Shown: in pieces, positions 1 through 64,000 of the stretch
Layout: every line of letters starts with the position of its first letter
Numbering within the stretch: position 1 is the stretch's first letter
From: Spiribacter sp. 1M189
GTDB taxonomy: Bacteria; Pseudomonadota; Gammaproteobacteria; Nitrococcales; Nitrococcaceae
DNA: 64,000 nt
Direction: 5' to 3'
NCBI RefSeq assembly: GCF_040838345.1
Contig: NZ_JBAKFF010000001.1
Coordinates: 1,736,001 to 1,800,000, forward strand
Position numbers and translations under genes: made by a program
The notes under the pieces: generated by a model
Seen by the model: only the letters and a program-made list of their open reading frames with translations
Told to the model about the DNA's origin: nothing
The model's database searches: none

Positions 1-1277
1 GTACGACCGGCCGCATCCTCGAGGTGCCGATCGGCGAAGGTCTGCTGGGCCGCGTCGTCAATGCCCTCGGTGAGCCGATCGACGGCAAGGGTGCCGTACC
101 GTCGGATTCCACCGCCCCGGTGGAGAAGGTCGCCCCCGGCGTGATTGCCCGCCAGTCCGTCGACCAGCCTGTCCAGACCGGTCTCAAGGCCATCGATTCC
201 ATGGTTCCGGTGGGCCGCGGGCAGCGCGAGCTCATCATCGGTGACCGCCAGACCGGCAAGACGGCCGTCGCCATTGACGCGATCATCAACCAGAAGGGCA
301 CCGGCATTAAGTGCATCTACGTGGCGGTGGGCCAGAAGGCCTCCTCCATCGCCAACGTGGTGCGCAAGCTCGAAGAATACGGCGCCCTGGAGCACACTAT
401 CGTCGTGGCCGCCTCCGCGGCGGAATCGGCGGCGCTGCAGTTCATTGCGCCCTATGCCGGCTGCACGATGGGCGAGTTCTTCCGGGACCGCGGCGAAGAC
501 GCCCTGATCATTTACGACGATCTCTCGAAGCAGGCCGTCGCCTACCGGCAGGTCTCGCTTCTGCTGCGTCGTCCGCCGGGCCGTGAGGCATTCCCCGGTG
601 ACGTGTTCTACCTCCATTCGCGCCTGCTCGAGCGCGCCGCCCGGATCAACGAGGCGGAGGTCGAGCGGCTGACGAATGGCGAGGTCAAGGGCAAGACCGG
701 ATCGCTGACGGCACTGCCGATCATCGAAACCCAGGCCGGTGACGTGTCCGCCTTCGTGCCCACGAACGTCATCTCCATCACCGATGGCCAGATCTACCTG
801 GAGACCGACCTGTTCAACGCGGGTGTTCGACCGGCCATCAACGCCGGCCTTTCGGTCTCGCGTGTCGGTGGCTCGGCACAGACCAAGATCATCAAGAAGC
901 TGGGCGGCGGTATCCGCCTCGCCCTGGCGCAGTATCGTGAGCTGGCGGCATTCGCGCAGTTCGCATCGGATCTTGACGAGTCCACCCGCAAGCAGCTCGA
1001 GCGCGGCCAGCGCGCGATGGAGGTGCTCAAGCAGGGTCAGTACGCGCCCCTGTCGGTCGCCTTCATGGCGATCTCGCTCTATGCGCTCAACGAGGGCTAC
1101 CTCGACGAGCTGGAGCTCAAGAAGGTCGGTGACTTCGAGGCCGCGCTGCATCAGTACATGGCCAACAACTACGCCGATCTGGTCAAGCAGATCAACGACA
1201 CCGGCGATTACAGCGATGACATCCAGTCCCAGCTCAAGAAAGCGATGGATGATTTCGTGGCGACGGGTACCTGGTAA
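1..1277 (+). CDS. atpA: F-type ATP synthase subunit alpha (5' truncated)
   Basis: This is the non-catalytic nucleotide-binding subunit of the F1 head. The reading frame is open from base 3 and about 424 residues are visible, so roughly 90 N-terminal residues lie outside the window (the family is about 513). The P-loop GDRQTGKT is encoded at 240-263. The alpha/beta signature [10 protein letters not shown] lies further downstream and the C-terminal helical domain is complete. It is followed after 22 bases by atpG, in the usual alpha-gamma-beta-epsilon order. A second, divergent alpha gene lies at 11512-13044; this copy belongs to the standard housekeeping enzyme. Confidence 0.98.
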
Positions 1278-1299
1278 AGGCATTTAAGGTAGGAACGGC

Positions 1300-2172
1300 A
1301 TGTCCGGCGCAAAGGAAATCCGCACTCAGATAAAGAGTGTGAGCAACACGCAGAAGATCACCACGGCCATGGAGATGGTCGCGGCGTCGAAGATGCGTGG
1401 TGCCCAGCAGCGTATGCACGCTGCCCTGCCCTACGCCGAGAAGATGCGGCAGGTCATCGGCCATCTGGCCGAGGCGAACCCGGAATACCGGCATCCTTTC
1501 CTGGTCCGCCATGACGAAGTCAAGCGGATCGGGTACATCATTGTCTCCAGCGATCGGGGCCTCTGCGGTGGGCTGAACAACAATCTGTTCCGGGCCATCA
1601 TCAAGGAACTCCGTGATCACGAGAATGCCGGTCAGGAAGCGCGGCTCTGCACCGTCGGGTCCAAGGCCATACAGTTCTTCGGCCGCCTGTCCGCCCCCAT
1701 CATTGCCGAGGTGTCCCAGCTCGGTGACACGCCGCATCTGCAGGATCTTATCGGCACCCTCAAGGTGATGATGGATCAGTATGCGGACGGCGAGCTGGAC
1801 CGGGTGGTCATCTGCTACAACCGCTTCGTCAATACGATGACGCAGACCCCGACCATCGAGCAGATCCTGCCGCTGCCGCCCACCGAATCGGAAACGGTCC
1901 GGGACCGTGCCCACAGCTGGGACTATGTCTACGAACCGTCGGCCGCGCAGGCGCTGGATCTGCTGCTCGAGCGTTATATCGAGTCGCTGGTCTACCAGTC
2001 CGTGGTCGAGAACATCGCCTGTGAGCAGGCCGCACGCATGGTGGCGATGAAGGCCGCCTCTGATAACGCCGGCAAGCTGATCGACGACCTTAACCTGGCC
2101 TATAACAAGGCCCGTCAGGCGGCGATCACCACCGAGCTTTCGGAGATCGTGGCCGGCGCCGAGGCCGTCTAG
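1300..2172 (+). CDS. atpG: F-type ATP synthase subunit gamma
   Basis: This is the central rotor shaft of F1, 290 aa, close to the usual 287. The N-terminal helix that enters the alpha/beta hexamer starts [20 protein letters not shown], and the C-terminal helix ends [14 protein letters not shown]; both are family hallmarks. The start has an AGGTAGGA-type ribosome binding site just upstream. It lies between atpA and atpD in the F1 operon with short gaps (22 and 54 bases), so it is surely co-transcribed. Confidence 0.98.
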
Positions 2173-3603
<1,431 letters not shown>

Positions 3604-3615
3604 GGGGATGCCCCG

Positions 3616-4044
3616 ATGGCCCTGACAATGCACATCGACATCGTGAGTGCCGAGGAGTCGATTCACTCCGGCACGGCGTCATTCATCCTGGCGCGCGCCA
3701 CTGAAGGCGAAGTCGGTATCTATGCCCGGCATGTGCCGATGCTCGTCCAGTTGCAGCCGGGCGAGGTCACCGTTCGGGATGAGTTCGGCACCGAGGAGCA
3801 CTACTATGTGTCCGGCGGCACGATGGAAGTCCAGCCACATGTGGTGACAGTGCTTGCCGATGCGGCCACCCGGGCGCACGATATCGACGAAGCCGCGGCG
3901 GAACAGGCACGACGCCGGGCTGAGGAGGCGCTTGCCAATCGCACGGGTGAAATCGACTATGCCCGAGCCCAGGCCGAGCTTGTCGAGGCCGCAGCCCAGC
4001 TGCGCACGATCCAGAAGCTGCGTAAGACCGCTAACCGGGGCTGA
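3616..4044 (+). CDS. atpC: F-type ATP synthase subunit epsilon
   Basis: This is the rotor and regulatory subunit epsilon, 142 aa. An N-terminal beta-sandwich (LTMHIDIVSAEESIHSG, then GEVGIYARHVPML) is followed by a charged two-helix C-terminal domain from about residue 90, which in this family can inhibit ATP hydrolysis. It closes the F1 structural genes and is followed after 39 bases by glmU, the usual atp-glm linkage of gammaproteobacteria. Confidence 0.97.
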   Translation: MALTMHIDIVSAEESIHSGTASFILARATEGEVGIYARHVPMLVQLQPGEVTVRDEFGTEEHYYVSGGTMEVQPHVVTVLADAATRAHDIDEAAAEQARRRAEEALANRTGEIDYARAQAELVEAAAQLRTIQKLRKTANRG

Positions 4045-4083
4045 TCCCACTCGGGCAGCCCTGTGCTGCTGCGAAGGAGCCCC

Positions 4084-5454
4084 ATGTCCAGTCAACCACT
4101 CAGTGTCGTTGTCCTCGCCGCCGGTGAGGGCAAACGCATGCGTTCCACCCGGCCGAAAGTCCTTCAGACGGTGGCTGGGCGTCCCATGCTCGCCCATGTC
4201 CTCGATGCCGCCAGTGCGCTAAAGCCCGAGGCGATCCATGTCGTCTACGGTCACGGCGGCGATGCCGTTCAGGCGGCATTCGCCAATCGATCGCTGGCGT
4301 GGGCCCTGCAGTCCGAGCAGCTCGGCACCGGGCATGCCGTTGCACAGGCCCTGCCCGCCATTCCTGATGATCATCAAATCCTGGTGCTCTGTGCCGATGT
4401 CCCTCTGATTCGACCGGCCACGCTGGAAGCATTGGTGTCTGAAGCCAGCGGTGCCTTGTCGCTGCTCACCGTGGCGCTGCCGGATCCCACCGGTTACGGG
4501 CGAGTGTTGCGCGGCGAAGGTGGTGCCGTGGATGCCATCATCGAAGAAAAGGACGCCACGCCGGCGCAACGCGCTGTTACCGAGGTCAATACCGGCGTGA
4601 TGTGTCTGCCCGCCCAACCGCTTCGGCGCTGGCTCGGTGCCCTCGACGCCGGCAATGCCCAGGGCGAGTACTATCTGACCGACTGCATCGCTATGGCGCG
4701 CCGCGACGGTTGGCCCGTGCATCCGCTCGCCTGTACTGACCCCTGGGAAGTGCAGGGCGTTAATGACCGCGCCCAGCTGGCCGCGGTGGAGCGAGCCGCC
4801 CAGCACCGTCAGGCGGTGGCCCTGATGCGTGACCAGGGCCTCGGGCTGGCCGATCCGGCGCGCTTTGACCTGCGTGGCGAACTGACGGTCGGCCGGGACT
4901 GTTCCATTGATGCCAGCGTCATCATCGAAGGGACGGTCACCCTCGGCGATGATGTTCACATCGGCCCTTTCACCCGTCTCTGCGACTGTCACATCCAGCC
5001 GGGCACCCGCGTGTTGGCACACTGTGATATCGAGGGCAGTGAAATCGGTCACGGCTGCCGTATCGGTCCGTTCGCGCGACTCCGCCCGGGCACGTCTCTG
5101 GCTGATCGAGTCCGAGTCGGTAATTTCGTCGAGACCAAGCAGGCGCATGTCGGCCTCGATAGCAAAATCAACCATCTCTCCTATATCGGAGACACCCAAT
5201 TGGGTGCTGAAGTAAATGTTGGGGCGGGAACCATCACCTGCAATTACGATGGCCGGGAAAAGCATGTCACCCGCATTGGTGACCGGGTTTTCATTGGCTC
5301 GAATACGGCCCTGGTGGCGCCGCTGACGGTGGGCGAAGGCGTGACGATCGGGGCGGGGACGACCGTGCGGGAAGACATCCCCGCTGATACCCTGACGGTG
5401 GAGACCGGGCATTTGCGCCAGATCCCGGGCTGGCGATCCAAGGAAAGGGACTGA
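4084..5454 (+). CDS. glmU: Bifunctional GlcN-1-P acetyltransferase / GlcNAc-1-P uridylyltransferase
   Basis: This enzyme makes UDP-GlcNAc from GlcN-1-P in two steps for peptidoglycan, LPS and the polysaccharide genes at the end of the window. The start at 4084 (MSSQPLSVVV) follows GAAGGAG with good spacing and gives 456 aa, the family length; an in-frame ATG at 4063 lacks a site. The N-terminal pyrophosphorylase domain has LAAGEGKRM (residues 11-19). The C-terminal half is a hexapeptide-repeat left-handed helix with RLRPGTSL, KINHLSYIGD and GAGTITCNYDG. Downstream glmS supplies the precursor pathway. Confidence 0.98.
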   Translation: MSSQPLSVVVLAAGEGKRMRSTRPKVLQTVAGRPMLAHVLDAASALKPEAIHVVYGHGGDAVQAAFANRSLAWALQSEQLGTGHAVAQALPAIPDDHQILVLCADVPLIRPATLEALVSEASGALSLLTVALPDPTGYGRVLRGEGGAVDAIIEEKDATPAQRAVTEVNTGVMCLPAQPLRRWLGALDAGNAQGEYYLTDCIAMARRDGWPVHPLACTDPWEVQGVNDRAQLAAVERAAQHRQAVALMRDQGLGLADPARFDLRGELTVGRDCSIDASVIIEGTVTLGDDVHIGPFTRLCDCHIQPGTRVLAHCDIEGSEIGHGCRIGPFARLRPGTSLADRVRVGNFVETKQAHVGLDSKINHLSYIGDTQLGAEVNVGAGTITCNYDGREKHVTRIGDRVFIGSNTALVAPLTVGEGVTIGAGTTVREDIPADTLTVETGHLRQIPGWRSKERD

Positions 5455-5477
5455 CTCGATAAAAGGGGGAAGCCTGC

Positions 5478-9166
<3,689 letters not shown>

Positions 9167-9170
<4 letters not shown>

Positions 9171-9484
9171 GCCGCCGGCCCGAAGAGCGCGAGCGTGATC
9201 GCCGTGAACGCGATCTGCAGTGGCAGGTCGCCCGGCGGGCGCGACGTCGCCTGGCCGCTCGGCGCGCGCGGGACGAAGGCGTCTGGTTCTGGCTGGGCAT
9301 GTTTGGTCTGGTGGGGTGGTCGATCGCCATCCCCACCGTGGCCGGCACAGCCATCGGGCTCTGGCTGGATGGTCACTTCCCCGGACAGCCGTCGTGGACC
9401 ATCACGCTGATGCTGGTGGGTGTGGTGTTGGGCTGTCTGATGGCGTGGCGCTGGATCCGGGAGGAACGCGTGGATGATGAGTGA
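9167..9484 (+). CDS. atpQ: N-ATPase membrane protein AtpQ (AtpZ/AtpI-like)
   Basis: Small membrane protein, 105 aa, at the position of AtpQ. A very arginine-rich cytoplasmic N-terminus (about residues 2-40) is followed by two hydrophobic spans, about 43-65 and 76-96, with the glycine-rich hairpin sequence AGTAIGLWLDGHFPG between them, as in AtpZ/AtpI proteins. These are thought to help ion loading or c-ring assembly. It overlaps atpC and atpR. The assignment rests on operon position plus topology, not on catalytic residues. Confidence 0.85.
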
Positions 9485-9773
9485 CGGACTCACGCTGTCA
9501 TGGCCCGCACTGACGGGCGGTCTGGTGTTGGGCATGCTGCTGGCCGTGATCTACTTGATGGCACTGGCGCGCAGTGTGCGCGGACTGGTTGTCTCCCGGT
9601 ATCCGGGTCGCCGCCTTCTGCTCGGGACTCTGCTCCGGCTGCTTCTGATGGGCGCGGTGTTCGGCGGCCTGCTCTATGCCGGTGACGCCCTGCAGGCGCT
9701 GGCGGCGGTGGCGGGCTTCGTGATCGTCCGCACGGCGGTTGTCCGTTGGCAGATGATACGGGAGGACGCATGA
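9474..9773 (+). CDS. atpR: N-ATPase membrane protein AtpR
   Basis: Small membrane protein, 99 aa, with three predicted hydrophobic spans (about 11-31, 46-66 and 70-85). It is specific to N-type operons. Arginines at the membrane edges (ARSVRG, SRYPGRR, TLLRLL, VIVRTAVVRW) fit the suggestion that AtpR contacts the acidic residues of the c subunits during ring assembly. The start may be 9474 or the next ATG at 9477; GGAGG lies upstream. It overlaps atpQ by 11 bases and atpB by 4. Confidence 0.85.
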   Translation: MMSDGLTLSWPALTGGLVLGMLLAVIYLMALARSVRGLVVSRYPGRRLLLGTLLRLLLMGAVFGGLLYAGDALQALAAVAGFVIVRTAVVRWQMIREDA

Positions 9774-10480
9774 CGATCAGTCCCGACCAGATCATTCTGT
9801 TCGAGCTTGGTTTCTGGACGATCAATGCCACCGTCGTGGTCACCTGGGGCATCATGGCGGCGCTTACGCTGGGTGCCTGGCTGATTACCCGCCGCATCTC
9901 GGATGCCACCGAGATCTCCCGCTGGCAGAACCTGCTCGAGGTCCTCGTGAGCGGGCTGCGCGACCAGATCGCGGCCGTCAGCCGGCAGCGGCCGGGCCGC
10001 TACCTGCCTTTTGTCGGTACGCTGTTCATCTTCATTCTGGTGTCCAATCTGCTGCATCTGGTGCCGGGCCTCATTCCGCCCACCGGTTCCCTTTCCACCA
10101 CGGTGGCCCTGGCCCTCTGCGTATTCGTCGCCGTCCCGGTGTTCGGTATCGCTCACGAGGGCGTGACCGGTTATCTGCGCCAGTACATGCGGCCCACACC
10201 CCTCATGCTGCCTTTCAATATCATCAGCGAGCTTTCCCGCACGGTGGCGCTCGCCGTCCGGCTTTACGGCAACATCATGAGCGGGACGGTGATCGCCGGT
10301 ATTCTGCTCAGCCTGGCACCGTTCGTCTTCCCCGTGCTGATGCAGTTGCTCGGGCTCATCACCGGCGTCATCCAGGCTTATATCTTTGCCATTCTGGCCA
10401 TGGTGTACATCGCCTCGGCGAGTAGCGTCCGCCGCGGCCGCGAGCCAGCCAGCCAAACGGAGGAAAATGCCAATGGATAG
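9770..10480 (+). CDS. atpB: N-type ATPase subunit a
   Basis: Stator channel subunit a, 236 aa. The start at 9770 overlaps the atpR stop (ATGA) and follows a GGGAGG site. The essential arginine lies in the penultimate helix motif VRLYGNIMSGTVIAG, equivalent to the RLFGNMYAG motif of standard subunit a. Five to six hydrophobic spans are visible. It is shorter than the standard subunit a, as expected for the N-type. It overlaps atpE by 8 bases. Confidence 0.94.
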   Translation: MTISPDQIILFELGFWTINATVVVTWGIMAALTLGAWLITRRISDATEISRWQNLLEVLVSGLRDQIAAVSRQRPGRYLPFVGTLFIFILVSNLLHLVPGLIPPTGSLSTTVALALCVFVAVPVFGIAHEGVTGYLRQYMRPTPLMLPFNIISELSRTVALAVRLYGNIMSGTVIAGILLSLAPFVFPVLMQLLGLITGVIQAYIFAILAMVYIASASSVRRGREPASQTEENANG

Positions 10481-10751
10481 CACCGCGCTCATCGCGATGG
10501 TTTCCATCTTCACTGCGGGAATAACGATTGCCGTCGGCGCCATCGGCCCGGCTCTGGGGGAAGGTCGGGCCGTGGCGCAGGCACTGGCTGCCATTGCCCA
10601 GCAGCCCGACGAGGCCGGCACCATTACGCGGACTCTCTTCGTCGGGCTTGCCATGATCGAGTCGACGGCCATTTACTGCTTTGTGGTGGCCATGATCCTG
10701 ATCTTCGCCAATCCGTTCTGGAATCAGCTGGGCGCCGCTGCCGGGGGCTGA
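10473..10751 (+). CDS. atpE: N-type ATPase subunit c
   Basis: Rotor-ring hairpin, 92 aa, with two transmembrane helices. The start at 10473 is placed by GGAGGA 8 bases upstream; an ATG at 10467 is too close to it. Helix 2 carries the ion-binding carboxylate in GLAMIESTAIY (E63, S64, T65, Y68). Helix 1 has a second carboxylate in IGPALGEGRA (E30), where the Na+-type c subunit of Ilyobacter has glutamine. IESTAIY resembles the Na+ ligand set, but an N-ATPase c ring from Burkholderia was measured as H+-specific, so ion choice cannot be read from sequence alone. Confidence 0.95.
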   Translation: MDSTALIAMVSIFTAGITIAVGAIGPALGEGRAVAQALAAIAQQPDEAGTITRTLFVGLAMIESTAIYCFVVAMILIFANPFWNQLGAAAGG

Positions 10752-10753
10752 TC

Positions 10754-11515
10754 ATGGATATCGACTGGGTGACGGTGGCCGCACAGGTCGTCAATTTCCT
10801 GATTCTGGTCTTTCTGCTGAAACGCTTCCTCTACAACCCGGTGATCCAGGTCATGGACCGCCGGGAGCAGCGCATCAGCGATCGGCTTGAGCGGGCCCGT
10901 TCTCGGGAAGAGGAGGCCGAGTCGCTTGCCGAGGATTACGAGCAGGCCCAGCAGGCGCTGGCCGCGGAGCGTGACCGTCAGCTCGAGGCGGCGCGGCAGG
11001 AGGCGGAAACGACGCGGCAGCGGTTGATCGACGAGGCGCGCTCCGAGGTGGCGGCGCGGCGCCAGCAATGGCGTGAGGCGCTGTCCTTGGAGCAGGAACG
11101 GGTCGAGCATGCGCTGCATCGCCAGGTGGTGGAATCGGTCACCGATATCGCCCGCCAGGTGTTGGACGACCTCGCTGGCGAGTCGCTCGAGGACAGGATC
11201 CTCGAGCGCTTCATCGCGCGTCTGGAGGCGGACGGCGATGTCAGCCAGGACGATCTCGCCTCCCTGCTGGATGAAAAGGGCAGCCTGCTTGTGCGCAGTC
11301 GCTTCGAAATCGGCGAGGCGGCCCGGACACGGCTGTCCGAGGCGCTCGAAAACCGGCTGGGTCGGGCGCCGGAGCTTCGCGTCGAGACCGATGACTCGCT
11401 CATCTGCGGGATCGCCCTCGAGGGGCAGGGCCAGCGGATCGGCTGGTCCATCGACGGTTACCTGGACAGGGTCGACCGGCAGCTCGGCAATCTGCTGGAG
11501 CGGGTGATGACATGA
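10754..11515 (+). CDS. atpF: N-type ATPase subunit b, elongated
   Basis: Peripheral stalk subunit, 253 aa, against about 156 for a standard b. It has one N-terminal membrane helix ([20 protein letters not shown]), a long charged coiled coil to about residue 120, then a C-terminal domain of about 130 residues. No delta (atpH) gene is present in this operon, so the extension probably replaces delta in binding the alpha subunits (inference, consistent with N-ATPases generally). It overlaps atpA by 4 bases. Confidence 0.93.
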
Positions 11516-13044
11516 CGGCGCTCAGCAGTCTGCCATCCAGTCTCCAGCAGCTGGTCCATGACGCGCTTGAGCGGATCGAGCCGCGGCCCGGTCACGAGGA
11601 TATCGGCATCATTACCGCCGTCGGTAATGGCGTGGCCCGAGTCAGGGGCCTGCACCACATCGCGGCGGAATCCCTCGTTGCCCTGCCGGGTGGCGTGCTG
11701 GGTATCGCCCTCGATCTTGACGAGGACGAACTGGGTGTCATCCTGCTGGGCGACGACGCCCATTTGAGTGCCGGTCAGGAAGTACGCGCCCTGGACCGGC
11801 TTGTTGACACGCCGGTGGGGGATGCGCTGCTGGGCCGGGTCCTCGATGCGTCGGGGACAGCGCGGGATGGTCGCGGCGCGATTTCAGCCGACACGCGCTG
11901 GCCGGTGGAGCGCGAGGCGCCGCCCATCATGGCCCGGGCACCGGTGGAGACGCCCCTGCAGACGGGCTTGAAGGCGGTGGATGCCCTCGTGCCTATCGGT
12001 CGCGGTCAGCGTGAGCTCATCGTCGGCGACCGCCAGACCGGCAAGACCGCCATCGCCATCGCCAGCCTGGTCAACCAGGCCGATACCGATGTCATCGGTA
12101 TCTACTGCGCGATCGGTCAACGCGGAACCGCCGTCGCCCGGGTGATTGATGATCTGCGTGATGCGGGGGTCATGGATCAGACCGTGGTCATGGTCGCGGC
12201 CGGCGAGGATCCACCCGGACTGCAGTATATAACGCCCTATGCCGCCATGACGGTGGCGGAGTATTTCCGCGAACAGGGGCGGGATGTGGTGCTGGTGCTG
12301 GACGATCTCACCCGTCATGCCCGTGCTTATCGCGAGCTCTCGCTGCTGCTGCGTCGCCCGCCGGGGCGGGAGGCCTATCCCGGCGACATTTTCTATGTCC
12401 ACTCGCGGCTGCTGGAGCGGGCGACCCACCTCCGTGACAGCCACGGGGGCGGTTCGATGACGGCCCTGCCGATCGTCGAAACCCAGGCCGAGGATATTTC
12501 CGCCTACATCCCGACCAATCTGATCTCCATCACCGATGGCCAGATCTACCTGTCCCCCCGCCTGTTCCGGAAGGGCCTGATGCCTGCCGTGGATGTCGGG
12601 CGTTCGGTCTCCCGGGTAGGCGGCAAGACCCAGCTGCCGGCCTACCGGGCGGTGGCGGGCGACCTGCGGCTGGCCTACTCGCAGTTCGAGGAGTTGGAAA
12701 CCTTCTCGCGTTTCGCCACCCGACTCGACGAGGAGACCCGACAACAGATCACCCGTGGCCGGCGTGTGCGCGAGATCCTCAAGCAGGGCCGCCTGCGGAC
12801 GCTGAGCGTGCCGGAGCAGATCATTGCGCTACAGGCGGCGAACCTCGGGATTTTCGACCCTGTGGACGTGGAGGCGGTCCAGGACCTTGCCGAGTGCCTC
12901 CGACAGCACGCCCTGCCACGCCTTGATGATCTGGCTGAGCGCATGGCGGCGGGTGAGTCGTTGGAGACGGATGACTGGGACAGGCTCGAGACGGTTCTGA
13001 GGGAGTGCGCCGAGCAGTGGCGCAATGGACGCGGGGCGGATTGA
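11512..13044 (+). CDS. atpA: N-type ATPase subunit alpha
   Basis: Second alpha subunit, 510 aa, full length. It has an N-terminal beta-barrel, the P-loop GDRQTGKT (172-179), [20 protein letters not shown], and the signature [10 protein letters not shown] in place of [10 protein letters not shown] of the copy at the window start. It overlaps atpF by 4 bases, and its stop shares one base with the atpG start. As in other N-ATPases, the alpha and gamma genes are the last two of the operon. Confidence 0.96.
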
Positions 13045-13937
13045 TGGAGACCCAGGAAGCGCTCCGCCACCAGCTCGACTCTCTCGGCGATCTGCAGTCC
13101 ATCGTGCGCACGATGAAAGCCTTGTCGGCGTCCAGCATCCGGGAGTACGAGCAGGCCATGGAGGCCCTGCGGCAATATGAAAACACCATCGAACTCGGTT
13201 TTGCCGCCGCCCTTCGCGACCATCCCGGCTGGCAGATGGACACCCGTCCCCCCAGCATTCATGGCCGTGATGGCGTCGCGGTGGTATTCGGTAGCGATCA
13301 CGGGCTCTGTGGGCGGTTCAACGAGCAGATTGCGGCACATTTTGTCGATCGCATGGCCCACGCGGGCAGCCGGGCCCCGGAACATCCGCGCCTGCTGGTA
13401 GTGGGAGTGCGGCTTGCGCCTGTTCTCGGGGCGCATGGCTTTGAAGCGGATGAAGTGCTCGAACTCCCGGCGACCGTCGAGGAAATCACCGCGACGGTTC
13501 AGACCATCATCCAGCGCATCGATCGCTGGCAGCCCGCCGGACCTGCCCGGTCGGTGCATGTCTTCCACAACCGGCCGGGCCGACAGCTGCAGAGTCAGCC
13601 GACCGACCGGCGCCTGCTGCCGCTGGCACTGCAACGGCTACAGCAGATGGGACGCCGTGAATGGCCGGGCCCGCGGTTGCCGCGGGCATTCATGGCCGAG
13701 CCGACCCTGTTGTCCGCGCTGACCCGGGAATATCTCCTCGTGCGGCTGTTTCGGGCCTGCGCCGGCTCGCAGACCAGCGAACATGCCAGCCGACTGAGTG
13801 CGATGCAGCGGGCCGAATCGAATCTCGACGAGCGTATCGAGTCGCTCACGGGGCGCTTCCGCCGGCTGCGGCAGGATGCCATCACCAGCGAGTTGCTGGA
13901 TGTGGTTTCGGGCTTCGGGGCGGTGCAGTCGGATTGA
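13044..13937 (+). CDS. atpG: N-type ATPase subunit gamma
   Basis: Rotor shaft of the second ATPase, 297 aa. The ATG at 13044 overlaps the atpA stop by one base (TGATG). N-terminal helix: [20 protein letters not shown] followed by VRTMKALSASSI, a diverged form of the standard gamma start. GSDHGLCGRFNEQ matches [13 protein letters not shown] of the housekeeping gamma, and the C-terminus ITSELLDVVSGFGAV matches its last helix. Much more divergent than alpha or beta, as usual for gamma. It is the last gene of the operon. Confidence 0.93.
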   Translation: METQEALRHQLDSLGDLQSIVRTMKALSASSIREYEQAMEALRQYENTIELGFAAALRDHPGWQMDTRPPSIHGRDGVAVVFGSDHGLCGRFNEQIAAHFVDRMAHAGSRAPEHPRLLVVGVRLAPVLGAHGFEADEVLELPATVEEITATVQTIIQRIDRWQPAGPARSVHVFHNRPGRQLQSQPTDRRLLPLALQRLQQMGRREWPGPRLPRAFMAEPTLLSALTREYLLVRLFRACAGSQTSEHASRLSAMQRAESNLDERIESLTGRFRRLRQDAITSELLDVVSGFGAVQSD

Positions 13938-14024
13938 GCCTGGTCAATTCCATTAAGGAACGACCGGGCCCGCAACCGACTCGAACCCCGGACATGCCGA
14001 CAAGCAACATCAATGGGGGTATCA

Positions 14025-14471
14025 ATGCGTAATGCACTATTCGCACTGACGCTGACCGTCAGCGTAACGGCGACCACCGCAGTGGCCTCGGAGGGCGATG
14101 CACCACTGCCGCCCGGTGAGCGGTTCCTCGGTGTCTGGGACCTGAACGGAAACGGGACGGCCACCCTGGATGAACTCCAGACCATGCGGGGTCGGGTCTT
14201 CGATAGTTTCGATAGAAACGGCGACGGCGTGCTCGACGAAAGCGAGTATGTGGCCTTTGACGATGCGCGCGCCGGCGATGTCGAGGGTTATGAGGGAGAG
14301 AACCGTGAGCTGATGCAGCGGATAACCGATGGCATGAGCCTGTCCGTTTCCGATGCCGATGGTGACGGCGTTGTCCAGCGCGAAGAGTTCCTGGTCGGTG
14401 CCGAGGATTGGCTGCGGGATCTGGACACCAACGGTGACGGCGTGATCACTGCCGCAGACTTTCCCGGCTGA
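14025..14471 (+). CDS. Exported EF-hand calcium-binding protein
   Basis: A 148-residue protein with an N-terminal signal-like segment (MRNALFALTLTVSVTATTAV, likely cut near residue 22). Four EF-hand loops follow: DLNGNGTATLDE (39-50), DRNGDGVLDESE (63-74), DADGDGVVQREE (110-121) and DTNGDGVITAAD (134-145). All four have acidic positions 1, 3 and 5, so Ca2+ binding is likely. The start at 14025 follows a run of five G; an ATG at 14013 is an alternative. It sits 87 bases after the N-ATPase operon on the same strand. Function beyond calcium binding is unknown. Confidence 0.9.
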   Translation: MRNALFALTLTVSVTATTAVASEGDAPLPPGERFLGVWDLNGNGTATLDELQTMRGRVFDSFDRNGDGVLDESEYVAFDDARAGDVEGYEGENRELMQRITDGMSLSVSDADGDGVVQREEFLVGAEDWLRDLDTNGDGVITAADFPG

Positions 14472-14504
14472 GGGTCGCCGCCACCGCTGCCTACGTCTTC
14501 ACGG

Positions 14505-15248
14505 TCAGGACTTGCCGGCCGTGAAGCCGCCGTCCACCAGCAGATCGGCGCCGGTAATGAAGCTGGCCTCGTCGCTGAGCAGGAACACCGTCGCTGCCGC
14601 GATCTCCTCGGGCCGGCCCAGGCGTTTCATGGCATGAAACTGCTTCAGGCCTTCGATGGCCTCCTCATCCAGCACCTCAAGGATGGGCGTCTGGATATAG
14701 CCCGGGGAGATGCTGTTCACCCGGACGCCATCAAGGGCGGTCTCCACCGCCAGGGTCCGGGTGAAGTTGAGCACACCGCCCTTGGCCGCGCTGTAGGCGG
14801 GTGTCTGTGACTGGCCCAGGTGGCCCAGGATAGAGGCACAGTTGACGATACTGCCATGTCCCTGCTTCTGCATGATCTGCAGCGCCTGCCGGGCGACCTT
14901 GAAGACGCCGGTCAGATTGATGTCGATGACTTTCTGCCAGTCATCGTCACTGCACTCGGCGCTGGGCGTGATGGCCCCGATGCCGGCGTTGTTGAACACG
15001 CCATCGACACCACAGAAATCGGCAGTCGTCTGGAACAAGGCCTCGACGGCCTGCGTATCGGTGACATCCGTCTCCACGAACCGGGCCCGGTCGGCCCCCA
15101 GCTCCTTTGCCAGGGCCTCGCCCTGCTCGCGGTTCAGGTCGGCGATCACCGCACGGCCGCCTTCTTCGATGATCCGCCGCACGGTGGCCTCACCGATGCC
15201 GCTCGCACCGCCGGTGACGATGATTCCCTTGCCCTCGAGTCGCGTCAT
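14505..15248 (-). CDS. SDR-family NAD(P)-dependent oxidoreductase
   Basis: Classical short-chain dehydrogenase, 247 aa. The cofactor motif is TGGASGIG (12-19), with Asp37 after the second strand suggesting NAD preference. NNAG lies at 86-89, and the catalytic residues are Ser139, Tyr152 and Lys156 in YSAAK. The C-terminus has the usual GADLLVDGGF. The substrate cannot be told from sequence. It is the last gene of a reverse operon after the LOV and SRPBCC genes (11- and 19-base gaps), which suggests that its expression or activity belongs with a light-sensing or lipid/polyketide-like function. Confidence 0.92.
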   Translation of the reverse strand: MTRLEGKGIIVTGGASGIGEATVRRIIEEGGRAVIADLNREQGEALAKELGADRARFVETDVTDTQAVEALFQTTADFCGVDGVFNNAGIGAITPSAECSDDDWQKVIDINLTGVFKVARQALQIMQKQGHGSIVNCASILGHLGQSQTPAYSAAKGGVLNFTRTLAVETALDGVRVNSISPGYIQTPILEVLDEEAIEGLKQFHAMKRLGRPEEIAAATVFLLSDEASFITGADLLVDGGFTAGKS

Positions 15249-15259
15249 GCGGGTCTCCT

Positions 15260-15715
15260 TCAGCTGTCTGCGCTTCGATCCAGCAGCATGGCCATGCGCT
15301 CCGCCTCTTCGCGGGCCGTGACCAGCTTGCTGATGTCGTATTGGACGCCCAGGTAGTAGAGGAGTTTCCCGTGCTCGTCGCGCAGGGGCTGAATGGTCAA
15401 CTGATTATGGAAAAGCTCACCGGTTTTTCGGTAGTTGCGCAGCGTCACCTCGGTGCGTGAACCGCTCTGCAGGGCGTCGCGGATCGTCTGCAGACCGGGC
15501 TGGTCGCGATCATCGCCATGCAGAAAGCGGCAGTTGCGACCGATGATCTCGTCCTGGCTGTAACCCGTCATCTCGGTGAAGACCTGGTTCGCGAACACGA
15601 TCGGGTTATCGGGCTGGTCCGGGTCCGAAAGGGTGATCCCGTTCACACAGGTATCGAGGATCTGGGTCAGAACGCTGGGAATGATGCAGGGGTCTTTTTC
15701 TGGCTGGAATTCCAT
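15260..15715 (-). CDS. Short LOV-domain blue-light receptor
   Basis: A 151-residue protein that is essentially one LOV domain with short N- and C-terminal helices and no output domain. The photoactive cysteine is in GRNCRFLHG (Cys62). Flavin-contacting Asn94 (NYRKTGE), Asn104 (LFHNQL) and Gln125 (GVQYDI) are all present, so FMN-cysteinyl adduct formation is expected. The ATG at 15715 is preferred; a TTG 45 bases earlier would add a basic stretch overlapping the SRPBCC gene. Short LOV proteins usually act by dimer change or by binding a partner; the flanking SDR and SRPBCC proteins are candidates (inference). Confidence 0.93.
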   Translation of the reverse strand: MEFQPEKDPCIIPSVLTQILDTCVNGITLSDPDQPDNPIVFANQVFTEMTGYSQDEIIGRNCRFLHGDDRDQPGLQTIRDALQSGSRTEVTLRNYRKTGELFHNQLTIQPLRDEHGKLLYYLGVQYDISKLVTAREEAERMAMLLDRSADS

Positions 15716-15734
15716 AGGCTTGCCCTGTTGTGGC

Positions 15735-16187
15735 TCAATCTGCCGGGGTCTCGGTTTCAATCAGTATCTTCAGGTTTCCGGTGACACGCTCGACACCGCC
15801 CTGCACCGCATGTTGGATCAGTTTTTCGAAGGGTCGGAAGGCAAGGCCGAGCCGACCGAGCTCGAACGAGAACACCAGGCGCGTGCGTTGGGGCGACTGA
15901 GGCTGTAGACGGAACTCGATGCCGTACGGATCCTTCAGGCCTCGGAAGGCGACATAGTGCGGGCGTTCCAGGCTGACAACCTGGAAGTCGGTGGCGGTTC
16001 GCCGACCCTGGTCCACTCGCACCTGGCGGGCTTTCCAGCCGGGCGTGAGGGGCCCTTCGCTCAGAGGCTTGAGGCTTTTCACCTCCGGCGACCAGCGCGG
16101 GTAGTTGACGAGGAAGTCCTCCACCACGAAGGCAAAGATGGCTTCGGGCGGCCGCTCGATCATCACGGTGGATTCGGTGCTGATCAT
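15735..16187 (-). CDS. SRPBCC (START-like) ligand-binding protein
   Basis: A 150-residue helix-grip protein of the polyketide cyclase/dehydrase and lipid transport superfamily. It begins MISTESTVMIERPPEAIFAF and has the typical VEDFLVNYPRWSPEVKSL and a C-terminal long helix (PFEKLIQHAVQGGVERVTG). It has no obvious catalytic residues; the fold binds hydrophobic ligands. It is the first gene of the reverse operon with the LOV and SDR genes and diverges from the gene at 16322. Confidence 0.82.
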   Translation of the reverse strand: MISTESTVMIERPPEAIFAFVVEDFLVNYPRWSPEVKSLKPLSEGPLTPGWKARQVRVDQGRRTATDFQVVSLERPHYVAFRGLKDPYGIEFRLQPQSPQRTRLVFSFELGRLGLAFRPFEKLIQHAVQGGVERVTGNLKILIETETPAD

Positions 16188-16321
16188 GTTTCACTCGACA
16201 CTGGACACCCCTGGGCGTTATCCCGCACCTTAACCCCTGCGGGGTGGATACCGAAATAGCGGTGACTACCCCCGCGCTCCGCAACAGGCCGGTCCGCCCG
16301 GCCGAGAGGGAGGCCAAGACC

Positions 16322-16828
16322 ATGTCCTTTCACGGCGCCGATTCCATCCGTCATCCGGCGGGGCTTCTGCTGCTCGTCTGCGTACTGACCCTGTCGGTGG
16401 CAGGAGCGCAGGAAGGCCCCGCGGCGGACCGACTGCTTGAGCCCAGTCCCGAACGCTCGGCACGGGAAGTCATCACGATCCAGCTGGACGCACTCAGCGA
16501 TAACGATCAGCCCGAAACCAATGCGGGTATCGAACAGGTGTGGGCGTTTGCTCACCCCCGCAACCGCGTGATCACCGGCCCGCTGTCGCGCTTCACCCGC
16601 ATGCTCCGGGGGCCGGGTTACGGGATGCTCATCAATCACTTGAGTTATGAGATCACGGAGATCCGTCGGACCGGGCGGACGGCGGTCTACCAGGTCAAGG
16701 TCCTCTCGCGGGACGGCGGTTTCTATCGTTTCCGGTGGCGGCTCGAGAAGGCCGCCCAGCCGGGCGGCCCGGCGTGGATGACCACTCGGGTAACGCCGGC
16801 AGAACAGACCGGCGAGCAGCTCTCCTGA
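16322..16828 (+). CDS. Exported DUF4864-like protein
   Basis: A 168-residue protein with a signal-like hydrophobic segment (PAGLLLLVCVLTLSVAGA, about 13-30). The mature part starts near REVITIQLDALSDND and continues WAFAHPRNRVITGPLSRFTRMLRGPGYGML, a pattern like DUF4864 (an NTF2-like fold of unknown function). The start at 16322 follows GAGGGAGG. It diverges from the SRPBCC-LOV-SDR operon across 134 bases that contain a small dyad, ACCCC-TGC-GGGGT, at 16233-16245. Confidence 0.75.
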   Translation: MSFHGADSIRHPAGLLLLVCVLTLSVAGAQEGPAADRLLEPSPERSAREVITIQLDALSDNDQPETNAGIEQVWAFAHPRNRVITGPLSRFTRMLRGPGYGMLINHLSYEITEIRRTGRTAVYQVKVLSRDGGFYRFRWRLEKAAQPGGPAWMTTRVTPAEQTGEQLS

Positions 16829-16886
16829 GCGGGGTATGCCGCAGTCATCCGGACGCTGCCCGGGCGACTGCAGCGATGCGGCAGGC

Positions 16887-17309
16887 TTAAGCGAGCGTCG
16901 TGGTGACGTCGATGTTGCCCTGCGTGGCATACGAATACGGGCAGACGACGTGGGCCTTTTCCACCAGCTTTTCCGCCTCGGCCGATTCGACACCCGGGAG
17001 CTCCACAGACAGATCGACGCCAATGGCAAACCCCTGGCCGTCGTCGCGCTTGCCTAGCGACACGGTGGCGGTCACCTTGGTTTCGGCGGGCACCTTGATA
17101 CCCTCCTGGCCGCCCACGAACTGCATTGCCCCCAGGAAGCAGGCCGAATACCCGCAGGCGAAAAGCTGCTCGGGGTTTGTGCCCTCGCCACCCGGGCCGC
17201 CCAGCTCCTTCGGTGCGGTCAGTCTGACATCCAGCGAACCGTCTGCCGTCGCGGCATGGCCATCGCGGCCACCGGTTGCCGTTCCCGTGGTGGTATAGAG
17301 TACTTCCAT
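16887..17309 (-). CDS. ohr: Organic hydroperoxide resistance protein (Ohr/OsmC family)
   Basis: A 140-residue thiol peroxidase of the Ohr branch. The peroxidatic cysteine is in NPEQLFACGYSACFLGAM and the resolving cysteine in HVVCPYSYATQGN; both motifs are Ohr-like. The start at 17309 (MEVLYTTTG) has GAGGAG a few bases upstream; in-frame codons further upstream have no site. It is expected to reduce fatty-acid hydroperoxides in the cytoplasm using lipoylated proteins. No ohrR regulator is adjacent. Confidence 0.93.
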   Translation of the reverse strand: MEVLYTTTGTATGGRDGHAATADGSLDVRLTAPKELGGPGGEGTNPEQLFACGYSACFLGAMQFVGGQEGIKVPAETKVTATVSLGKRDDGQGFAIGVDLSVELPGVESAEAEKLVEKAHVVCPYSYATQGNIDVTTTLA

Positions 17310-17390
17310 CGTTCCGCTCCTCTTGCGTGACTGTTGCGCCTCACCATACACGGCGTTGGCCGCCGGCATCAGCCCTGCCATGATAGGGGT

Positions 17391-18563
17391 ATGAAACGTG
17401 GAACCCGACTCGTGCATTCGGCACGACCGCCCTATGCGGACGGACGTCGTCCGGTGAACCCGCCCCTGGTTCGGGCCTCCACCGTGGATTTTGAATCCAT
17501 GGCCGCCATGTCAGCGGCACAGCACCCTGGCATTGAGGGCGCGCAGTCTTTCACCTATGGCGTGCGCGGCACGCCCACCACGTTTGCTCTTGAGACACTG
17601 ATTACCGAACTCGAGAACGGCGATGGCACCAAGCTTTATAGCTCGGGGCTCGAGGCGATCGCGGCGGTGCTGCTCGCCTTCCTGCGCCCCGGCGATCATC
17701 TGCTGGTGGTGGACACCGTCTACTCGCCCGTACGCCAGCTACTGGAGCGTTTCCTGCGTGAGCGGGGCGTCCACTTCGATTTCTACAGCCCGCGCGAATC
17801 GGATCTCTCACGCCTGATCAAGCCGGCCACGCGCATGATCTATACCGAAACGCCGGGTTCGGTCACGATGGAGCTGCAGGACATCGCCGCCATCGCCGAG
17901 ACCGCGCGTCGCCATGGCGACATCCTTGTCGCCTGCGACAACACCTGGGCCTCGGGTTTCTGCTATCGGCCGCTGGATCACGGCGCCGATCTGTCCATCG
18001 TCGCGGGTACCAAGTACCTTGGCGGGCATTCCGACGTGCTGATGGGGTCCGTGACGGCGAGCGGGAACGCCTTCGAGACGCTGCACGAGACCAGCGTCCT
18101 GCTGGGCCTTGCCGTCTCCACCGATGATGCGGCGCTGGTGTTGCGCGGCGCCCGCACACTGCATATCCGCTATCCCGCCCATGCCCGTCGTGCCCTTGCC
18201 GTTGCCGAGTGGCTGGCGGATCGCGAGGAGGTGGCTGCCGTCCATTATCCACCCCTGCCGGAGAGTCCGGATCATGCCCTGTGGGCGTCACGGTTCGATG
18301 GGGCGGCAGGGCTTTTCAGCGTTGAGCTGACAACCGCCTGGCAGGATCGGGTGAGTGCCTTCGTGGATGGCCTGTCACTGTTCGGTCGCGGCGCCTCCTG
18401 GGGTGGCTTCGAGAGCCTTGCGCTACCCTGCAGTCTGAAAGGCAATCGCAGCGTGGATGACTGGAGTGGTCGCGGGCCGCTGGTGCGGCTGCAGATTGGC
18501 CTGGAGGATGCCGAGGATCTGATCGCTGACCTGGCGCAGGCACTGGACGGCGCCCGCGGCTGA
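17391..18563 (+). CDS. metC: Cystathionine beta-lyase
   Basis: PLP-dependent Cys/Met metabolism enzyme (fold type I), 390 aa. The PLP lysine is in SIVAGTKYLGGHSDVLMG. Other family residues are YGVRGTPT and SSGLEAIAAVLLAFLRPGDH near the cofactor phosphate, and CDNTWASGF with the aspartate that binds the pyridine nitrogen. The C-terminal SWGGFESLALPC is typical of MetC rather than MetB or MetZ. The start at 17391 follows AGGGG. It stands alone, convergent with the PAS gene downstream. Confidence 0.88.
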   Translation: MKRGTRLVHSARPPYADGRRPVNPPLVRASTVDFESMAAMSAAQHPGIEGAQSFTYGVRGTPTTFALETLITELENGDGTKLYSSGLEAIAAVLLAFLRPGDHLLVVDTVYSPVRQLLERFLRERGVHFDFYSPRESDLSRLIKPATRMIYTETPGSVTMELQDIAAIAETARRHGDILVACDNTWASGFCYRPLDHGADLSIVAGTKYLGGHSDVLMGSVTASGNAFETLHETSVLLGLAVSTDDAALVLRGARTLHIRYPAHARRALAVAEWLADREEVAAVHYPPLPESPDHALWASRFDGAAGLFSVELTTAWQDRVSAFVDGLSLFGRGASWGGFESLALPCSLKGNRSVDDWSGRGPLVRLQIGLEDAEDLIADLAQALDGARG

Positions 18564-18578
18564 GATCCGCCGAACCGC

Positions 18579-18977
18579 TCAGATGGCGCCGGTCACGTCG
18601 TGCTGGACCGCCACATAGTGGGTCGTTCGCCCGTCCTGACGGACCGGGATCACATTCCACTCGATAATGAACTCGTTGCCGTCCTTGCGGTAGTTCACCG
18701 TTTCGCCGTGGAAAATCTCCCCGCGACGGATCTGCTCGGCGAGACGCTGTAGCACGGCTCTTTCCGTGTTCGGCCCCTGCAGCATGCCCGGGCTCCGGCC
18801 CAGCACCTCGCTCGCCGCATAGCCGGTCATCTCCGTGAAGGCATCGTTGACGTAGATGATCGGTCCAGCGCCGCCATCCTCGGTGGCTTCCGTAATGGTG
18901 ATGGCATTGAACGAGTGATCGGCGGCTGTCCGGAACAGCGTGTTGCCGAGTGCCTCGTCGATGTCTTTGTCGTCCAT
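18579..18977 (-). CDS. LOV-like PAS protein without photoactive cysteine
   Basis: A single-domain PAS protein of 132 aa. It looks like LOV (NYRKDGNEF, VAVQHDV, NDAFTEMTGY). The adduct cysteine site GRNCRFLQG reads GRSPGMLQGP, with Pro63 in place of Cys, and the second flavin Asn is replaced (FIIEW). Gln125 and Asn95 remain. It may bind flavin or another ligand but cannot make the cysteinyl adduct. It has no output domain. It lies 3.3 kb from the canonical short LOV gene on the same strand. Confidence 0.85.
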   Translation of the reverse strand: MDDKDIDEALGNTLFRTAADHSFNAITITEATEDGGAGPIIYVNDAFTEMTGYAASEVLGRSPGMLQGPNTERAVLQRLAEQIRRGEIFHGETVNYRKDGNEFIIEWNVIPVRQDGRTTHYVAVQHDVTGAI

Positions 18978-19040
18978 GTGAGAATCCCTGCCTGCTGGCC
19001 AGTGACGGGTCCGATAACCTCCCAGCCCCGTCAGCCCCTG

Positions 19041-19844
19041 TCAATCACGCGATCCGCCCCCTTCGACGCGGGCTGCCGTGTTCAGCACGGCGAACAGGAT
19101 GGCCGCGACGCAGACGATGGTCGGGCCGGTGGGCGTATCCAGATTCCAGGATCCCCATAACCCCCCGAGTACCGAGATGATGCCAAGCCCCGCGGCGATG
19201 AGTGCCATCCGCTCTGGGGTGGCGCTGAATGGCCGTGCCGTGGCCGCCGGGATGATCAGCAGGGCGGCGATCAGCAGAACACCGACCACCTTGATGGCCA
19301 CCGCCACCACGATGGCCAGGGCCACCGTCAGAATGAGGCTCTCGCGCCGGGGGTCATAGCCCTCGGCATGGGCGAGCTCCTCGCTGACCGTCGCCAGCAG
19401 GAGGGGCTGCCAGCGCCACAGCGTGAGCCCCAGGACCAGGAGCGAACCGCTCCAGATGATCCCGAGGTCGGTGCGCCCTACCGCCAGGATGTCGCCGAAC
19501 AGATAGGCCATCAGGTCGATACGCACATCGGTCAGGAACGATACGGCCACCAGCCCGAAGGCGAGGGAGGAATGGGCCATGACGCCGAGCAGGGTGTCCA
19601 TGGCATAACCGCGATGACTCAGCAGGGTGACCGAGACGGCCATCAGCAGCGATACGGCGAGGACACCGGCGAACACGGACATCGACAGGGCGAGCGACAG
19701 CGCGACGCCAAGCACGGCGGCATGGGCAGTGGCCGCACCGAAGAAGGCCATTCGTCGCCAGACCACGAAGCAGCCGAGCGGCGCGGCGGCCACCACGACG
19801 CCCAGTCCGGCGAGCGCGGCGCGCACCATGAAGTCATCCAGCAT
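19041..19844 (-). CDS. znuB: Zinc ABC transporter permease
   Basis: ABC-3 family metal permease, 267 aa, with eight or so hydrophobic spans. The start MLDDFMVRAAL at 19844 lies inside the 3' end of znuC (11-base overlap), so translation is coupled. It contains AFFGAATAHAAVLGVALS and ALLIIPAATARPFS, regions typical of ZnuB. It works with ZnuC and ZnuA to import Zn2+. Confidence 0.94.
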   Translation of the reverse strand: MLDDFMVRAALAGLGVVVAAAPLGCFVVWRRMAFFGAATAHAAVLGVALSLALSMSVFAGVLAVSLLMAVSVTLLSHRGYAMDTLLGVMAHSSLAFGLVAVSFLTDVRIDLMAYLFGDILAVGRTDLGIIWSGSLLVLGLTLWRWQPLLLATVSEELAHAEGYDPRRESLILTVALAIVVAVAIKVVGVLLIAALLIIPAATARPFSATPERMALIAAGLGIISVLGGLWGSWNLDTPTGPTIVCVAAILFAVLNTAARVEGGGSRD

Positions 19845-20610
19845 GTTCGTCCTCCCGTTCGTGCTCGTGAGGATGCTTGTGGGGGTCATGCCGGAAGATG
19901 GCCAGTGCCTCCTCGTCGTCCGTGCCGAACAGGGCGCGATATTCGGGCGCCGCCGTGACCGCCTCCGGGTGACCCTGGCAGCAGATGTGATGGTTCAGGC
20001 AAATGACCCGATCGGCGGCGCGCATCACCACATGCAGGTCATGGCTGACCATCAGGATGCCGCAGCCGAGCTGGTCGCGGATTTCCTCGAGCTGTCGGTA
20101 GAAATCGGCGGTACCGGTCTGATCAAGGCCCTGTGAGGCCTCGTCGAGCATTAACAGACCCGGCTCGTCCATCAGCGCTCGGGCCATCAGTGCCCGCTGG
20201 AACTGGCCGCCGGAGAGCGCCGACATGGCCGCGTCGGCCCGACCGGGAATGCCCGCCCGTGCCAGCGCCTGATCAATCGCATGCCGGCTATGCCGCTGGG
20301 GCAGATTGAGGAAACGCCGGACGCTGAGCGGCAGGGTCGGGTCGATGTGCAGGCGCTGCGGGACATAACCGACCCGCAGCCCCGGCGCCCGACGGATTCG
20401 TCCGCTGTCGAGGGGCATGGCGCCGATCAGCGCACGCAGCAGCGTTGACTTGCCCGAGCCATTGGGGCCAACCACCGTCACGATCTCGCCTGCAGACAGG
20501 CTGAGCTCGATATTCTCGAGGATATGCCGGCCACCGATGTGGACATTCACACCGGCGGCTTCAATCAGTGGTTGCTGGGGATTCGCCATGATGGGGCTGG
20601 ACAGTGCCAT
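19834..20610 (-). CDS. znuC: Zinc ABC transporter ATP-binding protein
   Basis: ABC ATPase, up to 258 aa. Walker A is GPNGSGKST, the signature is LSGGQFQRALMARAL and Walker B is LLMLDEAS. The C-terminal tail is histidine-rich (HDPHKHPHEHERED), as seen in several ZnuC proteins, and may sense or buffer zinc. The start may be 20610 (MALSSP) or 20589 (MANPQQ); neither has a strong ribosome binding site. It diverges from znuA across the Zur box. Confidence 0.94.
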   Translation of the reverse strand: MALSSPIMANPQQPLIEAAGVNVHIGGRHILENIELSLSAGEIVTVVGPNGSGKSTLLRALIGAMPLDSGRIRRAPGLRVGYVPQRLHIDPTLPLSVRRFLNLPQRHSRHAIDQALARAGIPGRADAAMSALSGGQFQRALMARALMDEPGLLMLDEASQGLDQTGTADFYRQLEEIRDQLGCGILMVSHDLHVVMRAADRVICLNHHICCQGHPEAVTAAPEYRALFGTDDEEALAIFRHDPHKHPHEHEREDEHAG

Positions 20611-20641
20611 AGCCGGGGCTTCTCGGAAAGCGGATTAATGG

Positions 20642-20656
20642 TGTTATGGTATAACA
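20642..20656. promoter_or_regulatory. Zur box in the znuCB/znuA divergent region
   Basis: The perfect dyad TGTTAT-GGT-ATAACA matches the core of the gammaproteobacterial Zur operator (TGTTATANTATAACA) at all but one specified position. It lies 35 bases before znuA and 31 bases before znuC, so a single Zur dimer site could repress both transcripts when zinc is plentiful. Confidence 0.85.
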
Positions 20657-20691
20657 TTCCATTACCGATCGTCTTCCCCGGGAGGTTGCCC

Positions 20692-21735
20692 ATGCCTGAT
20701 CAACGTTTACCTGCGTCCGTCCGCCGCCTGCGACTGACCCTCACCTTCCTGCTCCTTGCCGTCGCGCTCCCCGCGGTGGCGGTACCGAATGTCGCCACCG
20801 ATGTCACGCCGGTGCATTCGCTGGTCAGCCAGGTCATGGAAGGCGTCGGCGAACCGCGGCTGGTGATCCAGCGCGGTGCCTCGCCGCACAGCTACGCGAT
20901 GCGACCGTCGGAGGCCGCTGCCCTGGAGAATGCCAACGTCGTTTTCTGGGTGGGCGAAGAACTCACACCCTGGCTGGGCCACGCGCTGGGCAATCTGGCG
21001 CCCGATGCCAGGCAAGTGGCGTTGCTGCACGCCGAGGGAACGCTACGGCACGCCTTCCGGGAGCGCGTGCTGACCGAGACGGCGGGTCATGAAAATCACG
21101 ACCATGCCGACGAGCATGGTCATGACGCCGAGGAACATGACACCCACGGCCATGACGATCATGCCGAGGAGGTCGATGATCATCATGGCCATGATCATGC
21201 GGGTCATGCCCATGGAGGCATCGATCCCCACGCCTGGCTCGATCCGGTCAATGCCCGCCGCTGGCTGGCCGTGATCGCCGAGACACTGGCCGAGGAGGAT
21301 CCGGCCAATGCGCCGATTTACCGCCGCAATGCCGAGGCGGGCCAGGCGGAGATCGACGCCCTCCTGGAGCATGTCCAGGGTGAGGTCTCACCGGTGCATG
21401 AGCAGGCCTTCATTGTTTTCCATGACGCCTATCAGTACTACGAGCGCCGTTTCGACATGAACACGGTGGGGGCCATCTCTCTGAGCGATGCCACCGACCC
21501 GAGCCCGGCGCACCTTGCCGAAATCCGCGAAATCGTCGGCGAATATGACGTGCAATGCGTCTTTGCCGAGCCGCAGTTCAATCCGGCGCTGGTCGACACG
21601 GTACTGGACGGGACATCGGCGCGCACCGGCGTTCTCGATCCCCTGGGCAGCGACATTGCCACCGGGCCGGATTTCTACCCGACGCTGATCCGGCAGCTCA
21701 CCGATCGGCTGGTGTCCTGCCTGGCGGGAAGTTGA
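20692..21735 (+). CDS. znuA: Zinc ABC transporter substrate-binding protein
   Basis: Periplasmic zinc-binding protein, 347 aa. The signal peptide covers about 1-30. Zn ligands of the family are visible as His42 (PVHSLV), His66 (SPHSYAM) and His180 (IDPHAWLDP). Between the second and third is a long His/Asp/Glu-rich loop (133-174) that captures zinc. The start at 20692 has GGAGGT 5 bases before it. It is probably co-regulated with znuCB through the shared Zur box. Confidence 0.95.
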   Translation: MPDQRLPASVRRLRLTLTFLLLAVALPAVAVPNVATDVTPVHSLVSQVMEGVGEPRLVIQRGASPHSYAMRPSEAAALENANVVFWVGEELTPWLGHALGNLAPDARQVALLHAEGTLRHAFRERVLTETAGHENHDHADEHGHDAEEHDTHGHDDHAEEVDDHHGHDHAGHAHGGIDPHAWLDPVNARRWLAVIAETLAEEDPANAPIYRRNAEAGQAEIDALLEHVQGEVSPVHEQAFIVFHDAYQYYERRFDMNTVGAISLSDATDPSPAHLAEIREIVGEYDVQCVFAEPQFNPALVDTVLDGTSARTGVLDPLGSDIATGPDFYPTLIRQLTDRLVSCLAGS

Positions 21736-21827
21736 CGGGACGATCGGGCCATCCACCGGCAATGGGGCAGGCGGAGCCGTGGGCAGCAAGGTAGAATGTC
21801 GCCCTGATACGCTCCGCTGGCCCGATC

Positions 21828-22580
21828 ATGCACATTGTTGCCTTACACAATCTCAAGGGTGGGGTCGGAAAGACCGCCGCCGCGGTGAATATCGCCGCCC
21901 AGGCCGCGGACGCCGGCGTCCCCACCCTGCTCTGGGATCTCGACGCCCAGGCGGCGGCGACCTGGTGCCTGGGCGGTAACGCCGGGCTTGCCCGGCCTCC
22001 CCGCAAGCTCTTCCGGCGCAAGGCACCGATCGGCCGCGAGGCGGTGAGAACGCAGTGGGACTATCTCGATCTGCTGCCCGCCGATGAATCCCTTCGACAT
22101 CTCGACGATCTGGTGGAGAAGGGCAAGGATGGCGGACGCCTGCTGCAGGGCCTCCTGCAGCCCTTTTCTGAAAACTATGGGCTGGTCGTGCTGGACTGCC
22201 CGCCGAGCTTCTCCCGCCTGGCCGAGGCCGTGGTCCGCAACGCGGACCGTGTGCTCTGCCCGCTCATCCCCGCGCCGCTCTCGCTCAATGCCTGGCGGCA
22301 GATGGCGGGTCACTTCGACCGCAAGCGCTATGGCCGCGATAAGCTGCGGCCTTTCCTGTCCATGGTGGATCGGCGCCGCCGCCTCCATCGGACCTGGGCC
22401 GAGGCGCCACCCACCACGCTGAGCGGCTGCCTGACAACCTGGATCCCCTATGCCACCGACGTCGAGCAGATGAGCGTCCGGCGTGCCCCGCTGGCCGCCT
22501 TTGCGCCCCGTTCGACGGCGGCGGATGCCTATCGCCGGCTGTGGACCGAACTTGCCGAGGACCTTGATACCCGCCCATGA
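21828..22580 (+). CDS. Orphan ParA-family ATPase
   Basis: A 250-residue deviant-Walker ATPase, starting MHIVALHNLKGGVGKTAAAV with the signature lysine of the ParA/MinD class. VVLDCPPSFSRLAEAVV is the switch II region. No ParB-like gene and no parS-like sites are nearby, so a role in chromosome or plasmid partition is not supported by context; orphan ParAs often position other cargo. It overlaps oxyR by 4 bases (ATGA), an unusual pairing. Its own specific function is not recognisable. Confidence 0.85.
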   Translation: MHIVALHNLKGGVGKTAAAVNIAAQAADAGVPTLLWDLDAQAAATWCLGGNAGLARPPRKLFRRKAPIGREAVRTQWDYLDLLPADESLRHLDDLVEKGKDGGRLLQGLLQPFSENYGLVVLDCPPSFSRLAEAVVRNADRVLCPLIPAPLSLNAWRQMAGHFDRKRYGRDKLRPFLSMVDRRRRLHRTWAEAPPTTLSGCLTTWIPYATDVEQMSVRRAPLAAFAPRSTAADAYRRLWTELAEDLDTRP

Positions 22581-23494
22581 ATCACATCAACTTTCGCGAT
22601 CTGCGCTATCTCGTTGCCGTGGCGGATCACCAGCACTTCGGGCGCGCGGCCGCGGCCTGCTTCGTGAGCCAACCGACCCTGAGCACTCAGGTCAAGAAGC
22701 TCGAGGAATACCTCAACGTTCAGCTGGTGGAGCGGACCAGCAAGCGCGTCATCGTCACGCCCATCGGCCGCATGATCACCGAGCGGGCCCGCCAGGTGCT
22801 CAACGAAGTGGATGACCTGGTCAACGTGGCCCGCTCCGCCGGCGACCCCATGAGCGGTGATCTCCGGCTCGGTATCATCCCCACCCTCGGGCCGTACCTG
22901 ATTCCGCACCTGTTCCCTGTGCTGCAGACACGCTATCCCAAGCTCCGTCTGCTTCTGCACGAGGAACGGACCCGAGGGTTGATTGAGCGGTTGCAGGAGG
23001 GCACGCTCGACGCCGCGATCATGGGCACTCCGATCCCCGACGAGGGACTTGTCTCGCAGTCCCTGTTCCAGGAGCCCTTTGAGGTGGCCCTGCCTGCGGG
23101 TCATCCGCTCGCCGGCCAGGAGTCCATCGATCGCGATGATCTGGATGCGGCGCCCATGCTGTTGCTGGAAGAGGGGCACTGCATGCGCGACCAGGCACTG
23201 GATTTCTGCTCGCGGGTCGGTGCTCAGCAGCAGCAGGACTTTCGGGCCACCAGCCTCGAGACACTGCGCCAGATGGTGGCCTCTGGCGCGGGCATCACCC
23301 TGCTGCCCATGCTGGCCGTTGAACCGGCCGGCTCGCATACCGAAGGGCTGGTGGTACGCCCCTTCGCGGGTCAGCCGCCGGTGCGCGAGCTGGCGATCTA
23401 TCGGCGCCGTGGGTGTGCCCGCGAGCCGGTGGTCAGCGCCATGGCCGAGCTCATCCGCGACTTGCCGCCGGTCAAGGCACTGCCCGACAGCTAG
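22577..23494 (+). CDS. oxyR: Hydrogen peroxide sensor and regulator OxyR
   Basis: LysR-type regulator, 305 aa. The N-terminal winged helix-turn-helix (FGRAAAACFVSQPTLSTQVK) is followed by the sensor domain. The redox pair is Cys202 and Cys211 in GHCMRDQALDFC, exactly the E. coli Cys199/Cys208 arrangement, so this is a true OxyR. Its start overlaps the ParA stop. Targets are not visible next to it. The next gene, uvrD, has its own promoter. Confidence 0.95.
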   Translation: MNHINFRDLRYLVAVADHQHFGRAAAACFVSQPTLSTQVKKLEEYLNVQLVERTSKRVIVTPIGRMITERARQVLNEVDDLVNVARSAGDPMSGDLRLGIIPTLGPYLIPHLFPVLQTRYPKLRLLLHEERTRGLIERLQEGTLDAAIMGTPIPDEGLVSQSLFQEPFEVALPAGHPLAGQESIDRDDLDAAPMLLLEEGHCMRDQALDFCSRVGAQQQQDFRATSLETLRQMVASGAGITLLPMLAVEPAGSHTEGLVVRPFAGQPPVRELAIYRRRGCAREPVVSAMAELIRDLPPVKALPDS

Positions 23495-23507
23495 CGCCGG
23501 GGCGCAC

Positions 23508-23516
23508 TGATATAAT
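23508..23516 (+). promoter_or_regulatory. Extended -10 promoter of uvrD
   Basis: TG-A-TATAAT is a perfect extended -10 element. No good -35 is seen, which extended -10 promoters tolerate. Transcription would begin near 23523-23525, at or within two bases of the uvrD ATG (23525), giving a leaderless or nearly leaderless mRNA. Confidence 0.6.
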
Positions 23517-23524
23517 CCGGCGTC

Positions 23525-25693
23525 ATGGATGTCTCCGATCTGATCGATCCCCTCAATCCGGCCCAGCGTGAGGCCGTCACCGCCCCATTGGGCCATGCGC
23601 TGGTGTTGGCCGGCGCGGGCAGCGGCAAGACCCGCGTGCTGACCCATCGGGCAGCCTGGCTTGTGCGCGTGGAGGGCGCGACCCCCTGGAACCTGCTGGC
23701 GGTGACCTTCACCAACAAGGCCGCCGCCGAAATGCGCGGTCGCATCGAGCAGCTGCTCGGCGTGTCAGGCTCCGGCATGTGGGTGGGCACCTTCCACGGC
23801 CTCAGTCACCGCCTGCTGCGGCTGCACTGGCAGGAGGCCGGCCTGCCGCAGGGTTTTCAGATACTCGACAGCGAGGATCAGCGGCGCCTGGTCAAGCGGG
23901 TCATGCGCGATCTGGAGGTGGACGAGAACCGCTGGCCGGTCCGCCAGCTCCAGGGCTTCATCAACGCCCGCAAGGATGCCGGCGAGCGTCCCGAAGATCT
24001 GGATACCGGCGACCCCTACAGCGGTCAGATGGCGCGGGTCTACACCGCCTACGAAGCGGCCTGCCGCACTGCCGGCGTGGTCGATTTCGCCGAACTGATG
24101 CTGCGCACCGTCGAGATGCTGCAGAACCACCTGGAGCTGCTCGGCCATTACCGCCGACGTTTCCGGCATGTGCTCGTGGACGAGTTCCAGGACACCAACG
24201 GTATTCAGTACGAGTGGCTCAAGCTGCTTGCCGGTCCCGAGTCGGATGTCTTCATCGTGGGGGATGATGATCAGTCGATCTATGGCTGGCGTGGTGCCCG
24301 GGTGGAGAATCTGCAGCGATTCCGGGAGGACTACTCCAACACGCGTGTTCTGCGTCTGGAGCAGAACTACCGATCCACCAGCACCATCCTCGAGGCCGCC
24401 AATACCCTGATCGCGCGGAACAGTGACCGCCTTGGCAAGAAGCTCTGGACCGAGGGCGAGCAGGGCGAGCCCATCGCCCTGTATGCGGCGTTCAACGAGC
24501 AGGACGAGGCCCGCTTCGTGGTCGAGCGGCTGATGGCCATGGTCGAGGAGCACGGGCTGGCGCGGCGGGATATCGCCATTCTCTACCGATCCAATGCCCA
24601 GTCACGCACGTTCGAGGAGGCCCTGCTGGCCCGTCGCATTCCCTACCGCGTCTATGGCGGCCTGCGCTTTTTCGAGCGGGCCGAGATCAAGGATGCGCTG
24701 GCCTATCTACGCCTGATCGCCAACCGCGATGACAGCGCGGCGCTGGAGCGCATCATCAACACGCCCACCCGTGGCATCGGCAATCGCACGCTTGAGGCCA
24801 TTCGGCTGGCCGCCCGCGATCAGGATGCGAGCCTCTGGGCGGCGGCCCGTGGCCTGGTGGAAAGCCGCGGCGTATTGCCGGCCCGGGCCGGCAACGCGCT
24901 GCGTGCCTTTCTGGAACTGATTGACGGCCTCGCCGCCGAGACCGCGGACCTGGATCTCGCCGACCGGCTCGAGACCGTGCTGGAGCGCAGCGGTCTGCGC
25001 GGTCATGTTGGCAAGGATCGTTCGGAACGCGCCCAGGACAAGCTCGAGAACCTCGACGAGCTCATTACCGCCGCGCACAGTTTCGAGCAGGACGGCACGG
25101 TCGATGAGGGCATGGACACGCTCACGGCCTTCCTTGCCCATGCGGCGCTGGAAGCGGGCGAAGGGCAGGCGGGTGCCTGGGAGGACTGCGTCCAGCTGAT
25201 GACGCTGCACTCCGCCAAGGGCCTGGAGTTCCCAGTGGTTTTCCTTGCCGGGCTCGAGGAGGGGCTGTTTCCGCACCGTATGTCGGTGGAGGAGCCTGGC
25301 CGGCTGGAAGAGGAACGGCGCCTGGCCTATGTGGGCATCACTCGGGCCCGCCAGCGCCTGCTGATCACCTACGCTGAGCGCCGCCGGCTGCATGGCCGTG
25401 ACGAATTCGGCATTGCCTCGCGCTTCATCCGCGAGCTCCCGCCCGGGTTGATTGACGAGGTAAGGGCGCGCTTCTCGGTGACCGGGCCGGATGCCGCCGG
25501 CGGCGGGTTGGGCGATGGCGTCATCCCCGAAGCGGAATTCAATCTCGGTGAGCGCGTGCAGCACAGCCGCTTTGGCGAGGGGGTGGTGCTGGACTGTGAG
25601 GGGAGCGGTCCCAACGCCCGCATCCAGGTCAACTTCGACGACGTGGGCGCGAAGTGGCTGGTGGCGGCCTATGCCAATCTGGAGCGCGCCTAG
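23525..25693 (+). CDS. uvrD: DNA helicase II
   Basis: Superfamily 1 3'-5' helicase of nucleotide excision and mismatch repair, 722 aa. Motif I is AGAGSGKTRVLTHR, motif II is VDEFQDTN, motif III is GDDDQSIYGWRGA and motif V/VI is MTLHSAKGLEFPVVFLAG. The C-terminal Tudor-like domain (GERVQHSRFGEGVVL to the end) is the part that binds RNA polymerase in UvrD/PcrA. Its stop codon overlaps the stop of the convergent LOG gene by 4 bases. Confidence 0.96.
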   Translation: MDVSDLIDPLNPAQREAVTAPLGHALVLAGAGSGKTRVLTHRAAWLVRVEGATPWNLLAVTFTNKAAAEMRGRIEQLLGVSGSGMWVGTFHGLSHRLLRLHWQEAGLPQGFQILDSEDQRRLVKRVMRDLEVDENRWPVRQLQGFINARKDAGERPEDLDTGDPYSGQMARVYTAYEAACRTAGVVDFAELMLRTVEMLQNHLELLGHYRRRFRHVLVDEFQDTNGIQYEWLKLLAGPESDVFIVGDDDQSIYGWRGARVENLQRFREDYSNTRVLRLEQNYRSTSTILEAANTLIARNSDRLGKKLWTEGEQGEPIALYAAFNEQDEARFVVERLMAMVEEHGLARRDIAILYRSNAQSRTFEEALLARRIPYRVYGGLRFFERAEIKDALAYLRLIANRDDSAALERIINTPTRGIGNRTLEAIRLAARDQDASLWAAARGLVESRGVLPARAGNALRAFLELIDGLAAETADLDLADRLETVLERSGLRGHVGKDRSERAQDKLENLDELITAAHSFEQDGTVDEGMDTLTAFLAHAALEAGEGQAGAWEDCVQLMTLHSAKGLEFPVVFLAGLEEGLFPHRMSVEEPGRLEEERRLAYVGITRARQRLLITYAERRRLHGRDEFGIASRFIRELPPGLIDEVRARFSVTGPDAAGGGLGDGVIPEAEFNLGERVQHSRFGEGVVLDCEGSGPNARIQVNFDDVGAKWLVAAYANLERA

Positions 25694-26424
25694 AGGTTGA
25701 GCAGGATCTCGCGCTCCTGCGGAGACGGTTCGAAATCCCGGTCGCGGTAGTGTGCGAAGATAGCATCGATCGCGGCCTGGGGTTCATCCAGCACCTGGAA
25801 CAGCGAGAGATCCTCCGGGTCGGCATTACCCGCCCCGACCATTGTTTTTTCCAGCCACTGCGCGAGCCCCTGCCAGTAATCCGTGCCCATCAGGATGACC
25901 GGAATACGCCGGGTCTTGCCGGTCTGCACCAGAGTGAGGATTTCGGCGAGCTCATCCAGCGTGCCGAAGCCGCCGGGAAAGACGACATAAGCCGAGGCAT
26001 ACTTCACGAACATCACCTTGCGGGCAAAGAAGTGCCGGAAGTTCAGCGCGATCTCCTGATACGCGTTCGGCGTCTGCTCCCGCGGCAGCTGGATGTTCAG
26101 CCCGATGCTGGCCGATGCACCCTCCCGAGCGCCCTTGTTGGCCGCCTCCATGATGCCCGGGCCGCCACCGCTGACGACGGAAAAGCCGGCATCGGAAAGC
26201 AGGCGCGCCGTGGCCTCAGCGCGCTGATAGTCAGGATCATCCGGCGCCTTGCGTGCCGAGCCGAAAATGCTCACCGACGGCCCCACCGGGGAGAGGCGCT
26301 CGAAGCCCTCCACGAACTCGGCCATGATCTGGAAAATTCGCCAGGACTCCCGCGTCATCAGTGTCGGATCGAGGCCGGCGGCGCCATTGTCCCGGCCCGA
26401 CCGCTGGCCATCGTGATGTGTCAT
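25690..26424 (-). CDS. LOG-family protein (TIGR00730-type)
   Basis: Rossmann-fold protein of 244 aa related to cytokinin riboside 5'-phosphate phosphoribohydrolases. The signature residues are SGGGPGIMEAAN and PGGFGTLDE. Bacterial members hydrolyse nucleoside 5'-monophosphates to base and ribose-5-P; the exact substrate here is unknown. It is convergent with uvrD (shared CTAG) and divergent from polA. Confidence 0.88.
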   Translation of the reverse strand: MTHHDGQRSGRDNGAAGLDPTLMTRESWRIFQIMAEFVEGFERLSPVGPSVSIFGSARKAPDDPDYQRAEATARLLSDAGFSVVSGGGPGIMEAANKGAREGASASIGLNIQLPREQTPNAYQEIALNFRHFFARKVMFVKYASAYVVFPGGFGTLDELAEILTLVQTGKTRRIPVILMGTDYWQGLAQWLEKTMVGAGNADPEDLSLFQVLDEPQAAIDAIFAHYRDRDFEPSPQEREILLNL

Positions 26425-26543
26425 GGTTGTCTCCCCCGGCCTGTGAATGCCGGCATTGTCGCATGGCCGTCGCCGCGGCCGTGCGCTGTCACTGCCACGA
26501 GCGCGGCGGTTATCATGGCGGGGTCGTCAGAAAGGAAGACCGC

Positions 26544-29276
26544 ATGACCGATCCCGACAAGCGCCTGCTGCTGGTGGATGGCTCGTCCTACCTGTATCGC
26601 GCCTACCACGCCCTGCCGCCGCTCACCAATCCGGCCGGTGAGCCCACCGGCGCCGTCTACGGGGTCATCAGCATGCTGCGCCGGCTCATGCAGGACTACC
26701 GGCCGGTGCATATGGGCGTGGTCTTTGATGCCCCCGGCAAGACCTTCCGGGACGAGCTGTTCCCCGAGTACAAGGCCAACCGACCGCCGATGCCGGACGA
26801 TCTCGCTACCCAGCTCGATCCACTGAAGGCGGTGGTTCGCGCCATGGGGCTGCCGCTCATCGAGGTAAGCGGGGTCGAGGCGGATGATGTGATCGGAACA
26901 CTCGCCGTGCGGGGGCGTCGCGATGGGCTGTCGCTGCTGATCTCCACCGGCGACAAGGACATGGCGCAGCTGGTCAATGGTGGCGTGACGCTGCTCAATA
27001 CCATGTCCAACACCGTGCTGGACCGTGACGGCGTGGTGGAGAAGTTCGGCGTGGCGCCGGAGTCCATCATCGACTACCTCGCCCTGGTGGGTGACACGTC
27101 GGACAACATCCCCGGCGTGCCCAAGGTGGGGCCGAAGACGGCGGCGAAATGGCTCAATCAGTACGGCTCCATTGACGGCATCCGTGAGCATGCGGATGCC
27201 ATCGGCGGCAAGGTCGGCGAGAGCCTCCGGGACCATCTCGAGGCGCTGGATCTCTCCCGCCAGCTCGCCACCATTCACTGCGACGTCGATCTGCCATTGG
27301 AACCGCTGGCGATCCGCCTCGATCAGCCGGACCGCGGCGAGCTCGCCCGGCTCTACCGACGGCTGGGCTTTAATACCTGGTTGCGGGAGATTGAGGCCGA
27401 CGGCGAGCGCAACGCTGACCCGGCGGCCGGAGAGGCCGTGGCGAGTCATGATCCGGCGGATCCACAGGCGGACTATGCCTGTCTGCAGGATGAGGCCGGC
27501 TTCGACGCCTGGCTGGAGCGGCTTGCCGCGGCCGAGCTCTTCGCCCTTGATCTCGAGACCGACAGCCTCGAGTACATGAACGCCGCCATCGTGGGCGTCT
27601 CGTTTGCCATTGAGCCCGGCGAGGCCGCCTATCTGCCACTGGCCCATACCGGCCCGGACCAGCCGGTGCAGCTTGACCGGGACGCGGCCCTGGAGCGACT
27701 GCGGCCGCTGCTGGAGGACCCCCAGGTCCGCAAGGTGGGCCAGAACCTGAAGTACGACATGAGCGTTCTGGCCAACCACGGCATCACGCTGCGCGGCGTG
27801 GTCCACGACACGATGTTGGAGTCGTATTGTCTCGATGCCACTGCATCGCGGCACGACATGGATTCGCTTGCGCAGAAGTACCTGAATTATCGGCCGATTG
27901 GCTATGAGCAGGTCGCCGGCAAGGGGGCGCGACAGATCACCTTCGATCAGGTCGCGCTGGATCAGGCCGTGGACTATGCCGCCGAGGACGCCGACATTAC
28001 TCTGCGGCTGCACGGTGAACTCTGGCCGGCGCTTGCCGAGCGACCGGGACCGAAGTCGATCTACGAAACCATCGAGATTCCGCTGCTGCCGGTGCTCTCG
28101 CGCATTGAGCGAACGGGCGTCCGGGTGGATGCCACGTTGCTCGGCGCTCAAAGCGGTGAGCTCGCCGAGACCATGCAGCGACTTGAGGCGCAGGCGCATG
28201 CCTGTGCCGGTGGGCCATTCAACCTCGGCTCGCCCAAGCAGATCCAGGAAATCCTCTACGAGCGCCAGGGTCTGCCGGTACTGGCCAAGACGCCGAAGGG
28301 CGCCCCGTCCACGGCGGAATCCGTCCTCGAGGAGCTGGCGGCCCAGGGGCATGAGCTGCCCCGCCTGATTCTCGACTACCGCGGCGTATCCAAGCTGCGC
28401 TCGACCTACACCGAGAAGTTGCCGACCCTGATCAACCCGCGCACGGGTCGGGTCCACACCTCCTATCACCAGGCGGTGGCCGCCACCGGGCGGCTGTCAT
28501 CGTCGGACCCGAATCTGCAGAACATCCCGGTGCGGACCCCCGAGGGCCGGCGTATCCGTCGCGCCTTTATTCCCGAGCCCGGCCATCGGCTCATGGCCGC
28601 CGACTACTCCCAGGTCGAGCTGCGCATCATGGCGCATCTGTCGGGAGATGATGGTCTGCGGCGGGCATTCGCCGAGGGGCTCGACATCCATGCGGCGACG
28701 GCGGCCGAGGTGTTCGGCAGCGCGGCGGACGCCGTCACCAATGACCAGCGACGGGCGGCCAAGGCCATCAACTTCGGCCTCATCTATGGCATGTCGGCCT
28801 GGGGGCTGGCCCGCCAGCTCGGCATCGAGCGCGGCGAGGCCCAGGCCTACGTCGATCGCTACTTCGACCGGTATCCCGGTGTGCGGGAATTCATGGATCG
28901 CACCCGCCAACTGGCCCATGAACAGGGCTACGTGGAAACGGTTTTCGGACGCCGGCTGTATCTGCCCGAAATCAACAGTCGCAACAACCAGCGGCGACAG
29001 TATGCCGAGCGGACGGCCATCAACGCGCCCATGCAGGGAACGGCTGCCGATATCATCAAGCGGGCCATGATCGCCGTGGACGGCTGGATTGCGGCCGAAC
29101 ATCCCGACGTCGCGCTCGTCATGCAGGTGCACGACGAGCTGGTGCTGGAGGTGCCCACAGGTGACGAGGACCGGGTTGCCGAGCGTATCCGCGGTTTCAT
29201 GGAGGCGGCCGCGGAGCTGGACGTGCCACTGGAGGTGGAAATCGGTGTGGGGGAAAACTGGGAGAGCGCGCACTGA
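26544..29276 (+). CDS. polA: DNA polymerase I
   Basis: Repair and Okazaki-fragment polymerase, 910 aa. The start at 26544 follows AAAGGA; upstream in-frame codons overlap the neighbour. There is a 5' nuclease domain (about 1-290). The 3'-5' exonuclease is intact, with ExoI ALDLETDSL, ExoII NLKYDMS and ExoIII YAAEDADIT. Polymerase motif A is DYSQVELRI, motif B is RRAAKAINFGLIYG and motif C is QVHDELVLE. Downstream are a candidate small RNA and engB, the same order as in E. coli and Pseudomonas. Confidence 0.97.
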   Translation: MTDPDKRLLLVDGSSYLYRAYHALPPLTNPAGEPTGAVYGVISMLRRLMQDYRPVHMGVVFDAPGKTFRDELFPEYKANRPPMPDDLATQLDPLKAVVRAMGLPLIEVSGVEADDVIGTLAVRGRRDGLSLLISTGDKDMAQLVNGGVTLLNTMSNTVLDRDGVVEKFGVAPESIIDYLALVGDTSDNIPGVPKVGPKTAAKWLNQYGSIDGIREHADAIGGKVGESLRDHLEALDLSRQLATIHCDVDLPLEPLAIRLDQPDRGELARLYRRLGFNTWLREIEADGERNADPAAGEAVASHDPADPQADYACLQDEAGFDAWLERLAAAELFALDLETDSLEYMNAAIVGVSFAIEPGEAAYLPLAHTGPDQPVQLDRDAALERLRPLLEDPQVRKVGQNLKYDMSVLANHGITLRGVVHDTMLESYCLDATASRHDMDSLAQKYLNYRPIGYEQVAGKGARQITFDQVALDQAVDYAAEDADITLRLHGELWPALAERPGPKSIYETIEIPLLPVLSRIERTGVRVDATLLGAQSGELAETMQRLEAQAHACAGGPFNLGSPKQIQEILYERQGLPVLAKTPKGAPSTAESVLEELAAQGHELPRLILDYRGVSKLRSTYTEKLPTLINPRTGRVHTSYHQAVAATGRLSSSDPNLQNIPVRTPEGRRIRRAFIPEPGHRLMAADYSQVELRIMAHLSGDDGLRRAFAEGLDIHAATAAEVFGSAADAVTNDQRRAAKAINFGLIYGMSAWGLARQLGIERGEAQAYVDRYFDRYPGVREFMDRTRQLAHEQGYVETVFGRRLYLPEINSRNNQRRQYAERTAINAPMQGTAADIIKRAMIAVDGWIAAEHPDVALVMQVHDELVLEVPTGDEDRVAERIRGFMEAAAELDVPLEVEIGVGENWESAH

Positions 29277-29301
29277 ACTTCCCCCATGGTGCACTGTCCC
29301 A
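29275..29301 (+). promoter_or_regulatory. Candidate sigma-E/AlgU-type promoter
   Basis: GAACTT at 29275-29280 is a perfect match to the -35 of sigma-E/AlgU promoters. After a 16-base spacer, TCCCA at 29297-29301 agrees with the TCNNA positions of the -10. It begins inside the polA stop codon and would start transcription near 29308, just ahead of the hairpin cluster. Confidence 0.4.
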
Positions 29302-29307
29302 TCAGGT

Positions 29308-29431
29308 GCGCCAGTGCCCGGCGCGGCCCGCTACTCCCTCCCTTACTAGCGGGCCAGCGAGGCCCGGCCGAGCCCCCAAGGCCGGGTCCACTGTCCCCGG
29401 AGACCACACCCCATGGGCTCCGGGGTTTTTT
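29308..29431 (+). ncRNA. Candidate small RNA between polA and engB (ErsA/Spot 42 position)
   Basis: This non-coding gap holds three perfect hairpins: arms 29325-29333/29347-29355 (9 bp), 29363-29369/29380-29386 (7 bp), and the terminator 29395-29402/29418-29425 (8 bp). The first loop is the C/U-rich CTCCCTCCCTTAC, able to pair with ribosome binding sites. The predicted length is about 124 nt. The same gap carries Spot 42 in enterics and the AlgU-dependent ErsA in Pseudomonas. Sequence homology to these is not claimed; the call rests on position, promoter and structure. Confidence 0.5.
29395..29431 (+). terminator. Rho-independent terminator
   Basis: The stem CCCCGGAG / CTCCGGGG with a 15-base loop is followed directly by TTTTTT. 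It ends polA and/or the small RNA transcript. The T-run overlaps the stop codon of the convergent engB gene. Confidence 0.9.
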
Positions 29432-30035
29432 ATGTCTGTAACCACTCGTCAAGCTGAGCCCGGGCCGCCTCCACGCCATCCCGGGTCTGCGCGGAGAAGA
29501 GCTGGGCGCTGGCTTCCGGGCACATGCGCGCCGCTGCTGATCGAACGGATTGCAGTGTATTGCCGGCCGGACCGCGACGCAGCTTGTCCGCCTTGCTCAA
29601 CAGGATGTGCACCGGCAGCCCGGCGGCCTCGCACCACAGCAGCATCTGCTCGTCGAGCGGGCCAAGGGGGTGGCGCACATCCGTGATCAGGACCAGCCCG
29701 CGTAGGCTCTGACGGGTTTCGAGGTACTGTGGCAGCGCTTTCTGCCAGTGAGCCCGTAGCGCCGGCGGAGCCTTCGCATAGCCATAGCCCGGCAGGTCGA
29801 TCAGGCGCCGGGCGCTGTCCGGCGCGCCGATCGGGAAGACATTGATCTGCTGTGTCCGCCCCGGGGTCTTGCTGACCCGCGCCAGCTGTTTCTGATCGGT
29901 AATGGCGTTGAGCGCGCTGGATTTACCGGCGTTCGAGCGACCGGCGAATGCCACCTCTTCACCGGCATCGGCGGGGAGCTGGGCCGGGTCAGCGGCTGAG
30001 AGAAGAAACTGAGCCTGACGGTAGTCAATTGACAC
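29430..30035 (-). CDS. engB: Ribosome biogenesis GTP-binding protein EngB/YsxC
   Basis: Essential TRAFAC-class GTPase for large-subunit assembly, 201 aa. G1 is GRSNAGKS (32-39), G3 is DLPGYGYA and G4 is LLSKADKL. Start is GTG at 30035 with GAGG upstream. Convergent with polA, divergent from cytochrome c4, as in many gammaproteobacteria. Confidence 0.95.
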   Translation of the reverse strand: MSIDYRQAQFLLSAADPAQLPADAGEEVAFAGRSNAGKSSALNAITDQKQLARVSKTPGRTQQINVFPIGAPDSARRLIDLPGYGYAKAPPALRAHWQKALPQYLETRQSLRGLVLITDVRHPLGPLDEQMLLWCEAAGLPVHILLSKADKLRRGPAGNTLQSVRSAAARMCPEASAQLFSAQTRDGVEAARAQLDEWLQT

Positions 30036-30056
30036 GGCTTTGGCCTCGCGCGGAAA

Positions 30057-30085
30057 TTGACCCCCGAAGGGGGCGTTGGTATAAA
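30057..30085 (+). promoter_or_regulatory. Sigma-70 promoter of cytochrome c4
   Basis: TTGACC, a 17-base spacer and TATAAA form a near-consensus promoter. Transcription would begin near 30092, giving a leader of about 27 nt. The spacer carries the short dyad CCCCC-GAA-GGGGG (30061-30073), a possible operator. Confidence 0.75.
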
Positions 30086-30118
30086 ACCAGCGATTGTACT
30101 CGAGGTTTGTCGCTAATC

Positions 30119-30757
30119 ATGATCGCCAAGACGCTTCCCGCGCTCGCCACGTTCCTGCTGGTCAGCTTTTCCGCCACGGCTCAGCTGGAGGATGCCGACC
30201 CGATGCGGGGCGAGACCTCGGCGGCGGTGTGCGCCGCCTGCCATGGTCAGAATGGCAACAGTATGTCGCCGGAGTGGCCGAACCTCGCCGGCCAGCATGC
30301 CGACTACATCTTCGAACAGCTGCAGTATTACAAGTCGGGCGAGCGCAACAACGCCATCATGCTCGGCCAGGCCGCCGGTCTGGATGAGCAGACCATGGCC
30401 GATCTCGCGGTCTACTACGAGGGCCTGGAAGCCGAGATCGGTGAGACGCCGGAAGAACTGCTCACCACCGGGCGAAGCATTTACATGGGCGGTATCGCCG
30501 AGAAGGGTGTCCCGGCCTGCGTGAGCTGCCATGGACCCGCTGGCATGGGCGTCCCGAGCAGCGGGTATCCCCGGCTGAGCGGCCAGAAGGTGCAGTACAC
30601 ATCGGATCAGCTCATGCTCTATCGCTCCGGTGAGCGCTCGGGTTACGGCCAGGCGGCGGTCATGAACGAGATCGCCGTCAACCTGACGGACGAAGAGATT
30701 CAGGCGGTGGCCAATTATGTCCGCGGGCTCTATCCAGCGGAGCTGGCCGCGGAGTAA
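30119..30757 (+). CDS. Dihaem cytochrome c4
   Basis: Periplasmic electron carrier, 212 aa, with a signal peptide (about 1-21) and two c-type haem sites, CAACH (38-42) and CVSCH (134-138). The two halves are repeats: each has NLAGQ/RLSGQ after the haem site, a YKSGERNN/YRSGERSG segment and a possible axial methionine (NAIMLGQA, AAVMNEIA). Cytochromes c4 feed terminal oxidases such as cbb3. It is followed 131 bases later by System II cytochrome c maturation genes, which would attach its haems. Confidence 0.94.
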   Translation: MIAKTLPALATFLLVSFSATAQLEDADPMRGETSAAVCAACHGQNGNSMSPEWPNLAGQHADYIFEQLQYYKSGERNNAIMLGQAAGLDEQTMADLAVYYEGLEAEIGETPEELLTTGRSIYMGGIAEKGVPACVSCHGPAGMGVPSSGYPRLSGQKVQYTSDQLMLYRSGERSGYGQAAVMNEIAVNLTDEEIQAVANYVRGLYPAELAAE

Positions 30758-30835
30758 GCGTCGGCGCGGCGGTCGATCGATCGGCAGGCAGGATTGATCC
30801 GGCGCAAGAATTTCCACGCGCTGTTGTGGTCAATT

Positions 30836-30857
30836 GGTTAACCCGTTCGGGTTAACC
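30836..30857. promoter_or_regulatory. Perfect 10-bp dyad upstream of resB
   Basis: GGTTAACCCG-TT-CGGGTTAACC lies between cytochrome c4 and resB, 31 bases before the resB start. It has no T-run, so it is not an obvious terminator. The near-continuous symmetry fits an operator or an mRNA hairpin in the resB leader. Confidence 0.6.
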
Positions 30858-30888
30858 TGACGAACAGGCAGCGGCGATAGATACTTCA

Positions 30889-33009
30889 ATGGCCCAGAGC
30901 GCAGCCACAATATCCACCGGTCAGGCACGGAAACGCGGCAACTACCGTCGCAGTCTTGGCGCTATTTGGCTCGAATTCCTCGGTTCGATGAATCTGGCCA
31001 TCACCCTGCTGGTGGTGGTGAGCATTGCGTCGATCATCGGCACCGTCCTGCCGCAGAACAATCCCTACAGCGAGTACCTCATTCAGTTCGGGCCGTTCTG
31101 GTTCGAGGTCTTCCGCCTGCTCAACCTCTACGATGTGTACTCGGCCTGGTGGTTCCTGGCCATCCTCGGGTTTCTCGTACTCTCCACCGGCGTCTGCGTC
31201 AGTCGACACATCCCCGGCGTCTGGCGCGAGATCACCCGCTATCGCACGCATGTCCGGGAGAAATCCCTGCTGGCCCTCTCCCAGCACCGCCGCTGGCAGA
31301 CGGCCAGGGACGCCGAGTCGGTCGAGGCGGTCGCCGAGACGGCACTGAAGGGGTTTGGATTCCGTACGCGCCGCGAGACGCGCGGCGATACGGTCGTCGT
31401 GGCCGGCATGAAAGGCGGGGCGACCCGCATGGGCTACGTGCTCACCCATGTCGCGGTGGTGGTGATTGCCCTTGGTGCGCTGGCAGACGGCAACATCAAT
31501 CTCAAGATCCAGGAAATGATGGGCAGCCTGGCGGTGGAAACCCGTGATCTGCCTGTGTCTCAGGTGCCCGCCGAGAGCTGGCTGGGGCCGGAGAGCGGCT
31601 CCTTTCGCGGCAATGTGACCATCCCGGAGGAGACCAACAGCGGCGTGGTCTTCCTGCAGGTGCGCGATGGCTATGTGGTCCAGCAGCTTCCCTTCGAGAT
31701 CTACCTCGAAGACTTCCGCATCGATCACTACCCTAACGGCATGCCCAGTTCCTACGAGAGCGATCTGGTCATCCACGACCCGGCCCTGGAAGAGCCCATC
31801 CGGCAGACGATTTCGGTCAACCATCCGCTGACTCACCGCGGCCATACCATCTATCAGGCATCTTTCACCGACGGCGGCACGGCGCTTGACCTCACCGGCC
31901 ATCTGCTGGACGGGTCGGGCCAGACCATGCCCATCACCGGCCGCGTTTTCGAGAACCTGCGCCTGCAGCTCGGTGGCATGCAGCGCACCATGGAGATCGA
32001 TGATTTCCAGCTGTTCAACGTGGATCGCGACCCGCGGGCCGTAGAGCGTACCGGCTCCCGCGACGAGTTCCGCAACGTCGGCCCCTCATTCAATTACACC
32101 ATGCGTGACGAGGCCGGCCAGGCCCGTGAGTTCCACACCTACATGGCGCCTGTGCAGATCGACGACCGCTGGTATTACCTCCACGGCATGCGCAGCGGTG
32201 CCGCCGAGCCGTTCCGGTATCTCCATATCCCCGCCGATGGCAACGCCTCCATGGACACCTTCATGAACTTCCACGCGGCGCTGCATGATCGCGCGCGGGT
32301 GGATCAGGCGGCGCGACGGGCGGCCGATGTGCTACTGGCGCAGATGGGCGTGGCCAACCCCGAACTCGGAAACCGTGTGGCGGGAACGGCTGACGACATG
32401 ATCGCCACGCTGGTCAATGGCGGCTTCGGGGCGGTCAACGCGCAGCTTGAGCAGCGGGTGGCGGGATCCAACCGCCCCGAGATGCTGCTGGAGTTCTCCC
32501 GCGCCGTGCTGCAACGCACGATGTTCGAGATCTACCGCGAGGAGCTCGCGGCCCGCCAGGGTGTCGCACTATCGATGGTCCAGCCGGACGCGGACCAGCG
32601 TGCCTTCTTTGAGGAGGCCATGAACGCGGTGTCGGCGGTGGCGGAATACGGCTCGCCGATCATCTTCGAAATCGATCACTTTGATCATCGCCAGGCAACG
32701 GGTCTGCAGATTACCCGCGCCCCGGGCAAGAACGTCGTCTACGCGGGCTCGGCCCTGCTGGTGATGGGTATCTTCATGCTCTTCTATGTGTCCCATCGCC
32801 GCGTCTGGGCGATGGTGATGCCCCGCGAGGAGGGTGGCACTGATCTCCTGATGGCGGGTACCAATCAGCGTCGGCCGGAGGAATTCGAGGCCGAGTTCGC
32901 TGATCTGGCCGACGCGGTCGAGAATCAGCTCGGTGTGGCCGGCGATATGCCGGGCCGCCGCCGCAAGGACGCGTCCGACTCCGCCGGACCGACAGAACAA
33001 ACTGACTGA
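30889..33009 (+). CDS. resB: Cytochrome c biogenesis protein ResB (CcsB)
   Basis: One half of the System II haem lyase, 706 aa. Membrane helices lie near 34-54 (MNLAITLLVVVSIASIIGTV), 85-103, 176-196 and 618-638. Between the third and fourth is a large periplasmic domain of about 400 residues. It partners with CcsA encoded 10 bases downstream to deliver haem and attach it to apocytochromes. System II rather than the Ccm system is used here. Confidence 0.93.
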   Translation: MAQSAATISTGQARKRGNYRRSLGAIWLEFLGSMNLAITLLVVVSIASIIGTVLPQNNPYSEYLIQFGPFWFEVFRLLNLYDVYSAWWFLAILGFLVLSTGVCVSRHIPGVWREITRYRTHVREKSLLALSQHRRWQTARDAESVEAVAETALKGFGFRTRRETRGDTVVVAGMKGGATRMGYVLTHVAVVVIALGALADGNINLKIQEMMGSLAVETRDLPVSQVPAESWLGPESGSFRGNVTIPEETNSGVVFLQVRDGYVVQQLPFEIYLEDFRIDHYPNGMPSSYESDLVIHDPALEEPIRQTISVNHPLTHRGHTIYQASFTDGGTALDLTGHLLDGSGQTMPITGRVFENLRLQLGGMQRTMEIDDFQLFNVDRDPRAVERTGSRDEFRNVGPSFNYTMRDEAGQAREFHTYMAPVQIDDRWYYLHGMRSGAAEPFRYLHIPADGNASMDTFMNFHAALHDRARVDQAARRAADVLLAQMGVANPELGNRVAGTADDMIATLVNGGFGAVNAQLEQRVAGSNRPEMLLEFSRAVLQRTMFEIYREELAARQGVALSMVQPDADQRAFFEEAMNAVSAVAEYGSPIIFEIDHFDHRQATGLQITRAPGKNVVYAGSALLVMGIFMLFYVSHRRVWAMVMPREEGGTDLLMAGTNQRRPEEFEAEFADLADAVENQLGVAGDMPGRRRKDASDSAGPTEQTD

Positions 33010-33019
33010 GGACTGGGCA

Positions 33020-34186
33020 ATGGTTGCTTCCCGCGAAGACATGCTCCGAGAAATGCGTCGGCCGTCGCTCTGGCAGCGACTCACCGCCGGTGACTGGGCT
33101 TGGGCTGCCCTTGTGGTGTTCGCAACGGCGGGCACCTACTGGGTGCTCTGGGATGTGATGAACGTCTACGAGGTCGTCATCACATTCTTCACGGCAGCGA
33201 CCATGATCGGTATTGGCTGGCACTGGCACGCTTCGCGCTGGTACATGGCGCTCGTCTGCCTGGCGAGCCTCTTCGCCATCACCCGCTATCCCGAGCTGGG
33301 CGCCGCGCAGAGCGACTTTTTCCTCAAGTACCTGCTCTCCAGCCAGTCGGCGATCATGTGGATGAGTGCCCTCTTCCCGGCGGCTACCGTCGTCTATGGC
33401 GTTGCCCTGTTCACGGGCAACGACTTCGCGGGCCGGGTGGCCTCGAAGCTGACCTGGATCGCCGCCGGCGCCGGCCTGGCGGGGCTGCTGGTGCGCTGGC
33501 ACGAGACGCACCTCTATGCCGGCGGGATCGGCTATATCCCGGTCAGCAACCTGTATGAAGTCTTCGTGCTATTCGCCGTTATGACGGCGCTGATCTACCT
33601 GTACTACGAAAACGCCCAGCGCACCCGCTCCATGGGCTTTTTCGTGCTGCTGATCATCTCGGCGTCGATCGGTTTCCTGCTCTGGTATCACTTCGATCGC
33701 CAGGCCTATCAGATCGAGCCGCTGGTCCCGGCGCTGAACAGCTACTGGATGAAGATTCATGTGCCCACGAATTTCGTCGGCTATGGCTGCTTTGCCATCG
33801 CTGCCATGTTGGGCGTGGCCTATCTCATCCGGGCCCGGGTTTCCGATGACAGCCCCTGGGCCGAGCGGTTGCCCACGCTCAAGCAGATCGACGAGGTGAG
33901 TTACCGCGCCATCGCCCTCGGTTTTGCCTTCTTCACGGTCGCGACCATTCTCGGCGCGCTCTGGGCGGCCGAAGCCTGGGGGGCTTACTGGTCCTGGGAC
34001 CCGAAAGAGACCTGGGCGCTGATTGTCTGGCTCAACTATGCAGCCTGGCTGCACCTGCGCTACACCAAGGGACTGCGCGGCAAGCCCATGGCCTGGTGGG
34101 CGATTATCGGGCTGTTCGTCACCACCTTCGCCTTCCTCGGCGTGAACATGTTCCTGTCCGGTCTGCATTCCTACGGGGAGCTGTAG
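33020..34186 (+). CDS. ccsA: Cytochrome c biogenesis protein CcsA (ResC)
   Basis: Haem-handling membrane protein, 388 aa, with about eight helices and the WWD motif WGAYWSWDPKETWALIVW near the C-terminus. External histidines lie at KIHVPTNFVGY and in the helix-flanking segments. The start at 33020 is chosen after TGGGC; it lies 10 bases after resB, so the two are translated together. The following dsbA may keep apocytochrome thiols in the right state. Confidence 0.94.
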   Translation: MVASREDMLREMRRPSLWQRLTAGDWAWAALVVFATAGTYWVLWDVMNVYEVVITFFTAATMIGIGWHWHASRWYMALVCLASLFAITRYPELGAAQSDFFLKYLLSSQSAIMWMSALFPAATVVYGVALFTGNDFAGRVASKLTWIAAGAGLAGLLVRWHETHLYAGGIGYIPVSNLYEVFVLFAVMTALIYLYYENAQRTRSMGFFVLLIISASIGFLLWYHFDRQAYQIEPLVPALNSYWMKIHVPTNFVGYGCFAIAAMLGVAYLIRARVSDDSPWAERLPTLKQIDEVSYRAIALGFAFFTVATILGALWAAEAWGAYWSWDPKETWALIVWLNYAAWLHLRYTKGLRGKPMAWWAIIGLFVTTFAFLGVNMFLSGLHSYGEL

Positions 34187-34226
34187 AATGGGCGACGTTC
34201 AGGCAGTCATTCTCCGGAGTTCAATA

Positions 34227-34874
34227 ATGCAGCATTCATCCGTCGCCCGTTTAGGCTGGATTGTGGCCATCGTACTCATGCTTGGTGGCCTGATCGGGCT
34301 CGGTCCGGCCCAGGCCCAGCAGGGCTACCAGGTACTGGATACCCCACAATCGACCGACGCCTCTGAGGGAGCCGTGGAAGTGCGGGAATTCTTCTCCTAC
34401 GGCTGCCCGCACTGTGCGGACTTTGAGCCGCGGCTCAGTGAGTGGACCAGCGAGATGGGCGATCGCGTTGAAGTCGTTCATACGCCGGTCACCTTCGGCC
34501 GCGAAAGTTGGGCCGTGCTGGCACGCGCCTATTATGCCGCGCAAGCGCTGGATATCCTCGATCAGACCCATACGGCCCTTTTCGAGGCGATTCACGATGA
34601 GGGCCGCTCTTTCAGCAGCAATGAGGACGTCGCAGCGTTCTATGCCAGCGTGGCCGATGTCACCGAGGCGGACGTGCTATCGGCGATGAACTCCTTCGCC
34701 GTCAATACCCAGCTCAACCGTGGTGAACGCCTGGTCAACGCCTACCGGATACCCGGAACGCCCGCCATGGGGGTGGCTGGCAAGTATCTGATCGACGTCC
34801 GTGCGGCCGGCGGCCAGCAGGGCATGCTGGACATTGCCGAATCGCTGGTCGTCGAAGAGAACGGCGATCAGTAA
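34227..34874 (+). CDS. dsbA: Thiol:disulfide interchange protein DsbA
   Basis: Periplasmic disulfide oxidase, 215 aa, with a signal peptide (about 1-31), active site CPHC (60-63) in FFSYGCPHCADFEP, and the cis-proline loop RIPGTPAMGV. The start at 34227 follows CCGGAG. It sits 40 bases after ccsA, linking disulfide formation with cytochrome c maturation. No dsbB is visible nearby. Confidence 0.94.
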   Translation: MQHSSVARLGWIVAIVLMLGGLIGLGPAQAQQGYQVLDTPQSTDASEGAVEVREFFSYGCPHCADFEPRLSEWTSEMGDRVEVVHTPVTFGRESWAVLARAYYAAQALDILDQTHTALFEAIHDEGRSFSSNEDVAAFYASVADVTEADVLSAMNSFAVNTQLNRGERLVNAYRIPGTPAMGVAGKYLIDVRAAGGQQGMLDIAESLVVEENGDQ

Positions 34875-34877
34875 GCG

Positions 34878-35717
34878 GTGAGCGACACCTCCACCCGGCT
34901 CGGGTGGCCGGCGACACCGACGCCGGCCGAAGAGGCGATAATTGAGCCGTCAGCCGCGCTCCCGGCGCGCTTGCGGCTCATGAGCTTCAATATCCAGGCC
35001 GGTATCCAGACCCGCTACTATCACCAGTACTTCACGCGCGGGTGGCGCCACGTGCTGCCGGACAGTAAACGTGTTCCCAACCTGCGGCGGATTGCCTCCC
35101 TGATCCGCGACTTCGACCTGGTCGGGTTGCAGGAGCTTGATGGCGGCAGTCTGCGCAGCGGGTTTGTCGACCAGACGGCCTTTCTTGCCGACACCGCTGA
35201 ATTTCCGCACTGGTACTCTCAGACCAACCGCCCGCTGGGGCGTTTTGCCCAGCACAGCAATGGACTGCTCAGCCGGCTGTCGGCGCGCAGTGTCACCGAG
35301 CATCGCCTGCCCGGGCGTATTCCCGGGCGTGGCGCGCTGATCGTCCGCTTTGGCACCGAAGAGGCGGAACTCATGGTGGTTCTGCTCCATCTGGCGCTCA
35401 GCCAGCGTGCCCGGCTCACCCAGCTCGCCTATGTCGCGGAGTGCATCGGCAGCTGCGAGCATGTCATCGTCATGGGCGATCTGAACTGCCATTCACGCAG
35501 TCCGGAGCTGCAGTACCTATGCGCCGAAACCGGGCTTCGGGAGCCGTTCCACGACCTGCCGACCTATCCCAGTTGGCGTCCTGAAAAGAACATTGACCAC
35601 ATTCTGGTGAGCCCGAGCCTTTCGGTGGAAGCAGCGCAGGTCCTCGATGCTCCGCTCTCCGACCATCTGCCGATGACCATGGCGGTCAACCTGCCGGCGT
35701 CGTTGTGTGGTCGATAG
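34878..35717 (+). CDS. Endonuclease/exonuclease/phosphatase family protein
   Basis: A 279-residue EEP-superfamily hydrolase. Signature residues are MSFNIQAGI (Asn), GLQELDGG (metal Glu), GDLNCHS (Asp/Asn) and the C-terminal IDHILVSP and SDHLPM (catalytic His). No signal peptide is visible, so it is probably cytoplasmic. The GTG start at 34878 lies 3 bases after the dsbA stop, so it belongs to that operon. The substrate (nucleic acid, lipid or phosphoester) is not decidable. Confidence 0.88.
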   Translation: MSDTSTRLGWPATPTPAEEAIIEPSAALPARLRLMSFNIQAGIQTRYYHQYFTRGWRHVLPDSKRVPNLRRIASLIRDFDLVGLQELDGGSLRSGFVDQTAFLADTAEFPHWYSQTNRPLGRFAQHSNGLLSRLSARSVTEHRLPGRIPGRGALIVRFGTEEAELMVVLLHLALSQRARLTQLAYVAECIGSCEHVIVMGDLNCHSRSPELQYLCAETGLREPFHDLPTYPSWRPEKNIDHILVSPSLSVEAAQVLDAPLSDHLPMTMAVNLPASLCGR

Positions 35718-35738
35718 CGGCTGGCCGTGGCTGACCGG

Positions 35739-36380
35739 CTAGCCTGTGGTGGAGCCGGAAACCATCGGTCCGAGCGCCTGCCAGATATTGTCGAGGATTC
35801 GCGGTTGCGCTCGGGTGTTGGGGTGAATGCCATCATCCTGCATCAGCGACGGCTGCTCGGCGACGCCAGCGAGAATCTTCGGCACATAGGCCACGTCGGT
35901 GTCTCTGGCCACTTCCGCGTAGACATTACGGAACCGTTCGATAAAAGCGCTGCCATAATTCGAGGGCAGGCGCACGCCGGCGAGAACGACACGTGCCCCG
36001 GCATCGCGCGCCATGGTGATCATCGCGTCGAGATTGTCACGGACTTCGCTCAGGGAGACACCGCGCAGTCCGTCGTTGCCCCCGAGGGCGATGACGACGA
36101 TGTCCGGCGCATGGTTTTCCAGCGCCTGGGGCAGGCGTGCCCGGGCGCCAGCGGTGGTTTCACCGCTGATGGCCGCATTGACGACCTCGGCGCCGGCACC
36201 GAGCCGATCGGCCAGCAGGGCCACCCAGCCCGCCTCGGCGGGCATGTTGTAGGCGGCGGACAGGCTGTCGCCAAGAACAAGAATACGCGGTCCGGCGGTC
36301 TGTGCCGAAATCAGGCCCGGCAGCGCCAGACCGAACACAAGCAGTACAGTCAGGAGTCGAGTTCGCATGCCCGGTACCAT
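35739..36380 (-). CDS. tesA: Periplasmic acyl-CoA thioesterase / lysophospholipase
   Basis: SGNH hydrolase, up to 213 aa with signal peptide (MRTRLLTVLLVFGLALPGLI). Block I GDSLSAAY carries the Ser, block III GGNDGLRG the Asn, and the C-terminal DGIHPN the Asp-His. The ATG at 36380 has GAGGA upstream; an ATG at 36368 is possible. It diverges from ybbA with overlapping 5' ends, the same order as in E. coli. Confidence 0.94.
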   Translation of the reverse strand: MVPGMRTRLLTVLLVFGLALPGLISAQTAGPRILVLGDSLSAAYNMPAEAGWVALLADRLGAGAEVVNAAISGETTAGARARLPQALENHAPDIVVIALGGNDGLRGVSLSEVRDNLDAMITMARDAGARVVLAGVRLPSNYGSAFIERFRNVYAEVARDTDVAYVPKILAGVAEQPSLMQDDGIHPNTRAQPRILDNIWQALGPMVSGSTTG

Positions 36381-37074
36381 GGATTCATCCTCAAACGGTT
36401 CGCCGGTTCTCGAAGCCCGCGGCCTGGCCATGCGCTTCGAGGCCCCGGAAGGCCGTATCAGTCTGTTCGAAAACCTCGATGTTAGCATTGCCGCCGGTGA
36501 TTCTCTGGCGATTCTCGGGACCTCGGGGTCGGGCAAGTCCACCCTGCTCGGACTGCTGGCCGGGCTGGATCTGCCCAGTGGCGGGCGCGTCACCCTGGAC
36601 GGGAACGACCTCACCACCATGGACGAGGATGAGCGCGCGGCACTGCGCAGCGGCCGGGTGGGGTTCGTCTTCCAGGCCTTCCACCTGCTGCCGGGCCTGA
36701 CGGCGCTGGAGAATGTCATGCTGCCCGCCGAGCTGGCGGCGGAATCCGATGCGCGGGACAAGGCGAAACGAGCCCTTGAGCAGGTGGGGCTGGCGGGCCG
36801 TCTGGCGCACTATCCGGCCCAGCTCTCAGGTGGTGAGCAGCAGCGGGTAGCGCTTGCCCGAGCCTTCGTCAGTGAGCCGCGCATCCTCTTTGCCGACGAG
36901 CCGACAGGCAATCTCGACCACCGCACTGGCGAGCAGATCATCGACCTGTTGTTCGACCTCAACCGTGACTACGGCACGACGCTGGTCCTGGTCACCCACG
37001 ACCAGGCAGTGGCCCGGCGCTGCGCCCATGTGCGTTACCTGCGCGAAGGGGCCCTGGCGATGGAGGCCGGCTGA
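36367..37074 (+). CDS. ybbA: ABC transporter ATP-binding protein YbbA
   Basis: LolD/MacB-type ATPase, 235 aa. Walker A is GTSGSGKST, the signature is LSGGEQQRVALARAF and Walker B is ILFADEPTGNLD. The start at 36367 follows AGGAG at 10 bases; 36379 is an alternative. It shares 14 bases with the tesA coding start on the other strand. It overlaps the permease gene by one base (TGATG). Confidence 0.93.
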   Translation: MPGTMDSSSNGSPVLEARGLAMRFEAPEGRISLFENLDVSIAAGDSLAILGTSGSGKSTLLGLLAGLDLPSGGRVTLDGNDLTTMDEDERAALRSGRVGFVFQAFHLLPGLTALENVMLPAELAAESDARDKAKRALEQVGLAGRLAHYPAQLSGGEQQRVALARAFVSEPRILFADEPTGNLDHRTGEQIIDLLFDLNRDYGTTLVLVTHDQAVARRCAHVRYLREGALAMEAG

Positions 37075-39551
37075 TGCTCTCGCTGCGTCTGCTCTACCGC
37101 GACTGGCGGGGCGGCGAGCTCCGACTGTTGGCGCTTGCGCTGGTGATTGCCGTGGCCGCGGTCACCGGCGTCTCCTGGCTGGCCGACCGGGTGGCCGGGG
37201 CCACCGAAGCGCGTGCGGCCGACCTCCTGGCAGCGGACCGGGCCGTCGAGTACCCGGAGCCCATCCCCGATGCCTGGCAGGCACGTGCCGAGGCCGATGG
37301 CCTGGCGACGGCGCGCATCGCCGTCTTTCCGACCGTCGTGCTCACCGAGACCGCCAACCGTCTGGTTTCCGCTAAGGCGGTCAGCGATGCTTATCCGCTC
37401 AGGGGCAGCCTGCGCATTCAGCCGGCGCCCGGCGCCGAGGAACAGCAGCCGCCTGGCATTCCCGAACCGGGGACGGCCTGGGTCGAATCCCGTCTTCTCG
37501 GGCTGCTGGATCTGGAGGTTGGCGAGACCATTACCCTGGGTGCCCGGGATCTTCGTGTCGCGGGTATTCTCAGTTTCGAGCCCGATCGCGGTCAGGGGTT
37601 TGGAAGCCTGGCGCCGCGGGTGATGTTCAATCATGCCGATCTCGATTCCACCGAACTGCTTGGCCCGGGCAGCCGGGTGCGGCACAAGCTGTTGTTGGCC
37701 GGTGATCAGGCCGTCGTCACGCAGTTCACCGATCGCCTGGCCGCCGAGCAGGGCAATGCCGTCGAGATCGAACGGCCCAGCGAACAGGGGCGCGGCGCCG
37801 CCGAGGTCATTGAACAGGCCAAGCGCTTTCTCGGCCTGGCCGCGCTGCTGACAGTGATTGTGGCCGGCGTTGCCGTCCTGCTCACCGTTCGCCACTACGC
37901 CGAGCGGCAGATCACCGATGTCGCGGTGATGCGGGCCATGGGCGCGACGCGTCGCCAGGTGCTGCAGCTCTTCATCGGCAAACTGCTCTGGCTGGGGCTT
38001 TTTGCCGGCGCCGTGGGTGCCGCGCTTGGCTATCTCCTGCATCTCGCGATGCTCTCGCTGGTGGCCGAGCTGCTCGGAGCGGAGCTTCCCCCGGCGGGAA
38101 TCCAGCCGCTGCTGACCGGCTGGCTGACCGCGGCCGCGGCGTTGCTGGGTTTTGCCCTGCCTACCCTGGTGCGTCTCCGGGATGCGCCGCCCATGCGCGT
38201 GCTGCGTCAGGACCTCGGGAGTGGGCTGCTCCGCGCCGGCATGCCGTTGCTGATGGCGGCCGCCGTCATTCTCGGGCTGATGGCCTGGCAGGCGGGCGAT
38301 GTCCGGGTGACGCTCAGCGTCTTCGGGGCGGTGGCGGCCACCCTCGCCATCCTGGCTACCGTGGCCGCCACCATCGTCCTGGGGGCGAGGGCCTGGTCGC
38401 GCCGTGGTGGGCAGCGACGACTCCTCTGGCTGACCGGTTTCACCCGCCGTCCGCTGACCGCGATCATTCAGATCGTGGCGGTGGGTGTCGGTCTCATGAG
38501 CCTGTTTCTGCTGGCGGTGGTCCGCAATGACCTGCTCAGCGCCTGGCAGGCCGAGATACCGCCGGATGCCCCCAACCAGTTCCTGATCAACATCCAGTCG
38601 GACGAGGTGGATGGCGTTCGCAATACGTTGGCTGACGCTGGTATCGAGACGGTCTTCTATCCCATGGTCCGTGCCCGGCTCACCGCGCTGAACGGCGAGC
38701 CGGTCCGCGCACAGGACTATGACAGCGCCCAGGCCCGTCGACTGGCGCGGCGAGAATTCAATCTGTCATGGAGCGCCCGGTTGCCGGGCGACAACCGTAT
38801 CGCGGCCGGTGAGTGGTGGGGCCAGCAGCCCGACCCGACGCCGCAGCTGTCAGTAGAGACCGAGTTCGCTGAAGAGATCGGCGTCGAAATGGGCGACCGC
38901 CTCACCTTCAGTTCCGGCGGCGGTAGCGTCACCGCTCAAGTCACCAGCCTGCGCGAGGTGCGCTGGGAGAGCTTCAACGTCAACTTCTTCGTGCTCGCCT
39001 CCCCCGGCACGCTCGATGAGCTGCCGCGGACCTGGCTGACCAGTTTTTATCTCCCCCCGGAAAATACCGCGGTTCTCAACGATCTCATCCGCGAGTTCCC
39101 CAGCGTGACGCCCATCGATGTCAGCAGCGTCCTGCGGATCGTGCGCACCATCATCGACCAGGGCTCCAGCGTGGTCGAGCTCATGGCCCTGCTCACCCTG
39201 GCCGCCGGTGTTCTCGTACTGCTTGCCGCTCTGCAGATCACCGGTGAACAACGTCGCTTCGAAAGCGCCCTGCTCCGGGCCCTGGGAGCCAGTGGCCGGC
39301 GTATCCGGGCCATGGCCCGACTCGAGTTCTGGGTGATCGGCGCGATTGCAGGCGGCCTCGCCGGTCTGGCTGCCACCGCCGCCGGCGTCGTCGTTGCGGA
39401 AGTGCTCTTCGATCTCGATTATCCGTTCCGTCCCATGACCCTGCTGGCTGGTGCATTGGTTGGCCTGCTGACTGTCTGGGCGGCGGGTGCACTCGGCGCA
39501 CGACGCTATTATCGGGCCTCGCCGATGCGGCTTCTCCGCGAAGGGGGATAA
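37074..39551 (+). CDS. ybbP: ABC transporter permease YbbP (FtsX-like)
   Basis: Large permease, 825 aa, with an N-terminal membrane helix, a periplasmic domain, and two FtsX-like helix bundles (about 255-350, and the last 120 residues containing VVELMALLTLAAGVLVLLAA). Four additional helices lie centrally (385-475). The YbbA-YbbP pair is thought to extrude or move lipophilic substrates; the substrate is not known. It ends beside a repeat-rich island. Confidence 0.92.
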   Translation: MLSLRLLYRDWRGGELRLLALALVIAVAAVTGVSWLADRVAGATEARAADLLAADRAVEYPEPIPDAWQARAEADGLATARIAVFPTVVLTETANRLVSAKAVSDAYPLRGSLRIQPAPGAEEQQPPGIPEPGTAWVESRLLGLLDLEVGETITLGARDLRVAGILSFEPDRGQGFGSLAPRVMFNHADLDSTELLGPGSRVRHKLLLAGDQAVVTQFTDRLAAEQGNAVEIERPSEQGRGAAEVIEQAKRFLGLAALLTVIVAGVAVLLTVRHYAERQITDVAVMRAMGATRRQVLQLFIGKLLWLGLFAGAVGAALGYLLHLAMLSLVAELLGAELPPAGIQPLLTGWLTAAAALLGFALPTLVRLRDAPPMRVLRQDLGSGLLRAGMPLLMAAAVILGLMAWQAGDVRVTLSVFGAVAATLAILATVAATIVLGARAWSRRGGQRRLLWLTGFTRRPLTAIIQIVAVGVGLMSLFLLAVVRNDLLSAWQAEIPPDAPNQFLINIQSDEVDGVRNTLADAGIETVFYPMVRARLTALNGEPVRAQDYDSAQARRLARREFNLSWSARLPGDNRIAAGEWWGQQPDPTPQLSVETEFAEEIGVEMGDRLTFSSGGGSVTAQVTSLREVRWESFNVNFFVLASPGTLDELPRTWLTSFYLPPENTAVLNDLIREFPSVTPIDVSSVLRIVRTIIDQGSSVVELMALLTLAAGVLVLLAALQITGEQRRFESALLRALGASGRRIRAMARLEFWVIGAIAGGLAGLAATAAGVVVAEVLFDLDYPFRPMTLLAGALVGLLTVWAAGALGARRYYRASPMRLLREGG

Positions 39552-39850
39552 CACACCGACGGGCGCCCCGAGATCGCCGGCGGGGGTGGTGTATCGGCTC
39601 CCTACCCGTCCCCCGGGCTCACGCGAGACGCGGGGCGTGGAGCGCGGTGGATAACACACCGATCGGCGTCTCAAGATCGCCCGGTGGACGGGTAGGGAGC
39701 CGATAAGCCCGGGATCGGGTGGTGCGTCATGGCCTGGCGATCCCGTCTCCTTGCCCCGGGCGACCTCGGGGCGCGTTTCCGTGTGTTATCCACCGCATGA
39801 AGCGCCTCGCGCACCGCGCGAGCCCGGGGCAAGGAGATGGGAGCGCCAAG
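39545..39850. repeat. Clustered palindromic repeats between ybbP and phaC
   Basis: A ~33-base unit starting GGATAACACAC occurs at 39546-39578 and 39649-39681 in direct orientation, and inverted at about 39756-39790. Perfect inverted pairs include 39592-39611/39686-39705 (20 bp), 39644-39659/39781-39796 (16 bp) and 39746-39761/39822-39837 (16 bp, extendable to 27 with mismatches). The larger unit seems to be about 90 bp, present once directly and once inverted plus a partial copy. The rest of the 421-base gap (39552-39972) holds no gene; an AAGGAAG site precedes phaC. Confidence 0.85.
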
Positions 39851-39972
39851 CCCTTCATCGGTTAGCGGACCGGTGAGCCCGGCGAAGGGGGTCGAGCCGG
39901 CATTCGCACCGAGGGGAACCGACCGCCGCGTCCTAGAGCCCAACAGGGTGAATCCGCACGAAAGGAAGCGAC

Positions 39973-41724
39973 ATGACGCGCCTGGAACATGCCTTCGAGG
40001 AAAATGTGACCGAACCGGTGCCATGGGATCGGCTGCTTCATGCCACCCTTGGCCGAATGACCGGGGGCATCTCGCCGACCGCGTTGCAGCTTGCCTTTTT
40101 TGACTGGGCGGGTCATCTCGCACTCAATCCGGGACGCCAGAGTGCCCTGCAGGAGAAGGCGCTGCGTAAGGCGCTGCGGCTCGCGGCCTACTCCGGTCAC
40201 TGCCTTGCCGGGGACACCGAAGGGCGTTGCATCGAGCCGTTGCCCAATGATCACCGCTTCGATGCGCCGGAGTGGGAGCGCTGGCCGTTTTCCTTCATCC
40301 ATCAGGCCTTTCTGCTGCAGCAGCAGTGGTGGCATGTGGCAACCGCAGGTGTGCCCGGCGTTGATCCGCACCACGAGGAAGTGGTGAATTTCACGGTCCG
40401 GCAGATGCTCGATCTGTTCTCGCCGTCCAACTTCCTGCCCACTAACCCAGAGGTCCTGGAGCGGACCATCAGCGAAAACGGCTGGAACCTGGTCCGGGGC
40501 GCATCGAACTGGTTGGAGGACACGCAGCGGGAGATCGCGGGACGACCGCAGAAGGGTGGCGAGGACTACCAGGTGGGGCGTGATCTGGCGCTGACACCAG
40601 GCAAGGTGGTCCACCGCAATGCGCTCATGGAGCTCATCCAATACGAGCCCACGACGGAGACCGTGCACCCTGAGCCGGTGCTGATCGTGCCGGCCTGGAT
40701 CATGAAGTACTACATCCTCGACCTGCAGCCGGGCCGGTCGCTGATCGAATATCTGGTCAACCAGGGCCATACCGTGTTCGTGGTCTCCTGGAAGAATCCA
40801 GGCCCCGAGGATCGTGAGATGGGTATGGCCGACTATCGGCGAATGGGTGTCAATGATGCACTGGATGCCGTCAACGCCATCGTGCCCGAGCAGAAGGTGC
40901 ACGGCGTCGGCTATTGCCTGGGCGGCACGCTTTTTACCCTGGCCGCCGCGGCCATGGCCCGGGACGGGGACGACCGCCTGGCGACCCTGTCCTTGCTGGC
41001 GGCACAGACCGATTTCACCGAGCCTGGCGAACTGGATCTGTTCATCGACGAGTCACAGGTCTCGTTCCTGGAGGATGTGATGTGGGCGCGCGGTTACCTG
41101 GGCCGTGATCATATGGCCGGCGCCTTCCATCTCCTGCGCTCCCAGGATCTGGTCTGGTCGCGGCTCGTGCGTAACTACCTGATGGGCGAGCGCGAAGAAA
41201 TGTTCGACCTGATGGCCTGGAATGCGGATGCCACCCGGCTGCCCTATCGCATGCACAGCGAGTATTTACGCGATCTGTTTCTGCATAACGACCTGGTGGA
41301 AGGCCGCTACGACATCGATGGCCGGCCAGTATCCGTCGGCGATATCGATGCGCCGATCTTCTCGGTGGCGACCCAAAAGGACCACATCGCACCCTGGCAC
41401 TCGGTCTACAAGATCGTCCGGCTCGCGCGCACTGATGTCACCTTCCTGCTCACGCGGGGTGGGCATAATGCCGGCATCGTCAGCGAGCCCGGCCATCCGC
41501 GGCGCCACTACCAGATGAAGCACTTCCAGCCGCTGGGCCCGACCTATCCGGCGGAACGGTTTGAGCGCGAGAGACCACGCGAGGAGGGGTCCTGGTGGCC
41601 CGCCTGGCAGCAGTGGCTGGCCGAGCGCTCCGGTGAGCCTGTGTCACCACCGTCCATCGGTGTGCCCGAGCGGGGTTTCGTGCCCTATGCCGACGCGCCG
41701 GGCGAATATGTGCTCATGCACTGA
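39973..41724 (+). CDS. phaC: Poly(3-hydroxyalkanoate) synthase, class I
   Basis: Polymerises hydroxyacyl-CoA into storage granules; 583 aa, the class I length. The nucleophile is Cys315 in the lipase-like box GVGYCLGGT. The other triad members are visible as Asp in TQKDHIAPWHS and His in TRGGHNAGIV. An N-terminal PhaC domain (about 1-230) precedes the alpha/beta hydrolase. No phaA, phaB, phaP or phaR is adjacent. Confidence 0.95.
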   Translation: MTRLEHAFEENVTEPVPWDRLLHATLGRMTGGISPTALQLAFFDWAGHLALNPGRQSALQEKALRKALRLAAYSGHCLAGDTEGRCIEPLPNDHRFDAPEWERWPFSFIHQAFLLQQQWWHVATAGVPGVDPHHEEVVNFTVRQMLDLFSPSNFLPTNPEVLERTISENGWNLVRGASNWLEDTQREIAGRPQKGGEDYQVGRDLALTPGKVVHRNALMELIQYEPTTETVHPEPVLIVPAWIMKYYILDLQPGRSLIEYLVNQGHTVFVVSWKNPGPEDREMGMADYRRMGVNDALDAVNAIVPEQKVHGVGYCLGGTLFTLAAAAMARDGDDRLATLSLLAAQTDFTEPGELDLFIDESQVSFLEDVMWARGYLGRDHMAGAFHLLRSQDLVWSRLVRNYLMGEREEMFDLMAWNADATRLPYRMHSEYLRDLFLHNDLVEGRYDIDGRPVSVGDIDAPIFSVATQKDHIAPWHSVYKIVRLARTDVTFLLTRGGHNAGIVSEPGHPRRHYQMKHFQPLGPTYPAERFERERPREEGSWWPAWQQWLAERSGEPVSPPSIGVPERGFVPYADAPGEYVLMH

Positions 41725-41742
41725 GGCGCGATCGCGTGCGTC

Positions 41743-42597
41743 TCAGCGCTCGTCCACCGGCAGGCCTTGAAGGTATTCCGCCCAGCGCCAGTCGGGGTCG
41801 CCCAGGACGACGAAATTGGGGTTGAGGGTGGATTCCTTGGCGTTGTAGCGCAGTGGCACCCCATCGGGGCGCATGACGACGCCTCCGGCGGCCTCGACGA
41901 CGCACTGGGCGGCGGCACTGTCCCACTCGGAAGTCGGCCCGAAGCGCGGATAGCAGTCCGCCGCGCCCTCGGCCACCAGGCAGAACTTCAATGAGCTGCC
42001 CATCGAGCGCGTCTCGAATTCGGGCAGCCGCTGGAGGAGTTCCTCCACGCGAGGATGCCGGTGCGAGCGGCTTACGACGACGGTCAGACGGTCGGTATCC
42101 ACGCGGCGGGTACGGATATCGTGGCGGCCCTCGGCGTCGCGACGCTCGGCCCGACAGAGCTGGGTCCCGGAATCGCCGTCGGCAACGGGCCAGAGAATGC
42201 CCATCCAGGTGGTGGATAGAACCGGGGCATGGACGACCCCGATCGCCGGTGCCTGGTGTTCGATGAGCGCGATGTTCACGGTGAACTCGCCGTTGCGCTT
42301 GACGAACTCCCGCGTGCCATCGAGCGGATCCACCAGCCAGTAGCGCGGCCAGTCGCGGCGCGCTTCATACGCAGGGATGCCCCCCTCCTCCGAGATCACC
42401 GGGATATCCGGGGTCAATTCGCCCAGCTGCTCGACAATCAAGTGGTGGGCGGCGTTGTCCGCTGTTGTCAGCGGCGAGTCGTCGGCTTTCGCCTCGACCT
42501 CGAAGCCGCTCGCATAGATCGACAGGATCTCGCGGCCCGCCGACTCGGCAATATCAATGGCGGCCTCGCTGAGGCGATCGATGTCCGTTGTGTTCAT
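41743..42597 (-). CDS. cysQ: 3'(2'),5'-bisphosphate nucleotidase
   Basis: Inositol monophosphatase-fold enzyme that dephosphorylates PAP/PAPS; 284 aa. Metal motifs: ISEEGG and [20 protein letters not shown], and the C-terminal [27 protein letters not shown] is typical of CysQ rather than SuhB. It is convergent with phaC and divergent from trxA. Confidence 0.93.
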
Positions 42598-42629
42598 GGG
42601 GCGTCAATATACACGCCAGAGCACGGAAG

Positions 42630-42658
42630 TTGACACGCCTCGCACAGGGGGATACGCT
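42630..42658 (+). promoter_or_regulatory. Sigma-70 promoter of trxA(-rho)
   Basis: TTGACA (perfect -35), a 17-base spacer, then TACGCT. The start of transcription would be near 42665, leaving a leader of about 110 nt before trxA. The cysQ-trxA gap (176 bases) contains no other clear signal. Confidence 0.7.
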
Positions 42659-42773
42659 CCCCATCAGTGCCATTCAGGCCATACCCCCTATTAGGCCTCA
42701 TGTATTCGCCAAGCGATCCATCCGGTCGTTTCAACTCCGACAAGCAACCTGCGTATCCCTGGAGGATTGTTTC

Positions 42774-43100
42774 GTGAGCGACAACATCGTCCACGTCTCC
42801 GACGCCAACTTTGAGTCTGAAGTCATCAACTCCGATCAACCGGTCCTGGTGGACTATTGGGCGGAGTGGTGCGGCCCCTGCAAGATGATCGCGCCGATCC
42901 TCGAGGAAGTGGCCGGCAGCTTTGAGGGTAAGCTCAAGATCGCCAAGCTGAACATCGATGAGAACCCGGAAACTCCGCCGAAGTACGGTATCCGTGGCAT
43001 TCCCACGCTGATGCTGTTCAAGAACGGCGGTGTCGAGGCGACCAAGGTGGGTGCCCTTTCCAAGGCGCAGCTCTCCGCCTTCATCGACAGCAACCTCTAG
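42774..43100 (+). CDS. trxA: Thioredoxin 1
   Basis: Cytoplasmic thiol reductant, 108 aa, exactly the family length. Active site WCGPCK (Cys33, Cys36), cis-Pro in RGIPTLMLF. It uses a GTG start placed by GGAGGA 8 bases upstream. It precedes rho by 76 bases, the conserved trxA-rho order of gammaproteobacteria. Confidence 0.96.
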
Positions 43101-43176
43101 CAATAGTGGAATCCCCGGGGTACGCCCCCTTTCCTACCAGGGTAATGGCCGTCCGCCGGGCGGCCTCGAAGCAGTA

Positions 43177-44433
43177 ATGAATCTCACCGAACTCAAGCAG
43201 AAGCCAGCCGCCGAACTCGTCGAGCTGGCCCAGTCCCTCGGCATCGAGAACATGGCCCGCTCTCGTAAGCAGGATGTCATCTTCTCGCTGCTCAAGGCCC
43301 ATGCCAAGAAGGGCGAAGACATCTGGGGCGACGGCGTCCTGGAGATCCTGCAGGACGGCTTCGGGTTCCTGCGCTCCACCACCAGCTCCTACATGGCCGG
43401 GCCCGACGACATTTACGTCTCGCCCAGCCAGATCCGCCGCTTCAGCCTGCGCACCGGCGACACCATCTCCGGGAAGATCCGCCCGCCCAAGGAGGGCGAG
43501 CGCTACTTCGCGCTGCTCAAGGTCGATCAGATCAACTTCGAGAAGCCGGAGGCGGCGAAGCATAAGGTTCTGTTCGAGAACCTCACGCCGCTGTTCCCCA
43601 AGGAACGGCTGACCCTTGAGCGCGGAAACGGATCCACCGAGGATCTGACCGCCCGGGTCATCGATCTGTCCGCGCCCATCGGCAAGGGGCAGCGTGCGCT
43701 GATCGTCTCGCCGCCCAAGGCCGGCAAGACCATGCTGCTGCAGAACATTGCGCAGTCCATCACGGCGAATAATCCCGAGGCTTACGTCATCGTGCTGCTC
43801 ATCGACGAGCGCCCGGAGGAAGTCACCGAGATGGAGCGCACCGTGCGGGGTGAAGTAGTGTCGTCGACTTTCGACGAGCCGGCCAACCGCCACGTCCAGG
43901 TCGCCGAGATGGTGATTGAGAAGGCCAAGCGCCTGGTCGAGCACAAGCGTGACGTGGTCATCATGCTCGACTCCATCACCCGTCTGGCGCGGGCCTACAA
44001 CACGGTGGTGCCGAGCTCCGGCAAGGTGCTGACCGGTGGCGTGGATGCCAATGCGCTTCATCGTCCCAAGCGTTTCTTCGGCGCCGCCCGCAATATCGAG
44101 GAGGGCGGCAGCCTGAGCATCATCGCCACCTCGCTGATCGAGACCGGCTCGCGCATGGACGATGTGATCTATGAGGAGTTCAAGGGCACCGGCAACATGG
44201 AGGTTCACCTCGACCGCCGTATCGCCGAGAAGCGCATCTATCCGGCCATCAACATCAATCGCTCCGGTACGCGCCGTGAGGAGCTGCTGATGACCCCGGA
44301 GGAGCTCCAGAAGGTCTGGATCCTGCGCAAGCTCCTGCATCCCATGGATGAGCTCGCGGCCATCGAATTCCTGCTCGACAAGCTCAAGGACACGAAGACC
44401 AACAACGAGTTTTTCCAGGCCATGAAGCGCTAG
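43177..44433 (+). CDS. rho: Transcription termination factor Rho
   Basis: Hexameric RNA translocase, 418 aa (E. coli 419). The start [10 protein letters not shown] begins the N-terminal helix bundle. The primary RNA-binding fold has DGFGFLRS, the P-loop is [12 protein letters not shown], the Walker B region is [16 protein letters not shown], and [10 protein letters not shown] lies near the C-terminus. The 76-base gap after trxA has no terminator, so some rho message is likely read from trxA. Confidence 0.97.
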
Positions 44434-44483
44434 GCGTCAGATGATGCGGGATCTAATTGGATACGGCGGACGCTGTCGCGCGG

Positions 44484-44975
44484 TCAGCGATTAACCCGCA
44501 CCCACGTCTCGAAATCCATCGGCCAGGCATGCTCGGCATCGACCGGGTGATGCGTGGTCTGTTGTAGGGCCCAGTCCGGGCCCTCGAAGGCCGGGAACCA
44601 GGTATCTCCCTCCAGCTCCGCGCGCACCCGGGTCAGCTCGATGTGGTCGGCGATGGGCAGGAAAGCGGCGTAGATCTCGGCGCCGCCGATGACCATCAGC
44701 TCCGGGGCATCGCCCGCCGCGGCGATCGCCTCGTCCAGGGTCCGGACCGCCTCCACGCCGTCGGCGGACCAGGTCGCATCCCGCGTCATGACGATGTTCT
44801 GCCGGTTGGGCAGGGGCCGGCCGATCGACTCGAAGTTGCGCCGGCCCATGACGATGGGCTTGCCGCGGGTCAGTGCCACGAAATGCCGCATGTCATCGGG
44901 CAGCCGCCAGGGCAGGTCGTTGTTGCGGCCGATGACCCGGTTCTCGCTCATTGCCACCACGAGCGTGATCTGCAT
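44484..44975 (-). CDS. folA: Dihydrofolate reductase
   Basis: Reduces dihydrofolate to tetrahydrofolate; 163 aa. Chromosomal DHFR features: MQITLVVAMSENRVIGRNND, LPWRLPDDMRHF (the acidic catalytic residue in PDDM), VMGRRNFESIG and VIGGAEIY. It lies 14 bases after thyA in the order lgt-thyA-folA. ThyA produces the dihydrofolate that FolA recycles. Confidence 0.96.
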   Translation of the reverse strand: MQITLVVAMSENRVIGRNNDLPWRLPDDMRHFVALTRGKPIVMGRRNFESIGRPLPNRQNIVMTRDATWSADGVEAVRTLDEAIAAAGDAPELMVIGGAEIYAAFLPIADHIELTRVRAELEGDTWFPAFEGPDWALQQTTHHPVDAEHAWPMDFETWVRVNR

Positions 44976-44989
44976 GGCGTAAACCTCCT

Positions 44990-45784
44990 CTACACCGCCA
45001 CCGGGGCGGCGATATGCGGATGTGACTGGTACCCCTCAAGGGCGATGTCCTCGAACCGGAAATCGAACAGGTTCGTGATGTCCGGATTCAGGCGCAGCGT
45101 CGGCAGCGGCAGTGGTTCACGTGCCAGCTGTCGGTCGGCCTGCTCCAGGTGATTCACATAGAGGTGGGCATCACCGAAGGTATGCACGAACTCGCCCGGC
45201 GCCAGCCCGGTGACCTGCGCCACCATGTGGGTGAGCAGCGCATAGGAGGCGATATTGAACGGCACGCCAAGGAACAGGTCGGCACTGCGCTGATAGAGCT
45301 GGCAGGAGAGCCGGCCACCGGCGACGTAGAACTGGAAAAGCACATGGCAGGGCGGGAGTCCCATGCGGTCGACTTCGGCCGGGTTCCAGGCGGTCACGAT
45401 ATGCCGGCGCGAATCCGGATTGTGCCGGATCTGTTCGATGACCTGGGCGATCTGGTCGATTTTCCGGCCATCTGGAGCGGGCCATGAGCGCCACTGCACG
45501 CCATAGATGGGCCCCAGGTCGCCATTTTCGTCGGCCCATTCATCCCAGATCCTGACACCGTTTTCCTTCAGGTAGCGGATATTGCTGTCACCCGCCAGGA
45601 ACCAGAGCAGCTCGTGGATGATCGATCGCAGATGCAGTTTCTTGGTGGTGACCACCGGGAAACCCTCGGCCAGGTCAAAGCGCATCTGCCAGCCGAACAC
45701 CGATCGGGTTCCCGTCCCGGTGCGATCGGATTTCTCGATGCCGTGGTCACGGACGTGGCGGAGAAGGTCCAGGTACTGTTGCAT
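44990..45784 (-). CDS. thyA: Thymidylate synthase
   Basis: dUMP to dTMP using methylene-THF; 264 aa with the start at 45784 ([10 protein letters not shown]), the same length as E. coli ThyA. The catalytic cysteine is Cys146 in [12 protein letters not shown], also the E. coli number. [19 protein letters not shown] and the [11 protein letters not shown]-terminus are conserved. GGGAG lies upstream; a longer frame to 45844 adds only a poorly conserved, Ser/Thr-rich tail. Confidence 0.96.
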
Positions 45785-45845
45785 GCGTGCGGATGACTCC
45801 CGTGTTGGACCTGGGATTGTGGTGTCCGCCGAAGTCGACGGCAAG

Positions 45846-46634
45846 TCAGCGGCGACGCGCCGCCCAGGCCATCAGGCCGAGTCCCGCCAGGATCATCGGC
45901 AGGGAAAGCAGCTGACCCATGGTCAACCAGCCGCCCAGCAGGTAACCGATGTGCGCGTCCGGCAGGCGCACGAACTCCACGCTGAATCGGGCGACGCCGT
46001 AGCCGGCGAGGAACAGGCCCGTCACCATGCCGGTGGGCCGCGGACGGCTTGAGAACCACCACACCACCACGAAGAGCACGATCCCCTCCAGTGCCATTTC
46101 ATAGAGCTGTGAGGGGTGTCGTGGGGAAGGCCCCAGCGGCGGATAGACCATGCCCCAGGGCAGTTGGGTCGGTGCGCCCCAGAGCTCGCCGTTGATGAAG
46201 TTGCCAAGCCGGCCCGCCGCCAGGCCCGGCGGGATGAGCGGCGCGACAAAGTCGCCCAGCGCCAGCGGACGGATCCCCTGGCGCCAGGCATACCACGCCA
46301 TCATCAGGATCACGCCAATGAGTCCGCCATGGAAGGCCATGCCCCCTTCCCAGAGGCGGAGCAGCGAGAGCGGATCGTTCCAGACCGCCCCGCCGCTATA
46401 GAACAGCGCATAGCCGACGCGGCCGCCGACTACCACACCGATGGCGCCGAACAGCAACAGATCGTCCATCTGCGACGGCTTGATGGGTGTGTCCGGTCGA
46501 CGTGCCCGCAGTCGCCCCAGCCACCACGCCAGCCCGAAGCCGACGGCGTACATGACGCCGTACCAGTGGATGTCCAGCGGGCCGAGTGAAATGGCGACCG
46601 GGTCGATATCGGGGTAATGCAGCATGGGGTTCAT
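45846..46634 (-). CDS. lgt: Prolipoprotein diacylglyceryl transferase
   Basis: Inner-membrane enzyme that adds diacylglycerol to the lipobox cysteine; 262 aa with seven helices. The Lgt signature is [24 protein letters not shown] and the HPSQLYEM segment carry catalytic-region residues. It is first in the lgt-thyA-folA reverse cluster, 61 bases from thyA. Confidence 0.95.
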
Positions 46635-46745
46635 TGTGACGGAATGGCGCTGGAGCAGGAAGGCGCCGGGTGTCCAGTATCCGGGGCTTGAGCTAGACTG
46701 AATTCCAATCTTCGTTTAAGCGATTCATGACAGGAGTAGGCGTTC

Positions 46746-47408
46746 GTGCGGCGATGGGTACATGCGGCGGGCATGGTGGTGGTGATGGGTCTGGTGAGTC
46801 TGGCGCCGGCGGTCGCACAGACAACGGCCTATGTGACCGATGAACTCGAGATCACGATGCGCAGTGGCCAGGGCAATGACTACCGCATCATTCGGTTGCT
46901 GAGCTCCGGGGCGCAGCTCGAGGTGCTTCAGCGTGGTGACACCTGGACCCGGGTCCGGACCGGTGACGACGAGGGCTGGGTGCGCAGTATCTACCTGCAG
47001 TCCGAGCCCGGCGCCGCCACCCGGCTAGCCCGTGCCAGCGAACAGCTCGAGCGGCTGCGTCAGGAAAACGGACAAATATCCGACACCCTGGCCAGAGTGG
47101 AATCGGAACTGGAAACCGTGAGCACCGCCAATACCGAACTCGAGGCGGATAACCAGCGGATGTCCCAGCGCCTTCAGGAGGCTGATGAAGGATTGCAGCT
47201 CGCCGACGAGAACAAGGCCCTGCGCAAGCAGGTCATCGATCTGGAGCGTCAGGTTCAGGACCTCTCCCGCGAAGCCGAGCGCATGGCCGACCGCGAGCGC
47301 CAGGACTGGTTTATCGCCGGGGCGGGCGTGATCGTATTCGGCATGCTGCTGGGGATCCTCGTCACCCGCATCCGCTGGCGCAAGCGCAGCAGCTGGGGAG
47401 ACCTCTAG
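46746..47408 (+). CDS. SH3 domain protein with C-terminal membrane anchor (YgiM-like)
   Basis: A 220-residue exported protein. Signal peptide about 1-25, bacterial SH3 domain about 27-88 (YVTDELEITMRSGQGNDYRI), a long coiled coil (about 95-185), and a C-terminal membrane helix (WFIAGAGVIVFGMLLGILVT) with a basic tail. This matches the SH3-and-anchor family (TIGR04211), whose role is unknown. It has a GTG start with AGGAG 9 bases upstream. 12 bases before argA. Confidence 0.88.
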   Translation: MRRWVHAAGMVVVMGLVSLAPAVAQTTAYVTDELEITMRSGQGNDYRIIRLLSSGAQLEVLQRGDTWTRVRTGDDEGWVRSIYLQSEPGAATRLARASEQLERLRQENGQISDTLARVESELETVSTANTELEADNQRMSQRLQEADEGLQLADENKALRKQVIDLERQVQDLSREAERMADRERQDWFIAGAGVIVFGMLLGILVTRIRWRKRSSWGDL

Positions 47409-47420
47409 GGGCTCTGGCGC

Positions 47421-48740
47421 ATGAATGATTCCCTGGGCCATCTGGTGGACTGGTTCCGCCACAGCTCCCCCTTTATCCATGCTCACCGGGGGCGCACTTT
47501 CGTGGTCAGTGTCGGTGGTGAGGCACTGACTGAAGGGACGGCGGCCGGCCTGGTGCATGATCTGGCTCTGCTAAGTGGGCTCGGTATCCGCCTGGTGGTT
47601 GTCCCGGGGGCACGTCCGCAGATCGAAGAGCGCCTCAGCCATCAGGGTGCCACCATTCGTTACGTCAACGGCCTGCGGGTGACCGATGCTGACGCGCTCG
47701 CCTGCGTGCGCGACGCCGTCGGCAGCGTGCGGCTCGAACTCGAGGCGCTGTTCTCGATGGGGCTCGCCAATTCACCTATGGCTGGCCTGCGCCTGCAGGT
47801 CGCCAGCGGCAACTTCGTGACCGCGCGGCCGCTCGGAGTCCGAGACGGGGTGGACTATCTACAGACCGGTGAGGTGAGGCGTATTGATACCACGGCCATC
47901 CGCCAGCGACTCGACGATGGCGCAGTGGTGCTGTTGAGTCCGCTCGGCGTTTCGCCCACGGGGGAGCAGTTCAACCTTTATGCCGAAGATGTCGCGGTCG
48001 CGGCCGCTCGCGGTCTGCGGGCAGATAAGCTGCTGTTCCTGCACGAAGGTGAAGGGTTGGTGGATGCCCACGGCGAGGCCATCGGCGAGCTTACCGTCGA
48101 GCAGGCACGAGACTGGCTGGAGCCGGGGAATATGGCTGATTCGCCGGTCATCGCCCAGCTCGCCCGTGCCGTCGCCGCCTGCCGAGGCGGTGTCGCGCGG
48201 GTCCATCTGCTGCCGCGGGCCCGTGATGGCGCCATCCTCGGTGAGCTGTTCAGCCGGGATGGTGTCGGCACGCTGGTGACGCCCCGGGCGTTCGAGCGGC
48301 TGCGCACCGCCGGCGTTGAGGACATTAGCGGCATCCTGGCGCTGATTGCCCCGCTCGAGGCGGACGGTACCCTCGTGCGGCGCACCCGGGAGCGGCTGGA
48401 GACCGAAATCGGCGATTTTACGGTAGTGGAGCGCGAGGGAACGGTCGTGGCCTGCGCGGCGCTGCACCCGATCCCCGAGACGAATGCCGCGGAGGTTGCC
48501 TGCCTGGTGGTGCATCCGGACTACCGAGGCGGCCAGAGAGGCCGGCAGCTGCTGCGCAGACTGGAGGATGACGCCCGCGCCGCCGGTCGTGAGTGGCTTT
48601 TCGTGCTCACCACGCGAACCGCCCACTGGTTCCAGGAACAGGGCTTTGCGCCGGCGCCAGTGGATGCCCTGCCCGCGAGCCGCCAGGCCTTTTACAACCT
48701 CGGCCGCAGCTCGCGGGTGCTGAGTAAGCCGATCGGCTAG
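47421..48740 (+). CDS. argA: N-acetylglutamate synthase
   Basis: First step of arginine synthesis; 439 aa (E. coli 443). An amino-acid-kinase-like domain (about 1-290, GIRLVVVPGARPQIEERL) carries arginine feedback in this family. The GNAT acetyltransferase domain follows, with VHPDYRGGQRGRQLLRRLE as the acetyl-CoA motif. It is convergent with the Bax-type gene, sharing CTAG across both stops. Confidence 0.95.
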   Translation: MNDSLGHLVDWFRHSSPFIHAHRGRTFVVSVGGEALTEGTAAGLVHDLALLSGLGIRLVVVPGARPQIEERLSHQGATIRYVNGLRVTDADALACVRDAVGSVRLELEALFSMGLANSPMAGLRLQVASGNFVTARPLGVRDGVDYLQTGEVRRIDTTAIRQRLDDGAVVLLSPLGVSPTGEQFNLYAEDVAVAAARGLRADKLLFLHEGEGLVDAHGEAIGELTVEQARDWLEPGNMADSPVIAQLARAVAACRGGVARVHLLPRARDGAILGELFSRDGVGTLVTPRAFERLRTAGVEDISGILALIAPLEADGTLVRRTRERLETEIGDFTVVEREGTVVACAALHPIPETNAAEVACLVVHPDYRGGQRGRQLLRRLEDDARAAGREWLFVLTTRTAHWFQEQGFAPAPVDALPASRQAFYNLGRSSRVLSKPIG

Positions 48741-49666
48741 CGAAGGGCCAGGCGTTCCGGAATGTCCGAGAGCCGTGCATTGGCCACCGCCTGTTCCAGA
48801 CCGTTGCCGCTGATCATTTCCCGGACTTCCTTTACATAGGCCCATCCACGCTGGGAATACTTCTCCAGCCCTGCGGTCATCTCGGTGGGTGTCATCTCCC
48901 GCCCCGCCTCGGCAGCTCGCGCCCGAAGCGAACGGAAGCGCTGGTAGGCCTCGTGGCTGTTGAGGTTGTTGAGATAGCTGCGCACGGAGTCGCGCAGGTC
49001 ATCGAAGACCCGGACGTAATGGTCAGCCCCCTTGGCCCGGTCGCGGGGCTTCAGGCCTTCGCTGGCCTGCCAGGTCCACTCGCCGAACAGGTTGTTGCCC
49101 TGGCGTGCGAACCGCGATGTGCCCCAGCCGCTCTCAATCGCCGCCTGCGCCAGTGCCAGTGAGGCCGGCACGGTATCGATGCGGTTCATGAGGGTATCGG
49201 CCGTTTCCTTGGCGAGCGGATCGCCGTCGACGTCATATTCCCCGGCGAGGCGCTTGATGATGTTGACCCTGCGCTGTTCCGGCAGGTCCTCGTTGATGGC
49301 CTGCTTGAGTTCGCTGCGCTGCATTTCGATGCGGGTATTCTCCGCCAGTACCAGCGGAAGCAGCGTGCGGAAGAACAGCGACTTGCGGGTCTCGGTGGGG
49401 GTATCCGAGAGATCGTCCGGGAAATACTGCACCGTCAGGGGCGGCACCTGGTTAGCCGGCCAGAAGTAACCCGCCTGCGAGAAAACCGCCTCGAGTCGCT
49501 CCGCGCTGCTGGCGTAAACCGGCTCCAGTGGCGGCACCTTGCCGTCGCTATTGGCAATGCCGGGCCAGCCAAGCCACCAGAGGGCAAGGATGAGGGCGAT
49601 TGCACCCAGTGGAGTCGCTTCAATGAGCGTTCGCAGAGGAGAGCTCTTTGTTTTGTCGTTATCCAT
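48737..49666 (-). CDS. Bax-like N-acetylglucosaminidase domain protein
   Basis: Predicted peptidoglycan hydrolase, 309 aa, with one N-terminal membrane anchor (LGAIALILALWWLGW). The glucosaminidase (LYZ2-like) core has the catalytic glutamate in ALAQAAIESGWGTSRFARQGNNLFGEW. Its organisation matches E. coli Bax. It overlaps the EVE gene by 8 bases upstream. Confidence 0.9.
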   Translation of the reverse strand: MDNDKTKSSPLRTLIEATPLGAIALILALWWLGWPGIANSDGKVPPLEPVYASSAERLEAVFSQAGYFWPANQVPPLTVQYFPDDLSDTPTETRKSLFFRTLLPLVLAENTRIEMQRSELKQAINEDLPEQRRVNIIKRLAGEYDVDGDPLAKETADTLMNRIDTVPASLALAQAAIESGWGTSRFARQGNNLFGEWTWQASEGLKPRDRAKGADHYVRVFDDLRDSVRSYLNNLNSHEAYQRFRSLRARAAEAGREMTPTEMTAGLEKYSQRGWAYVKEVREMISGNGLEQAVANARLSDIPERLALR

Positions 49667-50141
49667 TGTCTGACGTATCCCGTTGTTCCATTTCGAGGAT
49701 ATGGTCCCATTCCGATTCGCTTAACGGCATCACGGACAGCCGGTTACCGCGCTGGACGAGACGCATTTCAGACAGAGCGGGCTCCGCCTTGAGTTCCGAC
49801 AACGGGATAATTCGGTCCAGATGTCTGATATAGCGCACATCCACCATCAGCCATCTGGGGTTGTCCGGATCGCTTTTAGGGTCATAGTACTTTTCGTCCG
49901 GGTCGAATGCGGTGTGATCCGGATAGGCCTCGCTGACTACCTCCATGATGCCGACAATGCCCGGCACTTTGGTATTGGAGTGGTAGAAGAACGCCTGATC
50001 TCCCGGCTGGAACTGATCCCGGAACATATTGCGCACCTGGTAGTTGCGGATGCCGTCCCAGTGCTCTGTTCCATCGGGTTCCGCCGCCAGATGATCGATG
50101 CCGTAGACATCCGGCTCGGACTTCATCAACCAGTAAGCCAT
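49659..50141 (-). CDS. EVE domain-containing protein
   Basis: A 160-residue PUA-like fold protein. It has the EVE landmarks MAYWLMKSEPDVYGIDHL, WDGIRNYQVRNMF, GDQAFFYHSN and PGIVGIMEVVSEAYPD. EVE domains bind modified bases in DNA or RNA. It is located between 5-FCL and the Bax gene in a reverse cluster seen in many gammaproteobacteria. Confidence 0.93.
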   Translation of the reverse strand: MAYWLMKSEPDVYGIDHLAAEPDGTEHWDGIRNYQVRNMFRDQFQPGDQAFFYHSNTKVPGIVGIMEVVSEAYPDHTAFDPDEKYYDPKSDPDNPRWLMVDVRYIRHLDRIIPLSELKAEPALSEMRLVQRGNRLSVMPLSESEWDHILEMEQRDTSDNG

Positions 50142-50183
50142 GACGTTTCCAGAAAGCGGCTCGAATTGAATTAACCGCGCAGT

Positions 50184-50804
50184 TTAACAGAAAATCGTCT
50201 CGCAATCGGTGACACAGATATCCAGTGGCTGATCCCATGAATCGTGGGGAATGCTTGGCTGTTTCTGACAGGCATGGGCCAGACCGAGGCAGATCGGCCG
50301 GCGAAATCGGCCCCGAACGCCTAAGGTGCGATCATAGAAACCACCGCCCATGCCGAGGCGATGACCGGCTTCGTCAAAACCGACCAGTGGCATGATCAGC
50401 AGGTCGATGGCGGCCAGGGAGCAGGTGGGATGGGGGCGGCCGGCCGGCTCGGGAATCCCCAACAGGCCTGGATGCAGCGGCGTGTTGCGGTCATAGCGGC
50501 GAAAGATCAGATGTCCGCGCTGCCGGGCGGCCCGTCGCCCGCGCTCGCCCCGCGCGGGTCGGATGACCGGCAGATAGACCTGTTTACCAGTCCGCCATGC
50601 GGCCTTGACCAGCGGGTGTGGATCGATTTCACCGTCGGCCGCCAGGTAAACCGCAATGCGCCGGGCCCGCCGCCAGGCAGCCAGGCGCATCACCCGTATG
50701 GCGGCCATGCGGGCGGCCCATTGGGCGGTGCCGGCCTCGATGGCCTGGCGCTGCGCCCTCAGCCGGGCGCGCAGCGTCTGCTTGCGCTCGGTGGTGATGC
50801 TCAT
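50184..50804 (-). CDS. ygfA: 5-formyltetrahydrofolate cyclo-ligase
   Basis: Returns 5-formyl-THF to the active folate pool with ATP; 206 aa. Signature LGMGGGFYDRTL, N-terminal basic helix (ERKQTLRARLRAQRQAI). It lies directly downstream of the 6S RNA gene, the classic ssrS-ygfA pairing in which the RNA is processed from a joint transcript. Confidence 0.94.
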   Translation of the reverse strand: MSITTERKQTLRARLRAQRQAIEAGTAQWAARMAAIRVMRLAAWRRARRIAVYLAADGEIDPHPLVKAAWRTGKQVYLPVIRPARGERGRRAARQRGHLIFRRYDRNTPLHPGLLGIPEPAGRPHPTCSLAAIDLLIMPLVGFDEAGHRLGMGGGFYDRTLGVRGRFRRPICLGLAHACQKQPSIPHDSWDQPLDICVTDCETIFC

Positions 50805-50821
50805 GGGATGGCAAGCGGTAA

Positions 50822-51018
50822 GTGAACGGGTCCCCGTGACGTCGTTCGGGCACGCCCTTGAACCCTTTGGTTCAGGTCGGGGAGGGCGAATGACCCCTTA
50901 GGCTTTCCGCTCGTGGCGGACCTGCACACCGGTGTCATTACCAGCGTCTCCCCTAAGGCGCATGATTGTAGGGTCAAGAATGCTAAAACCCGTTATCGAG
51001 CGCCACAGGGACCCGAGA
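50822..51018 (-). ncRNA. ssrS: 6S RNA
   Basis: RNA that binds the sigma-70 RNA polymerase by mimicking an open promoter. The segment CTGAACCAAAGGGTTCAAGG matches the E. coli hairpin (TTGAACCAAGGGTTCAAGG), and GAAAGCCTAAG matches GAGAAGCCTTAA. The closing stem is visible as arms at 51001-51015 and 50827-50841 (15 bp with two G-U pairs). It is located between zapA and ygfA, as in other gammaproteobacteria. The ends are approximate; the length is close to 200 nt. Confidence 0.88.
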
Positions 51019-51047
51019 CACAGTCTGCATCCCTGCCCGCCTTTCGT

Positions 51048-51362
51048 CTAGCGGCGCTGCAGCTCTGCTGGCACCTCGACGCCATCGAGGTAGTCATCGA
51101 TGCGTGCATCCAGGTCGCGCAGCCGGGTCTCGATCACCTCTGCGCCGGCTGCGTGATTCTGCGCCTGGAGCATCTCATGGGTGATGTTGAGGGCCGCCAT
51201 GATCGCGATGCGGTCCATGCCGACGATCTTTCCGGCGTCGCGGATTTCGCGCATGCGGGCGTCAAGCTGACGGGCCGACTCCAGCAGGCCATCACGCTCC
51301 TCGGCGGGGGCGGCGACCATGAATTCGCGATCGAGGATGCTGACCTTGACCGGTTCGCTCAT
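51048..51362 (-). CDS. zapA: Cell division protein ZapA
   Basis: FtsZ-ring stabiliser, 104 aa. ZapA features: VKVSILDREFMVAAPAEER, DRIAIMAALNITHEMLQAQ, then a coiled-coil C-terminus. It overlaps by 4 bases the upstream coiled-coil gene and is followed by 6S RNA. Confidence 0.93.
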   Translation of the reverse strand: MSEPVKVSILDREFMVAAPAEERDGLLESARQLDARMREIRDAGKIVGMDRIAIMAALNITHEMLQAQNHAAGAEVIETRLRDLDARIDDYLDGVEVPAELQRR

Positions 51363-51577
51363 CCGTTATGCTCCAGTGCCTTGAGCCGACTGATCATGGC
51401 CTCGATCCGCGCTCTGGCGGTCTCATTCTTGTCCAACAGTGCCGCGCGTTCCGCGTTGAGCGATTCCTGGGCGCGGAGCAGTACGCGGTTCTCGTCACGC
51501 AGCTGATCGCAGAGCCGTATGAGCCGCTCCACGCGCTGTTCCAGTTGCATGACCTGTTCGCTAACGGAATCAACCAC
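51359..51577 (-). CDS. TIGR02449-type coiled-coil protein (ZapB-like)
   Basis: A 72-residue, almost fully coiled-coil protein (QLEQRVERLIRLCDQLRDEN and so on). It is consistently found upstream of zapA and is probably a division-ring partner similar to ZapB; that role is inferred from shape and position. It diverges from ygfB. Confidence 0.85.
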   Translation of the reverse strand: MVDSVSEQVMQLEQRVERLIRLCDQLRDENRVLLRAQESLNAERAALLDKNETARARIEAMISRLKALEHNG

Positions 51578-51632
51578 TTGAGATATCCCCGCGTAATCAC
51601 TGCGAGTCTAGCACCAATGGTAGAATATGCCC

Positions 51633-52220
51633 ATGAATGATTCCGAGCGCTATGACGAAGTAGCGGCTGCTCTGGCGGGTGTGGACGCCAACCTTTCGGC
51701 GGCCGAGGCACAGGGCATGCTCTGCGGCCTTTTCTGCAGCCCCGAGACACCGGAGGCGGCCCGTTGGATCGCGCAGGTGCTGGATGGCCTCTCGCCCAAG
51801 GGGGAACCGGCCAGGGAAGTACTGGAGGCGCTGTCCAATCTCTACCAGGACACCCGTGACCGGCTCGAGAACGACAGCCTCGAGTTCGATCTGCTGCTCC
51901 CCGACGACGAGCAGCCCATCGGTCGGCGCGCCACCGCCCTCGGCCAGTGGTGCGAGGGCTTTCTGTTCGGCCTTGGTCTGGCCGGGAGTCACGATCCAGC
52001 CAGGCTGCCGCGCGAGGCCAATGAGGTGATTAGCGATCTGACCGAGATCGCGCGGGTCGATGCCGACGCCGAGGCAGATGAGGACAGCGAAATCGCCTAC
52101 ACCGAGCTGGTCGAATACCTGCGTGCGGCCACGCTGCTCGTACGCGAGCATACGGCGCTGCCCTCTTCTGCGCGTCCCGCGGACAACGGCAGCCCCGCCG
52201 GACCGGATATTCTGCATTAG
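51633..52220 (+). CDS. ygfB: UPF0149 (YgfB/YecA) family protein
   Basis: Small acidic helical protein, 195 aa from 51633 (197 from the ATG at 51627). YgfB features: AQGMLCGLFCSPE, GQWCEGFLFGLGLAG and the acidic ADAEADEDSEIAYTELVEYLR. First gene of ygfB-pepP-ubiH, the same order as E. coli. TAGAAT at 51621-51626 resembles a -10 and would put the transcript start at or near the ATG; there is no clear ribosome binding site. Confidence 0.92.
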   Translation: MNDSERYDEVAAALAGVDANLSAAEAQGMLCGLFCSPETPEAARWIAQVLDGLSPKGEPAREVLEALSNLYQDTRDRLENDSLEFDLLLPDDEQPIGRRATALGQWCEGFLFGLGLAGSHDPARLPREANEVISDLTEIARVDADAEADEDSEIAYTELVEYLRAATLLVREHTALPSSARPADNGSPAGPDILH

Positions 52221-52238
52221 CGAGAAGGACCCCGACGG

Positions 52239-53543
52239 ATGGATACCGCTGAACATGCCTGTCGCCGCGACATCCTCATGCGTCACGTCGGCGAGGATGG
52301 TATCGCCGTGCTGGCCTCTGCGCCGGAGCGGCCGCGCAATCGTGACGTCCACCACCCCTACCGCCAGGACAGCGACTTTCTCTACCTGAGCGGTTTCGAC
52401 GAGCCTGACGCCGTGGCCGTACTCGTCCCCGGCCGGGATCAAGGGGAGTTCATCCTCTTCTCCCGCGAGCGCGATCCGCTGCGCGAGACCTGGGAAGGGC
52501 GCACGATCGGCCAGGCCGCCGCGGTAGAGGACTATGGCGCTGACGATGCCTTTCCCATCGACGACATCGACGACATTCTGCCGGGTCTCATGGAAGGTCG
52601 GGACAAGGTCTATTGCGCCATGGGGGCGGATGCCGACTTCGATCAGCGCCTGATCGGCTGGGTGAACGCCCTGCGCGCCCGGGCCCGCGCCGGCGTCAAG
52701 GCGCCGCTCGAGTATGTCTCGCTGGAGCATGTGCTGCATGAGATGCGGCTGATCAAGTCGAAAGCGGAGGTGGCGCGGATGCGTGAGTCGGCCCGCATCA
52801 CGGCGGCCGCGCATGCCAGACTGCTCGGCGTGGTCCGGCCCGGGATGATGGAGTACGAGGTCGAGGCGGAGCTTCTCTACGACTTCCGGCGCCACAACGG
52901 CGGGCCCGCCTATCCGATCATCGCTGGCGGCGGCGCCAATGCCTGCGTCCTGCACTACATCGCCAACCAGGCGGCATTGCAGGATGGCGATCTGCTGCTG
53001 GTGGATGCCGGCATCGAGCTCGATGGCTATGCCGCCGACATTACCCGCACGCTGCCCGTGAACGGGCGCTTCAGCGGCGAGCAACGGGCGATCTACGAGC
53101 TGGTGCTCGATGCGCAGCATGCGGCCCTCGCCGAGGTGCGGCCCGGCCAGCACTGGAATGCCGCTCATGAGGCGGCGACGCGCGTTCTCGTTGAGGGCAT
53201 GGTTGAACTGGATCTGCTCCGCGGCGAGGTCGACGAGCTGATCGAATCCGGCGACTACCGTCGGTTTTTCATGCATCGCACCGGACACTGGCTGGGCATG
53301 GATGTCCACGACGTGGGTGACTACAAGGTCGATGGCCATTGGCGTGAACTGGAACCGGAGATGGCGCTCACCGTCGAGCCGGGGCTCTACATCCCGCCGG
53401 GCAGCCCGGTGGACGAGCGCTGGCACGGGATCGGTGTGCGCATCGAGGACAACTGTGTGATCACCCGTGATGGCCATGACAACCTGACGGCGGCGGCACC
53501 GAAGGCCATCGACGAGATCGAGGCGGCCATGGTGGGATCATGA
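52239..53543 (+). CDS. pepP: Xaa-Pro aminopeptidase P
   Basis: Dimetal aminopeptidase, 434 aa. Metal ligands of the pita-bread fold are visible: Asp in VDAGIELDGY and YAADITRTLP, His in FMHRTGHWLGMDVHDVG, Glu in LTVEPGLYIPP and GVRIEDNC. The gene overlaps ubiH by 4 bases. Confidence 0.95.
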   Translation: MDTAEHACRRDILMRHVGEDGIAVLASAPERPRNRDVHHPYRQDSDFLYLSGFDEPDAVAVLVPGRDQGEFILFSRERDPLRETWEGRTIGQAAAVEDYGADDAFPIDDIDDILPGLMEGRDKVYCAMGADADFDQRLIGWVNALRARARAGVKAPLEYVSLEHVLHEMRLIKSKAEVARMRESARITAAAHARLLGVVRPGMMEYEVEAELLYDFRRHNGGPAYPIIAGGGANACVLHYIANQAALQDGDLLLVDAGIELDGYAADITRTLPVNGRFSGEQRAIYELVLDAQHAALAEVRPGQHWNAAHEAATRVLVEGMVELDLLRGEVDELIESGDYRRFFMHRTGHWLGMDVHDVGDYKVDGHWRELEPEMALTVEPGLYIPPGSPVDERWHGIGVRIEDNCVITRDGHDNLTAAAPKAIDEIEAAMVGS

Positions 53544-54829
53544 TGGTGGATGAAGCGACTTTCGATGTCCTGATCGCCGGGGGTGGGCTCGTGGGGGCCA
53601 GTCTGGCGGTGGCGTTGCGCGATACCGGGTTCACCGTGGCGGTGGTCGAGCCGGTGCCCCCAAAGGCCGATCAGCAACCCAGCTTCGATGACCGGCAGAC
53701 GGCACTGGCGCCCACCTCGCGGCGTTTCTTCCAGAATCTCGGCCTCTGGGATGCCATCGAGCCGGGGGTGGCACCGATTCGGTCCATCCACGTCTCCGAT
53801 CGCGGACATGGGGGGTTCACCCGGCTCAGTGCCGATCAGGAAGGCCTGCCCGCGCTCGGCCATGTCGCGCCCAACCGGGTGCTCGGTGCCGCCCTGCGCC
53901 CGGCCATGGCGGCCGCTGCTACGCTGTTCTGTCCTGCGCACATCATTGACAGCCAGCCGGTTTATGACGGCGCGGCTGCCGGCGAGGCGCGGCTCGCGGC
54001 GCGCAAGGTGCGCATCGAGACCGAGGATGGCGAGCGCACGCTGACCACCCGACTGCTGGTGGTGGCCGATGGCATGCGCTCGGCCACCCGCGATGCGCTT
54101 GGGGTCGAGACCGACGAGCGTGATTACGGCCAGAGCGCCATCATCGCCAATCTGCGAACCGAACGTCCCCACGCCGGCGTCGCCTTCGAGCGGTTCACGC
54201 CCGACGGCCCGCTGGCCCTGCTGCCGGCGCCGGACAATGCCGTGTCGCTGGTCTGGACGCTGCCCCATGATGAGGCCCGCGACGTCGCCGAATCCTGGTC
54301 CGACGCGGCATTTCTAACGCGTCTGCAGGATGCCTTTGGGTGGCGTCTCGGGCGGCTCGAGGGCGTTGGCCAGCGGCATGTCTATCCGTTGGTGGCGGTC
54401 ACCGCCGAGCAGTTCTCGGTGGAGCGGGCGGTGATCCTGGGCAACGCAGCGCATGCCCTGCACCCGGTGGCCGGCCAGGGCCTCAACCTGGCGCTGCGCG
54501 ACGTGGCGGCGCTGGCCGGGGCGCTGGGGGGTGGGCCGGACTCGGCGGCCAGGTCGGGTTCGGCGGCGGAGCGAGGGAATCCTCCGCCGGATCCCGGTGA
54601 GCCGTCGCGGCTCGAGGCCTACGCCCGGTCCCGGCGCAGCGACTACCGCCGTACTTTCACCTTTACCGACGGTCTCGTGCGGCTATTCTCCAATGAATTC
54701 CTGCCGTTGGTGGCTGCGCGCAATATCGGCCTGACCGCACTGGATCTTCTGCCGCCGGCGCGGCGCCTGCTGCTCAAGCAGGCCACCGGGGCGGCCGGGG
54801 ATGTGCCCGCGCTCTGTCGGGAGCCGTAA
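53540..54829 (+). CDS. ubiH: Ubiquinone biosynthesis FAD-dependent hydroxylase UbiH
   Basis: Flavin hydroxylase of the ubiquinone ring, 429 aa. The FAD motif is VLIAGGGLVGASLAVAL, with DDRQTALAPTS, VVADGMRSATR and the second FAD motif VILGNAAHALHPVAGQGLNLALRD. An unusual Gly/Ser/Pro linker follows (GGGPDSAARSGSAAERGNPP, about 54526-54585) before RLEAYARSRR. UbiH is favoured over UbiF/UbiI by its place after pepP. Confidence 0.9.
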   Translation: MMVDEATFDVLIAGGGLVGASLAVALRDTGFTVAVVEPVPPKADQQPSFDDRQTALAPTSRRFFQNLGLWDAIEPGVAPIRSIHVSDRGHGGFTRLSADQEGLPALGHVAPNRVLGAALRPAMAAAATLFCPAHIIDSQPVYDGAAAGEARLAARKVRIETEDGERTLTTRLLVVADGMRSATRDALGVETDERDYGQSAIIANLRTERPHAGVAFERFTPDGPLALLPAPDNAVSLVWTLPHDEARDVAESWSDAAFLTRLQDAFGWRLGRLEGVGQRHVYPLVAVTAEQFSVERAVILGNAAHALHPVAGQGLNLALRDVAALAGALGGGPDSAARSGSAAERGNPPPDPGEPSRLEAYARSRRSDYRRTFTFTDGLVRLFSNEFLPLVAARNIGLTALDLLPPARRLLLKQATGAAGDVPALCREP

Positions 54830-54975
54830 CCCGGCGGCATCCGGAGGCCAGTGCGCCCAGGCACGCGCAACTGAGGCAACCGGCGTTGGGATTTTAGCGG
54901 CCGTACCGCTAACATCGCGAACGGGTGCCGCGTTGGGCGGTTCGAGTGCATTTTGCGTGGCAGAGGGAAACCGAT

Positions 54976-55368
54976 ATGAGCGAGATACCCACCGATCTTC
55001 GATACGCCGCTACGCATGAGTGGGTGCGGGATGAGGGCGATGGCACGGTGACGGTGGGTATCACCGATCACGCCCAGGCCTCGCTCGGTGACCTGGTGTT
55101 CGTCGAGCTGCCGGAGGGCGAGGGCACCACGGAGGCCGGGGCCGCATGCGCCGTGGTCGAATCCGTGAAAGCCGCCTCTGATATCTATGCCCCGGTGGAT
55201 GGCGAGATTACCGCCGTGAACGATGCGGTCCGGGACGAGCCGGAGCTCATCAACAGCGACCCCTACGGCGAAGGCTGGCTTTTCCGCATGCGAATGGCCG
55301 ATGCCGGCGCGCTGGGCGAGCTGCTGGATGCCGATGGTTACGCCGAGGTGGTAGAGGCCGAATCGTAA
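54976..55368 (+). CDS. gcvH: Glycine cleavage system H protein
   Basis: Lipoyl carrier of the glycine cleavage complex, 130 aa. The lipoylated lysine is Lys65 in [12 protein letters not shown]. The start at 54976 has AGAGGGA upstream. GcvT and GcvP are not next to it, unlike the usual gcvTHP operon, and no glycine riboswitch is seen in the 146-base leader, which holds only a small hairpin (TTAGCGG-CCGTA-CCGCTAA). Confidence 0.94.
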
Positions 55369-55684
55369 GAGGGTGAGTTGTCGGGCGGAGGGTCACGCGT
55401 CGCGGGGTCGGTCTGTGCGCAAGCCGGTGTGGTCGAAGTGGCCGGGGAGGGTTTGGTATGTCCTTTTCGGGCCCTGTTGACGTTGGATATCTTACGTAAC
55501 GCGTCATGACGACATGAATCAGTGCAAACGGTGGCGACTGGCCGACAGACGGTCCCTGGAAGAGCTGGAATCCCTACGCATTACGTCTTGTGTCCCTGCG
55601 AGCTCTGTCCAGCGTTAACAGGGGTCGCAAAGAGGGTGTCGATCCCCTCGGCCGTGACATGACATCAGAGAGAAAATCCAAACC
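55369..55684. other. 316-base gap between gcvH and the mutase gene
   Basis: There is no convincing gene. The first 90 bases are strongly G/T-rich on the + strand. TTACGTAA (55492-55499) is a small palindrome after TTGACG (55477-55482), but no matching -10 is seen at the right distance. A weak hairpin with AGGGGTCG and CGATCCCCT arms lies shortly before the mutase. Confidence 0.6.
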
Positions 55685-57652
55685 ATGGATGGCGACGACC
55701 TGAAACAACTGCTGGAGTACGCACGGGCCTGGCGTGATGCCGACCCGGATCCGGAGACCCGCCGCGACCTGGACCAGCGCATTCAGCGTGCCGAGGCGGC
55801 ACTATCCGGCGAGGCAGGGGCAGAAACCGATACAGGCCACATTGAATCCGACCCGCCGATTACTGCCCTTCGCAACTGCTTCGACCCAGCACTCGGGTTT
55901 GGCACCGCGGGGCTGCGGGGTCTCAAGGGGCCCGGGCCCGCGCATATCAACCACCGCCTCATCCAGCGGGTCACGGCGGTCATGGCCGATGTGCTGCGCG
56001 CCGAGGTGCCGGACGCCGCCGAGCGCGGTGTGGTCATCGGCTATGACGCCCGGCACGGCTCTACAGAACTGGCGGACACCGCTGCGCGGACCATCGCCGG
56101 CGCCGGGCTGGGGGTCCATGTCTTGGACGACTATGCTCCGACGCCGCTGGTGGCATTCGCCGCGCTGGAACTGCAGGCCGCCGCCGGGATCGTGCTCACC
56201 GCCAGCCATAACCCCCCCGAGTACCTGGGCTACAAGGTTTACTGGTCCAATGCCGCACAGCTGGTCTCGCCGATCGATCAGCGCATTGCCCAGGCGTTGA
56301 AGGCCCTTCCGGCGGGGGTGGAGATTCCGAAGATCGACGCCGCCGAGGCAGCACAAAGCGAAATCTGCCCCTACTGGAAAATTTACGGTGAAAGCCTCAG
56401 GACGCGCTATCTCGAGGCCATCCGCCAGCCCGGGAGCTCATCGTCGGGCGCCTGGCCGGCCGTCCCGTCGGACCCTGCGACCGCCGTGATCCGACCGACC
56501 GCCTCGGGCGTCTCACCGAGTGCAGACAACCTCAGCAAGGTCCGTCCGACCCTGCGCATCGCCTACAGCGCCATGCACGGCGTTGCCGGCGAACTGGTCA
56601 GGGCAGCGCTCGCCGAGCAGGGTGGCATCGATCTGTATGAGGTCACGGAACAGGCGGCGCCGGATGGCGGCTTTCCGACCGTGCGGTTTCCCAACCCGGA
56701 GGAGCCGGGAGCGCTCGACCGGCTGACGGAACTCGCTGCCGAGGTCGGTGCGGATGTGGCGCTGGCAACGGACCCCGACGGCGATCGTCTGGCAGTGGCC
56801 CTGCCTGATGAGCACGGGGACTGGCGAGTCCTGATGGGGGATCAGACCGGCGTGCTCATGGGCGACTACCTCATGGCCCGCCAGATGGCGGCGACAGGCA
56901 AAGATAAGCCCGGCGGCGGTCAATCATTTGTCATGAACACCGTGGTGAGCTCGCGCCTGCTCGGGCGGTTGGCAGCCCACTACGGCATCGACTTCGAACA
57001 GACACTGACCGGTTTCAAGTGGATCTGGTATCGCGCCCTGCAACGCGAGGCCACGGGCGATCGTTTCCTCTATGCCTATGAAGACGCCATTGGTTTCTGT
57101 CCCACTCGGCGGGTCCGGGACAAGGATGGCATTGCCGCGGCGGTAGTGATGGCCGAGCTGGCCCGCGACGCCCTCGCCGCCGGGACCACCCTGAATGCCC
57201 GCTTGCAGGCGCTGTATCAGCGGCATGGCCTGTCCGTTAACCGTCAGGTCAACATCAAGCTCACTGGCGACGGAGCCCGGGAACGCATGAAGGAAAGCCT
57301 GCAGGCATTGCGTGCGGACCCCCCCGGGCAGATCGCCGGGCTTCAAGTCACCCGGATCCATGACTATCAGGCCGCCGAGAGCCATCGTCCCGATGGCAGT
57401 GACCCGGAACCTATTCCACTGCCCACCACGGACCTCGTCCAGCTCGATCTTACGGGCGTGGACAGTGCCGAATCCGGCGCCGCGGCGGGCGCCTACCATG
57501 CCAGCATCCGGCCCAGCGGCACCGAGCCTAAGCTCAAGATCTACCTGGAGTATCTGGGCAGGCCCGACAGCCCGGATTCAGCGGCGGAAGCCGCCGAGGC
57601 CGAGGAGGGGCTGGGTAGGCTGGGTGAGGCGCTGCGGGAGCGGCTGGCCTAG
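55685..57652 (+). CDS. Phosphoglucomutase/phosphomannomutase-family enzyme (PGM2-like)
   Basis: Alpha-D-phosphohexomutase, 655 aa. The phosphoserine loop is TASHNP (Ser174), the metal loop is DPDGDR, the sugar-binding loop is YEDAIGF and the phosphate-binding loop is RPSGTEPKLK. YEDAIGF and the length place it in the PGM2/phosphopentomutase-like branch. A Ser/Pro-rich insert (about residues 249-288) separates domains 1 and 2, and the C-terminus is Ala/Glu-rich. It probably supplies sugar-1-phosphates for the polysaccharide locus that follows (inference). Confidence 0.9.
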   Translation: MDGDDLKQLLEYARAWRDADPDPETRRDLDQRIQRAEAALSGEAGAETDTGHIESDPPITALRNCFDPALGFGTAGLRGLKGPGPAHINHRLIQRVTAVMADVLRAEVPDAAERGVVIGYDARHGSTELADTAARTIAGAGLGVHVLDDYAPTPLVAFAALELQAAAGIVLTASHNPPEYLGYKVYWSNAAQLVSPIDQRIAQALKALPAGVEIPKIDAAEAAQSEICPYWKIYGESLRTRYLEAIRQPGSSSSGAWPAVPSDPATAVIRPTASGVSPSADNLSKVRPTLRIAYSAMHGVAGELVRAALAEQGGIDLYEVTEQAAPDGGFPTVRFPNPEEPGALDRLTELAAEVGADVALATDPDGDRLAVALPDEHGDWRVLMGDQTGVLMGDYLMARQMAATGKDKPGGGQSFVMNTVVSSRLLGRLAAHYGIDFEQTLTGFKWIWYRALQREATGDRFLYAYEDAIGFCPTRRVRDKDGIAAAVVMAELARDALAAGTTLNARLQALYQRHGLSVNRQVNIKLTGDGARERMKESLQALRADPPGQIAGLQVTRIHDYQAAESHRPDGSDPEPIPLPTTDLVQLDLTGVDSAESGAAAGAYHASIRPSGTEPKLKIYLEYLGRPDSPDSAAEAAEAEEGLGRLGEALRERLA

Positions 57653-57694
57653 GCTGGACCGATGCCCCGCGATTGCGCTGTCGTCTCGAGCGCG

Positions 57695-58720
57695 CTAAAC
57701 CCCGTAGTAGTCCCGATACCAGTCAACGAAGCGCCGTACCCCCTCCTCTACCGGCGTTGAAGGCTGATAGCCCACCGCCGCGGCCAGATCGTCGGCGCTT
57801 GCCCAGGTATCAGGCACATCGCCGGGCTGGAGGGGCAGCATTTCCATTTCCGCCTTGCGGCCAAGGCATTCCTCCAGCACGCGGATGTAATCGAGCAGCT
57901 GGACGGGTCGGTTATTGCCGATATTGAAAATCCGCCACGGCACGTGACTGGTCGCGGGGTCCGGCGCGTCGCTGTCCCACTCCGGGTTGGCGGCGGCGGG
58001 TCTGTCACAGACGCGGATCACACCCTCGGCGATATCCTCCACAAACGTGAAATCGCGCTGATGATGTCCATGGTTGAATACCTGGATCGGCTCGCCGGCC
58101 AGAATCTTCCGGGTAAACAGGAAAAGGGCCATATCCGGCCGGCCCCACGGCCCGTAGACCGTAAAGAACCTCAGCCCGGTGCATGGCAGACCGAAGAGAT
58201 GCGCGTAGCTGTGGGCCATCAGCTCATTGGCGCGCTTGGTGGCGCCGTAGATGGCTAGGGGGTGATCGGCCGGCTCGTGCTCGGTGAACGGCATCTGCGT
58301 ATTGGCGCCATAAACCGAACTGGTCGAGGCGTAGACCAGGTGACCGACGTCGTTGTACCGACAGCCCTCGAGCACGTTCAGGAATCCGGTGACGTTGCTG
58401 TCGATGTAGGTCTGCGGGTTTTCGAGGGAATAACGCACGCCGGCCTGCGCCGCCAGATGGATGACGCGCTCGAAGCCTTCGTCGAAAATCTCCCGGATTC
58501 GGTCGGCGTCCGCCAGGTCCGTTTTACGGAAGGCAAAACGCCCGGGTACGGCCGGGTCGGCATCGCACTGCGCCAGGCGCTCCAGGCGGGCCTGCTTGAG
58601 CCGGACATCGTAGTAGTCGTTGAGGTTATCGACCCCCACGACCGTGTCGCCCCGGGCGAGCAACTGTTTGCAGGTGTGATAGCCGATGAAGCCAGCGACG
58701 CCGGTGAGCAGAATCCTCAT
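57695..58720 (-). CDS. NAD-dependent epimerase, UDP-glucuronate 4-epimerase type
   Basis: Extended SDR epimerase, 341 aa, starting [20 protein letters not shown] at 58720. NAD motif GVAGFIG (7-13), [11 protein letters not shown] as in UDP-glucuronate 4-epimerases, and the Tyr158-Lys162 pair in YGATK. Longer upstream readings add a poorly conserved tail. It would convert UDP-GlcA to UDP-GalA. It diverges from rfaH over a 160-base region with two dyads. Confidence 0.88.
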
Positions 58721-58815
58721 GCCGCGAACGATACCCGCGCCCGCGATGACGGGCCAGTCCCCGCCGGACGCAGGGTTGTCATTGTATTGAATGGGGCGGC
58801 ATTCTTGTGGGCGAT

Positions 58816-58862
58816 TGTTCATGGGATGAACAGGATGCAACGGGACCGATGCCACATGTGGC
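58816..58862. promoter_or_regulatory. Two dyads upstream of rfaH
   Basis: TGTTCAT-GGG-ATGAACA (58816-58832) and the perfect palindrome GCCACATGTGGC (58851-58862) lie in the epimerase-rfaH divergent region. The second is immediately before the GGGAGG ribosome binding site and could fold in the leader; the first could be an operator. Confidence 0.45.
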
Positions 58863-58880
58863 GTCGCGGGAGGTTGAAGG

Positions 58881-59378
58881 ATGAAACGCTGGTACGCGGT
58901 TTACTGCAAGCCCAGGGAAGATGAGCGCGCAGAGCTGCACCTTGATCGTCAGCACTTCGAGGTCTTCCGACCCAAGCATCGGGTTCGGCGCAAGCGTCAG
59001 GGCCGGATGACCACGCTGGTCGAATCCCTGTTCCCGCGATATCTTTTCATCCACCTCGACGATGTCGCCGAGAACTGGGCCCCCATCCGCTCGACGCGTG
59101 GGGTCGCCGGGCTGGTGCGCTGGGGCGACCGCATCCCGCCGGTGCCGGACGTGGTCGTGGACGGCTTGCAGAATCATGTCGATGAGCTCGGTTGCATCCC
59201 CACCCCACCGGCGGATTACCGCGTCGGCGATCGGCTGCGCATCCTCGAAGGCCCATTTGCCGGGCTCGAGGGCATGTTCTACAGCCGCAAGGGAGAGGAT
59301 CGCGTCATGCTGCTGCTCGAGATCATGAAGCAGCCGCAGAAGATGACGTTCGCCGAGATGTCGCTGGCGCGGGCGTGA
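58881..59378 (+). CDS. rfaH: RfaH-like transcription antiterminator
   Basis: NusG paralogue, 165 aa. NGN domain: [20 protein letters not shown] and [16 protein letters not shown]-like C-terminal region follows ([21 protein letters not shown]). Such paralogues help RNA polymerase read long surface-polysaccharide operons, and this one sits at the head of such an operon. GGGAGG precedes the start. A clear ops element is not seen nearby. Confidence 0.9.
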
Positions 59379-59381
59379 GTT

Positions 59382-60539
59382 TTGAGAGTTCTTCATGTTT
59401 ACCGGCGCTATTTCCCCGATGCGCCGGGCGGGACCGCCGAGGCAATCCGGCAGATCGCCCTCGTACTGCAGGCGAAGGGGGTCGAAAGCCGGGTATTCGC
59501 ACTGTCTCCGGCCAGGGAGACGGATCCCGTCGAACGTCCCGAAGGCCGGGTGGTCCGGTCCCGGTCCTGGTTGGCGCCCGCTTCGTGCGATCTCGGCGGC
59601 GTCGCGGCGCTTTTACGCTTCAGGCGTGAGGCCAATCGGGCGGATCTGATTCACTATCACTTCCCCTGGCCGTTTGCAGACCTTCTGCACTTCTCCACAC
59701 GTCCTGAAAAACCCTCACTCATCACCTATCACGCCGACGTCGTTGAGAAGGGCGTGCTGGGAAGGTGCTACCGTCCGTTGCAGACGCGGATGCTGGCATC
59801 CATGCAGGCTGTCGTGGCCACTTCCCCGGCCTACAGGCAGACCAGTCCGGCCTTGCGGCGGGTGGAGGCCAGTTCGCCGGGCCGCGTGGAGGTGATTCCG
59901 CTCGGCGTATCGGAGTCAAGCTATCAGGATCATCTCGACGCAGCCGGTGAGATCAGCGTTACCGAGTCTTTCGGGCTGACGCCCGACCGCTACTTTCTTT
60001 TCATTGGGGCTGCACGTGCTTACAAGGCATTGCCTGTACTCGAGAAGGCGGCAGGCGGTGGCATGCTCCCCGTGGCCGTCGCTGGTCCGGGGACCTCGCC
60101 GGAAGGTGGGGCGCTTCACGCGGATGGCGACGCCGATCTCAAATACCTCGGACAGGTCAGTCCCGCGCAGAAAATGGCGCTGATCAGGAACTGCCGTGCA
60201 CTCGTTCTGCCGTCGAACCGTCGCTCCGAGGCGTTCGGCATGGTGCTGGTGGAGGCGGCAATGTGCGGTCGCCCCCTGATCTCCACCGAACTCGGTACCG
60301 GGACGAGCTATGTGAACATCAATGGAGAAACGGGGCTTGTCGTCCCGCCCGATGATCCCGGCCGTCTCCGTGATGCCATGGAAAGGCTCGCATCGAACGA
60401 CGAGGAGTCAGGGCGTATGGGAAGCGCCGCAAGGCAGCGTTACGAAAGGCTTTTCGCCGGCCGCCCCCTGGCCGAGGCCTATCACGACCTCTACCAGCGG
60501 ATTCTGGCCAATCACGACAGCCATGGCATCCAGGAATAG
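59382..60539 (+). CDS. Glycosyltransferase family 4 protein
   Basis: GT-B fold sugar transferase, 385 aa. It starts with TTG (59382), giving MRVLHVYRRYFPDAPGGTAE, a typical GT4 N-terminus; it is 3 bases after rfaH. The EX7E motif is SEAFGMVLVEA, followed by GRPLISTELGTGTSYVN and NGETGLVVPP. It probably adds a sugar to the lipid-linked repeat unit on the cytoplasmic face. The donor sugar is unknown. Confidence 0.9.
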   Translation: MRVLHVYRRYFPDAPGGTAEAIRQIALVLQAKGVESRVFALSPARETDPVERPEGRVVRSRSWLAPASCDLGGVAALLRFRREANRADLIHYHFPWPFADLLHFSTRPEKPSLITYHADVVEKGVLGRCYRPLQTRMLASMQAVVATSPAYRQTSPALRRVEASSPGRVEVIPLGVSESSYQDHLDAAGEISVTESFGLTPDRYFLFIGAARAYKALPVLEKAAGGGMLPVAVAGPGTSPEGGALHADGDADLKYLGQVSPAQKMALIRNCRALVLPSNRRSEAFGMVLVEAAMCGRPLISTELGTGTSYVNINGETGLVVPPDDPGRLRDAMERLASNDEESGRMGSAARQRYERLFAGRPLAEAYHDLYQRILANHDSHGIQE

Positions 60540-60546
60540 ATTGTTG

Positions 60547-61515
60547 ATGCCCTACCGTATTGCCGTCACCGGCGCCAATGGGTTCATCGGAACGGCGTTA
60601 TGCCCGGCATTGACGGCGTGCGGTCATCAAATCATTGCCCAGACGAGGCGATCTGATCCTCCGCGCCGCGCCACGGGCGGTGTCCAGTGGGTGGCGTTTG
60701 AGATATCGGATGCGGCGGAGACGCAATGGCGCTCACTCCTGGACGGTGCTGATGCCGTCGTCCATCTCGCCGCTCAAGCGCATGAGCGCGCGACCGGGCA
60801 ATCTCTGCGCAGCCTCCGCGCGGCCAATGTCGAGGCGGTCGTGAACCTGGCCCGGCAGGCCCGTGAGGTTGGCATCAAGCGGCTTGTTTATCTGAGCTCG
60901 ATCGGGGTTCTGGGCCAGTCCAGCTCGGCGCCGTTGGTTGAGACCGATGCACCGGCTCCGGCCGATCCGTATGCCTGGAGTAAGTATGAGGCGGAGAAGG
61001 CCCTCTGGGAGATCGTTTCCGGCACGGACATGTCCCTGACCGTCATCCGCCCGCCCCTGGTTCACGGGCCTGGTGCCCCCGGCAACTTCGGTCGGCTGCT
61101 CGGTTGGGCCCGAAAGGGCCGACTCCTGCCGCTTGGCGCGGTCACCGGCAATCAGCGGAGTCTCGTTGGGCGCCAGAACCTCGTGGACTTCATCCATCGA
61201 GCGCTGACGCACCCGCAGGCCGGCAATCAGACGTTTCATGTGGCCGACGACGAAACGGTTTCAACAACGGATTTGCTCCGGATGCTGGCGCATGCCGCCG
61301 GCCAGGATCCGAAACTCGTCGGTGTCCCGCCGGTGATTCTACGCACCGGCGCACGGCTCCTCGGTCGCCGGGCTATGATTGAGCGGCTACTGGGGTCATT
61401 GACCGTGGATACCCGAAAGGCCCGGGACCTGCTGGGCTGGCGTCCACCGCTGAGTCTAGAGCAGGGGTTGCGGGAGGCCGTTATCGCGCATCCGGATGCT
61501 GAGTCTGCCGCATGA
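60547..61515 (+). CDS. NAD-dependent epimerase/reductase (WbpV/WbpK-like)
   Basis: Extended SDR, 322 aa, start at 60547 (MPYRIAVTGANGFIG). The NAD motif is GANGFIG (9-15), SSIG lies before the active site, and Tyr142-Lys146 is in YAWSKYE. By sequence type and by its neighbours (PglC-like transferase, WbpM-like dehydratase) it is most likely the 4-reductase that makes UDP-QuiNAc or UDP-FucNAc from the 4-keto sugar. A plain 4-epimerase is the alternative. Confidence 0.8.
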   Translation: MPYRIAVTGANGFIGTALCPALTACGHQIIAQTRRSDPPRRATGGVQWVAFEISDAAETQWRSLLDGADAVVHLAAQAHERATGQSLRSLRAANVEAVVNLARQAREVGIKRLVYLSSIGVLGQSSSAPLVETDAPAPADPYAWSKYEAEKALWEIVSGTDMSLTVIRPPLVHGPGAPGNFGRLLGWARKGRLLPLGAVTGNQRSLVGRQNLVDFIHRALTHPQAGNQTFHVADDETVSTTDLLRMLAHAAGQDPKLVGVPPVILRTGARLLGRRAMIERLLGSLTVDTRKARDLLGWRPPLSLEQGLREAVIAHPDAESAA

Positions 61516-62084
61516 TTCGCCGATCAGTGATTCGCGGAATGGACCTGATCTTCGCCATCGTTGGTGGCTTTTTGCTGTTACCGGTCTTCCTTGGCGTTCT
61601 GCTGGTCGGATTCGCGGAGACCGGCTCGCCGCTGTTTCGCCAGCGTCGGGTGGGCCGCCATGAAAAGCCTTTCATCCTTGTGAAATTCCGCACCATGCGG
61701 CCCGGGACCCCGTCGGTCGCCACCCATCTCGCGGACCAGACGGCGGTCACTCGCCTTGGCGGCTTCCTGCGCCGCACCAAGCTCGATGAGCTGCCGCAGC
61801 TCTGGAATGTCGTGAAAGGCGACATGAGCCTTGTCGGTCCACGGCCCTGTCTGCCCGAACAGCAGGACTTGATCGATGCCCGGGCGGCGCGAGGCGTATT
61901 CCACCATCGGCCCGGCATCACGGGTCTCGCCCAGATTCATGGGATAGACATGTCCGATCCCGGAAAATTGGCTGAATGGGATGCCCGCATGCTGGCATCT
62001 TTCTCGATACCCGCCTATTTTCGCTACATAATGCGGACAATGAATGGCGCGGGCCGGGGTGATCGCATCCACTCAAAGGAATGA
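61512..62084 (+). CDS. Initiating phosphoglycosyl transferase (PglC-like)
   Basis: Small monotopic sugar-phosphate transferase, 190 aa. A single N-terminal re-entrant hydrophobic segment (DLIFAIVGGFLLLPVFLGVL) is followed by KFRTM, the catalytic DE pair in KLDELPQLWNVVKGD, and SLVGPRP. It moves a sugar phosphate from UDP-sugar to undecaprenyl phosphate, starting the repeat unit. It overlaps the reductase gene by 4 bases. Confidence 0.92.
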   Translation: MIRRSVIRGMDLIFAIVGGFLLLPVFLGVLLVGFAETGSPLFRQRRVGRHEKPFILVKFRTMRPGTPSVATHLADQTAVTRLGGFLRRTKLDELPQLWNVVKGDMSLVGPRPCLPEQQDLIDARAARGVFHHRPGITGLAQIHGIDMSDPGKLAEWDARMLASFSIPAYFRYIMRTMNGAGRGDRIHSKE

Positions 62085-62110
62085 GTTTTGCGCGGTTCAC
62101 GGGGGAATCA

Positions 62111-64000
62111 GTGACTGACCAGGGTTTCATTCGCCGTTTTCTGAACATGGGCAGGCCCAAGAAGCGTGTCACCATGATGATTGGCGATGCGCTGCTCATG
62201 GCCTTTGTTGTCTGGGCGGCCTTTGGGCTGCGCATGGGCGAGGGCTTTTCCGAGAAGTTCTACCAGTTCTGGTATCTGCACCTACTGCTGCCGGCGATCA
62301 GCCTGCCGCTGTTCTACTGGTCGGGCATGTACAACTCCGTACTGCGCCATATGGGGCCCTGGGACGTCTGGTCGGTACTGCGTGGCGTTTCCCTCTCGAC
62401 GCTGGCGTTCATCGCCATTGTGGCGCTGGGCGGCCTGGATGCGGTTCCCAGGACAACCATCATCATTTACTGGCTGCTGGGCCTGCTTTTCGTCGGCGGG
62501 AGCCGCTTCATGGTGCGCGCCTGGCGTCAGCAATATGCCCGCTCGCGGGGTAACCAGGAGCCGGTGATCATCTACGGCGCCGGCTCCGCCGGGCTGCAGC
62601 TACTCAGCTCACTGATGGCCACCGGCGAGCACATCCCGGTCGCGTTCATTGATGACAACCGACAGCTGCACGGCACATTGCTGCATGGTGTGCCGGTGTA
62701 TCCACCGAGCGAGCTCGACCGGTTGATCCGCCGGCTCGGCGCTCATTCCGTACTCGTCGCGTTGCCTTCGGTCTCGCGTCAGCGACGCCGCGAGATCATG
62801 GCGCAGCTCGAGCGTCACCCGGTGCATGTCCGCACGATCCCCAGCATGACCGATCTCGTCACCGGCTCGGCCCGGCTCAGGGACGTGCGGGAAGTCGACA
62901 TCGAGGACCTCCTTGGCCGGGATCCGGTGAACCCGGATCAGCAACTTCTCGAGAGCTCCGTGAAGGGTCGGTCTGTCATGGTGACCGGAGCCGGCGGCTC
63001 GATTGGCAGTGAACTCTGCCGCCAGATCATCATGTTGGCGCCGCGGCGACTGGTGATATTCGAGCGTTCCGAGCTCGGGCTCTACCGCATTGATCGGGAG
63101 CTCAGGGCGCTTGCCGAAACCCACGGCCACGACTGCGAGGTGGTGCCCCTGCTCGGCTCCGTCGTGCACCGCAATCGCATGACCCACTGCATGCGCACCA
63201 ATGGCATCGAGACCGTCTATCACGCGGCGGCCTACAAACACGTCCCGCTGGTGGAGTCCAATCCGCTCGAGGCGATCCGCAACAATGCCTTTGGCACCTG
63301 GCATACCGCCGTTGCCGCCCGGGATGCCGGAGTCGATACCTTTGTGCTGATTTCCACCGACAAGGCGGTCCGTCCCACCAGCATCATGGGTGCCACCAAG
63401 CGGGTGGCCGAACTGGGGCTGCAGGCGCTGGCCGCCGATTCGCCCCATACCGTCTTCAGCATGGTTCGTTTCGGTAATGTGCTGGACTCTTCGGGTTCGG
63501 TGATTCCACTGTTTCGGGAGCAGATCCGCGAAGGCGGGCCGGTGACCATCACGCATCCGGAGGTCACGCGGTACTTTATGACCATTCCGGAGGCGGCGAG
63601 TCTCGTCATCCAGGCTGGCTCCCTGGCGAAGGGGGGCGAGGTGTTCGTCCTGGACATGGGTGAGCCGGTCCGGATCCAGGAGCTTGCCCGGCGCATGATT
63701 CAGCTCAGTGGCTTTACCGTGCGGGATGAGGACAATCCTCTGGGTGACGTGCCCATCAAGTACATCGGCCTGCGGCCCGGTGAAAAGCTCTACGAGGAGC
63801 TTCTGCTCGGGGAGAACTGCGCGGCTACGGATCACCCGATGATCCAGCGGGCGCGCGAGGAGGGTCTCTCCGTCGAGCAGATCACCGATTGCCTGGAGCG
63901 GCTCGAGGCGGCCTGTCGGGGTCAGGATCCGCATTCCGCGGAGCGGGTGCTTGCCGAGTGCGTGGTCGGGTTCGACCGGCCGGGCCTGTCCCGTTCCATG
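62111..64000 (+). CDS. UDP-GlcNAc 4,6-dehydratase, WbpM/CapD type (3' truncated)
   Basis: Polytopic membrane dehydratase; 630 residues are visible and the window ends before the stop (WbpM is about 665). The start is probably GTG at 62111 after CGGGGGA; an ATG at 62081 overlapping the transferase stop is possible. Four N-terminal helices lie between about 20 and 130. The first Rossmann motif is GAGSAG (about 156-161) and the catalytic SDR motif is TGAGGSIG (about 292-299). The active site has Ser415, Met426 and Lys430 (SIMGATK): Met replaces the usual Tyr, as in WbpM. Confidence 0.93.
   Translation, partial: MTDQGFIRRFLNMGRPKKRVTMMIGDALLMAFVVWAAFGLRMGEGFSEKFYQFWYLHLLLPAISLPLFYWSGMYNSVLRHMGPWDVWSVLRGVSLSTLAFIAIVALGGLDAVPRTTIIIYWLLGLLFVGGSRFMVRAWRQQYARSRGNQEPVIIYGAGSAGLQLLSSLMATGEHIPVAFIDDNRQLHGTLLHGVPVYPPSELDRLIRRLGAHSVLVALPSVSRQRRREIMAQLERHPVHVRTIPSMTDLVTGSARLRDVREVDIEDLLGRDPVNPDQQLLESSVKGRSVMVTGAGGSIGSELCRQIIMLAPRRLVIFERSELGLYRIDRELRALAETHGHDCEVVPLLGSVVHRNRMTHCMRTNGIETVYHAAAYKHVPLVESNPLEAIRNNAFGTWHTAVAARDAGVDTFVLISTDKAVRPTSIMGATKRVAELGLQALAADSPHTVFSMVRFGNVLDSSGSVIPLFREQIREGGPVTITHPEVTRYFMTIPEAASLVIQAGSLAKGGEVFVLDMGEPVRIQELARRMIQLSGFTVRDEDNPLGDVPIKYIGLRPGEKLYEELLLGENCAATDHPMIQRAREEGLSVEQITDCLERLEAACRGQDPHSAERVLAECVVGFDRPGLSRSM

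Follow-up and report, generated by a model that had tools for sequence, protein, structure and literature searches.

The gap between the convergent genes polA and engB of Spiribacter sp. 1M189 is very probably a small-RNA gene, judging from the sequence of the gap and of its relatives. It is likely that it encodes a trans-acting, sigma-E-driven RNA with C-rich loops, repressing translation and belonging to the family of sX13, anti-hemB and ErsA. Comparison between genomes supports the gene, its structure, the conservation of its promoter, the family link and the flips in orientation described below, while its role as a sigma-E-induced translational repressor I infer by analogy. The probable link between sX13, anti-hemB and (less surely) ErsA is a more interesting result than the single Spiribacter gene.

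The predicted transcription unit between polA and engB

The window, i.e. the whole stretch of 64,000 nucleotides (64 kb) analysed here, comes from a Spiribacter genome of 1.95 Mb. The two genes face each other across 153 bases, and this gap holds one predicted transcription unit, with promoter, RNA and terminator. The translations of polA and engB recovered the same neighbours in relatives; for engB, a match at E ≤ 0.001 was obtained in 58 of 59 genomes, including its own, at least five of these being only weak and probably other GTPases. The features are as follows:

26361..29276, + strand: polA (DNA polymerase I), upstream neighbour, from the open reading frame list (its start is set mechanically)
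29275..29280, + strand: −35 element GAACTT of the sigma-E-type promoter, from the sequence, kept in relatives
29297..29301, + strand: −10 element TCCCA (TCNNA), after a 16-base spacer; relatives mostly have GTCATA or GTCTNA
29306..29431, + strand: predicted small RNA of ∼126 nt, from full-length R1 and R2 model matches in its own genome, converting to 29306–29432
29308..29324, + strand: hairpin 1, GCGCC-AGUGCCC-GGCGC, 5 bp, near-invariant in families f1 and f2
29325..29355, + strand: hairpin 2, 9 bp, with the 13-base loop CUCCCUCCCUUAC (29334–29346), probable pairing loop A
29361..29388, + strand: hairpin 3, 9-bp core, with the loop GAGCCCCCAA (29370–29379), probable pairing loop B
29395..29431, + strand: intrinsic terminator with a C-rich loop, hairpin 29395–29425, CCCC at 29409–29412, U6; conserved
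29430..30035, − strand: engB (yihA/ysxC GTPase), convergent neighbour, from the open reading frame list

A sequence-only reading of this DNA had proposed a sigma-E-type promoter beginning inside the polA stop codon, with GAACTT and TCNNA at a spacing of 16 bases. Both points hold: the stop codon TGA is at 29274–29276, the −35 element starts within it, and GAACTT-N16-TCCCA (29275–29301) is the sole match of the pattern in the 64 kb. Chance would yield 0.40 such matches over the whole window, so that the motif says little by itself and the argument is carried by its conservation. A simple consensus scanner called no sigma-70 promoter and no intrinsic terminator; the terminator stem has one unpaired position per side, which the scanner may not allow.

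The RNA is predicted to start at 29306–29308. Its fold (29305–29434) has an energy of −67.8 kcal/mol and a z-score of −3.66, and none of 200 shuffled sequences folded equally well. The hairpins, the C/U-rich loop of 13 bases and the terminator of the sequence-only reading were all recovered, as four predicted hairpins including the terminator; its estimate of about 124 nt for the length becomes 126 nt here. In the fold ensemble the C-tracts of the loops are unpaired 95–100% of the time, and the accessible stretches of this rigid predicted RNA are mainly the C-rich loops and the tail. The CUCCCUCCCUU loop is complementary to purine tracts resembling Shine-Dalgarno sequences. At the other end, the U-tract of the terminator overlaps the engB stop codon (29430–29432).

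Conservation and reach of the RNA family

The small RNA was present in all 14 Spiribacter genomes searched. I used two covariance models: R1, built from Spiribacter and its family only, and R2, a second-round model retrained on 65 sequences, among them sX13 and anti-hemB loci found with R1. Within the order, R1 matches 46 of 54 genomes and R2 matches 50. The own genome gives a single R2 match, at 115 bits for an RNA that belongs to the R2 training set. At another locus, L041, a second match (19.6 bits) was counted as noise. In the Spiribacter gaps that were read, the RNA is found in each, and hairpin 1 (GCGCC-AGUGCCC-GGCGC) is nearly invariant.

Alignment of the gap from relatives, a check named beforehand in the sequence-only reading, bore it out: relatives keep GAACTT as well as the hairpins and show compensatory changes, the stems varying while the C-rich loops are constant. 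This comparison excludes seven duplicate loci (L031–L036 and L038) and loci without a polA match. In alignment A1 (20 loci of family f1, excluding L063 and L079), 97.5% of the pair cells hold standard pairs and 13 of 32 pairs show changes on both sides; the covariation score is 0.315, vs 0.194 when shuffled, and no shuffle of 500 reaches it. The corresponding values for A5 are 31 of 32 pairs and 0.615 vs 0.176, for 111 distinct sequences that lie outside the R2 training set, yet were picked and aligned by R2.

Among 274 genomes sampled over the class, R1 matches 39 and R2 matches 130, leaving 144 without a match when at most 12 candidates per genome are scored. In a phylum-wide sample R2 matches 23 of 299 genomes, and the unmatched ones include genomes of the same class. 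Three R2 matches outside the class (L245, L249, L254) have only 5–6 of the 9 promoter bases, and tblastn found neither polA nor engB beside them. The neighbouring genes were not used by the search; nevertheless polA or engB is present in 103 of 127 class-level loci, the other 24, some of them on short contigs, having neither. The 127 loci counted belong to 125 genomes; in all, 127 class genomes outside the order were matched, and L127 and L128, both of which hold polA and engB, are absent from the count.

The window RNA has the traits of these polA-locus C-loop RNAs as R2 defines them, namely the four-hairpin model, the polA/engB neighbourhood and the sigma-E-type promoter, and it is very probably a new member of this group. 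In Rfam, its best single-sequence match is sX13 (RF02232), with 36.1 bits against a gathering cut-off of 50, followed by anti-hemB (RF02837), with 28.2 bits against 49.5, and ErsA (RF01719), with 26.9 or 25.2 bits against 50. In the opposite direction, R1 run genome-wide over the class sample picked up one locus that is sX13 by Rfam (103 bits) and three that are anti-hemB. Only R1 is an independent test for these two RNAs, because the training of R2 included such loci; A4, which was built from 60 of 84 loci with E ≤ 5e-5, holds one sX13 and three anti-hemB loci. ErsA loci are absent from both training sets. Eight of the 23 genomes matched by R2 in the phylum-wide sample belong to family f164, and all eight matches are Rfam ErsA (107–139 bits), and the Rfam ErsA model run on the class sample gave nine sub-threshold matches, eight of them at the places of R2 matches. 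At loci L090–L117, 24 of 28 have no above-cut-off Rfam match at the RNA.

The likeness to sX13, anti-hemB and ErsA could also be convergence, such that any GC-rich C-loop RNA with a terminator in this place would score. The actinobacterial C-loop RNAs 6C (27.8 bits) and Scr3202 (25.8 bits) do match the window RNA weakly, being close in bits, not in E-value (0.04–0.05). ErsA scores low as well: at E ≤ 0.001, R2 has no match in at least two f164 genomes (G214, G373), and with filters off the ErsA loci reach 24.9–39 bits, weak for each locus taken singly, the 24.9 bits belonging to the ErsA gene of G214, which is the best place in its stretch. The filters-off background, however, stays at or below 11.6 bits in one set and in another reaches 16 bits (on the opposite strand of one RNA) and 12 elsewhere. 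Spot 42, in the same genomic place, scores 11.6, and the common place, strand and promoter all lay outside the model. I therefore regard convergence as unlikely. By sequence comparison, sX13 and anti-hemB look like branches of one family, and ErsA less surely so.

Promoter, flipped units and tandem copies

The sigma-E-type promoter rests on consensus together with conservation. Eight or more of its 9 key bases are present at 14 of the 15 Spiribacter loci, and the last locus has 7. The spacer before the TC measures 16 bases in the window, as it does in the two relatives nearest to it; 17 is usual among the other Spiribacter loci. Outside the order, 118 of the 155 copies score 8 or more of 9. 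Among 3100 control windows taken from these loci, 1.0% do so, 56% reach 6 of 9 and 10% reach 7 of 9. These 155 rows are those left of 157 once two with too little upstream sequence were dropped, and take in tandem copies and 13 phylum-level rows; a hit list behind the conservation of the −35 element holds 83 of 84 matches, one truncated match (L040) being omitted. Of the 118 well-matched copies outside the order, 93 have a spacer of 16, and in 95 the −10 element ends 4–8 nt ahead of the model start, so that a transcription start at the 5' end of the RNA fits.

The RNA might be a separate small RNA and yet not be driven by sigma-E, with GAACTT being incidental or serving another ECF sigma factor, and expression being constitutive, like that of the abundant sX13. 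Chance alone would supply 0.4 motifs per window, and the four sX13 loci have 6, 6, 6 and 7 of the 9 key bases, a good motif being missing from all four. Against this stand the excess over the controls just given and the nine ErsA-type loci, all of which carry the motif (8 or 9 of 9 bases, spacer 17), ErsA being described, in excerpts of two papers, as AlgU/sigma-22-dependent with a promoter recognised by sigma-22 (PMC5819304, PMC7565897). At least 8 of 9 key bases also occur in three of five anti-hemB loci. The own genome encodes RpoE (310 bits, cut-off 236) and Hfq. An autoregulated rpoE is expected to carry the sigma-E motif upstream, and this motif, as TGAACTT-N16-GTC, lies upstream of 11 of 14 Spiribacter rpoE genes. 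A scan of the own genome with GGAACTTN{15,17}TCNNA gave 2 forward and 0 reverse matches, vs 3 and 3 for the reversed-pattern control, and is uninformative on the regulon. A promoter of another kind is quite improbable here.

It is very improbable that the gap is a strong terminator region ending the transcription of polA (and engB), with no separate RNA. The genes are indeed convergent, and the RNA ends in a terminator-like hairpin whose U6 overlaps the engB stop codon; however, upstream of the first hairpin there is a conserved promoter whose distance from it hardly varies, and the loops are conserved while the stems covary. The unit is also found flipped. Sister family f2 has both RNA and promoter on the opposite strand of the polA-engB gap, in all 12 loci that show polA, and family f5 has the RNA flipped in both loci with polA in view. 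Of the 74 class-level loci that show polA, 69 have the RNA on the polA strand; the other five (L099, L147, L167, L169, L173) are flipped, with 8 or 9 of the 9 promoter bases retained. From f2 and these loci it follows that promoter and RNA travel as a single unit; in the flipped species the RNA reads against polA from its own promoter, and is therefore no product of the polA 3'-UTR there. Tandem arrays, of two to five copies, occur in 11 of 127 class loci.

A small protein encoded in the gap, as Spot 42 encodes SpfP (spfP being annotated within spf), is hardly credible and was rejected. A GTG-initiated frame does span the RNA, but it is not conserved in A1: of the 20 sequences, 5 are without the start codon, and in 3 others the frame ends early. 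The remaining A1 frames from the GTG start are open through the terminator.

C-rich loops and comparison with known small RNAs

The C-rich loops are the part of the RNA by which it would act. In the 112 sequences compared, CCC is found in 99 of the hairpin-2 loops, 98 of the hairpin-3 loops and 81 of the terminator loops, vs 14 and 2 for the two linkers and 49 and 44 for the 5' stem arms. CCCC occurs in 92 hairpin-3 loops vs 23 after within-loop shuffling; in the hairpin-2 loops it is not enriched (22 vs 35 shuffled), CCC being kept with U between. On the proposed mechanism, RNA polymerase with RpoE (sigma-E/AlgU) would transcribe the gap RNA under envelope stress. The RNA would fold into rigid hairpins displaying the C-rich loops, and base-pairing of these loops with G-rich tracts near start codons that resemble Shine-Dalgarno sequences may repress the translation of targets in trans. 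Within the sigma-E response the RNA would be the non-coding arm that represses, in one family with sX13 of Xanthomonas, anti-hemB of Burkholderia and, more distantly, ErsA of Pseudomonas.

The closest model for such an action is sX13. Through its C-rich loops it represses mRNAs that carry a G-rich motif close to the start codon, independently of Hfq, and Xanthomonas hfq, which it controls, has a G-rich site reported at a position matching +9 to +12 (PMC3771888, excerpts). In the own genome, hfq carries GGGG at the same place, +9 to +12, which may only reflect protein constraint (lysine-glycine codons). Hfq independence of the gap RNA is a guess from sX13. Like the window RNA, sX13 lies downstream of polA and has hairpins with C-rich loops, with three stems, and it aligns over the full length (1–115); unlike it, its loci are without a good sigma-E motif. 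Excerpts of the same paper report sX13 as exclusive to the Xanthomonadaceae (PMC3771888). For anti-hemB (Burkholderia RNA 7), hairpins 2 and 3 and the terminator can be aligned to the window RNA, while its Rfam model is shorter (81 positions) and begins at hairpin 2; in excerpts of two Burkholderia papers it appears as a table entry (PMC5688073, PMC3521395).

The sequence-only reading had called the RNA ErsA-like, and this stands in so far as R2 finds ErsA in eight genomes, with sX13 being nearer in Rfam and all of these below the Rfam cut-offs. ErsA (Pseudomon-1) is flanked by polA and engB in 8 of 8 R2 loci of f164, and shares the sigma-E/AlgU-type promoter and a terminator with a C-rich loop; its sigma-22 (AlgU/RpoE) promoter has its counterpart here at the level of consensus and conservation. 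It differs in its spacer of 17, not 16, in its weak R2 scores and in a lower G+C (0.51–0.56 vs 0.72 for the Spiribacter RNA). Nucleotides 26–56 of ErsA are described as unstructured, and its targets are given as algC, oprD and amrZ among others (PMC5819304, excerpts).

Spot 42 (spf of E. coli) had been brought in for its place between the same genes, and here only the place is common (polA-spf-yihA(engB)). R2 on the spf locus gives 11.6 bits (E 0.21), which is no match, Rfam has no hit of Spot 42 in the gap at E ≤ 10, and kinship with Spot 42 is rejected on this score. The covariance-model search proposed with these two RNAs accordingly gave a tie to ErsA and left Spot 42 unmatched. Spot 42 is characterized by Hfq dependence and carbon-metabolism targets (PMC3771888, excerpts).

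The literature searched, with most subscription journals outside its scope, contained no paper linking sX13, ErsA/Pseudomon-1 and anti-hemB/Burkholderia RNA 7; on links between polA-locus small RNAs it gave only the remark on Spot 42 and alpha-r7 in excerpts of the sX13 paper (PMC3771888). Spiribacter RNA motifs are mentioned in PMC8632094 (excerpts), but this is the proX motif before another gene.

On balance, I lean towards a common origin, in which ErsA, sX13, anti-hemB and the window RNA would all go back to a single C-loop small RNA, sigma-E-dependent and located beside polA, in early Gammaproteobacteria (the former Betaproteobacteria included). The envelope-stress response would then have an old non-coding arm that about half of the even class sample (130/274) carries under three unrelated names or none, and that was repeatedly tandem-duplicated and flipped in place together with its promoter. 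If this is true, three RNAs investigated apart from one another, in Pseudomonas, Xanthomonas and Burkholderia, are one family with a common promoter logic, and targets and mechanism established for one could be tested in the others.

Overlap with the flanking stop codons

The predicted C-loop small RNA lies between polA and engB:

window 29306-29431, (+), predicted small RNA of about 126 nt

The -35 element of its sigma-E-type promoter shares bases with the polA stop codon (window 29274-29280), and at the other end the terminator U-tract and the engB stop codon overlap (window 29426-29432). When the polA-engB gap was compared among Spiribacter loci, the polA stop was found to form the start of TGAACTT or TGAACTC in 10 of 14; a further locus, L063, was read separately and apparently has the same start.

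Copy number in other genomes

The small RNA occurs in tandem at loci from other genomes, with five copies in L215 (2001-2739), four in L090 (1501-2251) and three in L175 (1848-2301), the third of these being weak (22.4 bits). Additional matches to the second-round covariance model (trained on 65 sequences) were identified in genome G035, at four places on contig C14, which is not the contig of its polA-engB copy, and in genome G030, on contigs C33 and C15. These may be paralogues located elsewhere in the genome. The binned genome G003 carries two diverged engB/small-RNA loci (L003 and L037), and is probably a mixed bin.

Other structured RNAs and a match outside the class

Only one Rfam match in the whole window scored above its cut-off:

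window 50827-51014, (-), 6S RNA (RF00013, 73.4 bits)

Directly upstream of the small RNA in L098 (956-1396) and L110 (1010-1443), from two genomes of one family, borderline matches to the cspA thermoregulator (RF01766) were obtained, at 79-80 bits against a cut-off of 78.

Beyond the Gammaproteobacteria (including the former Betaproteobacteria), the second-round covariance model matched L245 (1501-1629, (-), 49.8 bits), where neither polA nor engB was found nearby and the promoter motif is absent. The same locus also contains an ar35 match. The L245 sequence is possibly an alphaproteobacterial relative, or a case of convergence.
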